From an uncultured marine group I thaumarchaeote (GTDB lineage: Archaea; Thermoproteota; Nitrososphaeria; Nitrososphaerales; Nitrosopumilaceae), in assembly GCA_902566725.1 (NCBI GenBank), contig CACFJZ010000004.1, forward strand, positions 1-46,825: a DNA stretch of 46,825 nt, written 5' to 3'. A program made the position numbers and the translations under genes. The notes below the pieces were generated by a model. That model was not told the DNA's origin, did not search any database, and worked only from the letters and a program-made list of their open reading frames with translations. Position 1 is the stretch's first letter; each line of letters opens with the position of its first letter. Below, piece by piece: positions 1-46,825 of the stretch.

Positions 1-765
1 CCTGAATCAATGATTAACATTGATGATTTTTCAGCTGATGATAGACTTGTACACATTGTAGTGAGTCAAAAAGAATTACAACAAATTTTTTCAAACAATG
101 AGTTTAGTGAAAATAAAATTACAATGACAGTAAAGCCTGAAAGTGATTTGCCATTGTCTGGTGTAACAGAAAATGGACAATTCAAAGTTAATTTATGGTG
201 GGATAATGAATTGAAATCTGGACAGAAAGCAGTTCTTTATTTTGATGTTTTAGATACATTCCTCAAAGATAGACCCATTGCTGCATCATATGACTTAAAG
301 ATTCTTCATGAGGGAAAACAAATTAGTGAAACCAGTGGTGTAAGTTTAGATTCAAAAACACAAAGCAATAGTTATGAATTTTTGATTCCAGAAGATGTAT
401 CTGGAATTATTAGTATCAAGTTTGAAAAATTATCCGATAGTAGTGTAGCCAATTTAGAAATTCCATTAATTGTAGATAGAAAAGATTCAACATCAGAATA
501 CCAAATTCCAACATGGGTGAAAAATAATGCGGGATGGTGGGCAACAGATCAAATACCAGATTCTGCATTTATCGATGGAATTGAATTTTTGATAAAAGAT
601 GGACTTATTGTGGTGCCAATTTCTGAATCTCAATCAGAAGAAGATTCATCAATTCCTAAATGGATTAAAACTAATGCGGGATGGTGGGCAGATGGACAAA
701 TTGATGATAAAACATTTGCAACAGGCATTGAGTTTTTGATAAAGATTGGACTTATTGCCGTTTAA
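1..765 (+). CDS. Hypothetical secreted/surface protein (partial, open at 5' window edge) with two C-terminal WVKNNAGWW-type repeats
   Basis: Frame is open from base 1 (P-E-S-M-I-N...). Two repeats IPTWVKNNAGWWA...FIDGIEFLIKDGLI and IPKWIKTNAGWWA...FATGIEFLIKIGLI. Confidence 0.7.
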   Translation, partial: PESMINIDDFSADDRLVHIVVSQKELQQIFSNNEFSENKITMTVKPESDLPLSGVTENGQFKVNLWWDNELKSGQKAVLYFDVLDTFLKDRPIAASYDLKILHEGKQISETSGVSLDSKTQSNSYEFLIPEDVSGIISIKFEKLSDSSVANLEIPLIVDRKDSTSEYQIPTWVKNNAGWWATDQIPDSAFIDGIEFLIKDGLIVVPISESQSEEDSSIPKWIKTNAGWWADGQIDDKTFATGIEFLIKIGLIAV

Positions 766-2341
766 TTCTGTTTTTAATTGCAATTATTGCAGCTGCTGGT
801 GCTACAAAGTACATTCCAATGTTTAGGAGAATTATTCCTATACCATATCCTAAGATTTCTTGCTCAGAATCTACATCAACATAGTTGAGTAGTGTTAGTG
901 AGGTTAACATTGGGGTTAGTGTTACTTTGACTGCTTCTTTGAATACTGGGTTTTCTCGTTCATAGTCAGCAACTGCTGGTGAGAATGAATAGTAGAATTG
1001 GTTGAATCCTGTCATAAATGCAGTACCAGATTGTGTTGTCATTACTTTACCATCTCTAATTTCTCTCAAGAATTGTACTTGTGGTGCCATTTCAGAACCG
1101 TATGCTGCAGTTGCAATTAGACAACCGCCACCATCTACTGAGTTGGTTTGGTCTTTCCATTCTTCCATAGTAATATTGTCATCAGGATTTTCTGATAAAG
1201 TTGAAAGTGTTTCAAAAGAATTAATCATATCATTAAACAGTGCATCTTGTGCGAAGTAATTTTCCAGTGTATTCATGTATTGAAGTTGATATAGTTTATT
1301 ATTATCATGGATTAATGCTGTGGCAAAAGCTATCTCTATAATTTCATCATTTTGATTTTCAAAATTTGCTTTGGTTATAAACAAATGTGCGTCGTATTCA
1401 TTGGCCACTATACGTGATTCATTTTCTATTACAAGAACACCCTGATCAATTAATGGTTGGATTTGATTTTTGAAATTTTCAACGTCTTGTTCTAGATCTA
1501 GTTCAGATTTTGAGATAGTTACAGTTAGAGCAGGACTCAAATTTCCAGTTTTAGGTCCTGCAACAACAATATTAGGAGTATTAGGATCTACACGAGGAGG
1601 AGTTTGTATAATCCAACCTTGAGGAGTGTTAAATGATACCCCATACTCTGTATTAGTATATTTACCACCACTTGTTTGCATTGGAGGTTTGTGTGTCGTA
1701 CTAGGATCATTGAGAGTTGGTAAATTAGGTAGATCAGAACGCTGAACAACTTCTACTTCAGTAATTATTGCCAATCCTGCATTGTTAGGGGCATCAGCCC
1801 CAGGTCCATCAAATCCAGTTACAGACTTCAGAGTTTCCAAAGATGCAATTCTATCTAGTGTTTCAAAACTTTCATCAGAAATTATTCTTCCAAAAACTGT
1901 GTATTGACCATCAAGAAAATGTGAGTTTTCATGTACGATGAAAAATTGTGACCCTGCACTGTTAGGATCAGATGAACGTGCCATGGAGACAATCCCCCTA
2001 TCATGTTTGATCTTATTGAACTCTGCATCTATTGCATAACCAGGATTTCCTTGTCCCCATGACTCAATAGATACATTAACATCTTTAGTACCTGGATCGC
2101 CTCCTTGAATCATAAATCCATTTATTATTCTATGAAATATTGTTTCGGTGTAAAATCCTTCTTCAGATAATTTGATGAAATTTTCAACGTGATTTGGAGC
2201 AACATCAGGGAAGAATTCTATTAACATTTTTCCACTTGGAGTTTTAATAATTACAATTGTATCTTCATAATCTGCAAAGGCATATGGTACAAAACAAATT
2301 AAGAATAAGGAAAATGTCATGGAGAATAATAATTTGTTCAT
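752..2341 (-). CDS. Cyclophilin-type peptidyl-prolyl cis-trans isomerase with PsbP/DcrB-like middle region and C-terminal CFI-box-like membrane domain
   Basis: Signal peptide, then cyclophilin motifs (FHRIINGFMIQGGDP, GSQFFIVHENSHFLDGQYTVFGRI), then NTEYGVSFNTPQGWII region, then GGGCLIATAAYGSEMAPQVQFLREIRD and terminal TM segments. Confidence 0.88.
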   Translation of the reverse strand: MNKLLFSMTFSLFLICFVPYAFADYEDTIVIIKTPSGKMLIEFFPDVAPNHVENFIKLSEEGFYTETIFHRIINGFMIQGGDPGTKDVNVSIESWGQGNPGYAIDAEFNKIKHDRGIVSMARSSDPNSAGSQFFIVHENSHFLDGQYTVFGRIISDESFETLDRIASLETLKSVTGFDGPGADAPNNAGLAIITEVEVVQRSDLPNLPTLNDPSTTHKPPMQTSGGKYTNTEYGVSFNTPQGWIIQTPPRVDPNTPNIVVAGPKTGNLSPALTVTISKSELDLEQDVENFKNQIQPLIDQGVLVIENESRIVANEYDAHLFITKANFENQNDEIIEIAFATALIHDNNKLYQLQYMNTLENYFAQDALFNDMINSFETLSTLSENPDDNITMEEWKDQTNSVDGGGCLIATAAYGSEMAPQVQFLREIRDGKVMTTQSGTAFMTGFNQFYYSFSPAVADYERENPVFKEAVKVTLTPMLTSLTLLNYVDVDSEQEILGYGIGIILLNIGMYFVAPAAAIIAIKNRIKRQ

Positions 2342-2416
2342 AAAAATGGAAATTTCATCTATAATAAAAATTAGATCTGCAGTTAACTTTTAACGATCCA
2401 TTTTTCAAGTTGTTTT

Positions 2417-2917
2417 ATGGTATTTGATGAGAAAATTCATACACATCTAATGTCCGTATGGCGAGAGTCAAAATCATTTTTTGGTGTAGGCGGTAAAGAA
2501 GGAATGTTACTCTTAACAGATAATCATTTTATTTTTCTAAAAAGAACTGAACGAATGAAAAAATGGTGGGGGGCTGCAACCAAAAGACAAGTAGTTACTT
2601 TGTTACAAAATAATAATACAATTCTTCGACATGACGGATATGATGAAAAAGATTTGGAAATTGATCTGGAAGAAGTCAAATCAAAATATATCAGCAAGAT
2701 AACATTTGACAATATTTTAGAAATTGGTGAAGAAGAAAAAACATGGGGCAGTGTATTAAAAATTACAGCTGTAGAAGATGGAAAGAAAAAGCAATATGAT
2801 TTTTCAATTGTGCAAGACTGGGTAAATTATCCAATTAAAGATCCTACAAAATATCTTAGAGTTAATTGGACACCATGTATTGACTATATTAAATCAAAAC
2901 AAAGAGTAACAAAATAA
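2417..2917 (+). CDS. Conserved hypothetical protein, possible PH/GRAM-like fold
   Basis: 166-aa ORF; GGKEGMLLLTDNHFIFLKRT resembles the start of PH/GRAM-like domains; tight spacing to next gene. Confidence 0.6.
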   Translation: MVFDEKIHTHLMSVWRESKSFFGVGGKEGMLLLTDNHFIFLKRTERMKKWWGAATKRQVVTLLQNNNTILRHDGYDEKDLEIDLEEVKSKYISKITFDNILEIGEEEKTWGSVLKITAVEDGKKKQYDFSIVQDWVNYPIKDPTKYLRVNWTPCIDYIKSKQRVTK

Positions 2918-2918
2918 G

Positions 2919-3617
2919 ATGAACAAAGTTTTTGCTGTTGGAGTAGGTCCAGGTTCACCAAAATATGTTACAGATATTGTAAAAGAAGTAATATCACAAT
3001 GTGACGTTGTAATTGGCTATGGTTATACGATAAAAACAATTGAAGAATATGTCAAAGGAAAAAGAATTCTTGAAGTAACAATGCAGAATCAAGAAGATGC
3101 ATATCAAGAAATTGCAAAAGAGGGCAATCATACAATCCTCGTTCCATTTACAGGTGATGTTAATTTTTCAGAATCAGAAGTTGTTGATAGGCTAATTGAG
3201 ATTTATGATGAAGTTGAAATCATTCCAGGTATTAGTTCAACTCAAGTTGCAGCATCACGTGCTAAAGTTCCAACAGATAAATCAAAAGTCATCACCATGC
3301 ATATTTCAACTTCAATAGAAGAGAAAAAATTAGAATTACTAAAAGCGTTAATTGATGGGTATAGTGTAATTTTAGTTCCAAGACCTTGGCCTAAAGTTCC
3401 AGAGAAACATTTCATGCAATCTGAAATTGCAATATATTTGAAAGAAAAAGGATTTGAAACCTCAAAGATGAAAGTTCATGTCTATGAATCAATTACTACA
3501 GAAAATGAAACTAGTTTTGAAGGAACAGTGGAACAGTTAGAAGGAAAGGAGTTTTCAGATCTTTCAGTAATGGTGTTTAATCAAGCAACACTTGAATCAT
3601 ACATCAATTTTGAGTAG
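2919..3617 (+). CDS. cbiE: Cobalt-precorrin-7 (C5)-methyltransferase family protein (CbiE-like)
   Basis: VGVGPGSPKYVTDIVKEVI and EIIPGISSTQVAASRAKVP are tetrapyrrole methylase motifs; length fits CbiE. Confidence 0.8.
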   Translation: MNKVFAVGVGPGSPKYVTDIVKEVISQCDVVIGYGYTIKTIEEYVKGKRILEVTMQNQEDAYQEIAKEGNHTILVPFTGDVNFSESEVVDRLIEIYDEVEIIPGISSTQVAASRAKVPTDKSKVITMHISTSIEEKKLELLKALIDGYSVILVPRPWPKVPEKHFMQSEIAIYLKEKGFETSKMKVHVYESITTENETSFEGTVEQLEGKEFSDLSVMVFNQATLESYINFE

Positions 3618-3619
3618 TT

Positions 3620-4030
3620 ATGCAAAAAGGTCCTTCTGCTCAAAAACTTCAAAAGATTTTAGAAACTACAAACGAACGTGATTTGTTCCTAGTCGGTCAT
3701 ATGTATATTGAAAACACCATTGATAGAATTTTGGAAAAAAAATTCAATATTCCTCCAAAATCAATTGATAGTACATTATTCACATCAAATCTAAAAATGG
3801 ATATACTTACAGAATCTGGTTTGATAAAAGGAAATTTGAAAAAAAATGTAGAATTAATGTCAAGAATTCGAAATAGATACGCTCACAAATTAGAACCAAA
3901 TGAACAAAGAATTGGAAACTACATTAGAGAATTAAGTTATTTGGGTGGTGCTACTGCAGGAACAAAAAAATTTGAAAAGTATAGAGTTTGTGTCATACGA
4001 ACCTTTACTGCACTAGAAAAAATGTTGTAA
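3620..4030 (+). CDS. Small helical protein with HEPN/MltR-like RNxxxH motif
   Basis: 136 aa; SRIRNRYAHKLEP matches R-N-x3-H (Rx4H) motif context. Confidence 0.55.
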   Translation: MQKGPSAQKLQKILETTNERDLFLVGHMYIENTIDRILEKKFNIPPKSIDSTLFTSNLKMDILTESGLIKGNLKKNVELMSRIRNRYAHKLEPNEQRIGNYIRELSYLGGATAGTKKFEKYRVCVIRTFTALEKML

Positions 4031-4060
4031 ATTTATTAGAGAAAAAATCTATCTGAAAAC

Positions 4061-4282
4061 ATGAAACCAGAAAAATGTGCATATTGTGGAGATATGGTAG
4101 ATATTCCGTTTGAATGTACATATTGTAAAGATCCATTTTGTGACGAACATAGACTTCCAGAAGATCATCGATGTGTGAAATTAACAGTATTAAGAGCAAA
4201 AAAATTTGGAGAAAGAAAAGTAATCCGAGATGGCGGACCGGGTTCGAGTAAATTTAAAAGATTTTTTGGAAGATTTCGTTAA
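4061..4282 (+). CDS. AN1-type zinc finger protein
   Basis: CAYCGDMVDIPFECTYCKDPFCDEHRLPEDHRC matches the AN1 Cys/His pattern. Confidence 0.88.
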   Translation: MKPEKCAYCGDMVDIPFECTYCKDPFCDEHRLPEDHRCVKLTVLRAKKFGERKVIRDGGPGSSKFKRFFGRFR

Positions 4283-4597
4283 TCAGTATTCTGCTTTAGT
4301 AGGATCAAGTTTTGTACGTTTAGCTTGAAAGAATAATGTGGCAGCTAGTGCTAGCATTACCACAATTGACATCCACAGTGGTTCAACATGTGAATATTCT
4401 TCTCTAGTAACTATTAAAGCAGGAAATACAACATAAATTATCGATAAGATGATCATCGCAACTCCTTGAATTGATAATTTTTTCCATGATGAGAGTTTTA
4501 TTCCCCTACTGATTAATTCTATAATTCCAAGAGCTATGAACGGATAGATTGTAAATGCTAAAAAATCAATGATATCTACTGAGCCAGGATGAGACAT
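4283..4597 (-). CDS. Small multi-pass membrane protein
   Basis: 104 aa with three hydrophobic stretches; 1 bp from the GINS-like gene. Confidence 0.55.
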   Translation of the reverse strand: MSHPGSVDIIDFLAFTIYPFIALGIIELISRGIKLSSWKKLSIQGVAMIILSIIYVVFPALIVTREEYSHVEPLWMSIVVMLALAATLFFQAKRTKLDPTKAEY

Positions 4598-4598
4598 G

Positions 4599-5150
4599 TT
4601 ATTCTTCTATTCTAACTTTTAATGCAACTCCATTTGAAATTAACGCTTGTGCATTTTCATTAGGAATTGTTGCGATATCTTCAGGTTTGAATGGACCATA
4701 TTTTTCCAAATCAACGCCCACAATTTCATCAAATTCTTTTACAAATCTAACAGTAACAGGTTTGGTTTTGTGTTTTGTAGAAGTAATTTCTAAAAATTTT
4801 GATTTTCCATTGATTATTCCAGAAATTATCATGTCTTTTCGTTCATTCATTTCATCATTAGAATCAAAAATGAATTTTTCTTCATCCGTTAAGATACTAT
4901 AAGATGATTCAGATGACATTTTTTCGAGTCTTTTATTTATGAGAAGTTCGGTTAAGCTGGTTGCAATTGTGATCATATTACTTTTAGTTTTATTTTCAAT
5001 TCCATCATATTCCTCATTTTTTAGATTACCAATGAAATTAGATAAATTTCTGAAAAAATCTGGATTAAGCTCCTGTATTTCTTCAGTTTGAAATTCCTGT
5101 AGTACAATTACATGGAGATTTTTTAGATCGAGTGATTCTAGTTCTGACAA
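4599..5150 (-). CDS. DNA replication factor GINS (Gins51/15-like)
   Basis: C-terminal VRFVKEFDEIVGVDLEKYGPFKPEDIATIPNENAQALISNGVA matches the archaeal Gins51 B domain. Confidence 0.82.
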   Translation of the reverse strand: MSELESLDLKNLHVIVLQEFQTEEIQELNPDFFRNLSNFIGNLKNEEYDGIENKTKSNMITIATSLTELLINKRLEKMSSESSYSILTDEEKFIFDSNDEMNERKDMIISGIINGKSKFLEITSTKHKTKPVTVRFVKEFDEIVGVDLEKYGPFKPEDIATIPNENAQALISNGVALKVRIEE

Positions 5151-5209
5151 TTTTATACAAAGTTAATCTTAAATGGTACGTTTAATTCTTTTAGCTTGAA
5201 GTTAGAAAA

Positions 5210-6670
5210 TTGCCGTATAAAGTAATAGGTGGTAAGGCCACACAAGTGAAATATTCTTCGGATGAAGTATTCTCTAGAATAAAACATGAAGATATAAAAT
5301 TCATAGACCTTCAATTCACAGGTTTAACAGGAAGATTCCATCACACAACAATTTCAGCAGATACATTTACTCCACAACAGATGGAGGATGGATTACCAAA
5401 GTTAGATGGTTCATCTATTGTAGGTTTTACAGATATTGCAGATTCGGATTTAATTCTAAAACCAGATCCAAGTACATTTGCAATTATTCCTTGGGTGAAA
5501 GAAAAGAAAACTGCCAGGTTGCTATGTGATGTTTATTGGGGAGGAGATAGAGGACGTTTAGAAAGTGATCCTAGAGGCATATGTCAGAAAGCTGAGAAAT
5601 ATGTAACAACGCAAGGATTTGATTACAGTACGTGGGGACCAGAAGTTGAATTCTTTGTATTTGACAAAGTTCATTGGGATGTTTTAACACCATACAAAGG
5701 TCAATCTTACTCAATTGAATCTGCAGAAGCACCTTGGAGTCAGGAAGGGACTGGTTATCCAATGGGATTACAAGAAGGATACTATCCAAGTACACCATCA
5801 GACACACTTACACCATTTAGAAACGAGTGTGTTGATGTTTTGAATGATAATTTTGGAATTTTATGTGACAACCACCATCATGAAGTTGCAACTGCAGGAC
5901 AATGTGAAATCGATATAAAATACGATTACATGACAAATGCTGCAGATGGTGCACAGTCATACAAGTATGTCGTAAGAAATGTTGCAGCAGGATTTGGCAA
6001 AGTAGCTACAATGATGCCTAAACCAATTTCTATGGATTCAGGTTCGGGTATGCACACAAACGTTAGTCTATGGAAAAAAGATGTGAATACATTTTATGAC
6101 AAAGATGAAGAATTAGAATTAAGTCAAACGGGTCGTTATTTCTGTGGAGGAGTAATGGAACATGCTAAAGGATTAACAGCGATTACAAATCCTACAACCA
6201 ACTCATATCACAGATTAGTTCCAGGTTATGAAGCACCAGTTTACATTGCATGGAGTTCAAGTAATCGTTCTGCAACAATTAGGATTCCCGGACATTTCAA
6301 GGGAGAAAAATATGCATTTATGAAAAGAATGGAATATCGTGTTCCTGATCCTGCATCAAATCCATATCTAGTATTTTCAGCTGTATTGGCTGCAGGATTA
6401 GATGGTGTTAAGAAAAAGATTGAACCGGGTGATCCAGTTAAAGAAGACATTTACAAAATGACAAAATCAGAAAGAATCAAACGAGGAATTGATACGTTAC
6501 CTGCAAATCTTGGAAGAGCATTAGATGAATTAGAAAGTGACAGAAAGTATCTAGCACCAATATTTGATAGTGAAGTTTTAGATAAGATCATAGAGTTGGA
6601 AAGAAGAGATCATAGAGAAATTGCAATCAGACCTCACCCACATGAATTTTATCTATACTTTGATGTATAG
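5210..6670 (+). CDS. glnA: Glutamine synthetase type I
   Basis: EVEFFVFD, GSGMHTNVSLW, NPTTNSYHRLVPGYEAPVYIAWSSSNRSATIRIP; apparent TTG start at 5210. Confidence 0.96.
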   Translation: MPYKVIGGKATQVKYSSDEVFSRIKHEDIKFIDLQFTGLTGRFHHTTISADTFTPQQMEDGLPKLDGSSIVGFTDIADSDLILKPDPSTFAIIPWVKEKKTARLLCDVYWGGDRGRLESDPRGICQKAEKYVTTQGFDYSTWGPEVEFFVFDKVHWDVLTPYKGQSYSIESAEAPWSQEGTGYPMGLQEGYYPSTPSDTLTPFRNECVDVLNDNFGILCDNHHHEVATAGQCEIDIKYDYMTNAADGAQSYKYVVRNVAAGFGKVATMMPKPISMDSGSGMHTNVSLWKKDVNTFYDKDEELELSQTGRYFCGGVMEHAKGLTAITNPTTNSYHRLVPGYEAPVYIAWSSSNRSATIRIPGHFKGEKYAFMKRMEYRVPDPASNPYLVFSAVLAAGLDGVKKKIEPGDPVKEDIYKMTKSERIKRGIDTLPANLGRALDELESDRKYLAPIFDSEVLDKIIELERRDHREIAIRPHPHEFYLYFDV

Positions 6671-6673
6671 AAT

Positions 6674-7060
6674 TTAGTTAAATATAGAACGTTCACTAAT
6701 TTCATGAATTAAAATCACAGATAAGACCATCATTCCCAGCCCAGATAATATCATTATTGACTTAAACCTCTGTATTTTTACTCCAAGGAAAATTAGAATT
6801 CCTCCTGCAAGACCAAGGAAAATTATAAGCATCCCAAGAATTACTGTTTCGGATTGAACACCTAAAGTAAAAGGAGTAAATATTCCTGAAAGTAATGCGG
6901 CGAGAGCTATAACGTATGCATATTTTGTTCCTGACAGAATGACGGACTTTAAACTAATTGGTGTTTTTGATGAAATTGGATTTTCTGTAAATTGTTTTTC
7001 TTTCTCTGTTTGAGATGAATCTGATTTTTGTTTATCAGACCATCTTCTGTGTTTAACCAT
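6674..7060 (-). CDS. Hypothetical membrane protein
   Basis: 128 aa with hydrophilic N-terminus and three hydrophobic segments. Confidence 0.55.
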   Translation of the reverse strand: MVKHRRWSDKQKSDSSQTEKEKQFTENPISSKTPISLKSVILSGTKYAYVIALAALLSGIFTPFTLGVQSETVILGMLIIFLGLAGGILIFLGVKIQRFKSIMILSGLGMMVLSVILIHEISERSIFN

Positions 7061-7103
7061 GATAATTTAGAATGAATATGTGTTGATTAAAATTTTTGGT
7101 AAC

Positions 7104-8798
7104 CTACATTCCCATTCCAGGTGGCATTCCCATGCCGCCCATACCTGGCATACCGCCCATACCACCCATATCAGGCATTCCGCCTTCAGCACCTGGTGGG
7201 GGACCTGCAGATTTTGCGGTTGCAATTACATCATCGATTCTAAGAATCATGCATGCAGCTTCTGTGGCTGCTGAAACAATTTGATGTTTCACTGCGAGTG
7301 GTTCAATAATATCAGTTGATTTCAAATTTCCTACTTTACCTTTCATTACATCAATACCTGTCCATTTCTCACCTTTGGTTTGTTTTGAACGTAAATGTGT
7401 TAAAGTATCAATTGGATCCATTCCTGCGTTTTCAGATAATGCTAAAGGAATTGCTTCTAGTGCTTCAGCAAACTTTTCTGCTGCTAGTTGTTCACGTCCT
7501 TGAAGTGATTTTGCCCAGTTTCTAATTTTAGTTGCCGCATATGTTTCAGGAGCTCCACCACCTGCTACAATTGATGGTAATTCCATTACATCTCTTACAA
7601 CCATAAGTGAATCATGAACTGAACGCTCTACTTCATCGACAACTCTTTGTGAACCTGCACGTAATAGTAGTGTAACAGATTTTGGGTGTCTACAACCTTC
7701 AATGAAAACCCATTTGTCTTCTTCAACTTTCTTTTCTTGAATTGAAGATGCTGAACCCAAGTCTTTTTCAAATAAGTCATCTAGATTAGTTACAATTCTT
7801 GCGCCTGTTGCTTTTGCAAGTTTAGATAAATCACTTTCTTTAACACGTCTAACTGCTAAAATTCCAGCCTTTGACAAATAGTGTTGTGCCATGTCATCAA
7901 TTCCTTTTTGACACAAAACTACGTTTGCGCCAGAACCAATAACTTTGTCAACCATTGTCTTGAGCATTTTATTTTCTTCATCTAAGAATGCTTTCATCTG
8001 TTGTGGGTTTGAGATGTTAATTTTTGCATCAGTTTCAGTTTTGTTAATTTCAAGTGCTGCATTTAGAAGTGCAATTTTTCCTTCTGTTATTTTCTTTGGC
8101 ATTCCAGAATGAACTATTTCTTTGTCAAGTACAATTCCTTGAATAATTTTTGAGTCTTTAATTGAACCACCTGCTTTCTTTTCTACTTTAATATCATCAA
8201 CGTCAACAGTAAATTTGTCGCCATTCTTTTCAGCAACAGCCTTTACTGCTTTGACAATCATGTCTGCTAATTGTTCAGAATCTTTTCTAACTAGTTTAGT
8301 TTGCATTGATGTTTTTGCAATTTTTAATAGAATAGCATTATCAGTTGCTGAAACTTTATCTGCAATTTGATCTAAGAACTCTTTTGCTTTTCTTCCTGCC
8401 TTTCTATAACCATCAACAATGATTGTTGGGTGTACATCTTGTAGTACAAGTCCTTCAGCGTGTTCTAGCAATGCACCTGCTAAAACAACTGCAGATGTTG
8501 TTCCATCGCCTACTTCATTGTCGGTAGTTTTTGAAATTTCAACAAGCATTTTTGCTGCTGGATGTTGCACATCAATTTCTTTAAGAATTGTTGCACCGTC
8601 ATTTGTAATTGTAACATCACCTAAAGAGTCAACTAGCATTTTGTCCATTCCTTTTGGACCTAAACTGGTATGAACAATATCGGCAATGATTTTAGCAGCT
8701 GCGATATTGTTTTTCTGAGCTTCTCTGCCTTTTACCTGATTAGCATCGTCTTTTAGAACAACAACAGGTAAGTTGCCTTTTGGAGTTTGTGCTGCCAT
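7104..8798 (-). CDS. Thermosome (group II chaperonin) subunit
   Basis: [60 protein letters not shown]-terminal [11 protein letters not shown] tail. Confidence 0.97.
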
Positions 8799-8818
8799 AG
8801 ATCAAAACGTCAAATTTC

Positions 8819-8832
8819 AAAATATATAGCTT
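8819..8832 (-). promoter_or_regulatory. Putative TATA-box promoter of thermosome gene
   Basis: Minus-strand GCTATATATTTTG about 25 bp upstream of the ATG at 8798. Confidence 0.4.
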
Positions 8833-8894
8833 CTTGATCAAAAATGTATGAAAAAGATCGCTGGTCTTAAATTAGGAAAATCAAGTTCAAAGTC

Positions 8895-10214
8895 ATGAGT
8901 GATTCAAACAAAGAATCGTACGATAAGGTATTTTCTAGTCTTGAAAAACATCATGAATGGTTTGATAATTCCATACCATTAATTGCCAGTGAGAACATTC
9001 CTAGCCCAGCTGTAAGAGAGGCTGTGATGTCAGATTTTGGTAATAGATATGCCGAAGGCTGGCCTGGTGAGCGAGTTTACGCCGGATGTACCTACATCGA
9101 TGAGGTTGAGATTCAATGTATGGAATTAGCTCAAAAATTATTCAAAGCCGAATTTGCAGATGTCAGAAGCGTTTCTGGTGTGGTTGCAAACTTGGCAATC
9201 TATTCTGCTTATTCAAATCCAGGCGATGTTATGATTGCATCATCAATTCCTGCAGGGGGTCACATCTCACATGGAAAGAAAGAACATTCAGGAACTGCAG
9301 GATTAGTTCACGGATTAGACATTGAATTTTTTGCATTTGATCCTGAAGAAATGACATTAGATGTTGATAAGACAAAAGCTAAAGTTGAAGATTTGAAATC
9401 ACAAGGACGATTACCAAAGATTGCAATGTTTGGTGGTTCTGTATTTTTATTCCCACATCCAGTAAAGGAACTAGCTGATTTTCTAAAAGGACATGACATG
9501 CACGTCAACTATGATGCAGCACATGTTGCAGGATTAATTGCTGGTGGAAAATTCCAAGACCCACTTAGAGAAGGAACCGACACAATGACCATGAGTACTC
9601 ACAAAACTTTGTTTGGTCCACAAGGTGGATTAGTTTTAGGATTTGAAAAACATGCCGAACCAATCAAGAAAGCAATGTTCCCAGGTTTAACAAGTAGTCA
9701 TCACATTCATCACATGGGTGCAAAAGCAGTTGCATTTGCAGAAGCTTTGGAATTTGGTAAAGACTATGCAGAGCAGACAATTAAAAATGCAAAGGCACTA
9801 GCTGCAGAACTAAACAATGTAGGATTCAAAGTGTTAGGTGAGAAAAGAGGTTACACGGAATCACATCAAACAGTTGTAAACGTTTTAGATTTTGGTGATG
9901 GTGGAACTATTGAAGCTGATTTAGAAAAAGCAAACATTATCGTAAACCGTCAATTAATTCCTGGAGATTTGAAAGCAAACCGTCACTATATGCATCCAGG
10001 TGGAATTCGTTTAGGAACTTCAGAGATTACTCGTCTTGGTATGAAAGAATCTGAGATGAAAGAAATTGCATCTTTGATAAAACAAGTTGTAGTTGACAAA
10101 AAAGATGCTGTTGAAGTTGCAAATCGAGTAAAAGAATTCAAAACTGATTTCAAAAAAACACAATACTGCTTTGATAACAAACTTGGTGCTTACGAGTACG
10201 TAAAATTACGTTAA
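8895..10214 (+). CDS. glyA: Serine hydroxymethyltransferase
   Basis: IPLIASENIPSPAVREA, GNRYAEGWPGERVYAGC, TMSTHKTLFGPQGGLVLGF. Confidence 0.96.
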   Translation: MSDSNKESYDKVFSSLEKHHEWFDNSIPLIASENIPSPAVREAVMSDFGNRYAEGWPGERVYAGCTYIDEVEIQCMELAQKLFKAEFADVRSVSGVVANLAIYSAYSNPGDVMIASSIPAGGHISHGKKEHSGTAGLVHGLDIEFFAFDPEEMTLDVDKTKAKVEDLKSQGRLPKIAMFGGSVFLFPHPVKELADFLKGHDMHVNYDAAHVAGLIAGGKFQDPLREGTDTMTMSTHKTLFGPQGGLVLGFEKHAEPIKKAMFPGLTSSHHIHHMGAKAVAFAEALEFGKDYAEQTIKNAKALAAELNNVGFKVLGEKRGYTESHQTVVNVLDFGDGGTIEADLEKANIIVNRQLIPGDLKANRHYMHPGGIRLGTSEITRLGMKESEMKEIASLIKQVVVDKKDAVEVANRVKEFKTDFKKTQYCFDNKLGAYEYVKLR

Positions 10215-13200
10215 TTTACAAAATCAGTTAACAGTTGTTGTGAACCATCACCTTTTCCAAAGAGTAGTTCAATTTCATCAGATAATGTCATGATTCTTCC
10301 TTTTAGGTATGGATCAACGTCATATTTTGTGACTAGTTTCTTTGCTAATGGAAGATATTTTTCAATTGATGGTCGAGTAATTGTCTGTAGTAGTTTGTGA
10401 CCACATGTGCATTTTTGAAGTAATGGCATTCGTCTATATTTTGCACCACATGCAGTACAACGGAATTTTTGTTTTGCATATGCGCGAATGTTTCCCATAA
10501 TATCAGGAATGAGATGTGTTTGTATCAAATATGAAACAATTTCTTTTGTTTCAACAGCGTTAATGATATCTGCATTTTTAATTTGTAAGTCAAGCTTGTC
10601 AACCATTGATTCAAGTGTTGAATAGGCACTACGAGATTTTGATGAGGTTAAAGTTGTAGTTGCATGTGTAAAGAAATAATCATGGAAGATGTTTTCATCT
10701 CCTGTATCTTTTCGCATAGCTAAAGTTTCGATATTTCTGATGTCACCTGATTTCTCATGGTTGGAAGTTGACTCATAAAATGCAAGAGGGAATTTTTTTG
10801 TAACTTCAAAGTTATGTGCCTGTGTTTGTGCCTCATGTGGTAAGACGATTGGTTGAATTAACAATGGTGCGTCCATCAATCCTCCAATTTTATCAGACAG
10901 AAACTGTCTTGAAAAGTTCAGTAATGCATCTAATAACAACATGACAGAATCAGCATCACCGTCTGCGTCTCGTCTTTTTGCTGAATGCCAGATAGGACTT
11001 GCAAAGCAAACATGTGTTTTTGTGTATCCAATTAATCGTCCTGTGATACCAACAGACGTATGAGGTGCAAGACCAATTACCAAATGGCCTAGTAAGTCCT
11101 GAGTGTTTTTCAAATTATAAAATGATTGTTTGCCAAAAAATTTCTGTAATTCAAAGTCAATGTACTTTGAAACATTTACGAGATATTCTGCACTTTCTAA
11201 TGGAATGATAACATCTTGCATCTTTAATTCAATTAATTGCTCATCGTTTGTGATTGGATTTCCATCTGCATCTTTTTCATAACCAAGTTTTTTGATTTGA
11301 TCAACTGTGGTTCCAATCCAGGAAAGTTTGAAGTGTGTTAAAGGAGAGTTTGTTGCATCAAATCTTACTGTACCATCTTTGAAGACAGACAGCCCAAAGT
11401 TTTGTCTTATCAATCCCTTTTCTAGTGGCTCAGGAATTTTTTCTTGGTTGATTAGTTGTTCTACACCTTTGAATGGTGGTTTTGCACGGATTCCAAGTTT
11501 TTCTTGTGCTGAAATTAGACTTTGCTTTAATGGGAACTGTTTGTAGGAAAATCCGTTTGCATCACGCTTGCATTTCTCACAATGTGGGGTTTCTAACTCA
11601 TCTTTACAAATTCTGCAGATGTAGAATTTTGTTGTTTTATTACCACACTTGCTACAAACTATTCCAATTGATGGTATGTTACAGTCATTGCATCTACGAT
11701 TATTCAAATTTGAGAAAAATGATTCAGATGCAACTGCCGCCTTTAGAATGTCACGTGTAATACCGCCTTTTTCTGCAACAGGAAATAGAACGTGTACTGG
11801 GGGTTTCATTAAACGAGGGGCAGCCTTTTCAGGTCTTCCGATTCTTACACCAATTGATGTTGAAAACTTGTTTTTAATTTCTACACCAGAACTTACTGTT
11901 AGTAATTCTAAGACTGATTTTGAATCATCATATTGTATGGTATTTCCAAAAATTAAATGATCCAAGATTTGAACGTCAATTCCAGATATGATGATTTTTT
12001 CATCTAAAACTTTGTGAGGAATTCCAAGATTTTCAAGGATTTGTTTTTTTGACATTTCATAATGAATTTCATTTTCTGATTTTAAAATCGGATTTGTGAT
12101 TTGTTTTAGATCTTCAGTTGTGATAAAATCCCAATAATAGAGAAATTTTGGGTGTAGTGGGATTTTTAGTTCTTTTGAGAGCAAAATGGCGTCAACAAAT
12201 GTCGGAGTCTTTGTTAAAAATTCGAGTCGAGAGTCATTTTTGGAGAGTTTTGCCTTTAGATGTTCTGCCCAGACTTCTTCAACCATTGGAGTTGGAATCA
12301 ATTCTGCATTGTTTTCTAGAAAATCACCAAACGTGATTAAGATATCACCAAGGTGGAGAATTTTTTCAATGTTGTTTTTTATTTGAATTCCATGTTCTGT
12401 ATTTTGAATTTTGATAACCTCGCCTCCTTTTAATCTAACAATGGGTGTTTCAAGCGAATCAACAAAGGCAACAGTCGCACCTTTACTAGGTTTGTCAAGT
12501 TTGATTTGTGTGCCCACCGTAATGGTATGATCTAAAATTTCTGCAATTACAGGATGTAATCCTACGCTTGCAAATCCAGTGTTACATGCACGTCCATATC
12601 TGAGTCGAAATCCTCCAATTTTGTTTGGCATGGACAAAACAGATCTTCCCGTAATGACTTCTTTCATACGTTTTTCAGAAGCATCATCGCCAGTCTCTCC
12701 TTTTTGAACAGCACCTTGAATATCGTTTAGCCATTCCCAACCTTCTAGATTATACTTCTCGATTCGTTTCAAGAGTTTTTTTGATCTTCCAATTAATCCA
12801 TCATTCAATACACGTAGTGCACCACCACGTACTCTGTCAGTTTTGATTCGAGTCATGTTACGATGATTGACTACCTCATCAGGATCTGTTCCTTCGCCTT
12901 CTAATTCTACAGGCAAGTTTGAGATTACAGTTTTGATATCATCATCAGATACATGAAACTGGAAACTCTGTTTTGCTTCACTTTCATAGATTCTTAGTTC
13001 TTCTACGAATCTTCCTGTCTCATCATCAAAACAATCAGCTTGATATTTTTCGAGTCCAACTGCACGTCTCACGTGATCAGCTATTAGCATTGTGACTGCA
13101 GATTCAGTACCTCCTGCAGATCTCATTGGTCCTGCAATTGAAACTGAAAGGTATTCAGAACCATCTTTGTTATTTTTAATTTTGATTTCGCTAATTCCTT

Positions 13201-13588
13201 GTAATGGTGCAATTGTCACACCTTCAGTAACAATTGCTAAACCTACCCTAACAGCATGATCTAATCTCTCTTCCAAAGAAGCATCTGAAGATTGATACTT
13301 TCCTTCTGCTATTTCCTTTGACATGATTAGAGCAGCGTTTTCTTTTCCGAGTTTGTCTAATAGTTCACGAAGAGGCGTAGCAATGTCGATATCATGCATT
13401 TTGGCAACGCGTTCAGCCAAATCAAATGCGATTTTCGGCTCTATTATTCCAGAAGAGTCTAAAAGCGTTGATTTTGCGTCTGCTGCAGTCTCAAACTCTT
13501 TGTAAACCTGGTTTGAGAGTTCTTCGTAATAATCAGAGTAATTTTGAGGAATATTGATTTCTTTAACATAATTGGCTGTAGTCGACAT
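10211..13588 (-). CDS. polC: DNA polymerase D (family D) large subunit DP2
   Basis: 1125 aa; RSAGGTESAVTMLIADHVR, RRDADGDADSVMLLLDALLNFSRQFL catalytic region, several CxxC zinc motifs; no intein insertion seen. Confidence 0.96.
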   Translation of the reverse strand: MSTTANYVKEINIPQNYSDYYEELSNQVYKEFETAADAKSTLLDSSGIIEPKIAFDLAERVAKMHDIDIATPLRELLDKLGKENAALIMSKEIAEGKYQSSDASLEERLDHAVRVGLAIVTEGVTIAPLQGISEIKIKNNKDGSEYLSVSIAGPMRSAGGTESAVTMLIADHVRRAVGLEKYQADCFDDETGRFVEELRIYESEAKQSFQFHVSDDDIKTVISNLPVELEGEGTDPDEVVNHRNMTRIKTDRVRGGALRVLNDGLIGRSKKLLKRIEKYNLEGWEWLNDIQGAVQKGETGDDASEKRMKEVITGRSVLSMPNKIGGFRLRYGRACNTGFASVGLHPVIAEILDHTITVGTQIKLDKPSKGATVAFVDSLETPIVRLKGGEVIKIQNTEHGIQIKNNIEKILHLGDILITFGDFLENNAELIPTPMVEEVWAEHLKAKLSKNDSRLEFLTKTPTFVDAILLSKELKIPLHPKFLYYWDFITTEDLKQITNPILKSENEIHYEMSKKQILENLGIPHKVLDEKIIISGIDVQILDHLIFGNTIQYDDSKSVLELLTVSSGVEIKNKFSTSIGVRIGRPEKAAPRLMKPPVHVLFPVAEKGGITRDILKAAVASESFFSNLNNRRCNDCNIPSIGIVCSKCGNKTTKFYICRICKDELETPHCEKCKRDANGFSYKQFPLKQSLISAQEKLGIRAKPPFKGVEQLINQEKIPEPLEKGLIRQNFGLSVFKDGTVRFDATNSPLTHFKLSWIGTTVDQIKKLGYEKDADGNPITNDEQLIELKMQDVIIPLESAEYLVNVSKYIDFELQKFFGKQSFYNLKNTQDLLGHLVIGLAPHTSVGITGRLIGYTKTHVCFASPIWHSAKRRDADGDADSVMLLLDALLNFSRQFLSDKIGGLMDAPLLIQPIVLPHEAQTQAHNFEVTKKFPLAFYESTSNHEKSGDIRNIETLAMRKDTGDENIFHDYFFTHATTTLTSSKSRSAYSTLESMVDKLDLQIKNADIINAVETKEIVSYLIQTHLIPDIMGNIRAYAKQKFRCTACGAKYRRMPLLQKCTCGHKLLQTITRPSIEKYLPLAKKLVTKYDVDPYLKGRIMTLSDEIELLFGKGDGSQQLLTDFVN

Positions 13589-13596
13589 GTAGGAGG

Positions 13597-14337
13597 TTAG
13601 TTTTTGATGGCTTTGGCTATTTCGGTTAGCTTTTGTAAGTTGTTACTATCCTCAAGAAGGGTTCCAATCACTAGAGCATCTGCGCCTGCATCTGTTAATG
13701 ATTTTGCAGTATCAGCATCACGAATACCTCCACCTACAATCAAAAATCCTTGGAAAACCTTTCTTACAGTTGCAACCATTTCAGGAGTTACATTGGTTTT
13801 TGCTCCTGAACCGGCCTCTAAATAGACAAATCTCATACCAAAGAATTGAGCCGCTAATGAATATGCAGCTGCGATTTTCGGCTTATCAAATGGAATTCCT
13901 CTAACATTTCCTACAAACCATGCAGATGTTCCTTCCCCAATTACCAGATATGATGTTGGGAGTGGTTCCAGACCAAATTTGAGTACATTTGGGGCACCAA
14001 GTGCTTGTGCCTGAGTAATGTAGTATGGGTTTTCAGAGTTCATTAAGGAACTAAACAAGATGGCATCAGCCTGTGGGACAACTCCTGTAATGTTTCCTGG
14101 GAATAGAATAATTGGAATATTTACTGCTTCTTTGAGGTTCTTTACTACCTCAGCCATCTCCATTTGATCAGTTGCAGATGAGCCACCAACAAGTATTGAT
14201 GCTGCGCCTATCTCTTCTACATCTTTTGCCAGTTTTACTGCAGAATCAATTTGAGATACCTCTGAATCAATTAATACGAATAGTAATGGTGATTTTTTAC
14301 GCTCAGAAAGGAGTGTTTCCTCTACTTTTCCAGTCAT
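13597..14337 (-). CDS. Geranylgeranylglyceryl phosphate synthase
   Basis: ILVGGSSATDQ, IILFPGNITGVVPQADAILFSSLMNS, YLEAGSGAKTNVTPEMV, IVGGGIRDADTAKSLTDAGADALVIGT. Confidence 0.93.
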   Translation of the reverse strand: MTGKVEETLLSERKKSPLLFVLIDSEVSQIDSAVKLAKDVEEIGAASILVGGSSATDQMEMAEVVKNLKEAVNIPIILFPGNITGVVPQADAILFSSLMNSENPYYITQAQALGAPNVLKFGLEPLPTSYLVIGEGTSAWFVGNVRGIPFDKPKIAAAYSLAAQFFGMRFVYLEAGSGAKTNVTPEMVATVRKVFQGFLIVGGGIRDADTAKSLTDAGADALVIGTLLEDSNNLQKLTEIAKAIKN

Positions 14338-14764
14338 GATTCCACTTCAAGGAAGACCCTTTAAGTTTTATTCAAGTACTGGTATACAGATTTGTATAGC
14401 TTTGAGCGACCCTAACAATTCCAATTTTCCGAATATTTTACGGGAAATTATCAAAAAATCACTATTTACAGAGAGACAAATTGAAATTATTTTAAAATCC
14501 AAGAATCTATCTGACGTTGAATTTACTATGACTAAAGGCGCCTATTACAGGCAGGTTTCTCAGTCTAGGGAGAAGCTCTCAGGCTTGTATTATTCCTTCA
14601 TAGTTCTAGGCGTGTTAGGCATAGTTCTTCCTGATGATATTGATGTGATATCAGACCTTTCCGAACGAATGAGTGTGATAAAAGATGGTGATGTTTTCCC
14701 TGAGAAGGAACAAGAAATCATTAGTGTGATAGAACGTGTGGTAAAGCAGACTACAGGAATGTGA
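14336..14764 (+). CDS. Putative HTH-type archaeal protein (start uncertain)
   Basis: LFTERQIEIILKSKNLSDVEFTMTKGAYYRQVSQSREKLSGLYYSFIVLGVLGIV suggests an HTH. Annotated ATG overlaps the divergent gene's ATG, so the real start may be downstream. Confidence 0.5.
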   Translation: MIPLQGRPFKFYSSTGIQICIALSDPNNSNFPNILREIIKKSLFTERQIEIILKSKNLSDVEFTMTKGAYYRQVSQSREKLSGLYYSFIVLGVLGIVLPDDIDVISDLSERMSVIKDGDVFPEKEQEIISVIERVVKQTTGM

Positions 14765-14878
14765 TTTTGTGCCTAGAAACAGTACTTGGTCTGCAATAGT
14801 GTGATGGGGTTTTGATTAATCTAAGTGTAAAATAATGTTGTCCAATCACGATAAATCACAAATTCCTCATGATATGTC

Positions 14879-15472
14879 ATGATAATTGAGATACCTGACC
14901 TTGATGTGATATTAGGACTAATTTTGGCCTTCATAGGAGGTTTGGTTACCTTATTCGTGTATTCTAAATTAAAGGCAATTTCAACCTCTAATGACCAAAC
15001 AAAGGCAGATTTGGAGCGTATGGAGTTCTATGAAAGACAGTTAATTGATCTTAAAATAAAATTAGATGCTATTGACTTGGAAAATCTTACTTTTTCGCAA
15101 GAAACACCACAAAATATTGTAAAAAATGAGGAAAAACCGGTACAAGTTGTACAAAAACAGGTAGAAATCGTGCCTGAACCAGCCCCAAATCCACCTAAAG
15201 TAGAACGTGCACCTAACATGAGCAGTGATAATATTGTTGAGGCTGTGTTGAGACTAATCACAGACAAGTCACGCACATCACGTGATATCCAAATCACATT
15301 AGGAAAGAGCCGAGAGCATATTTCCAGAACAATGAAGAAAATGACTGACGACGGATTGGTTGAAAGAAACACCAACGCCAAGCCATACAGTTACTCTATT
15401 ACCCAAATGGGCCTCTCCAAGTTGTCAGGATCTGGTTCGGTGGCCCAAACCATAGCTCCTCAGACCTCCTAA
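14879..15472 (+). CDS. Membrane-anchored winged-helix transcriptional regulator
   Basis: N-terminal TM (VILGLILAFIGGLVTLFVYSKL), linker, C-terminal wHTH (AVLRLITDKSRTSRDIQITLGKSREHISRTMKKMTDDGLVERN). Confidence 0.72.
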   Translation: MIIEIPDLDVILGLILAFIGGLVTLFVYSKLKAISTSNDQTKADLERMEFYERQLIDLKIKLDAIDLENLTFSQETPQNIVKNEEKPVQVVQKQVEIVPEPAPNPPKVERAPNMSSDNIVEAVLRLITDKSRTSRDIQITLGKSREHISRTMKKMTDDGLVERNTNAKPYSYSITQMGLSKLSGSGSVAQTIAPQTS

Positions 15473-15615
15473 TTAGAAAATCTTAGGATTTTTTGACTTT
15501 GTTGAATTGTGTTTGAAATGTTGATTTTTTGGTGGTTTTACTAAGCTTTTTCATTATAATTTATGGAATAATAATAAACATAATTAATTAATATTAGTTC
15601 ATCATAAATTATAAT

Positions 15616-15774
15616 ATGAGTGAGGTTCAAGAGGAATTAGTGAAGATTACTTCGGGAGGAACCATCTCAATTCCCAAACAGTTTAGGCAATATTTGGAGA
15701 TGCAGAAGGGGGATTATCTCAAAATAGGCCTGGAAGGGGACCATTTAGTAGTTAGAAAAGTGCGTATTTCTTAG
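15616..15774 (+). CDS. AbrB/SpoVT-type small DNA-binding protein (52 aa, absent from ORF track)
   Basis: ATG 15616 to TAG 15772-15774: MSEVQEELVKITSGGTISIPKQFRQYLEMQKGDYLKIGLEGDHLVVRKVRIS, a swapped-hairpin AbrB signature. Confidence 0.8.
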   Translation: MSEVQEELVKITSGGTISIPKQFRQYLEMQKGDYLKIGLEGDHLVVRKVRIS

Positions 15775-16172
15775 TTTTCTGACATTTTAGGAGTGGAATT
15801 TACCATCTTAATGGTCTGGTAAGCCCATTCTCTGCCTTTTTTGGCTCTTTCCACCTTGTTTTTAGAGGTAAATCTAGACAAATATGTCGAAATTACACTA
15901 AGTTTGATTGGCTCGTTGAATTCATCCTCATATCTCTCTAGAATTTCAGATGATGTGAAGCGGCCCGTAGGGTAATACTTGTCAACAATATACCAGATTT
16001 TGCCTCCTACAGACTCTGTACTTGGGCTGTTATCAGCCTCCTCAATATTCATCAAGTCCATTAATTCGAAAATTTTGAGAACTTTCTCTCTATTGATGTT
16101 GCCCTCAATATTGAACTTGTATTTAGCTCCATCCTTATCCTCGAGATCTATTCTAATCTTTTTTCCTGCCAT
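15771..16172 (-). CDS. Hypothetical winged-helix-like protein flanking the putative origin
   Basis: 133 aa; GKIWYIVDKYYPTGRFTSSEILERYEDEFNEPIKLSVISTYLSRFTSKNKVERAKKGREWAYQ looks wHTH-like. Confidence 0.55.
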   Translation of the reverse strand: MAGKKIRIDLEDKDGAKYKFNIEGNINREKVLKIFELMDLMNIEEADNSPSTESVGGKIWYIVDKYYPTGRFTSSEILERYEDEFNEPIKLSVISTYLSRFTSKNKVERAKKGREWAYQTIKMVNSTPKMSEN

Positions 16173-16330
16173 TCAGATCAATAAGGATCCAACCTTAACT
16201 CATCAACTGATCTTCTTAGATTTGTTAACTAACAGGTTTGTTAACATTGACACGCCTGGCTCACGCCTGAGAGAGGTTTTTGTTATTAACAATCTTAGGA
16301 TGCGGTATTACCTAAAATTATAGATTTTTG

Positions 16331-16358
16331 TGCCTAGAGTGGAAATGAAGGGGTTGAG
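16331..16358 (+). promoter_or_regulatory. Origin recognition box-like element 1
   Basis: TGCCTAGAGTGGAAATGAAGGGGTTGAG; compare the archaeal ORB core consensus CAGTGGAAACGAAGGGG. Confidence 0.78.
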
Positions 16359-16365
16359 TATTCGA

Positions 16366-16382
16366 TATTAACAGTGTTAATA
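16366..16382. repeat. Perfect inverted repeat between the ORB-like boxes
   Basis: TATTAACA-G-TGTTAATA (8-bp arms, 1-nt centre). Confidence 0.8.
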
Positions 16383-16392
16383 GACACTTTAA

Positions 16393-16420
16393 CGCCTAGA
16401 CCGGAAATAAAGGGGTCAAA
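16393..16420 (+). promoter_or_regulatory. Origin recognition box-like element 2
   Basis: CGCCTAGACCGGAAATAAAGGGGTCAAA; same orientation, 62 bp downstream of box 1. Confidence 0.76.
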
Positions 16421-16756
16421 ATAGCCTTTTTTTACCCATTCTTCACACGTTCTTAACATTTGTTAACTGCCTTCCTGGTTTTGTTCCTTCTCTCAGACTC
16501 CTCTTTCATTTTTTTATTTTTGATACCCCACACACCTATCTTTCCAGTGTTTCCTTTTTCAAAATTTTTAAAATGAGAATTCATATCTATACTAATTTTA
16601 TTTTATTTATTATACAATCTAATCTATCATTAGAAATGAAGGTGTCTGGGATGCGATCTGAGCGATCCGGAGTGAGTCAACAAGAACGATCAGTCTTGTG
16701 AAATAAATCAAAAAGATCAGTTGAACTGTAGTTTTGAAATAGTAAATGATCTCAAC

Positions 16757-17992
16757 ATGAGTACAACAACAATCGATCCAATTGACAGGCTCCTTGATGC
16801 GGCACAAAGCGGAAAGACCCTAATCAAAAACAGAGATGTGTTACATTTTACCCATATTCCTAACCAAATCCTTCACAGAGACCCCGAGCAGGAGAAAATC
16901 ACCCAATCACTATTACCAATTTTAATGGAATCTAGACCATCTAATTTACTGGTGTATGGCAAGCCTGGAACAGGCAAAACTCTAGTCATAAAGAAGGTCC
17001 TCTCAAAAATTCAAAAAAGGGTCGAGGAAGGCTCATTTCCAATCAAACTAGCATATACAAACGCAAAACAAGAGACCACCCTATACGGCCTTTTGGTCTC
17101 CTTTGGTAGACAATTAGGGCTGGGCAGCCAGAAAACAAACGATGAGAAGATGTGGCTCCCAAACACAGGACTATCAATTAGTGAGGTCTTCAACAGGATT
17201 CTCTATGCCTTAGACAAGAACGAGACAAACGCAGTCTTTGTTATAGATGAGATTGACTACTTGGCAGAATTAATCCAAAAAACAGGCAAAGACGTCCTAT
17301 ACCAAATCACCAGAGCAAATGAGAGGCTAACCACAGGCTCACTTACATTAATTGGAGTATCAAACGACCTGACCTTCAAAGAAAGACTTGACCCTAGAGT
17401 CATCAGTACTTTGAGCGAGGAGGAGATTATCTTCACAAACTACAACCTACCTCAAATTAGAGAAATTCTAGATGCTAGAATCGAAGTGGCCTTTGATGAT
17501 GGGGTGGTCTCAGAGGCAGCCCTAAACCTATGTTCCGCAATGGCTGGAAGAGAATCAGGAGATGCAAGACGTGCACTTGACCTTCTAAGGGTGGCATCAG
17601 AAATAGCTGAAAGAAGCCAAGTTTCAACAGTCACAGAAGATCACATACGAATGGCATCTGAGAAAATAGAGGAAAACAAAGAGGTTGTGGCACTTCGCTC
17701 ATACCCACTACACGAAAAATTACTAATTATGGCAATAATGAAATCATCAGAGATTTCTACAGGAGAGGTATATTCTACCTACAAGAATCTCTGCAAAGAA
17801 ATACGCCAAAAAGAACTCACCCAAAGAAGAGTCACTCAAATGCTCAGTGAAATCGAAATGTCCGGAATCATCTCTGGTCGTATAGTCCACCAAGGAACTC
17901 ATGGAAATACGAAAAAATTCAGAATCACAGTCTCACCAGATATGGTAAAATCTACCTTTAAAGATGAGATGCTCCTACAAGACATCCTCTAA
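16757..17992 (+). CDS. Orc1/Cdc6 family replication initiator
   Basis: LLVYGKPGTGKTLVIKKVL (Walker A), AVFVIDEIDYLAE (Walker B), sensor and wHTH regions. Start MSTTTIDPIDRL at 16757 preferred over the ORF-track start 16721. Confidence 0.95.
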   Translation: MSTTTIDPIDRLLDAAQSGKTLIKNRDVLHFTHIPNQILHRDPEQEKITQSLLPILMESRPSNLLVYGKPGTGKTLVIKKVLSKIQKRVEEGSFPIKLAYTNAKQETTLYGLLVSFGRQLGLGSQKTNDEKMWLPNTGLSISEVFNRILYALDKNETNAVFVIDEIDYLAELIQKTGKDVLYQITRANERLTTGSLTLIGVSNDLTFKERLDPRVISTLSEEEIIFTNYNLPQIREILDARIEVAFDDGVVSEAALNLCSAMAGRESGDARRALDLLRVASEIAERSQVSTVTEDHIRMASEKIEENKEVVALRSYPLHEKLLIMAIMKSSEISTGEVYSTYKNLCKEIRQKELTQRRVTQMLSEIEMSGIISGRIVHQGTHGNTKKFRITVSPDMVKSTFKDEMLLQDIL

Positions 17993-18031
17993 TCTTTCAG
18001 AAATAAATACACACCAGTTCTACTCTCAACC

Positions 18032-18190
18032 ATGGGTCTATTCAATAAGAAACCCAAAAATGACACAGATTTAGAGTGTAAAATCTGTCATTTGAAATTC
18101 TCTAATCCTGAAAGAACAATGAGGCATATGGTCAAAGCACATTCAAAACCACAAAAAAAGAAAAGAATGGGGACAGGAAAATATGCTTAG
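18032..18190 (+). CDS. 52-aa C2H2 zinc finger protein (absent from ORF track)
   Basis: MGLFNKKPKNDTDLECKICHLKFSNPERTMRHMVKAHSKPQKKKRMGTGKYA; C-x2-C-x12-H-x4-H. Confidence 0.75.
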   Translation: MGLFNKKPKNDTDLECKICHLKFSNPERTMRHMVKAHSKPQKKKRMGTGKYA

Positions 18191-18205
18191 ATTATTTGGG
18201 ATTTT

Positions 18206-19681
18206 CTAACTAAGTGATTGTGGCTCGGCATGTTTTGGCTCGATAAAATCAGATTCTTGAACACGGAAGTCTTTTTGGAAAACCTTCATTGTTTGGAGGT
18301 TTACTATTATAGCCATTCCAGGAGTTGGGGTAATTCCCACACTTTCTTGGAAATCCGTCTGTCTTTGCCATGCACCCGAATTTACTATTAGTACTCCTTT
18401 GTACATATCAAGACCCACAAAGTGAACATGTCCTGAGTGGAAAATGTCCGGAATATCATCAATTACCATCATATCTTCAGTTTCAGGAGCAATCGGAGTT
18501 CGACTTCCATAGATAGGACTCAAATGCCGTGCTTTGAGGAAATGTCTCATTACAGCAGCCGGTTTATCATAACTTACTCCTGGTGTAGTCCTAACTACAT
18601 CATCAATTGATTGACCATGATACATCAGAACTTTAACACCATTTAGTGAGACCAAAGATGGGTTTCCCAACATGAAAAAGTTCTCTCTATCCCATAATTC
18701 TGAATTATACTCCTTAGGAATTGCTGGCTGTGGAAGCGCCTTTCTTCCAGCATCGTGGTTTCCAGAAATTAAAAAGACCTTGATATGTTTTGGTATTTTA
18801 TCTAAAACCTCAAATGTTTTTTGAAGTTGATCTTCTGTGGTTAGTTGATTTAGTGTTTTATCCTGACCTGGAAAGACCCCAACTCCATCAATCAAATCTC
18901 CACCAATAACAACAAATCTGATTTTTCTAGCAATGGGATCTGCACTTGAAATCCAATTGATAAATTCTGATAACTCTTCTTCCATGAAGAATCTACTTCC
19001 AACATGTAAATCTGATAAAAATACAGCATACGTTTCAGTTTTTGAGCGATTTGTAGTGTGCTCAGGTATGTCTGGATGATAGATGTCTTTTGCAAAAAAA
19101 CCTCCATTTTTAGCAGGAAGTACCCTAAACATTGCAAACTGGTCCATCAATAAAGTATCTGCAGCATCTTTCAAATCCCCTTCAAACACCACAATCTCCA
19201 TCGAACCGGTTGGATCCTCTAAAGTGATTTTTGTGATGTTTCTATCTGATTTTCTATCAGAAACTAATCCCCACACATACAATTCGTCATTAGTTTTTGT
19301 GATTGACTTGACTGATTCAATATCTCTGACCTTTTTTGACTCAGGTCTGTCTGACATTATCTGCTTTAGTTTGGCAAATCTGCTTGCAAACAATGCACCA
19401 TATCCTTCAACGCCTTCTGCCGAAGTGATCTTGTTTGTTGGATCTGATAAAACCTCGAATTCGACTTGATGTTCCTCATCATCCTTTATTCCCAGATAAA
19501 TCTCAAAATCTTCTTCATTTATCAAAAAGACTTTTTGTTTGGTCTTTTCTCTTACAACATCTTTGATTATTTGGCCTAATTCCTTAACATCTATCTTATG
19601 TAAAATCTCCAACGCATCCGGATGAATCTGAAATCCTTTGTTTAGAGCATAACTAACTGCCAAAGAAATTTCTTTATCCAT
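18206..19681 (-). CDS. polB: DNA polymerase D small subunit DP1 (calcineurin-like phosphoesterase fold)
   Basis: YAVFLSDLHVGSRFFMEEEL, VVIGGDLIDGVGVFPGQ, VFLISGNHDAGRKALPQPAIP, HSGHVHFVGL. Confidence 0.95.
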   Translation of the reverse strand: MDKEISLAVSYALNKGFQIHPDALEILHKIDVKELGQIIKDVVREKTKQKVFLINEEDFEIYLGIKDDEEHQVEFEVLSDPTNKITSAEGVEGYGALFASRFAKLKQIMSDRPESKKVRDIESVKSITKTNDELYVWGLVSDRKSDRNITKITLEDPTGSMEIVVFEGDLKDAADTLLMDQFAMFRVLPAKNGGFFAKDIYHPDIPEHTTNRSKTETYAVFLSDLHVGSRFFMEEELSEFINWISSADPIARKIRFVVIGGDLIDGVGVFPGQDKTLNQLTTEDQLQKTFEVLDKIPKHIKVFLISGNHDAGRKALPQPAIPKEYNSELWDRENFFMLGNPSLVSLNGVKVLMYHGQSIDDVVRTTPGVSYDKPAAVMRHFLKARHLSPIYGSRTPIAPETEDMMVIDDIPDIFHSGHVHFVGLDMYKGVLIVNSGAWQRQTDFQESVGITPTPGMAIIVNLQTMKVFQKDFRVQESDFIEPKHAEPQSLS

Positions 19682-19748
19682 TCCAAATATTGATTTGTGT
19701 TTTAATTAAATCTGTTTTACGACAAAACCTCAAATATAGATCGATGAA

Positions 19749-20294
19749 ATGGGCAACATGCTAACTTTAAGCCGTATAATCATATTCTTTATTTTTACAG
19801 CAATTTTTGCTGCCGTATATGGTTCATCTGCCATACTAAGCGAACCGACTGAAGCAGAGGTTGAAGAAATAATGGACTTTTTTGATTCCATAGTAGATAC
19901 AATAGATGGAATAGGAATCTTTGCACATAATACGACAATTGCTATTCCAATGTTCATTCCAGGTTTTGGTGTTGTATGGGGATTGTTCTCTGCATATTCA
20001 ACTGGTTTTGCATTTTCTGCAATTGCTACTGCGAATCCGGACATAGCACAAGTAAATCCTCTAGCTGTACTCTTAACACCATTTGGTTTGATGGAGGTTG
20101 GAGCATATTCAATTGCCATGTCACGAAGTGCATTACTAGCAAAGAACGTAATTCAAAAAAATTGGAATCACATCAAAAATGAAAGGAATATTGTAGCAGC
20201 TGAAATTGGAATTGTTATTGGGCTTCTATTAGTTGGTGGAATAGTTGAGATGTGGATGATTGAAACAGCTCAAGGACTAGAGGCAATAACATAA
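19749..20294 (+). CDS. SpoIIM-like (stage II sporulation M/DUF95) membrane protein
   Basis: FAHNTTIAIPMFIPGFGVVWGLFSAYSTGFAFSA ... LTPFGLMEVGAYSIAMSRS. Confidence 0.75.
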   Translation: MGNMLTLSRIIIFFIFTAIFAAVYGSSAILSEPTEAEVEEIMDFFDSIVDTIDGIGIFAHNTTIAIPMFIPGFGVVWGLFSAYSTGFAFSAIATANPDIAQVNPLAVLLTPFGLMEVGAYSIAMSRSALLAKNVIQKNWNHIKNERNIVAAEIGIVIGLLLVGGIVEMWMIETAQGLEAIT

Positions 20295-20319
20295 AATACT
20301 CACTATCTCGACAATTGTT

Positions 20320-20454
20320 ATGCCAAGCATGAAATGTATCGAATGCGGAATTGGTTTCTTTTCAGTAGATGGAGGAAACAAATGTTCCAAATGTAGGCCA
20401 AGTGTATCTCAAGGTACTGAGGCCCATAGTGGATGTGGCTGTGGCAGCTGCTAA
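20320..20454 (+). CDS. 44-aa cysteine-rich protein (absent from ORF track)
   Basis: MPSMKCIECGIGFFSVDGGNKCSKCRPSVSQGTEAHSGCGCGSC; two CxxC plus C-terminal CGCGSC. Confidence 0.6.
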   Translation: MPSMKCIECGIGFFSVDGGNKCSKCRPSVSQGTEAHSGCGCGSC

Positions 20455-20517
20455 ATCTTCTTTTTCATCTAAACCACGTAACGTTTTTAGACACAACGGA
20501 TTTCATAAAATTTAGCT

Positions 20518-21258
20518 TTGATACAAGATAAAGTTGTAGTAATTACAGGAGCATCTAGCGGAATTGGATATTCCACTGCTAAAGAACTTGCAAAAAAAGG
20601 CGCAAAGATAGTTGCAGGGGCACGTAGATTAGACAGATTAGAAACATTACAAAAAGAAATTACAGATGATGGTGGAGAAATCGTCATTTGTGAAACTGAT
20701 GTTACCAAAAAAACTGATTGTGATAATTTGGTAAAACAAGCTCTTGATAAATTTGGAACAGTAGATGTTTTGGTAAATAACGCAGGATTAATGCCTCTTA
20801 GTTTTGTGAAATCACTAAAAATAGACGAATGGGATCGAATGATAGACGTAAACATCAAAGGTGTTCTGTATTGTACTGGAGCAGTAATCCCTACAATGAC
20901 TGAGAAAAAGTCAGGTCACATAATCAACATTTCATCTGTTGCAGGAAGAATTGTTTTTCCAGCAGGAAGTGTTTACTGCGCAACCAAACATGCTGTAACT
21001 GCATTTTCTGAAGGTTTGAGACAAGAACTTAGTGTAAGAAAAAACATTCGAGTTACAAGCATAGAACCTGGTGTTGTACAGACTGAATTAACAAATACAA
21101 TCACTGAAGATTCCCTACAAGGATTCATTGAAAAAGGTAAACAAATGGAAGCATTACAAGCAGATGACATATCAAACGCAATAATCTTTGCAATCGATGC
21201 ACCAAATCACATGAACGTCAATGAAATTCTAATTAGACCAACTACACAAGATCACTAA
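20518..21258 (+). CDS. Short-chain dehydrogenase/reductase
   Basis: VVVITGASSGIGYSTA, VLVNNAGLMP, YCATKHAVTAFSEGLRQEL; TTG start. Confidence 0.9.
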   Translation: MIQDKVVVITGASSGIGYSTAKELAKKGAKIVAGARRLDRLETLQKEITDDGGEIVICETDVTKKTDCDNLVKQALDKFGTVDVLVNNAGLMPLSFVKSLKIDEWDRMIDVNIKGVLYCTGAVIPTMTEKKSGHIINISSVAGRIVFPAGSVYCATKHAVTAFSEGLRQELSVRKNIRVTSIEPGVVQTELTNTITEDSLQGFIEKGKQMEALQADDISNAIIFAIDAPNHMNVNEILIRPTTQDH

Positions 21259-21492
21259 TTATTCAGAACTAGTTTCTTTATCTCTATTCATATGTCCTAA
21301 CAAAGCTTTGATCTCTTTTCCCATATTGTTAGGATCTTTTTCTAAATCTAACTTTTCAGTTATGGTATCTTTTAGCTGTAAATTCTCTAATTCAATTCGT
21401 CTTTTTTCAACACAGTGTAAATGATCACTATCTGTTGCTGAAATTCTTTTACAAATAGAACATGTTCCCATGGTACAGTTTAGTGACGCCAC
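21259..21492 (-). CDS. Small Cys/His-containing hypothetical protein (start may be Met at 21471)
   Basis: MGTCSICKRISATDSDHLHCVEKRRIELENLQLKD. Confidence 0.5.
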   Translation of the reverse strand: MASLNCTMGTCSICKRISATDSDHLHCVEKRRIELENLQLKDTITEKLDLEKDPNNMGKEIKALLGHMNRDKETSSE

Positions 21493-21526
21493 GATTTAAT
21501 TATTTCACATTCTGTTTGATGCTTGA

Positions 21527-21601
21527 GGGAACGTCGTCTAGTTTGGCTATGATGCTAGTCTGGGGGGCTAGAGGTCGGAGGTTCGAATCCTCCCGTTCCC
21601 A
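21527..21601 (+). tRNA. tRNA-Pro (anticodon GGG), no encoded CCA, no intron seen
   Basis: Acceptor GGGAACG/CGTTCCC; anticodon arm CTAGT-CTGGGGG-GCTAG; T arm GGAGG-TTCGAAT-CCTCC. Confidence 0.92.
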
Positions 21602-22969
21602 TTATCCTATTGAATTAATTCTTTGACTCTTCCAAATGTACCAACACGCAATACTGCGATTTGGTTTCCACCTTGCAGCATACTTTTCCAAAGTTATTGG
21701 GCTCGGTAATTCTTTTAATGAAAACATATCTCTAATTCCTTTTTGAATTCCTAAATCTCCAACAGGAAGTATGTCTGTTCTTTGTAGACAAAACATAAGA
21801 TAAATTTGTGCAGTCCAATTCCCAATTCCTTTGATTTTTGTTAACTCTTCGATAACTTGCTCATCACTTAACTTGGAAATTTTTCTAAAATCAATTTCTT
21901 TTTTGAGTACGAGTTTTGCTAATCCCTTTATGTAATTGATTTTGGTACCTGAAATTCCAATATCTTTTAATTTTTTATCCGTTGTATTGTAAACTTGTTT
22001 TGGGGTAGGAAACTTTCCATACAATTTTAGGAATCTCTTCGTAATTGCAGAGGCTGATGCTTCTGATAATTGCTGATAAATTATTGCCTCAACTAGTGTT
22101 TGAAATGGATTCTTCGTTATGCGCATACTACAAGGACCAATTCTTCTTATCAGTGGCTGTAATTTTTTATCTGAACGTAATAATGAAACCTGTTCTTCAA
22201 ACCTACCTGGGCTCTGTAATTTCAAACCTATAGTAATTTTCTCAAAATTTTCTAGTGTTGGATTTTTCTTATACTGACGAATTAGATCAATTATTGTTTT
22301 CTTTGTAGGAAGTTTTACTTTTTTTTGAATAATTTTTGCTAATCCTGTTCCAATCAGAATAGCTTGCGATGCACCTGTTACATTTGATGGTTTTCTATCT
22401 AAACTCGAACTTTCAAAATCAATAATCGTGTTTCTATTTTTACTAACAATAACATGTTTGTCTATTGTGCTTAGCTCTCCATGGTCTAGTCCCGCGTCAT
22501 CTAAAAGATAACATTCTCTTAAAACATTGTTTAAGACTGAACGAATTTCTTGAGATTTTGTTTCAGGCTTTTTTGCCCAATCAATAATTTTTTCACCTTC
22601 AATGTACTCCATTATCAAAAAATTTTTTGAATTTTTAACAAATTTTGGACCAATGTCTAGCTTATTTGCAGCTTTTAGTAATTTAGCTTCATTTGTCATA
22701 TTTTTTCTTGGCGAATCTACTCGTCGAATTTTTAATGCATAAACACCAGAATTATTTTTTGCAAGAACAACCATACCAACATATCCTTTTCCAAGTATAC
22801 GACATTTTTCAATTTGTAATGGACCTGTAAATGAAACATGAGTTATGCCCAGTTTCTTTAATTCTTTCAATCGTTTTTCCACTTCAGTTTCTTTTGCTTT
22901 AGGAAAACACAGAATTTTTTTGTAAGGTTCTTTTTTGAAAGCACTAATTGGTTGAAAATGTTGTGTCAT
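21602..22969 (-). CDS. Fusion of COG2112-like Ser/Thr protein kinase and HhH-GPD DNA glycosylase (AlkA/3-methyladenine type)
   Basis: N-term CRILGKGYVGMVVLAKNNSGVYALKIRR, EYIEGE, LDHGELSTIDKHVIV, TIIDFESS. C-term PFQTLVEAIIYQQLSEASASAITKRF, LTKIKGIGNWTAQIYLMFCLQRTDILPVGDLGIQKG. Confidence 0.85.
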   Translation of the reverse strand: MTQHFQPISAFKKEPYKKILCFPKAKETEVEKRLKELKKLGITHVSFTGPLQIEKCRILGKGYVGMVVLAKNNSGVYALKIRRVDSPRKNMTNEAKLLKAANKLDIGPKFVKNSKNFLIMEYIEGEKIIDWAKKPETKSQEIRSVLNNVLRECYLLDDAGLDHGELSTIDKHVIVSKNRNTIIDFESSSLDRKPSNVTGASQAILIGTGLAKIIQKKVKLPTKKTIIDLIRQYKKNPTLENFEKITIGLKLQSPGRFEEQVSLLRSDKKLQPLIRRIGPCSMRITKNPFQTLVEAIIYQQLSEASASAITKRFLKLYGKFPTPKQVYNTTDKKLKDIGISGTKINYIKGLAKLVLKKEIDFRKISKLSDEQVIEELTKIKGIGNWTAQIYLMFCLQRTDILPVGDLGIQKGIRDMFSLKELPSPITLEKYAARWKPNRSIACWYIWKSQRINSIG

Positions 22970-24284
22970 CAGTAGTTATCAGTTTTGAAATGCTCTTTTT
23001 AACAGATGTGCTTTGTTTGTCTTTTCCACTTTTAATTTTAAAACCACTTTTGAAATCAGGTCTTAATCCTTTTGGAATTCCAGAATCATTCATGTGATTT
23101 TTTATCAAATCATTAAGGTATGATTTAGCATTTTCATATCTGCGTGTTTGTAATGATTGTAATTTTCCTTCTTTATCTGTCCACATCAGTTTTGATTTTT
23201 TTGAATTAGTATGAATGAATTTTGTTGAAAAATCACTAGAAAACACATCCGGACCAGTTCTAATTTCATTTTTTGAAATTGCTAATGACTCTAACAAGAA
23301 TAACAAACTCGCATTTGTTTCATCATATGCAACTGCATCACTTCTTAGAACGTTAAATCCTTCTTTAATCATTTGAGATTCAAGAGAACTTACAGCTCGT
23401 TTAATCTGACCATAAATGATATCGTCACTTCTTTTTTTGTACTTGAAACTTACAACCAATGTATTTTTAGCCAATTCTACAGCGATCTTATTTTTTGATT
23501 TTTCTTTAAAGTATGAGATTGAACTCTTCTTTAAGAAATTTCTAGCAATTAAAATGAAATTTGTAACATTATGAATTGAAATTGCAGCACCCAAATTCCT
23601 ATTCCTATCTATTGGATCTATTATGACTATGGTTGAATCAAACTTTCTTGGCGATTCGCCAATCATTTCATTATTTTTCAATTTTGAGATTTTCTTTAAC
23701 ACATTTTCAAAACTTCCCAAATAGTAAACTAGAACTTCACAAACATAACCACTAAATCCTTGTTTAGCAATTTCTGCCCCATACATTCCATTAATTTTTA
23801 AAAAACATTTGAGAATTCTAATATCATCTTTCATTGAACCAGTTAATCTTTGACTCATAAATTCAGTATGAAATGTTGATCTGTCTGCAGCACTTTTCCA
23901 TTCACCTTTTTTGATATCATAACACGGAACAACGTTTATTCCAACTCCATCAATATCAGCTTCGACAAATGGATGTTCAGAGTATCTCACATATGGTTTA
24001 AATTTTTTTAGTGAATCAAAACCAATTTTTTTACCAATTGTTTCAAAATTTTTTTCTGATGTTGATTTTTTAAATTTAACAAAGATATCTATATCAATTT
24101 TTTCTGGCGTCCACGTTTCTTTTGCATATGAACCACCAAAATGTACTGATACAACTGATTTTTGCTTTTCAGCTTCTTTGTTTACCAAACTAAAAACCTG
24201 ATTAGCAATTTTGTCAACCTTTTTCCTTTGTGTATTATTTGGAATTGCTATTTGTTTTGATTTTTTTATTACATCACTTTTCAT
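22944..24284 (-). CDS. cca: Archaeal (class I) CCA-adding tRNA nucleotidyltransferase
   Basis: HFGGSYAKETWTPEKIDIDIFVKF, FVEADIDGVGINVVPCY, AEIAKQGFSGYVCEVLVYYLGSF. Confidence 0.93.
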   Translation of the reverse strand: MKSDVIKKSKQIAIPNNTQRKKVDKIANQVFSLVNKEAEKQKSVVSVHFGGSYAKETWTPEKIDIDIFVKFKKSTSEKNFETIGKKIGFDSLKKFKPYVRYSEHPFVEADIDGVGINVVPCYDIKKGEWKSAADRSTFHTEFMSQRLTGSMKDDIRILKCFLKINGMYGAEIAKQGFSGYVCEVLVYYLGSFENVLKKISKLKNNEMIGESPRKFDSTIVIIDPIDRNRNLGAAISIHNVTNFILIARNFLKKSSISYFKEKSKNKIAVELAKNTLVVSFKYKKRSDDIIYGQIKRAVSSLESQMIKEGFNVLRSDAVAYDETNASLLFLLESLAISKNEIRTGPDVFSSDFSTKFIHTNSKKSKLMWTDKEGKLQSLQTRRYENAKSYLNDLIKNHMNDSGIPKGLRPDFKSGFKIKSGKDKQSTSVKKSISKLITTDDTTFSTN

Positions 24285-24820
24285 CTTGCATTAACCTCCA
24301 GTAAATCTGAATACTCTGGCCCCTTTGGACTTAAAACGCTTTTTTTTAATTTAATTTTTGATATTGTCTCAGTACCAAACTCCATAGTCTCAAAATCTCT
24401 CATAATTGATGAAACATTCTCAATTCTCTTTTTTACTCTAAAAACTGTCAAATGTGGTTTGAATTTCTTATCTTTTTCAAAACCAATTGTTGTTAATTTC
24501 TTTCCTATTTCGTTTGCTAAATCAGTTAATTTTTCTGCACCATCCTTCTCCAACCCAATCCAAATTACTCTAGGGGTTCTCAAATTTGGAAATCCTCCTA
24601 CATTTTTCAATAATACTTCAAATTTTGGAAAAGATATCTCATTTAACAAATCTTTGACTTGTTGACATTCTGCATCATCGATTTCTCCTAAAAATTGTAA
24701 AGTAAAATGAATCTGATTAACTCTTGTAGGCTTTGCATCAATCTTTACATTTTTTTGAAATGTCTGAATTTTTTCTAATATTTCTTTATTTGAAATTTCA
24801 ACTGCAATGAATACTCTCAT
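24281..24820 (-). CDS. thpR: RNA 2',3'-cyclic phosphodiesterase (LigT/ThpR)
   Basis: MRVFIAVEI, two HxTxx motifs (HFTLQFLG, HLTVFRVK). Confidence 0.92.
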   Translation of the reverse strand: MRVFIAVEISNKEILEKIQTFQKNVKIDAKPTRVNQIHFTLQFLGEIDDAECQQVKDLLNEISFPKFEVLLKNVGGFPNLRTPRVIWIGLEKDGAEKLTDLANEIGKKLTTIGFEKDKKFKPHLTVFRVKKRIENVSSIMRDFETMEFGTETISKIKLKKSVLSPKGPEYSDLLEVNAR

Positions 24821-24884
24821 ACAAAATTAAAGATTAGTAATTATTTATCGCTACCTTCATAGACTAGTCAATCAAAAATAATCT

Positions 24885-25433
24885 GTGTCAAAATTAGTTG
24901 TGTGTCTTACTGGTATGCCAGGTGCAGGAAAATCAACAATCGTTTCAAAATTAAAAGATCAGGGATATGAAACTTTTAGTCTTGGTGATGGTGTAAGAGC
25001 AGAAGCTAAAAGACAAAATCTAGAACCGACTGGTGAAAATTTAGGAAGATTAATGCTTGAACTTCGTGAGAAAAATGGTCCCGGTGCTATTGCAGAATTA
25101 ATTAAAGATTCAATTCAAAATTCTTCCCATGAAATTATAATTATTGATGGTATACGTTCTATACATGAAATTAATGTTCTAAAACAAACTGGAAATGTTA
25201 AACTTTTAGCAGTACATGCATCCCCTGATACTAGATTCAAGTTTCTTAGTGAACGTAAAAGGTCTGATGATCCACTAACAAGAGAAAAATTTGAAGAACG
25301 TGACAATAGAGAAATTGGTGTTGGATTAGAAGAAATAATTGATCTTGCTGACGATTCAATTGAAAACAATAATGTAACAATTGATGATATGGTTTCTTCA
25401 GCTAGCGGAATTTTTCAAAAATGGATTGAATAA
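24885..25433 (+). CDS. UPF0200-family P-loop nucleotide kinase-like protein
   Basis: GTG start; VVCLTGMPGAGKSTIVSKLKDQGYETFSLGDGVRAEA. Confidence 0.8.
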   Translation: MSKLVVCLTGMPGAGKSTIVSKLKDQGYETFSLGDGVRAEAKRQNLEPTGENLGRLMLELREKNGPGAIAELIKDSIQNSSHEIIIIDGIRSIHEINVLKQTGNVKLLAVHASPDTRFKFLSERKRSDDPLTREKFEERDNREIGVGLEEIIDLADDSIENNNVTIDDMVSSASGIFQKWIE

Positions 25434-25816
25434 TGAATCAAAAAACAACCATCCAAATATTTTGCCAAATTAATCCTTCTGAGGATCCTGAAAAAGTCAA
25501 ACTCGCCGTGAATAATATATTTCCTGATATCGAATTAGAAATATCTGAAACTCAAATTGTAGGTAAAACAAACAACTACTCAGTCTTATCACAAATTTCA
25601 AAATCGATCCATGAAAAAAACATCAAAAACACATACCAACGAATTCTAAAAAACAACAATGATGGTGATTCAACTTGGTTTTATCTTAACAAACAAGCAG
25701 CCTTTGTAAACACTGTAGCCCTATGTAGTGAAGCAAATGAATCATCGCTGGGCCCAATTAAGGTAATTTTACGCTCAAATGATATTGAACAAGTCATAGA
25801 ATCAATCACAAATTAA
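25433..25816 (+). CDS. UPF0201/COG1325-like putative RNA-binding protein
   Basis: INPSEDPEKVKLAVNNIFPD...FYLNKQAAFVNTVALCSEANESSLGPIKVIL; overlaps UPF0200 gene. Confidence 0.72.
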   Translation: MNQKTTIQIFCQINPSEDPEKVKLAVNNIFPDIELEISETQIVGKTNNYSVLSQISKSIHEKNIKNTYQRILKNNNDGDSTWFYLNKQAAFVNTVALCSEANESSLGPIKVILRSNDIEQVIESITN

Positions 25817-25885
25817 CTATTTCAAGCCATTTTGAGAGCTTTTTTTTAGTTCAGTTATGAAAAATCTATTTTTACAGGATTTAGC

Positions 25886-26173
25886 ATGAAAGTACAATTA
25901 GCAATAATTGGTGCAGTATTAGTTGCAGGAGGAATCTTATTCTTACCTGAAACAATGAATCAATTTCCTGCTGGTGCTGCTGTAGTTGATGCACTAGTTG
26001 CAGATGTTACTAGCATCAAAGAATACAATACACACACAAATCAAGTTGGTGATACATTGTATGATGTAGGACTAAAAGCTGGTGATACAGTAGTTGATGT
26101 TGCAGGTCAAGTTGAAAATACCATTGATGAAACAGAAATTCCTGAAATTGACTTCTTAAAACTAGAAGAATAA
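25886..26173 (+). CDS. Hypothetical protein with N-terminal hydrophobic segment
   Basis: 95 aa; MKVQLAIIGAVLVAGGILFLP. Confidence 0.5.
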   Translation: MKVQLAIIGAVLVAGGILFLPETMNQFPAGAAVVDALVADVTSIKEYNTHTNQVGDTLYDVGLKAGDTVVDVAGQVENTIDETEIPEIDFLKLEE

Positions 26174-26174
26174 T

Positions 26175-27071
26175 CTAAATCTCAATTTCAAGCAGATCTT
26201 TTGCAGCAATAACTGATTCATGAATCTGTTTTGCCTCATCTAACAATACAGATTCATCATTATATCTTGCTGAAAAATGAGTTAAGATTAGATTTTTTAC
26301 ATTGGCATTTTTTGCCAGCTCAGCTGCTTCTTTTGCTGTTCCATGGTTTGTTTCTATTGCTCTATCTTTTAGATCAATTGAAAATGTACAATCAAAACTC
26401 AAGTAATCACTATCTGTAAAGAAATCCTGCAGTTTTTCAGTTGGTCGTGTGTCTCCTGATATTCCAATTTTTTTACCTGGTCTTTTCTCTCCGGTTACTT
26501 GTGATGAATCAATCTTTACGCCGTTGACTTCAACAGGATTCCCATTTTGTAGCTCCTGCCACATCTTTCCTTCTGGTATTCCCAATTCTTTTGCTTTTTC
26601 AGGATAAAATACTCCTGCTCTTTCATTTTCTTCAAAACGATAAGAAAACGCAGGAATTCCATGTTGTGCTTCACAGCAACTTATTCGATATTTTTTTTCC
26701 TTAACTACATTACCTTCTTCTACAATTGTTATGAAAACTGGAAATGGTAATCCAAAATTTAAAACTTTGATGTTCGCTGTAATGAATTCTTCAATTCCTG
26801 CTGGACCATAAATTTCTAAACTCTCTGTTCTTTTTTGCATTGACATTGTTTGTAATAATCCTAAAATTCCTAAACAATGATCTCCGTGAAGATGAGTAAC
26901 AAATATTTTCATTTTTTTATTCCATGGTAATCCTGCTTTCAAATATGCAACTTGTGCACCTTCTCCTGCATCAAACATCAGCACTTCATTATCTCTCACT
27001 AAACAAATACACGTTAACGAACGTTCTGGTGTTGGTGCAGCAGCAGATGTGCCAAGATAAACTAATTTCAT
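26175..27071 (-). CDS. rnz: Ribonuclease Z (tRNA 3' processing)
   Basis: VYLGTSAAAPTPERSLTCI, THLHGDHCLGILGLLQTMSM, ISGDTRPTEKLQDF, LILTHFSARY. Confidence 0.95.
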   Translation of the reverse strand: MKLVYLGTSAAAPTPERSLTCICLVRDNEVLMFDAGEGAQVAYLKAGLPWNKKMKIFVTHLHGDHCLGILGLLQTMSMQKRTESLEIYGPAGIEEFITANIKVLNFGLPFPVFITIVEEGNVVKEKKYRISCCEAQHGIPAFSYRFEENERAGVFYPEKAKELGIPEGKMWQELQNGNPVEVNGVKIDSSQVTGEKRPGKKIGISGDTRPTEKLQDFFTDSDYLSFDCTFSIDLKDRAIETNHGTAKEAAELAKNANVKNLILTHFSARYNDESVLLDEAKQIHESVIAAKDLLEIEI

Positions 27072-27081
27072 AATATTATTT

Positions 27082-27957
27082 TCATTTTAATGCATCGGCA
27101 ATAACTCTTGATACGTCTACCTTTCCTGATTCACCTGGAATTGTATTTGTGCTGACGATTTGAGAAACTCCTGCCTTTTTGATCTTTTTTGCAGCATCAT
27201 TAACCAACAATGCATGAGTACATGCAACAAAAACACGTTTGCATTTTTGTTTCTTTAAGAATTGAGTGGCTTTCACAATACTTCCTCCAGTACTAATCAT
27301 ATCATCGACCAAAATCAAATCTCTATTTTTTACATCAACCTTGTCTGAAAGTATGTTCACTTTGCCGGTTTTTCTATCTCTATGTTTCTTTAATGCAATA
27401 AAATCAGTTTTCAAAAGATTTGCAAATTTCTCAGCTCTTTCTTGTCCTCCCATATCTGGTGATACGACTAGTGGATCCTTCATTTTTAATTTCTCGAAAT
27501 GTTTTACCAAAACATTCATAGCTGAAATATTCTCTGAAGAAATTTTCAATTCTTTTAATGCTAATTTACTGTGTATGTCTACTGTTAGAACTTTTTTTAC
27601 ACCTGCAGATTTGAGTAATTTACCAACTACTCCAATAGTAACTATTTCGCCTCCAAGGAACTCTCTATCTTGTCTTGCATAACCCATGTAAGGAATAACT
27701 GCATAAACTTTTGAAGAAAATTTTTGAATTTTAGAAACGATACTCAATAACTCTAAGAGATTTGAATCAACTGGTGGGTATGTTGATTGAACAACTACTA
27801 CAACACTCTTTTTTGGAATTTGATTAATCGTTATTTTGCTTTCTCCATCTGGGAAAACCTTCTTTTCAGTTTTAATATAAGGTGATTTCAGTCTTCTTGC
27901 AATTCTCTTTGCTAAATCAGTTGAAGCATTTCCTGAAACTACTGTAAACTTTACCAT
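27082..27957 (-). CDS. prs: Ribose-phosphate pyrophosphokinase
   Basis: VFPDGESKITI, YMGYARQDREFLGGE, DLILVDDMISTGGSIVKAT. Confidence 0.95.
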   Translation of the reverse strand: MVKFTVVSGNASTDLAKRIARRLKSPYIKTEKKVFPDGESKITINQIPKKSVVVVVQSTYPPVDSNLLELLSIVSKIQKFSSKVYAVIPYMGYARQDREFLGGEIVTIGVVGKLLKSAGVKKVLTVDIHSKLALKELKISSENISAMNVLVKHFEKLKMKDPLVVSPDMGGQERAEKFANLLKTDFIALKKHRDRKTGKVNILSDKVDVKNRDLILVDDMISTGGSIVKATQFLKKQKCKRVFVACTHALLVNDAAKKIKKAGVSQIVSTNTIPGESGKVDVSRVIADALK

Positions 27958-27982
27958 TAAATCAACGAATCAAAACGGATTC

Positions 27983-28594
27983 TTAAGTTTTCGTAAGATT
28001 ATTTTTGAATCTAATCTCTTTTCTTTTGTGGAAATAACTTACGGCTGCTACTATACTTACTCCAACAATCTGTATAACCAGCCAGTCTAATCCTTGAAAT
28101 GACACTGTTTCAAATGTAAATGGTGAAAATAATGGGAATTTTGTATCTGAATTGAATGCAACATCAGCTAAGAAAATATCAAATGCAATATGTGATAAAA
28201 CTGCTCCAAACGCAACAACACAAACTCTGATATCCTTTCCTCGTGTTATAACAAAAAACACTATTGATACAATAACTGCAAATGGAATAGAATGACTCAT
28301 TCTTGAGACTAACTCTATATCTAAAAATTGTAACAAATGATCCGAATCTAAGAAAATTGCAAAACTTCCGCCCAGTATGATATATCTGATACTTAGTGTT
28401 CCTAACCCAATTATTGCTCCCCAGAAAACATGACCAAGAACATGCTCATATGTTACATTACTCACAACTAGTGGATTTCCAATCACTATAGTGAATTCAC
28501 TTTCGGGAAAGAATGCACCAATCATTGAGAATGCAAATGAGACCGTTGCAAAAATTATCGAGTTTTTTAATACAAATTTCAGAATCTTCTTCAT
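27983..28594 (-). CDS. YdjM/DUF457-like membrane protein (putative metal-dependent hydrolase family)
   Basis: 203 aa; multi-pass; SDHLLQFLDIELVSRMSHSIPF and LSHIAFDIFLADV. Confidence 0.6.
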   Translation of the reverse strand: MKKILKFVLKNSIIFATVSFAFSMIGAFFPESEFTIVIGNPLVVSNVTYEHVLGHVFWGAIIGLGTLSIRYIILGGSFAIFLDSDHLLQFLDIELVSRMSHSIPFAVIVSIVFFVITRGKDIRVCVVAFGAVLSHIAFDIFLADVAFNSDTKFPLFSPFTFETVSFQGLDWLVIQIVGVSIVAAVSYFHKRKEIRFKNNLTKT

Positions 28595-28629
28595 ATCGTG
28601 AACAAAATTTCTGAATAAATTAATGATTA

Positions 28630-30372
28630 CTATTCATCTGCAGATTCGCCACGACCTAAATCACCCATTCCATATTCATCCATTACTTCTTTACGCTTGG
28701 AATCTAGTTGACTAATCTCTTGTTCTTCACGTTTTTCATCACCTTGGTAAACGGTTCGAATTGGCCATGGAATTCTAATGTCATATTTCTTGAACTCTTC
28801 GTACATGATTAGGCGCATATCGCTTTTTGTTTTGAATTGTGCACCATAATCTCGAACATAAACCCACATTGAAAAGTCCAAAGCAGAATCATTGAATTTA
28901 TCAAATCTCACGACTGGTTGTGTTACATCTACGTGAATATCTTTATCACAACCACAACTAGGTTTGTTGTCTTCAAGATATGGACATCTGTTTTGTCTTA
29001 CTAGATGTCTTCCTTTAGCATCTATAGCTTCAATCATTGCGCGCTTTCCAATCTTTACTAAAATTGATGTAACTTGTCTTGGATTATTCAAATACGAAAC
29101 ACCTACTTTTACAACTGCAGGAACAAGTTTGATCTCTTTTGTATAATTAATTATTTCTGCACTAACTAATTGTCTGGTTGGAATTATTGCAACTGATTCA
29201 TTTAATCCATGACGAATGTATGTTACTCTTGGTGTAATCTTATGGACATATCCATTATATCCGCTCTCTAACTGTACTCTGTCTCCTTCTTTTACAACTT
29301 TATCTTTTCTAATTAGAATATATGAAAAATAATTCTCTAATGTTTCTTTTAATGCAAGACCAACACCAAATGCAAGACCACCTGTTGCAGTAGCTAAAAC
29401 TATTAAATCAACTTGCCACCATGATACAACTCCGATAATAACTCCCACAAAAATTAGAATTGGTAATACTTGCTTTGCTGATTTTGGAACTCCTTCTTTT
29501 TGTTTTCTTGAATGACCTGGTGGTTTATTTCCAGATATGATTGGGTCAAATCCTGAATTTCTTTTTTGTTCTCTCCAGATATCTATTGGGTAAATTTCTT
29601 CGGGAATTACTCCTGGAAATAATTTTCTTCCAGATACATTATTCCCGCTTATACAATAATTGAAATATTTTTCATATTTCTTACGTTCAGATTTTTTCCA
29701 TTCTTCAAATGGGTCTTTGACATTTTTTTCGTAACTTCCAACCGGATTTCCTTGTGATGTACGAAAGCTTTCAAGATACTGCAGCCCTTCTTCTGACTGC
29801 ATGTATGTTGCAAACTCCTCGTCAGTCAAATCATCTGGTTTTTGTTGTGGGGGAATCCATTTGTATAATTTATGAAACAAATCACCATCATCGTCAGGAA
29901 ATCCTCTCATCTCTCTCCATGCATCAAAATCTTCACGTTCCAAAACCGAACTATCGCGTTTTGTAAGTGCTATTGGAACTAATTGTGAAATCGTATATCC
30001 AATGACTAGAATGTTTAGTGTATTGAGCATCTTTGCAAATACTTCACTTGGTGCAAGTTCGCCTTCCACTTGTGGAATCATTGATTCTTCATCAAATAAC
30101 TCAAAGACCTGAATGTACATGTTAACTGATGAAATTAAAGCAATTGCTAAAAACGGCAAAATTATTTTTCTTGCAAATCTTGCAACATGGGGTCTAACAT
30201 GATTAAATTTTTGAGTCTTTACCCAGAAAGAGAATTTTCTATAAACAAGACTGATCCCAATAATCCCAATAACTAATCCAATAACTGCTAATTGCAGAGA
30301 AACTGATGATGCGATCAGTTGGGAAACTGTATCAAACTGACCAACCGAGATTTCAGTAATTTCTTCTGCCAT
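28630..30372 (-). CDS. MscS-family mechanosensitive channel with large insertion and Cys cluster
   Basis: VLATATGGLAFGVGLALKETLENYFSYILIRKDKVVKEGDRVQLESGYNGYVHKITPRVTYIR. Confidence 0.88.
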   Translation of the reverse strand: MAEEITEISVGQFDTVSQLIASSVSLQLAVIGLVIGIIGISLVYRKFSFWVKTQKFNHVRPHVARFARKIILPFLAIALISSVNMYIQVFELFDEESMIPQVEGELAPSEVFAKMLNTLNILVIGYTISQLVPIALTKRDSSVLEREDFDAWREMRGFPDDDGDLFHKLYKWIPPQQKPDDLTDEEFATYMQSEEGLQYLESFRTSQGNPVGSYEKNVKDPFEEWKKSERKKYEKYFNYCISGNNVSGRKLFPGVIPEEIYPIDIWREQKRNSGFDPIISGNKPPGHSRKQKEGVPKSAKQVLPILIFVGVIIGVVSWWQVDLIVLATATGGLAFGVGLALKETLENYFSYILIRKDKVVKEGDRVQLESGYNGYVHKITPRVTYIRHGLNESVAIIPTRQLVSAEIINYTKEIKLVPAVVKVGVSYLNNPRQVTSILVKIGKRAMIEAIDAKGRHLVRQNRCPYLEDNKPSCGCDKDIHVDVTQPVVRFDKFNDSALDFSMWVYVRDYGAQFKTKSDMRLIMYEEFKKYDIRIPWPIRTVYQGDEKREEQEISQLDSKRKEVMDEYGMGDLGRGESADE

Positions 30373-30445
30373 CTACTATTTTTTCTAATGATCCTGAACT
30401 TAAGTTATGAATTTGTCTTAGAGTTTACAAAAAAGTGTCAAATTT

Positions 30446-30456
30446 TTTATAAATAT
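30446..30456 (+). promoter_or_regulatory. Putative TATA-box promoter of the aminomutase-like gene
   Basis: TTTATAAATAT about 61 bp upstream of ATG at 30517. Confidence 0.4.
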
Positions 30457-30516
30457 AGCCTTGATTCACCCGTATCTGATCCCAAAGTTTAACAGAGGTT
30501 TTACCATACTATACTA

Positions 30517-31890
30517 ATGGCACAAGCCAATCAACAACAATCTGTTTGGAAGGTAGATTCATCACCTGCGATCCAATCGTATACGCTTGCAAATCTCAGA
30601 AAACTACCACAATTGGAAAATTTTTCAGAAGAACAGATCTTTGAAATGGAGGTAGTTGGAAACGTTCTGCCATTCAAGGCAAACAACTACGTTGTTGAAC
30701 AACTAATTGACTGGGATAATGTCCCAGGCGATTCCATGTTTAATTTGACATTTCCCCAAAAAGGTATGCTAAAGCCAGAACATTACGATATGATGGCCTC
30801 TGTTTTGAAAAACAACCCGGATAGAAAAGAAATTCAAGAAACAGCAAACAAAATCAGATTACAATTAAACCCACATCCAGCTGGTCAAATGGAACTAAAC
30901 GTTCCAGTTCTAAAAGATGGAACCAAGCTTTATGGAATGCAACACAAATACAAAGAAACCTGCCTTTTCTTCCCTAGTCAAGGTCAAACCTGTCATGCAT
31001 ATTGCAGTTTTTGTTTTAGATGGCCACAGTTTGTTGGAATGGACGAAATGAAATTTGCAATGAAGGAAGGTGACGATTTAGCCCAATATGTAAAAGAACA
31101 TCCAGAAATTTCAGATATACTGTTTACTGGTGGAGATCCAATGATTATGAAGGCAAGTCTGTTTTCTGCATATATCGATAAACTGTTAGACGCAGATTTA
31201 CCAAATCTCAAAACAATTAGAATTGGAACAAAGGCATTATCCTACTGGCCATACAAATTCACATCTGACGGTGATTCTGAAGAAACCCTTGAGACATTTA
31301 GACGAATCACCTCAAAAGGAATTCATGTGGCATTAATGGGTCACTTTAACCATCTTGCAGAACTAAAAACCGATGCCGTAAAACTTGCAATCAAAAAGGT
31401 TCGTGAAACTGGAACACAAATCAGAACTCAATCTCCATTGCTTACTAACATTAACGATGATGCTGATATGTGGGCACAGATGTGGCAAAAACAGGTAGAA
31501 CTTGGGTGTATACCATACTACATGTTTGTTGTTAGAGATACAGGTGCACAACACTACTTTGGTGTACCTTTAGTCAAAGCACATCAAATCTTCCAAAAGG
31601 CAATTCAAAAAGTCAGTGGACTTGGGAGAACTGTTAGAGGACCATCAATGTCTGCAACACCTGGCAAGGTACAGATTGATGGAGTTGCTGAAGTAAATGG
31701 AACCAAAGTTATGGTTTTCAGAATGTTACAGGGAAGAAACCCAGAGTGGGTTAATCGTCCATTCTTTGCAAAATATGATGAAAACGCAATTTGGCTTGAT
31801 GATCTTAAGCCTGCCTTTGAGGACAAGTTCTTCTTTGAAGATGAACTAGACCAAATCAAAGAGCAAAAGATGAAAACTATGACAAGTTAA
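30517..31890 (+). CDS. Radical SAM protein, lysine 2,3-aminomutase (KamA) family
   Basis: TCHAYCSFCFRWPQF (Cx3Cx2C), ISDILFTGGDPMIM, GTQIRTQSPLLTNINDD. Confidence 0.85.
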   Translation: MAQANQQQSVWKVDSSPAIQSYTLANLRKLPQLENFSEEQIFEMEVVGNVLPFKANNYVVEQLIDWDNVPGDSMFNLTFPQKGMLKPEHYDMMASVLKNNPDRKEIQETANKIRLQLNPHPAGQMELNVPVLKDGTKLYGMQHKYKETCLFFPSQGQTCHAYCSFCFRWPQFVGMDEMKFAMKEGDDLAQYVKEHPEISDILFTGGDPMIMKASLFSAYIDKLLDADLPNLKTIRIGTKALSYWPYKFTSDGDSEETLETFRRITSKGIHVALMGHFNHLAELKTDAVKLAIKKVRETGTQIRTQSPLLTNINDDADMWAQMWQKQVELGCIPYYMFVVRDTGAQHYFGVPLVKAHQIFQKAIQKVSGLGRTVRGPSMSATPGKVQIDGVAEVNGTKVMVFRMLQGRNPEWVNRPFFAKYDENAIWLDDLKPAFEDKFFFEDELDQIKEQKMKTMTS

Positions 31891-31915
31891 AATATGGATT
31901 TTATTGTGATATAAT

Positions 31916-32245
31916 ATGCGAAAAGAATTTGTTGTAATGAGAATTGATGCAGCACCAGATGGTGCTCCATATGTTCTGGTTACCTTATCTTTAGCAAAAG
32001 ACATGTCAGAAGGAAATCAACCTTCAAATCCATCTACACCAAACATTATGGGATTTTCAAATATGGATGACATGATGAAAAACCTCAACAAAATGATTGC
32101 AGGTGGAGGAATGGGTATGATGGGCGGTGGCGCTCCAGGAACAACTTCTATCAAGTTGGACATGCACGAGTACAAACAACTAGGATTATCTGTTGGCGAT
32201 AAAGTAAACCTCGATATCTCAAAGGCTGAAGCACTAGGCGTATAG
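31916..32245 (+). CDS. Conserved hypothetical protein with Gly/Met-rich loop
   Basis: 109 aa; IAGGGMGMMGGGAPGTTSIKLDMHEYKQLGLSVGDKVNLDISKAEALGV. Confidence 0.6.
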   Translation: MRKEFVVMRIDAAPDGAPYVLVTLSLAKDMSEGNQPSNPSTPNIMGFSNMDDMMKNLNKMIAGGGMGMMGGGAPGTTSIKLDMHEYKQLGLSVGDKVNLDISKAEALGV

Positions 32246-32279
32246 ATCTATTTAAAAATCTGAAATTTCTGTTATTTTC

Positions 32280-32378
32280 ATGGGCGATAAGTCTGAAGAA
32301 GCACTTCAAAACCTCAAGATGGAACTAGATACTTACAAAGAAAAAATAAAATCCATATTTTCAAGATCAAAGAAGTAG
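32280..32378 (+). CDS. Putative 32-aa microprotein
   Basis: MGDKSEEALQNLKMELDTYKEKIKSIFSRSKK; ATG to TAG, 4 bp before the hemerythrin-like gene. Confidence 0.35.
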   Translation: MGDKSEEALQNLKMELDTYKEKIKSIFSRSKK

Positions 32379-32382
32379 AATT

Positions 32383-32922
32383 ATGAGTGCTAGTGAATTT
32401 CTACGCAAAGAGCATGAAGAAATAATGCGTCTTGAAAAACTGGTCACAAAATGTTCAAAATCTCTCTATGATGGTAAAGACGTACCATTTTCTCACATTG
32501 ATAAGATTAATTTTCTAATTGCTGAATTTCTAGATTCCATCCATTTTACAAGAGAAGAAGGCTCATACTTTCCATGCGTTGCATCATATGATCATCTAAA
32601 TCAAGAAATTCGTGCTTTACTAATTGAACATGAGTTTAGCCGAAATATTGCAAAGCAAATTTCAGAAAATCTCAAGCAATGGAAAAAGGGTCTAAACAAG
32701 AGAGAGCCTGTTGCCCGATTCCTTAGAACATACTCTATCTTTCTAATAGATCATATGAAAAAAGAAGAACAATTCTTTGAAAAGGCAGAAAAAGAGATTC
32801 TTTCAAAAGAAGAAGAACAAGAAATGTTAGAGCAATTCCAATCAATTTCTGCGATCGCTGAAAAGGTAACTTCTCTTCTAGAAGATATTGATTATCTAGA
32901 AGAACAAGATTGGGCAAAATAA
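32383..32922 (+). CDS. Hemerythrin-like HHE-domain protein
   Basis: LRKEHEEIMRLEKLV, SIHFTREEGSYFP, LIEHEFSRNIAKQ, LIDHMKKEEQFFEKAE. Confidence 0.82.
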   Translation: MSASEFLRKEHEEIMRLEKLVTKCSKSLYDGKDVPFSHIDKINFLIAEFLDSIHFTREEGSYFPCVASYDHLNQEIRALLIEHEFSRNIAKQISENLKQWKKGLNKREPVARFLRTYSIFLIDHMKKEEQFFEKAEKEILSKEEEQEMLEQFQSISAIAEKVTSLLEDIDYLEEQDWAK

Positions 32923-32955
32923 CATTCTTAAACGGTAATTTCTCTTTCATTTTCA

Positions 32956-33468
32956 ATGGCCTTTTGTTTATGGATGACTGGATTACCTTGTTCAGGTAAG
33001 ACCACTATTGTAAGAAAACTTGCTGAAACCATACCAAACTTGGCTATACTAGATGGCGATGAACTAAGAGAATGGTTCTCACCAAAAGATTTCTCAAAAG
33101 CAGCAAGAGATGAACACAACAGAAGAGTTGCTCATTTATCAAAATTGCTCCTAAAACACAACGTTCCAATGGGCGTTTCACTAATCAGCCCATACAAGGA
33201 AAACCGTGCAAATGCAAGAGAGATTATTGGTGATGATACAAAGTTCTTTGAAGTTTATGTCAATGCATCACTAGCACAATGTGAAGAAAGAGATGTCAAA
33301 GGAATGTATGCAAAAGCCCGCTCTGGAGAGATTAAGGGATTTACTGGAATTGACGACCCATATGAGGCACCAGATAATGCTGATTTAGTACTAGACACTG
33401 AGAATAAATCTCTTGATGAGAGTGCTGCAGAAGTTTTAGAATTTTTGAAATCTAAGAATCTAATCTAG
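32956..33468 (+). CDS. cysC: Adenylylsulfate kinase
   Basis: CLWMTGLPCSGKTTIVRKLAE, LDGDELREWFSPKDFSKAARDEHNRRV, FTGIDDPYEAPDNADLVLDT. Confidence 0.92.
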   Translation: MAFCLWMTGLPCSGKTTIVRKLAETIPNLAILDGDELREWFSPKDFSKAARDEHNRRVAHLSKLLLKHNVPMGVSLISPYKENRANAREIIGDDTKFFEVYVNASLAQCEERDVKGMYAKARSGEIKGFTGIDDPYEAPDNADLVLDTENKSLDESAAEVLEFLKSKNLI

Positions 33469-34270
33469 ATACAGCATCTAATGCTATTTGATGAACCAAT
33501 CCATTTGTTACCAATATGCCATTTTCATGATTTACGGATTCTGTATTGTAGACCATTTCCTTGCCTGAAATATCTGTCATCTTTCCTCCAGCTTCAGAAA
33601 TTATGCAATTTGAGGCACAGGTATCCCATTGCTTCATCTTGTTTGTTGTGGTAACATAAATTTCAGCCTCTCCAGATGCAATCTCTGTCACTTTGAGCGA
33701 ACTTCCAATACTTGTGACAACTGAAATCTCCATTTCATCTAACAATTTTTTTTCCTTCTCAGATAGGTGATGTCTGCTGACCAGAGCATGACAGTTTTGT
33801 ATCTCTGACATCATTGTAACCTCAATTTTCTCCCATTCCTCATCATGACAAAATGCACCTTTTCCAGATTCAGCCAAATACATCTTCTTTTTTGTAGGCC
33901 AGTAAATCATACCTAAAACTGCTTTCTGATTTTCAACTAATCCCACCATTATGGTAAATTCTCCAGTTTTGTTTACAAAATCAGTTGTTCCATCTAAAGG
34001 ATCTACAATCCAAACCTTTTCTTCAGATAATCTCTTTTTATCATCAGCATCTTCTTCAGATAGAACTGTAATTCCAGTTTCTCCCAAAATCTCTTTGAGA
34101 ATTTTATTGCTTTCTATGTCTGCCTGAGTTATAGGCGAATCATCTTCTTTTTTCTCGGTTGAAAAATCTGTTTCATAAATCTCAATAACCTTTTCTCCTG
34201 CTCTAACTATTCCCTCGAGAATTCTTCCTAATTCTGGTTGATTTGAACTAAACGGTAATTCACTAATCAT
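33452..34270 (-). CDS. Inositol monophosphatase/3'(2'),5'-bisphosphate nucleotidase (CysQ-like)
   Basis: LSEEDADDKKRLSEEKVWIVDPLDGTTDFVNKTGEFTIMVGLV, KQWDTCASNCIISEAGGKMTDISG. Confidence 0.9.
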   Translation of the reverse strand: MISELPFSSNQPELGRILEGIVRAGEKVIEIYETDFSTEKKEDDSPITQADIESNKILKEILGETGITVLSEEDADDKKRLSEEKVWIVDPLDGTTDFVNKTGEFTIMVGLVENQKAVLGMIYWPTKKKMYLAESGKGAFCHDEEWEKIEVTMMSEIQNCHALVSRHHLSEKEKKLLDEMEISVVTSIGSSLKVTEIASGEAEIYVTTTNKMKQWDTCASNCIISEAGGKMTDISGKEMVYNTESVNHENGILVTNGLVHQIALDAVSRLDS

Positions 34271-34490
34271 TTTTCAAATCTCTATTTGCCAATTCAGGTT
34301 TTAGAGTCCATGCTACTGCTAGACCAACAAATGGAATTGATATCAATCCTGTCATTTGTACAATAATCAATAGTTGTTGTTGTGCCACATCTGGAACTGT
34401 AATGAGCCATGGAAGCGGCAATGACAATATGAACCAGATTCCTACCAAAAGCCCAACTATCTCAATTCTCTGTTTTTTCTTAGCATTCAT
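34263..34490 (-). CDS. Small membrane protein
   Basis: 75 aa with two TM segments; overlaps CysQ-like gene start. Confidence 0.5.
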   Translation of the reverse strand: MNAKKKQRIEIVGLLVGIWFILSLPLPWLITVPDVAQQQLLIIVQMTGLISIPFVGLAVAWTLKPELANRDLKND

Positions 34491-34524
34491 GATAAATTCA
34501 CTCTGTTCTCATCAAATTTAATTC

Positions 34525-34983
34525 TTAGAGTTTTATCTCGAACGTCCATTTTCTATTGAGTAGGTAATTAAATGCACTAGCAGACCCAATTGCTATTACT
34601 GCCGCATACAAGTAATACAACGCAAAATTCTCTACAAGAACGAATGTTAATCCTAACTGTATACACATTCCTACCACACTCACAATGAAAAATTTTATGT
34701 AACGTTGAATTGTTTTAGGTTCGGCAATTTCATTTTTGAAGGTCCAATATCTATGCAAGAAAAAATTATTTGTAATTGAAACAGCAATTGCAATTCCTTG
34801 TGACAATATATACCAGATTCCCAAAAAATCAGTTAGGATATACAATAATCCTAAATTAATAGCAACCCCGATACCTCCTACCAAAAAATACTTTATTGTT
34901 TGTGCCATGAATATCGAAAACTTGCTTTTCTTCTCATCCTCGATTGTCATGTCCCTGTTGATTTGACCTTCTATAATTAACAT
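34525..34983 (-). CDS. GtrA-like family membrane protein
   Basis: KYFLVGGIGVAINLGLLYILTDFLGIWYILSQGIAIAVSITNNFFLHRYWTF; LNRKWTF. Confidence 0.88.
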   Translation of the reverse strand: MLIIEGQINRDMTIEDEKKSKFSIFMAQTIKYFLVGGIGVAINLGLLYILTDFLGIWYILSQGIAIAVSITNNFFLHRYWTFKNEIAEPKTIQRYIKFFIVSVVGMCIQLGLTFVLVENFALYYLYAAVIAIGSASAFNYLLNRKWTFEIKL

Positions 34984-35006
34984 CTGATCTGATCAATTAT
35001 AATTTT

Positions 35007-35027
35007 CAAAAAAACCTAGTTTTTTTG
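35007..35027. repeat. Perfect inverted repeat
   Basis: CAAAAAAAC-CTA-GTTTTTTTG. Confidence 0.75.
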
Positions 35028-35039
35028 TAAAAATTAGCA

Positions 35040-35067
35040 ATATGTCTTAAATATGATAAAGACATAT
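35040..35067. promoter_or_regulatory. Perfect 9-bp inverted repeat flanking TATA-like sequence
   Basis: ATATGTCTT-AAATATGATA-AAGACATAT; (T)TAAATATG about 26 bp upstream of the ncRNA candidate's 5' end. Confidence 0.6.
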
Positions 35068-35075
35068 AGAATTTA

Positions 35076-35200
35076 ATGCGGAAGGATGTAAATCCTATCG
35101 ACTAAACTTGCGTGGTCCTGCAGAGCAGAAATAGAGTCAACAGCACAATTGTGCCGACAAGTGAGGGAATCTCACATTGCTTTGCCGAAGGGCCACGCCC
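35076..35200 (+). ncRNA. Candidate structured non-coding RNA of unrecognised class
   Basis: GCGTGGTCC(35110-35118)/GGGCCACGC(35190-35198); GCAGAGC(35120-35126)/GCTTTGC(35179-35185); hairpins GCAC-AATT-GTGC(35143-35154), GTGAG-GGAAT-CTCAC(35161-35175), GGAT-GTAA-ATCC(35084-35095); no ORF in the supplied track; locally GC-rich. Confidence 0.65.
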
Positions 35201-35213
35201 CCATTAATTCAGC

Positions 35214-35684
35214 CTAGATACTTCTGTCCAATTTTTCTATGCTTATGCTGACTGAACCATTCAAATTTCCCTCACGATTGATAACAATCTCATAATTGTC
35301 TCTTTCTGAAACTGTGAAAAATTTCTCTCCAATATACTCCCAAGTATAATATTTTGAAATTCCAGTATCAACCAAACTTTTCTCCAAATAGAATTCTTGT
35401 TCAAAAATTTGATATCCATCTTCACTCATTATTCTCAAATTCAGTAGCTCTGGAGAATCTCCCATTGGGACAAACCCAATTTCATAGGTACCTTTTCCTA
35501 AAATTCCAACCTCACTTCCTATAGTTGGTAAATCTTGAAATTCCGGTCCAGATATTCGAATATCCCAAATCCCGGAATTGAGACTTTCTTCCTCTGCGCC
35601 TGGATTTGCAATAGCCCCATATGCTATTGAAACGGCAACTGCAGCAGCTGCTATTCCTACCACAATTGCTGATTTTTTGGCCAT
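35214..35684 (-). CDS. Hypothetical secreted or membrane-anchored protein
   Basis: 156 aa; N-terminal hydrophobic signal/anchor AIVVGIAAAAVAVSIAYGAIA. Confidence 0.55.
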   Translation of the reverse strand: MAKKSAIVVGIAAAAVAVSIAYGAIANPGAEEESLNSGIWDIRISGPEFQDLPTIGSEVGILGKGTYEIGFVPMGDSPELLNLRIMSEDGYQIFEQEFYLEKSLVDTGISKYYTWEYIGEKFFTVSERDNYEIVINREGNLNGSVSISIEKLDRSI

Positions 35685-35803
35685 ATCCTAGGCATGAATT
35701 TTCCTAATTATAGCCATTTTGTCATATTCTAGTCATACAATTTCTATGATTAGTGAACCATTATTCACACCTGAAATTAATAACATATTTCAAAACACTA
35801 CGC

Positions 35804-36466
35804 ATGGCAAGTTTCCAAGACAAATGGTCAGCTCCACAAAAGCAAGGATTCATGGATAAACTCGGTGATACCTTCAAACCAAAAGGCTCACTAAAACCAA
35901 GAGTCGAACAGGCTGTAAAACGATTACAGGCTCAAATCGGAAAACTAGATGCCATGACACAAAAACTCCAAGAAAGAGACCAGAAAATTTTCCAAAAAAT
36001 TGTCGCTGCTCAACAAGCACACGACACCTATTCCAGTAAAGTATTATCAAACGAACTAGTTGAGGTTCGCAAAGTTAACAAAATCTTATCCAACGCCAAA
36101 ATGGGCTTGGAGAGAATTGAATTAAGATTAACCACCTTCCACGACTTGGGCGATACAGTTGTCACCTTAATGCCAACAATCGGTCTAATGAACGGACTCA
36201 AATCATCACTTGTTAAATTCATGCCAGGTGCAGACCAAGAGATTGGTAGAATGACTGAGATGTTAGGTGGATTAATGACTGAAACCTTCAGCAGCAGTGA
36301 ATCATCATCATTCGGAGTTTCAGAAGCAACCAACGCTGAATCTGACAGCATCCTAGCAGAAGCAGCAGCAGTCGCAGAATCACAATCAGGACAACAATTC
36401 CCATCCGTTCCATCAAGCGGATTGGAGCAATTTAACGTACCAACTTCTGAATCAAAATTTATGTAA
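35804..36466 (+). CDS. cdvB: ESCRT-III-like cell division protein, CdvB paralog
   Basis: Snf7-like helical region (SLKPRVEQAVKRLQAQIGKLDAMTQKLQERDQKIFQKIVAAQQAHDTYSSKVLSNELVEVRKVNKIL) and TFHDLGDTVVTLMPTI. Start MASFQDK at 35804 rather than 35753. Confidence 0.85.
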   Translation: MASFQDKWSAPQKQGFMDKLGDTFKPKGSLKPRVEQAVKRLQAQIGKLDAMTQKLQERDQKIFQKIVAAQQAHDTYSSKVLSNELVEVRKVNKILSNAKMGLERIELRLTTFHDLGDTVVTLMPTIGLMNGLKSSLVKFMPGADQEIGRMTEMLGGLMTETFSSSESSSFGVSEATNAESDSILAEAAAVAESQSGQQFPSVPSSGLEQFNVPTSESKFM

Positions 36467-36471
36467 ATTTT

Positions 36472-36981
36472 CTAGAAACTAGAAGTTTTTCGTGACTCTT
36501 TGAAAGTAGAAATTCTCTTTCCTTCGTCTTCTATGATTTTGTCGATTCCAGATAACTTGTCTCTCATTGATGAGATTAGAGATCCTACCTCATCAGCCTC
36601 AGTCTCAACTGCATTTCTCTTCTGGGTAAGATGTTGAATTCCTTGTGTTTCCTCATCGATATAGTCTGAAACCTTCATCAACTTCTCTTTCAAATTTTTA
36701 ATATCAACTGATTCTTCTTCGATTTCCTTTTCGAGATTAGTTCTCTTTTCTTTTAGATTGGCAATCAATCCTCCAACATAGTCAATTGCCTCTTCTAGTT
36801 TGGCTCGTTTGTTCATCAGTGAGGAAATTCCAATATCTGAATCTGATGATGGAGCTTCTACCTGTGATTCAACATTAGATTCTGCTGTTTCCTGAGTAGA
36901 TTGTTCTTCATATTCGGCAGGTCGCTCTTGAACCATCTCGCCGCCCTCTTCTTCTTTGAATTTATCCATAAATCCAGTCAC
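36472..36981 (-). CDS. Acidic coiled-coil protein convergent with CdvB
   Basis: 169 aa; long heptad-like helix ALEEAI...LIANLKEKRTNLEKEIEEE; N-terminus MTGFMDKFKEEEGG. Confidence 0.6.
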   Translation of the reverse strand: MTGFMDKFKEEEGGEMVQERPAEYEEQSTQETAESNVESQVEAPSSDSDIGISSLMNKRAKLEEAIDYVGGLIANLKEKRTNLEKEIEEESVDIKNLKEKLMKVSDYIDEETQGIQHLTQKRNAVETEADEVGSLISSMRDKLSGIDKIIEDEGKRISTFKESRKTSSF

Positions 36982-37023
36982 GAATTAACTTCATTTTCCT
37001 CAAATAAAAACATGAAAGGATGA

Positions 37024-37047
37024 ATTTTACACACATTTTACACACAC
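37024..37047. repeat. Short tandem repeat ATTTTACACAC x2
   Basis: ATTTTACACAC ATTTTACACACAC. Confidence 0.7.
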
Positions 37048-37117
37048 GAAAAAATACAATTTTCCGCCCCCGCCACCAAAATTGTCATTTTTGGTCGATT
37101 TTTAGCCGTTTCAAACC

Positions 37118-37141
37118 CGTTCCGCTATGCGTTCCGCTGTG
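37118..37141. repeat. 12-bp tandem repeat CGTTCCGCTRTG x2
   Basis: CGTTCCGCTATG CGTTCCGCTGTG. Confidence 0.75.
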
Positions 37142-37187
37142 AAATTTCAAAATGTCCCTCATAAAGCTGGGGTTCGTATACTAGACC

Positions 37188-37475
37188 ATGTCAAAACAAC
37201 AATACAGATCCGAGATGGGAATTATGGGAGACATTTTAGATGTTACCATGAATGGGGGCCAACAAGGAGTAATTGTATCTGCAATCTCCAGAAGGGCAAA
37301 TCTCTCTCACTATGCTGTTCTTGATAAGTGTGAAAAACTCATCAACGCAGGCTTAGTTGAGACAAGAAGAGACGATAGAAACCGCAAATTCATGATTACT
37401 GAAAAAGGTCTAAAATTCTTTGATGAATTCAAAAATTTCCAAAATCTCCTAGAATCGATGAATCTGAGGTATTAG
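37188..37475 (+). CDS. Winged-helix transcriptional regulator
   Basis: DILDVTMNGGQQGVIVSAISRRANLSHYAVLDKCEKLINAGLVETRRDDRNRKFMITEKGLKFFDEF. Confidence 0.75.
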   Translation: MSKQQYRSEMGIMGDILDVTMNGGQQGVIVSAISRRANLSHYAVLDKCEKLINAGLVETRRDDRNRKFMITEKGLKFFDEFKNFQNLLESMNLRY

Positions 37476-37477
37476 AA

Positions 37478-38518
37478 ATGAACCAAGAGTCAGTTTGCTG
37501 TGGTTGGTTGGAAGATTCCAAGAATGATGGAATGCTTTTAAGCCCAACCGAAGCCCTGATTTTGATGGCACGGGTACACATGGCAGCTTTCGTCCTAATT
37601 CTGCTTGCAATGTCCGTACCGCTACAGCACTCTTTTGGCTCAACTCGAACCCTCGATTTTTCTCTTTTTCCTGATGGGTCTACACATGTTACTTATTCTT
37701 TAGAATCTGATCCATTTCTACCTGATACCGAAGTTTCACTTTATGGTGATTCTTTTGAAAACCTTGTAGCCCAAGATGAAAATGGATTTCTTTTAACAAC
37801 TCAATCTGAAAATAATATATTACAAGTTGAGACTCTGGGGTCTTCAAACATTTTAATCAATTATGATACATATTCGTTAATCTCAAAGGATGGAAAGATA
37901 TGGTCTTTTGAGGTAGATTCTCCAGTTGAGTTCAATGTCATAATGCCACAAAACTCTGTTATTGTTGGAATGTCAACATTTCCAATTGATATGGGAGTTG
38001 AATCTGACAGAACCAAAATCCTACTTCCAAGTGGAATGGCTGAAATTACATACTTTTTAGCAGTAGCAGAATCTTCTCAGGTTTTACCACCTACTGAAGA
38101 AACTACTGTACCTCAAGATGGAGATGATACAATGGTTTATGCTGTTGCAGGTGGAGCAATTGCAGCAATTGCTGTGGGTGGAGCAATTGCCATGAAGATG
38201 AAAGGTAAATCAAAACCAGTAACCACTTCTGCTCCTCAAACCACTACAACTAGTGTAAAAGAAGAGGAGGACTTCGACATTGAAAAAGCAATGGACAAGC
38301 CTGATTTGAGAGAAGACGATAAAGAAATAATCAAATTTATTCATGAAAATGGCGGTAGCGCCTTAGAAAGTGATCTTAGAAAGAAATTCCTTTTACCTAG
38401 AACCACAATGTGGAGGGCAGTGAAAAGATTGGAAAGACATGGTTTAATTGAAATCACTAAAAAAGACCAACAAAATCTCATAAAATTAACAAACGTGGAG
38501 ACTGACAACAATGAATAA
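37478..38518 (+). CDS. Membrane-tethered one-component regulator: secreted sensor domain, TM, cytoplasmic wHTH (start may be 37565)
   Basis: Signal-like MARVHMAAFVLILLAMSVPL; TM VYAVAGGAIAAIAVGGAIAMKMKGK; C-term DKEIIKFIHENGGSALESDLRKKFLLPRTTMWRAVKRLERHGLIEI. Confidence 0.72.
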   Translation: MNQESVCCGWLEDSKNDGMLLSPTEALILMARVHMAAFVLILLAMSVPLQHSFGSTRTLDFSLFPDGSTHVTYSLESDPFLPDTEVSLYGDSFENLVAQDENGFLLTTQSENNILQVETLGSSNILINYDTYSLISKDGKIWSFEVDSPVEFNVIMPQNSVIVGMSTFPIDMGVESDRTKILLPSGMAEITYFLAVAESSQVLPPTEETTVPQDGDDTMVYAVAGGAIAAIAVGGAIAMKMKGKSKPVTTSAPQTTTTSVKEEEDFDIEKAMDKPDLREDDKEIIKFIHENGGSALESDLRKKFLLPRTTMWRAVKRLERHGLIEITKKDQQNLIKLTNVETDNNE

Positions 38519-39593
38519 AATCTATGGAATTATTGCAATTTTTGCATTTGCAGGCCTCTTGATTCCAACATATGCGATTCAAGTTGAAGCTGCATCTGGC
38601 TTGGATTACATGTTAACAATTGCTGAGAATGCAAAACGATATGTCAAATCAAACATTGATCAAATGGATAACAACAATACACAAGACTGGAAGAATAGAC
38701 AAGCAGTACTTGAAATATATGACAAGAGTGCTGATGAGATAGATCAACTATCAAATGCTATAGAAAACGGAGATGTAAAGTCTGCAAGAGAACATTTCAT
38801 TTCTGCAATGGGAAAACTCAAACAAATCAGCCAAATGTTAAACCAAATTGCTGAAAACAAGGCAGCTGCAGCAGCATTACCTGATCATTCTCAAATAATC
38901 AAAAGATATGAAATGAATTATCAGAAACTACGACAAATATCAGACAAACTAGGTGCAAACATTGACTTCTCAGAAATGGAAAGTCTACTTTCACTTGCAA
39001 AACAAAATTCTCAAAGAGGTGAATCTGATAAAACAAAGCAAACGATTGATCAAATTGCTCTAAAAGGACTACAAATCTACAAATCTCTTCAATCAACTAA
39101 TGAAAAAAACAAAATAATTCGTGCTCAAGCATTAGCCGAACGCTATGTTGATAGAATTGATACTCTGATAGTACAAGCTAAAACTGCAGGACTATTAGAT
39201 CATGTTGAACAACTAGAAAAGACAAAAAACCATCTTTCCACAGCAAACTCCACATCTCAAATTACAAAAACCATCCGAATAGTAATCACAATTCATAACG
39301 ACATTAATCAAATCAACAAAAACAATCTTCAACAGATAGATGTTGATGAAATTAAACTATCTCATATTCAGAAAATTAAGACCGAACTTGGTCAACTAGA
39401 AACCAGAGCAAAATTACTTCATTCTGACGCCATAGATAGCAACAAGGCTCTTTACTATGTAGAAAAAGCACTCACCATAATTGATAATGTGAAAAATAAT
39501 TTAGATTATCCAGAAGGTAAGATAGATGCTAAACTAAAACAAATAGAGCGATTATTAGAAGCGGCTGAGAAGATCGTACAAGAGTCAACATAA
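38511..39593 (+). CDS. Secreted helical/coiled-coil hypothetical protein
   Basis: Signal peptide MNKIYGIIAIFAFAGLLIPTYAIQVEA then repeated helical segments; overlaps the preceding gene by 8 bp. Confidence 0.6.
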   Translation: MNKIYGIIAIFAFAGLLIPTYAIQVEAASGLDYMLTIAENAKRYVKSNIDQMDNNNTQDWKNRQAVLEIYDKSADEIDQLSNAIENGDVKSAREHFISAMGKLKQISQMLNQIAENKAAAAALPDHSQIIKRYEMNYQKLRQISDKLGANIDFSEMESLLSLAKQNSQRGESDKTKQTIDQIALKGLQIYKSLQSTNEKNKIIRAQALAERYVDRIDTLIVQAKTAGLLDHVEQLEKTKNHLSTANSTSQITKTIRIVITIHNDINQINKNNLQQIDVDEIKLSHIQKIKTELGQLETRAKLLHSDAIDSNKALYYVEKALTIIDNVKNNLDYPEGKIDAKLKQIERLLEAAEKIVQEST

Positions 39594-39625
39594 ACTTCAT
39601 ATAGATTTCAATCTCGTTTTTCAAT

Positions 39626-39823
39626 ATGACTTCAAAAGCAATTATTCTTGGTGTTGGATTACCAATGGTAATTTTTGGTGCATTTATTGCACTTCTCATA
39701 GCACCAATGGCTGAAGGAGTAGAATCAACAATTGAGTTTGTTGGAAGCCTAATTGGAATATTGGGTGTAGTCTTTATGATCTCAGGTTTGTTCTACAAAA
39801 AAGAAATAATTGTACAAGAATAA
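39626..39823 (+). CDS. Small membrane protein
   Basis: 65 aa; two TM segments. Confidence 0.5.
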   Translation: MTSKAIILGVGLPMVIFGAFIALLIAPMAEGVESTIEFVGSLIGILGVVFMISGLFYKKEIIVQE

Positions 39824-39877
39824 TTGTGCCTAGAGAATCCACATCGTTTAAAATAACCTTCTAAATCATTTTACAAC

Positions 39878-40417
39878 ATGGATAAAGAACGTGTCAAGAA
39901 ACTAGTTCGAGAATTAATTATTGAACTTGGCGAAGATCCTACTAGGGAGGGTCTAAAAGACACACCTAGACGTATCGCTGATGCATATGGGGAAATCTTT
40001 TCTGGATATGACTCTGATTCTGAATTATCGGTTCAATTCTCAGAAGACTCTGAGATGGTAGTTGCAAAAAATATTCAATACTATTCAATGTGTGAGCACC
40101 ACATGCTTCCTTTCTTTGGTAAAATCCAAATTGCCTACATTCCAAATGGAAGGGTCTTCGGCATTTCAAAACTAGTAAGAGTTGTAGAAAAATATTCAAA
40201 GAGACTCCAAATCCAAGAAAGAATTACAAAAAATATTGCAGATGAAATTTACGCTCAGGGTGTAAAAGGAGTTGCAGTAATGGCAGAAGGTGAGCATCTC
40301 TGTATGAAGATGAGGGGCGTCAGAAATGATGCCAAAGTGACATCATCTGCATTTAGAGGAGTATTTGAGGATCAAAAAGCCAAAGAAGAACTACTAAAAG
40401 CCATTCAAAACAAGTAA
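39878..40417 (+). CDS. folE: GTP cyclohydrolase I
   Basis: MCEHHMLPFFGKIQIAYIPNGRVFGISKLVRVVEKYSKRLQIQERIT; GEHLCMKMRGVRNDAKVTSSAFRGVF. Confidence 0.95.
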   Translation: MDKERVKKLVRELIIELGEDPTREGLKDTPRRIADAYGEIFSGYDSDSELSVQFSEDSEMVVAKNIQYYSMCEHHMLPFFGKIQIAYIPNGRVFGISKLVRVVEKYSKRLQIQERITKNIADEIYAQGVKGVAVMAEGEHLCMKMRGVRNDAKVTSSAFRGVFEDQKAKEELLKAIQNK

Positions 40418-40460
40418 GATCCTATCAAAAATTAAATAATCCCCCAATCAGGAATTTATC

Positions 40461-40775
40461 ATGCCAGCACGAAATAACGTACATGTTCCAAGTGAATCAT
40501 GGCCATTTTTCAGTTGGTATGTTATCGAATTTGCAGTTGTAATCTCAATTGCAGTTGTAATTGGCTGGCAAACAAGTCCACTCTTTGAAGATTCTGTTGT
40601 TATGTATGGTTGGGAATGTGAACAAGTATCACAAATAACTGACTGTTCTACGAGCGATGAACCAGAGATGCAGCAAACAATGCTCAACTGGATATTTTGG
40701 GGAATTGTAGGTATGGTCTTTGCTGCATGGTATTTGGGAATTCGTAGACTAGTCTGGAAGAGAAAAGTACTATAA
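40461..40775 (+). CDS. Hypothetical two-TM membrane protein
   Basis: 104 aa; WYVIEFAVVISIAVVIGW and LNWIFWGIVGMVFAAWYLGI. Confidence 0.5.
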   Translation: MPARNNVHVPSESWPFFSWYVIEFAVVISIAVVIGWQTSPLFEDSVVMYGWECEQVSQITDCSTSDEPEMQQTMLNWIFWGIVGMVFAAWYLGIRRLVWKRKVL

Positions 40776-40777
40776 TC

Positions 40778-41452
40778 TCATTTCAAATATTTCGTTTTAT
40801 CTTCAATCTTTGCTTTTGCAAATGCTATCTTTCTATTATTACAGGATTCACATTTTCCACATTGCATCTTTCCGCTAAGATAACAACTCCATGTCTTGAA
40901 GATTTCATTTCCTAAAACCTTGTAGCCTTTTTTTATCAAATCACTTTTTGAAATATTTTCTGAATATGGAGACCAAATCTTAATCTCTTTCCTAATTTTA
41001 TTTTTAATTCCATCATGTTCGCCTTGGTTTAGAGCGGTCTGAATTTTTCTAGTAAATTCTGGTCTACAGTCTGGGTATTTTGTATCTCCTTTTTGTGCTC
41101 CATATGCAACTAGTTCTGCATTTAGGGTAAATGCCCATGCAGTAGCAATTGAGAGAAAAATTGCATTTCTGATTGGAACTACAATTGAATATTCAAACGA
41201 ACTAGGCATTTTCTTCTTCGTACTTGTCAAAACATTACTCTCCCCATACAACTCCTTCATGAATCCGATATCGAGAATTTTGTGCTCCTTTAGTTTGAGT
41301 AATCTTGCTATGCGCTTTGCAGCCTTTATCTCCTCAGATGCTCTCTGCCCATATGCAAACGTAATCCCATAGAGTTGGTAGCCTTTTTTCAAATATGATA
41401 CCATACACGCTGAGTCTAAACCTCCACTGAGAATAATTACGGCTTTTTTCAT
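40778..41452 (-). CDS. queC: 7-cyano-7-deazaguanine (preQ0) synthase
   Basis: AVIILSGGLDSACMVSYLKK, YPDCRPEFTRKIQTALN, CGKCESCNNRKIAF. Confidence 0.92.
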   Translation of the reverse strand: MKKAVIILSGGLDSACMVSYLKKGYQLYGITFAYGQRASEEIKAAKRIARLLKLKEHKILDIGFMKELYGESNVLTSTKKKMPSSFEYSIVVPIRNAIFLSIATAWAFTLNAELVAYGAQKGDTKYPDCRPEFTRKIQTALNQGEHDGIKNKIRKEIKIWSPYSENISKSDLIKKGYKVLGNEIFKTWSCYLSGKMQCGKCESCNNRKIAFAKAKIEDKTKYLK

Positions 41453-41455
41453 TTG

Positions 41456-42376
41456 TTACCTTCTGATTACTGGACCTTTACTTGGTTTACAAACAAAAAC
41501 ACTAGATTCTTTTTTTGCATCTTTGAATCCACGTTTCATTGCATTAGAAATTTTTTTTGAGTCATGCTTTTTGTCTGTAAATGCAATGACTGATGGTCCT
41601 GCACCACTGATTGTAACTCCATATGCACCTGCTGCTAAAGCATTTTTTTTCACCTTATCAAATCCAGGAATCATATGTTTTCTAGCTGGCTCAACAATTA
41701 CATCCTGGACTGACGTTCCAATTAATTCTGAATTTTTCTGTGAAAACCCTGCAACTATTCCTGATGCATTTGAGATATTTTTCACCATATCCGATAATGA
41801 AACTTTTTTTGGAATTGCGCCTCTTGAAACTTTAGTTTTCTTTGCAGGGACCTTCAATTCGGGTACTGCTACACACAAAACCAAGTCATTTGGAGGTTGC
41901 ATCTTTACAACTTGCAAAGGTTTTGTTTTTACTATCACAAAACCGCCTAATACAGAAGCTGCAACATTATCATAATGTATTGTGCCTGCACTAGCTTTTT
42001 CACCAATTCCAGCAAATTCAACCAATTCTGCATCACTTAACTTCAAATTGTATAGTTTATTCATACCAACTGCACATGCAGCTGCAGAAGCTGCACTACT
42101 GCCCATTCCAAATCCTGCTGGAACATTTTTCTTAATTTTAATTTCTATCCCATCTTTTAGTTTGAACTTTTTTTTCATTGCAGAGACAACTAATCCTGCA
42201 GTATTTTTTGATGGGCTTAATGGAATATTATCTGAACTTACAATAATGACTCCTTTTCCTTTTTTTGTTAATACAACATTATCGTATAATGCATCTAATG
42301 CCATTCCAAAAACATCAAATCCTGGTCCCAAATTTGCAGTAGAACATGGAGCACGAACAGTTACTGATTTTGCCAT
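41456..42376 (-). CDS. thrB: Homoserine kinase
   Basis: VRAPCSTANLGPGFDVFGMALD, KNVPAGFGMGSSAASAAACAVGMN, GAYGVTISGAGPSVIAF. Confidence 0.93.
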   Translation of the reverse strand: MAKSVTVRAPCSTANLGPGFDVFGMALDALYDNVVLTKKGKGVIIVSSDNIPLSPSKNTAGLVVSAMKKKFKLKDGIEIKIKKNVPAGFGMGSSAASAAACAVGMNKLYNLKLSDAELVEFAGIGEKASAGTIHYDNVAASVLGGFVIVKTKPLQVVKMQPPNDLVLCVAVPELKVPAKKTKVSRGAIPKKVSLSDMVKNISNASGIVAGFSQKNSELIGTSVQDVIVEPARKHMIPGFDKVKKNALAAGAYGVTISGAGPSVIAFTDKKHDSKKISNAMKRGFKDAKKESSVFVCKPSKGPVIRR

Positions 42377-43146
42377 TAGTCCTCTACCTCTTCGCCCAAG
42401 TTAATAGTTCTGCTTAGGGCACTTTGCAAATTTACCATTCCATCTCCTGTTGCATTAGATACAGGTATCATGTCTTGTTGAAAATCATTTCTATTAATAC
42501 TAGATAACATGTCTGAAACTAGAGAAAACGTATCTCCATTAATCTCTCCTGCAAGATCTGCTTCTAATCGTGAGTCTGTACCTGACCAGCTTAGAACCTG
42601 TTCCAATTTTTCTTGAATCAAATCGGTTTTGGTGATAACATTCACTGTTGGCAATCCTAATCGTAATCGTATTGATGTTGAAAGTAACATGAGTGATACA
42701 AAATTACTTGGAGTTGAAACCATTGTTCCATCAAACAAAAACAGGTTCATTTTTTCTTCAGCTTCAAAGTTTTGTACAAAGAAAGGACCACTTTGTCTGT
42801 ATGCAAACAATTCAATCTGCCCTGGTGTATCAACTATTAGATAATCTGGATTAATTGTATCTGCTTCTTTTTGTATCTCATCAATTTTTGTTGCAATCAA
42901 ATCATTTGCCATTATCAATGAACCATTTGATCCCAACTCATATTCTTCCATCAATGTATTGACATCCACATAATCCCTGACATCAATATCTGGAGAATAA
43001 GGCAAACTTGCAACTCCCGGATCTAAATTCAGTGTAATCGGAAATGTGGCATTTTTTGCATAATATTCTTTGATTTTTGAAGTCAGTAATGACTTTCCTG
43101 CCCCTGCTGTGCCTGTAACAAAAATAACTTTCAATGGAATCGACAA
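42376..43146 (-). CDS. GPN-loop GTPase family protein (GSN variant)
   Basis: FVTGTAGAGKSLLTSKI, NLDPGVASLPYSPDIDVRDYV, ELGSNGSLIMAND, LIVDTPGQIELFAYRQSG, NVITKTDL. Confidence 0.88.
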   Translation of the reverse strand: MSIPLKVIFVTGTAGAGKSLLTSKIKEYYAKNATFPITLNLDPGVASLPYSPDIDVRDYVDVNTLMEEYELGSNGSLIMANDLIATKIDEIQKEADTINPDYLIVDTPGQIELFAYRQSGPFFVQNFEAEEKMNLFLFDGTMVSTPSNFVSLMLLSTSIRLRLGLPTVNVITKTDLIQEKLEQVLSWSGTDSRLEADLAGEINGDTFSLVSDMLSSINRNDFQQDMIPVSNATGDGMVNLQSALSRTINLGEEVED

Positions 43147-43193
43147 AAATTCTTTTTTATTCGCTTATATTTGAATCTCTTAAAATTTGAGCA

Positions 43194-44210
43194 ATGAACT
43201 GGAGACTAGCAGTAATACCCGTAACCCTAATTCCTATCATAATTATCGCAATTCAGTTTGATATCGAAGCAGACGATGTTTTTGCAATTGGCGTTATACC
43301 TTTCACATTGGCTGTCATTGCAATCATGGCAAAACTTGGATTGCAAGGATTAAAACTTGCATACATTGCACGAACCTTTCTTGGCCCATTTGATTCTATA
43401 AAACGATTAACTGCTATGCGTGTTGGCAGCGAATTTATCAAATTTACAACTCCAATGTTTGTTGGAGCAGAGTTTGCAGTAATTTACTATATGACAAAAA
43501 AAGGAATATCTACATCACGAGCATCTTGGGTTGCTCTTTTAGATATTGTAACTGAAGTTTTCGCAGCAGGTGTGCTTTCAATACTTGCAGGAATTTTAGC
43601 AATATATGCGGGTGCATATGTTGTCGGTGCTGTAGTTTTAGGAACAGCTGTTCCAATTACTGGACTATGGATTGTTTTGTTCTTCTTGTCATCAAAACGC
43701 ACATTTGCACTACCACGAGTAATTTCATATCTTGTAACTACTCTGGGAAAAGAACGCGGTGAAAAATATGTTAAACAAACCAATGGCTGGATTGAAGACG
43801 TTTGTATAATGAGTAGAGAAAATCTTCACTCTAGTAAATCAAAAAAAGTATTCACAGTTGGATTCTTCGTATCAATTGTATCTTGGATTTGTTATGGAGT
43901 ATCATTTTTGGTAATTGCAAATGGTGTAGGTTACGCAGTAGAATTTTTTGATTCAGTAATGGCAGTAATGGGTGCAAATGCAATTGCAAATCTACCTATT
44001 ACTGTAGGCGGTTCAGGATTGGCAGAATTTGGAATAATTGCTTATCTAAATAATTTAGATCCATTCAATTTCGCAGCAGATGTTGATTCATTACAATGGA
44101 ATGCTGTAATTGGATGGAGAATTGCTACATACTACGTACCAATTGCTGTCACATGGATTTTGCTGGTAAAACTGGCACTAAGTAAAATTAGTAAACCAAA
44201 CTCTGCATGA
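43194..44210 (+). CDS. Flippase-like (UPF0104/LPG synthase TM) membrane protein
   Basis: Multi-pass; MRVGSEFIKFTTPMFVGAEFAVIYYMTKKGISTSRASWVALLDIVTEV; ANAIANLPITVGGSGLAEFGIIAYL. Confidence 0.78.
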   Translation: MNWRLAVIPVTLIPIIIIAIQFDIEADDVFAIGVIPFTLAVIAIMAKLGLQGLKLAYIARTFLGPFDSIKRLTAMRVGSEFIKFTTPMFVGAEFAVIYYMTKKGISTSRASWVALLDIVTEVFAAGVLSILAGILAIYAGAYVVGAVVLGTAVPITGLWIVLFFLSSKRTFALPRVISYLVTTLGKERGEKYVKQTNGWIEDVCIMSRENLHSSKSKKVFTVGFFVSIVSWICYGVSFLVIANGVGYAVEFFDSVMAVMGANAIANLPITVGGSGLAEFGIIAYLNNLDPFNFAADVDSLQWNAVIGWRIATYYVPIAVTWILLVKLALSKISKPNSA

Positions 44211-44213
44211 GAA

Positions 44214-45014
44214 ATGAATTTTGAAAATAAAGTTGTAGTAATCACAGGTGCATCTAGTGGAATTGGTGAAGCAGCTGCTGAACAATTTGCAAAAAAAGGT
44301 GCAAATTTAGTTCTGGTTGCACGAAGAAAGGAAAAACTAGAACAAGTTGAGAAAAATCTCAGTAAGTATTCAGTAAAAATTCTGATTTGTGTTTGTGATG
44401 TTTCTGATAAAGATCAGGTAAAACAAATGGCTGACAAGACAATTGAAACATTTTCCAAAATTGATATTCTAGTAAATAATGCAGGATTTGTCATATATGG
44501 AAATGTCAAAGAATTATCCATTGAAGATATAGAATCTCAAATGAAAACAAACTATTTTGGTACAATTTACTGTACAAAGTCATTTCTCCCGTATCTCCTA
44601 AAACAAAACTCTGGACACATTGTTAATGTGGCATCTGTTGGTGCAAGCTTTGGCGTACCTGGAATTGCTTCATATTGTGCAACAAAATATGCAATGCTTG
44701 GATTTTCTGAGGGACTAAAACATGAACTTCATAATACAGGCGTAGGAGTGACTGTTGTAAGCCCGATACAAGTTAGAACCAGTCTTTTTGATCATCCTTC
44801 ATTCAAAAATTTTACATTAAACGCAACCGGTATATCATTAAGTTCTGAAACTGTTGCAAACGCAATAATCAAAGCATCAAACTCATCTAGACTGGAAATC
44901 GTTGTACCATCTTTTGTACGAATTGGAATATGGTTTAAACAAACCTTCCCATTTTTGATTAATCCTATAATTGGAAGCGCTTTTAGAAAGCAGCTTGATA
45001 AAAGAGAGTCTTAG
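44214..45014 (+). CDS. Short-chain dehydrogenase/reductase
   Basis: KVVVITGASSGIGEAAAEQFAKKGANLVLVARR, ILVNNAGFVIYG, YCATKYAMLGFSEGLKHEL. Confidence 0.9.
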   Translation: MNFENKVVVITGASSGIGEAAAEQFAKKGANLVLVARRKEKLEQVEKNLSKYSVKILICVCDVSDKDQVKQMADKTIETFSKIDILVNNAGFVIYGNVKELSIEDIESQMKTNYFGTIYCTKSFLPYLLKQNSGHIVNVASVGASFGVPGIASYCATKYAMLGFSEGLKHELHNTGVGVTVVSPIQVRTSLFDHPSFKNFTLNATGISLSSETVANAIIKASNSSRLEIVVPSFVRIGIWFKQTFPFLINPIIGSAFRKQLDKRES

Positions 45015-45376
45015 ACGTTTTCGTCTATTACTTTAATCTCAGCAACTTCGTACTGGATAATTTCTTTTAGATTAATTCCTTGTTCTGCTAAATAATCCAC
45101 TGTTTGTTTGCTTAGTTTTGCTTTTAGTTCATTCAACTTGAACTCACAAACAACACCTTTCATCAAATCGTTTAGGTTAACATCTTTTCCAAGATTTAAT
45201 CCTTCTAGAATTGATGTTCCTTGTACTGATTCGTATAATTGCAAATCTACTTTTTTCTCATCTTCGTTGATATCCAAAATGTAACCAGATTGTGTCATTG
45301 CTTTTGGTTTACCAAATTTTGGTGATTCTAATTCTTTATTGATCTCTTCTGGAATCTCGTCCTTTTTTTTAGCCAT
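45011..45376 (-). CDS. Conserved hypothetical protein
   Basis: 121 aa; probable operon with the downstream-numbered Zn-ribbon gene (12-bp gap). Confidence 0.55.
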   Translation of the reverse strand: MAKKKDEIPEEINKELESPKFGKPKAMTQSGYILDINEDEKKVDLQLYESVQGTSILEGLNLGKDVNLNDLMKGVVCEFKLNELKAKLSKQTVDYLAEQGINLKEIIQYEVAEIKVIDENV

Positions 45377-45388
45377 TTTTATTCAAAA

Positions 45389-45769
45389 TTATGCTTCTTT
45401 GTCTTTTTTGCTCTTTTGCCACCAATCTAGATAATCATACTGTTTATCTGATTTTGTGCTTTCTTTACGAGATAATTTGTATCTGATATCGCTAACTTGT
45501 TCTCTTGTAGCATATAGGCCACACCTTTTGCAAATGAAGTGTTTAGTTGCAGGATCTAATTTCATAACAAATCCTAAACCTTCTGAATCAATCTCATCTT
45601 CCATTTCACGATATGGAGGAGCTCTAAATTCAAAACCTGGTTCTTGTTCTTCAGCGTTAAATTCTGCCTCTAGCTGTTTCTTTCTCTTTGCTATTTCTCT
45701 ACTAACACATTCAGGGCAGTTTACCAATATCGATTTTCCTTGTATTTTTACATAAGAGTGTTGCTTCAT
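45389..45769 (-). CDS. Zinc-ribbon-like hypothetical protein
   Basis: CPEC...FICKRCGLYATREQVSDIRYKL: two CxxC pairs. Confidence 0.6.
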   Translation of the reverse strand: MKQHSYVKIQGKSILVNCPECVSREIAKRKKQLEAEFNAEEQEPGFEFRAPPYREMEDEIDSEGLGFVMKLDPATKHFICKRCGLYATREQVSDIRYKLSRKESTKSDKQYDYLDWWQKSKKDKEA

Positions 45770-45787
45770 TTCTGAGATCTAAAATGA

Positions 45788-45851
45788 CTGATGCGCGGAT
45801 TAACTCTTCATCCCTTTCGGTCAGTTCGCCCATCGACAAACCGCGCACCAG
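45788..45851 (-). ncRNA. Putative structured RNA/leader stem-loop upstream of the Zn-ribbon gene
   Basis: Minus strand CTGGTGCGCGG...CCGCGCATCAG: 11-bp stem with one G-U, closing a 42-nt region with CTGACCGAAAGGGATGA. Confidence 0.4.
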
Positions 45852-45878
45852 TACATGTGTATTATTTTTTGAAAGCTA

Positions 45879-46825
45879 TTATTTTTTGTCTTCTAAAATT
45901 TCAGATACAATTTTTGCTGTATTATCAACCCCATTTCCATTGAAATTTTTTGAAAATTGCTTTACAGAATCAACAAATTCATCATAATTTTCATACATTT
46001 CTCTTACTGCCTGAACTATTTGCATTCTATTTTGTGCAAATAATCCAAGTTTCTTCTCTTTTGTCCATTCTATCTGATTTGTGTGTTCATCATAAATTGG
46101 AATTCCAATAATTGGTTTTGCATGACTACCTAAAATTTCTCCCATTACTGTATGTGAGCCATTTACTACTGCATACTTACAAGAATCTAGAACTGTTTCT
46201 TTCTCTTGTTCTGAAAGAAATCCCTTGTCAATTTGAATCCAGTCTATATTTTTTTCATAGGCTTCAGAAATTGAATATTGTTTACCATCTTTATCTAACA
46301 CTTTGTCAATACTTGGATCATCTCTTGCATGAGAAACAATTCTTTTTTCCTTTTTCATTTCAGGTTGATGAAATGCTTCTTCATATCTCTCACCAGTTCC
46401 ATCGTTAGTTGATTTATTTCCGGTTCTCATCCAATAACCAAAAACAGAACCTGAAATTAATTTCTCTAGATCAGTATCTTTGCTCCTTTCAATATTTTTA
46501 TTGGTTGTAAAATGACCCACGTATGTCACTTTATCTTGAACTACTTTTGTAAAATTTAAATTATATTCACACATTGTGTACGGTGGTTCTGAATCTGCAA
46601 CTAAAATTCTAGATGCTTTTGAGATCTGTTTTGCAACAAATTCTAACGCAGGTTTAAAGTATACTCTTGATTTCCACAACTTTGGCTTGAATTGATTAGT
46701 TACGAACAAACTTGTTATGTTTCGTCTTTCTGCTAATACGTTTGAACCCATATCTCCATCATTAATCACTAAATCAAATCCAATTTTGTTGTAAAGTTTA
46801 CCTTCATTTTTGAGATAGCTAGAAA
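45879..46825 (-). CDS. Glycosyltransferase-like protein (partial; open at 3' window edge)
   Basis: Frame stays open past Met at 46769 to the window end (...SYLKNEGKLYNKIGFDLVINDGDMGSNVLAERRNI); C-terminal AVVNGSHTVMGEILGSHAKPIIGIPIYDEHTNQIEWTKEKKLGLF resembles GT28/UGT-type ends. Confidence 0.65.
   Translation of the reverse strand, partial: SSYLKNEGKLYNKIGFDLVINDGDMGSNVLAERRNITSLFVTNQFKPKLWKSRVYFKPALEFVAKQISKASRILVADSEPPYTMCEYNLNFTKVVQDKVTYVGHFTTNKNIERSKDTDLEKLISGSVFGYWMRTGNKSTNDGTGERYEEAFHQPEMKKEKRIVSHARDDPSIDKVLDKDGKQYSISEAYEKNIDWIQIDKGFLSEQEKETVLDSCKYAVVNGSHTVMGEILGSHAKPIIGIPIYDEHTNQIEWTKEKKLGLFAQNRMQIVQAVREMYENYDEFVDSVKQFSKNFNGNGVDNTAKIVSEILEDKK

Follow-up and report, generated by a model that had tools for sequence, protein, structure and literature searches.

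Dual-function small RNAs (sRNAs) are represented in bacteria by SgrS/SgrT and RNAIII. Spot 42/SpfP is named as another in PMC11456600, and in the archaea sRNA154 of Methanosarcina mazei has been proposed to belong to this class (PMC11456600). The locus considered here lies within 46,825 nt of DNA from an uncultured marine group I thaumarchaeote of the Nitrosopumilaceae, which is called the window below. The Nitrosopumilaceae, a family of ammonia oxidizers, are among the most abundant marine archaea, and to our knowledge RNA regulation in the family is almost wholly uncharted. A preliminary description of the locus proposed a novel structured non-coding RNA. The RNA is indeed novel and structured, but "non-coding" is probably wrong or incomplete, since homologues carry an ORF of 8-10 codons. 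Comparison of the homologues makes it rather likely that the locus encodes a two-module, translated RNA, in which a leaderless mini-mRNA is joined to a structured domain with a three-way junction.

The structured domain lies in a block with a GC content of 52% in AT-rich surroundings, free of any ORF of at least 60 aa. The two stems originally drawn by eye, of 9 bp (35110-35118/35190-35198) and 7 bp (35120-35126/35179-35185), are borne out and are lengthened by the pairs 35119-35189 and 35127-35178, respectively. The resulting P1 and P2 form an 18-bp helix closing a three-way junction with the hairpins Pa and Pb, the two inner hairpins of the preliminary description (Table 1). The argument for the plus strand, based on the wobble pairs U35116-G35192 and G35123-U35182, was likewise correct. 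The plus strand has a folding energy of -48.9 kcal/mol, the mean for shuffled sequences being -31.9 (z -4.48, equalled by none of 200 shuffles), whereas the minus strand reaches a z of -1.65. The 3' end of the RNA is probably just downstream of the 3' strand of P1 (35198).

Table 1. Features of the RNA locus, in window coordinates
Feature	Position	Strand	Basis or remark
TTAAATA, TATA-box-like element	35047..35053	+	29 nt before ATG
Mini-ORF, ATG CGG AAG GAT GTA AAT CCT ATC GAC TAA (MRKDVNPID-stop)	35076..35105	+	also a hairpin
Spacer, mini-ORF stop codon to P1	35106..35109	+	4 nt in the window; 3-5 nt in 115/119 copies
P1 5' strand, GCGUGGUCCU	35110..35119	+	fold and covariation
P2 5' strand, GCAGAGCA	35120..35127	+	fold, fitted and unfitted alignments
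Pa, variable hairpin	35136..35158	+	pairs 35136-35138/35156-35158 and 35143-35146/35151-35154; fold
Pb, conserved hairpin GUGAG-GGAAU-CUCAC	35161..35175	+	paired in 100% of cells, 92 sequences
P2 3' strand, UGCUUUGC	35178..35185	+	fold and covariation
3'-side bulge CGA between P2 and P1	35186..35188	+	longer in many relatives
P1 3' strand, AGGGCCACGC	35189..35198	+	fold and covariation

Relatives of the region were found initially by DNA search and then with a covariance model, R1. In the model-fitted alignments, changes on both sides occur at 27 of the 33 pairs, with 266 double-change cells versus 65 in shuffles, and the signal collapses in a control in which the partners are slid by 1-3 columns. 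A MAFFT alignment that was not fitted to structure also reveals compensatory changes, at 14 of the 23 pairs that RNAalifold predicts. Compensatory change is strong in fitted and unfitted alignments alike. Across 92 sequences, the three outermost pairs of P1 (G-C, C-G, G-C) are practically fixed, and most other P1 positions covary. Pa varies in length and sequence, with covariation at all three modelled positions. Pb takes the form GAGAG-GNNNU-CUCUC in most relatives, with an exchange of U-A and A-U observed and pairing retained in every sequence (n=92). Because the fold is kept through compensatory changes in homologues, it is not a product of chance, and the structured RNA family is almost certainly real.

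No family in Rfam 15 credibly matches this RNA. A scan of the window returned a single RNA, a tRNA-Pro located elsewhere in it; the region itself gave two chance-level matches (E 0.22 and 2.6), far under their gathering scores, and a scan of three relatives gave none at E<0.5. The first reading had recognized no RNase P, SRP, tRNA or guide RNA signature. Archaeal RNase P RNA (RF00373) is unmatched here and has true matches elsewhere in five of the six genomes searched, and the window's own genome has a true SRP RNA match (RF01857) at G000:C23; these RNAs are likewise structured and nearly universal, but they reside at other loci. ARAGORN detects no tRNA or tmRNA. The window RNA lacks both the C box RUGAUGA and the D box CUGA of C/D guides, and the C box occurs in none of 119 copies. 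H/ACA guides combine a hairpin that has a pseudouridylation pocket with a K-turn and a 3' ACA box; the region has no Rfam match to such a family, and the placing of an ACA box would depend on the 3' end of the RNA. Neither Rfam 15 nor the open papers searched contain an account of the RNA, and it is on this ground assigned to a new family. A novel structured RNA is supported by the lack of a credible Rfam match together with strong covariation, a conserved upstream promoter and a near-universal occurrence in the Nitrosopumilaceae.

With model R1 the RNA is recovered from 228 of the 251 Nitrosopumilaceae genomes, from 128 of the 132 good-quality genomes and from 18 of 22 genera. There are often two copies per genome, and some genomes have three to five. 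This presence of a small RNA in nearly all members of the family, often in duplicate, makes a central role likely. The window's genus includes a complete genome of 1.23 Mb (G025), and deep members of the family were recovered as well (L175 and L176). Named records with matches are mostly Nitrosopumilus, Nitrosarchaeum, other Nitrosopumilales and thaumarchaeal or marine group I sequences, and the labels also include Nitrososphaeraceae (two) and Nitrosomonas (one). Outside the Nitrosopumilaceae no matching genome was found at class level, a broader model (R2) run with permissive filters gave no credible match beyond the family, and the core motif was present in none of the virus contigs. Three candidates were rejected as copies: L177, which has no start codon and folds poorly; L178, which by eye resembles the coding sequence of an ATPase subunit; and L016, a promoter-like chance match. 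Two further copies, L205 and L214, lack the usual ATG and would start at TTG or GTG with eight codons; they are possibly decaying paralogues.

Judged from its surroundings, the RNA gene is a stand-alone one. At the main locus the RNA is preceded by a gene on the other strand and followed by a convergent gene whose end lies 0-12 nt away (in the window, 12 nt past the covariance-model match). A second paralogue group occupies a separate locus, where a different set of neighbours (clusters 9 and 10) is conserved, and further copies are found elsewhere. The nearness of the convergent gene, along with a T-rich stretch that follows P1 in many relatives, would suit a bidirectional transcription terminator or a repeat element placed between the ends of convergent genes. 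Such an element is nevertheless very improbable, given that the RNA has its own promoter, an ORF and a complex three-way junction, that its G-U pairs are strand-specific, and that its paralogues sit among different neighbours. Attenuators typically pair a leader ORF with an adjacent structured element, an arrangement that is also seen here, and a cis-regulatory leader (a riboswitch, or an attenuator with a leader peptide) could be proposed on that basis. In most copies, however, the downstream gene is convergent, and the strand of the RNA itself has no gene that is consistently next; this rules against a riboswitch or attenuator, to which we give almost no credence.

Several neighbouring genes deserve mention in their own right. 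The convergent neighbour in the window (35214-35684, minus strand) encodes a predicted exported protein of 156 aa that is syntenic in other genera and has no Pfam or NCBIfam match; across many genera its gene keeps its 3' end about 0-12 nt from that of the RNA. Close by, 35804-36466 (plus strand) encodes a CdvB1/B2-like (ESCRT-III) cell-division protein with conserved synteny, which scores 144.7 bits against a curated NCBIfam cut-off of 350 and so falls below it. A reading of the sequences places a transcription factor B gene often just past the convergent neighbour (L048, L051, L055, L110, L137, L157 and others), an adjacency limited to some genera. Farther away, the product of 30517-31890 (plus strand) resembles by eye a radical SAM protein of the lysine 2,3-aminomutase type.

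The 30 nt at the 5' side of the RNA (35076-35105) were overlooked in the preliminary description, and they contain both a nine-codon ORF and a hairpin. The TTAAATA element is present at -29 in nearly all of the homologues listed, including divergent paralogues at other loci. Combined with archaeal TATA-box geometry, this spacing puts the start of transcription at the ATG or 1-3 nt before it, and we infer a leaderless start and transcription from the RNA's own TATA box. Among 119 distinct copies, which are related by descent so that the ORF counts are not independent events, 117 have exactly nine codons and two have eight; the start is ATG, with one GTG, and the ORF closes at the near-constant distance from P1 given in Table 1. 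A held-out test set of 40 divergent copies behaves similarly. It gives 33 ORFs of nine codons, four of eight and two of ten, plus one copy whose sole start, by sequence reading, is TTG, so that 39 of 40 have an ORF of 8-10 codons versus 2% at control sites. Extension of the ORF beyond its stop was also considered: in the window the frame stays open through the rest of the RNA, and by sequence reading it is closed in relatives, so the extension is not conserved. Since the homologues all keep a putatively leaderless ORF of 8-10 codons before the structured domain, the transcript looks partly translated, and from these comparisons the mini-ORF is very likely translated.

A structured sRNA of the ordinary untranslated type, or a scaffold for protein binding, in which the 5' AUG, the hairpin and the UAA would be structural motifs resembling an ORF, draws support from the leader hairpin itself, which forms in nearly every copy (mean z -2.5) with different sequences in different groups, and from the absence of a synonymous bias. 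Part of the length conservation of the leader could likewise stem from RNA structure, as the leader is also a hairpin. The behaviour of the stop codon argues the other way. All three stops are used interchangeably (TAA 74, TAG 39 and TGA 6 among the 119 copies), and in L186 and L187, where the usual stop is altered, the codon following it in frame provides a stop directly before P1. Length changes within the ORF occur by whole codons and keep the frame, whereas single-base indels fall in the spacer after the stop. Moreover, the 62 distinct ORFs are all free of stops in frame, whereas the other two frames contain them in 53 and 23 of the 62. On balance, an untranslated sRNA is unlikely.

The peptide shows none of this constancy. 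The 119 copies encode 59 different peptides, and the number exceeds 70 when the held-out copies are added; those of the paralogue groups (MPKDIIPID, MSLVIKSGD, MMSITISAD, MQKDVKSTA, MLVQCRMMD) are little alike. ORFs that differ by a single base include 15 nonsynonymous and no synonymous neighbours, where 25% synonymous would be expected, and without synonymous changes there is no classical protein-coding signature. A classical small protein with a conserved peptide was accordingly left unsupported. The lack of synonymous changes may be due to the leader hairpin, and the test therefore opposes conservation of the peptide without giving an exact measure of it. If the nonapeptide were the active product of a small mRNA or of a dual-function RNA, the structured domain being a stabilizing 3' UTR or a second function, this would account for the conserved reading frame and for a final residue that is usually D or E (46/60). 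Given the diversity of the peptides and the makeup of the one-base neighbours, such an RNA is a decidedly unlikely candidate. As far as sequence comparison can tell, it is the frame, the length and termination before P1 that are conserved, and not the peptide. Such a pattern is better explained by selection for a ribosome to pass along the ORF than by selection acting on a peptide or on AUG and UAA as structural motifs. With ORF length preserved and the peptide not, engagement of the ribosome is suggested as the way in which the RNA works.

How a two-module, translated RNA might act can be outlined. Transcription from the RNA's own TATA box would be leaderless, with the nine-codon ORF taking up the initial 30 nt. 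A ribosome would initiate at the 5'-terminal AUG, melt the leader hairpin and read nine codons, and termination would leave the ribosome's entry site pressed on or into P1. A ribosome with a stop codon in its A site covers about ten further nucleotides downstream, and for this reason termination here would have to press on P1 or open it. Occupancy by one ribosome may then gate, time or anchor the 3' domain, which would be the acting part, the peptide being a by-product. In the most economical model, the presence of a ribosome would compete, or be coordinated, with complete folding of the 3' domain, and the RNA would report on, or attach to, translating ribosomes. Ribosome-gated or ribosome-anchored action, to which the spacing points, is put forward tentatively. 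Equally conjectural is the proposal that translating about nine codons, and not the peptide, is the function, with the leaderless start capturing one ribosome and the position of the stop switching or docking the structured domain. If true, this would make it a trans-acting RNA that senses translation, maintained at one to several copies per genome across an archaeal family of global abundance. Conservation of ORF length without that of the peptide raises the question of whether ribosome engagement is itself the signal. More generally, archaeal "non-coding" RNAs may hold leaderless mini-ORFs far under annotation length limits.

The RNA is a new family, and dual-function archaeal sRNAs as such have already been proposed. 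Of the properties expected of a dual-function sRNA, a structured domain under selection is indicated by covariation and a small, putatively translated ORF on the predicted transcript by its conserved frame and length in sequence comparison, whereas the one-base neighbours give no support to a peptide with a conserved function of its own. Tan1, an abundant 229-nt ncRNA of marine group II Euryarchaeota, is also a lineage-specific structured RNA of marine archaea; it is set apart by its description, coming from another phylum and having another length, and the portion of PMC5069720 drawn on here reports no ORF for it. The ribosome-associated sRNAs of Haloferax volcanii are similarly archaeal, and action on or together with the ribosome has been proposed for them, but most are without coding evidence, in contrast to the ORF of near-constant length conserved throughout the present family (PMC12482152). 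The bacterial dual-function sRNAs share the combination of a short ORF and a structured small RNA on one transcript; they use a Shine-Dalgarno sequence, whereas the start here is putatively leaderless, the ORF is shorter and the peptide is not conserved. M. mazei sRNA154, a regulatory archaeal sRNA, also carries a small ORF close to its 5' end; that ORF is leaderless, as the present one putatively is, and was detected by Ribo-seq, yet it has 20 aa and a highly conserved peptide, compared with nine codons and a variable peptide here (PMC11456600). The two also belong to different lineages, and the ORF of the Nitrosopumilaceae RNA is held at a fixed distance from its structured domain.
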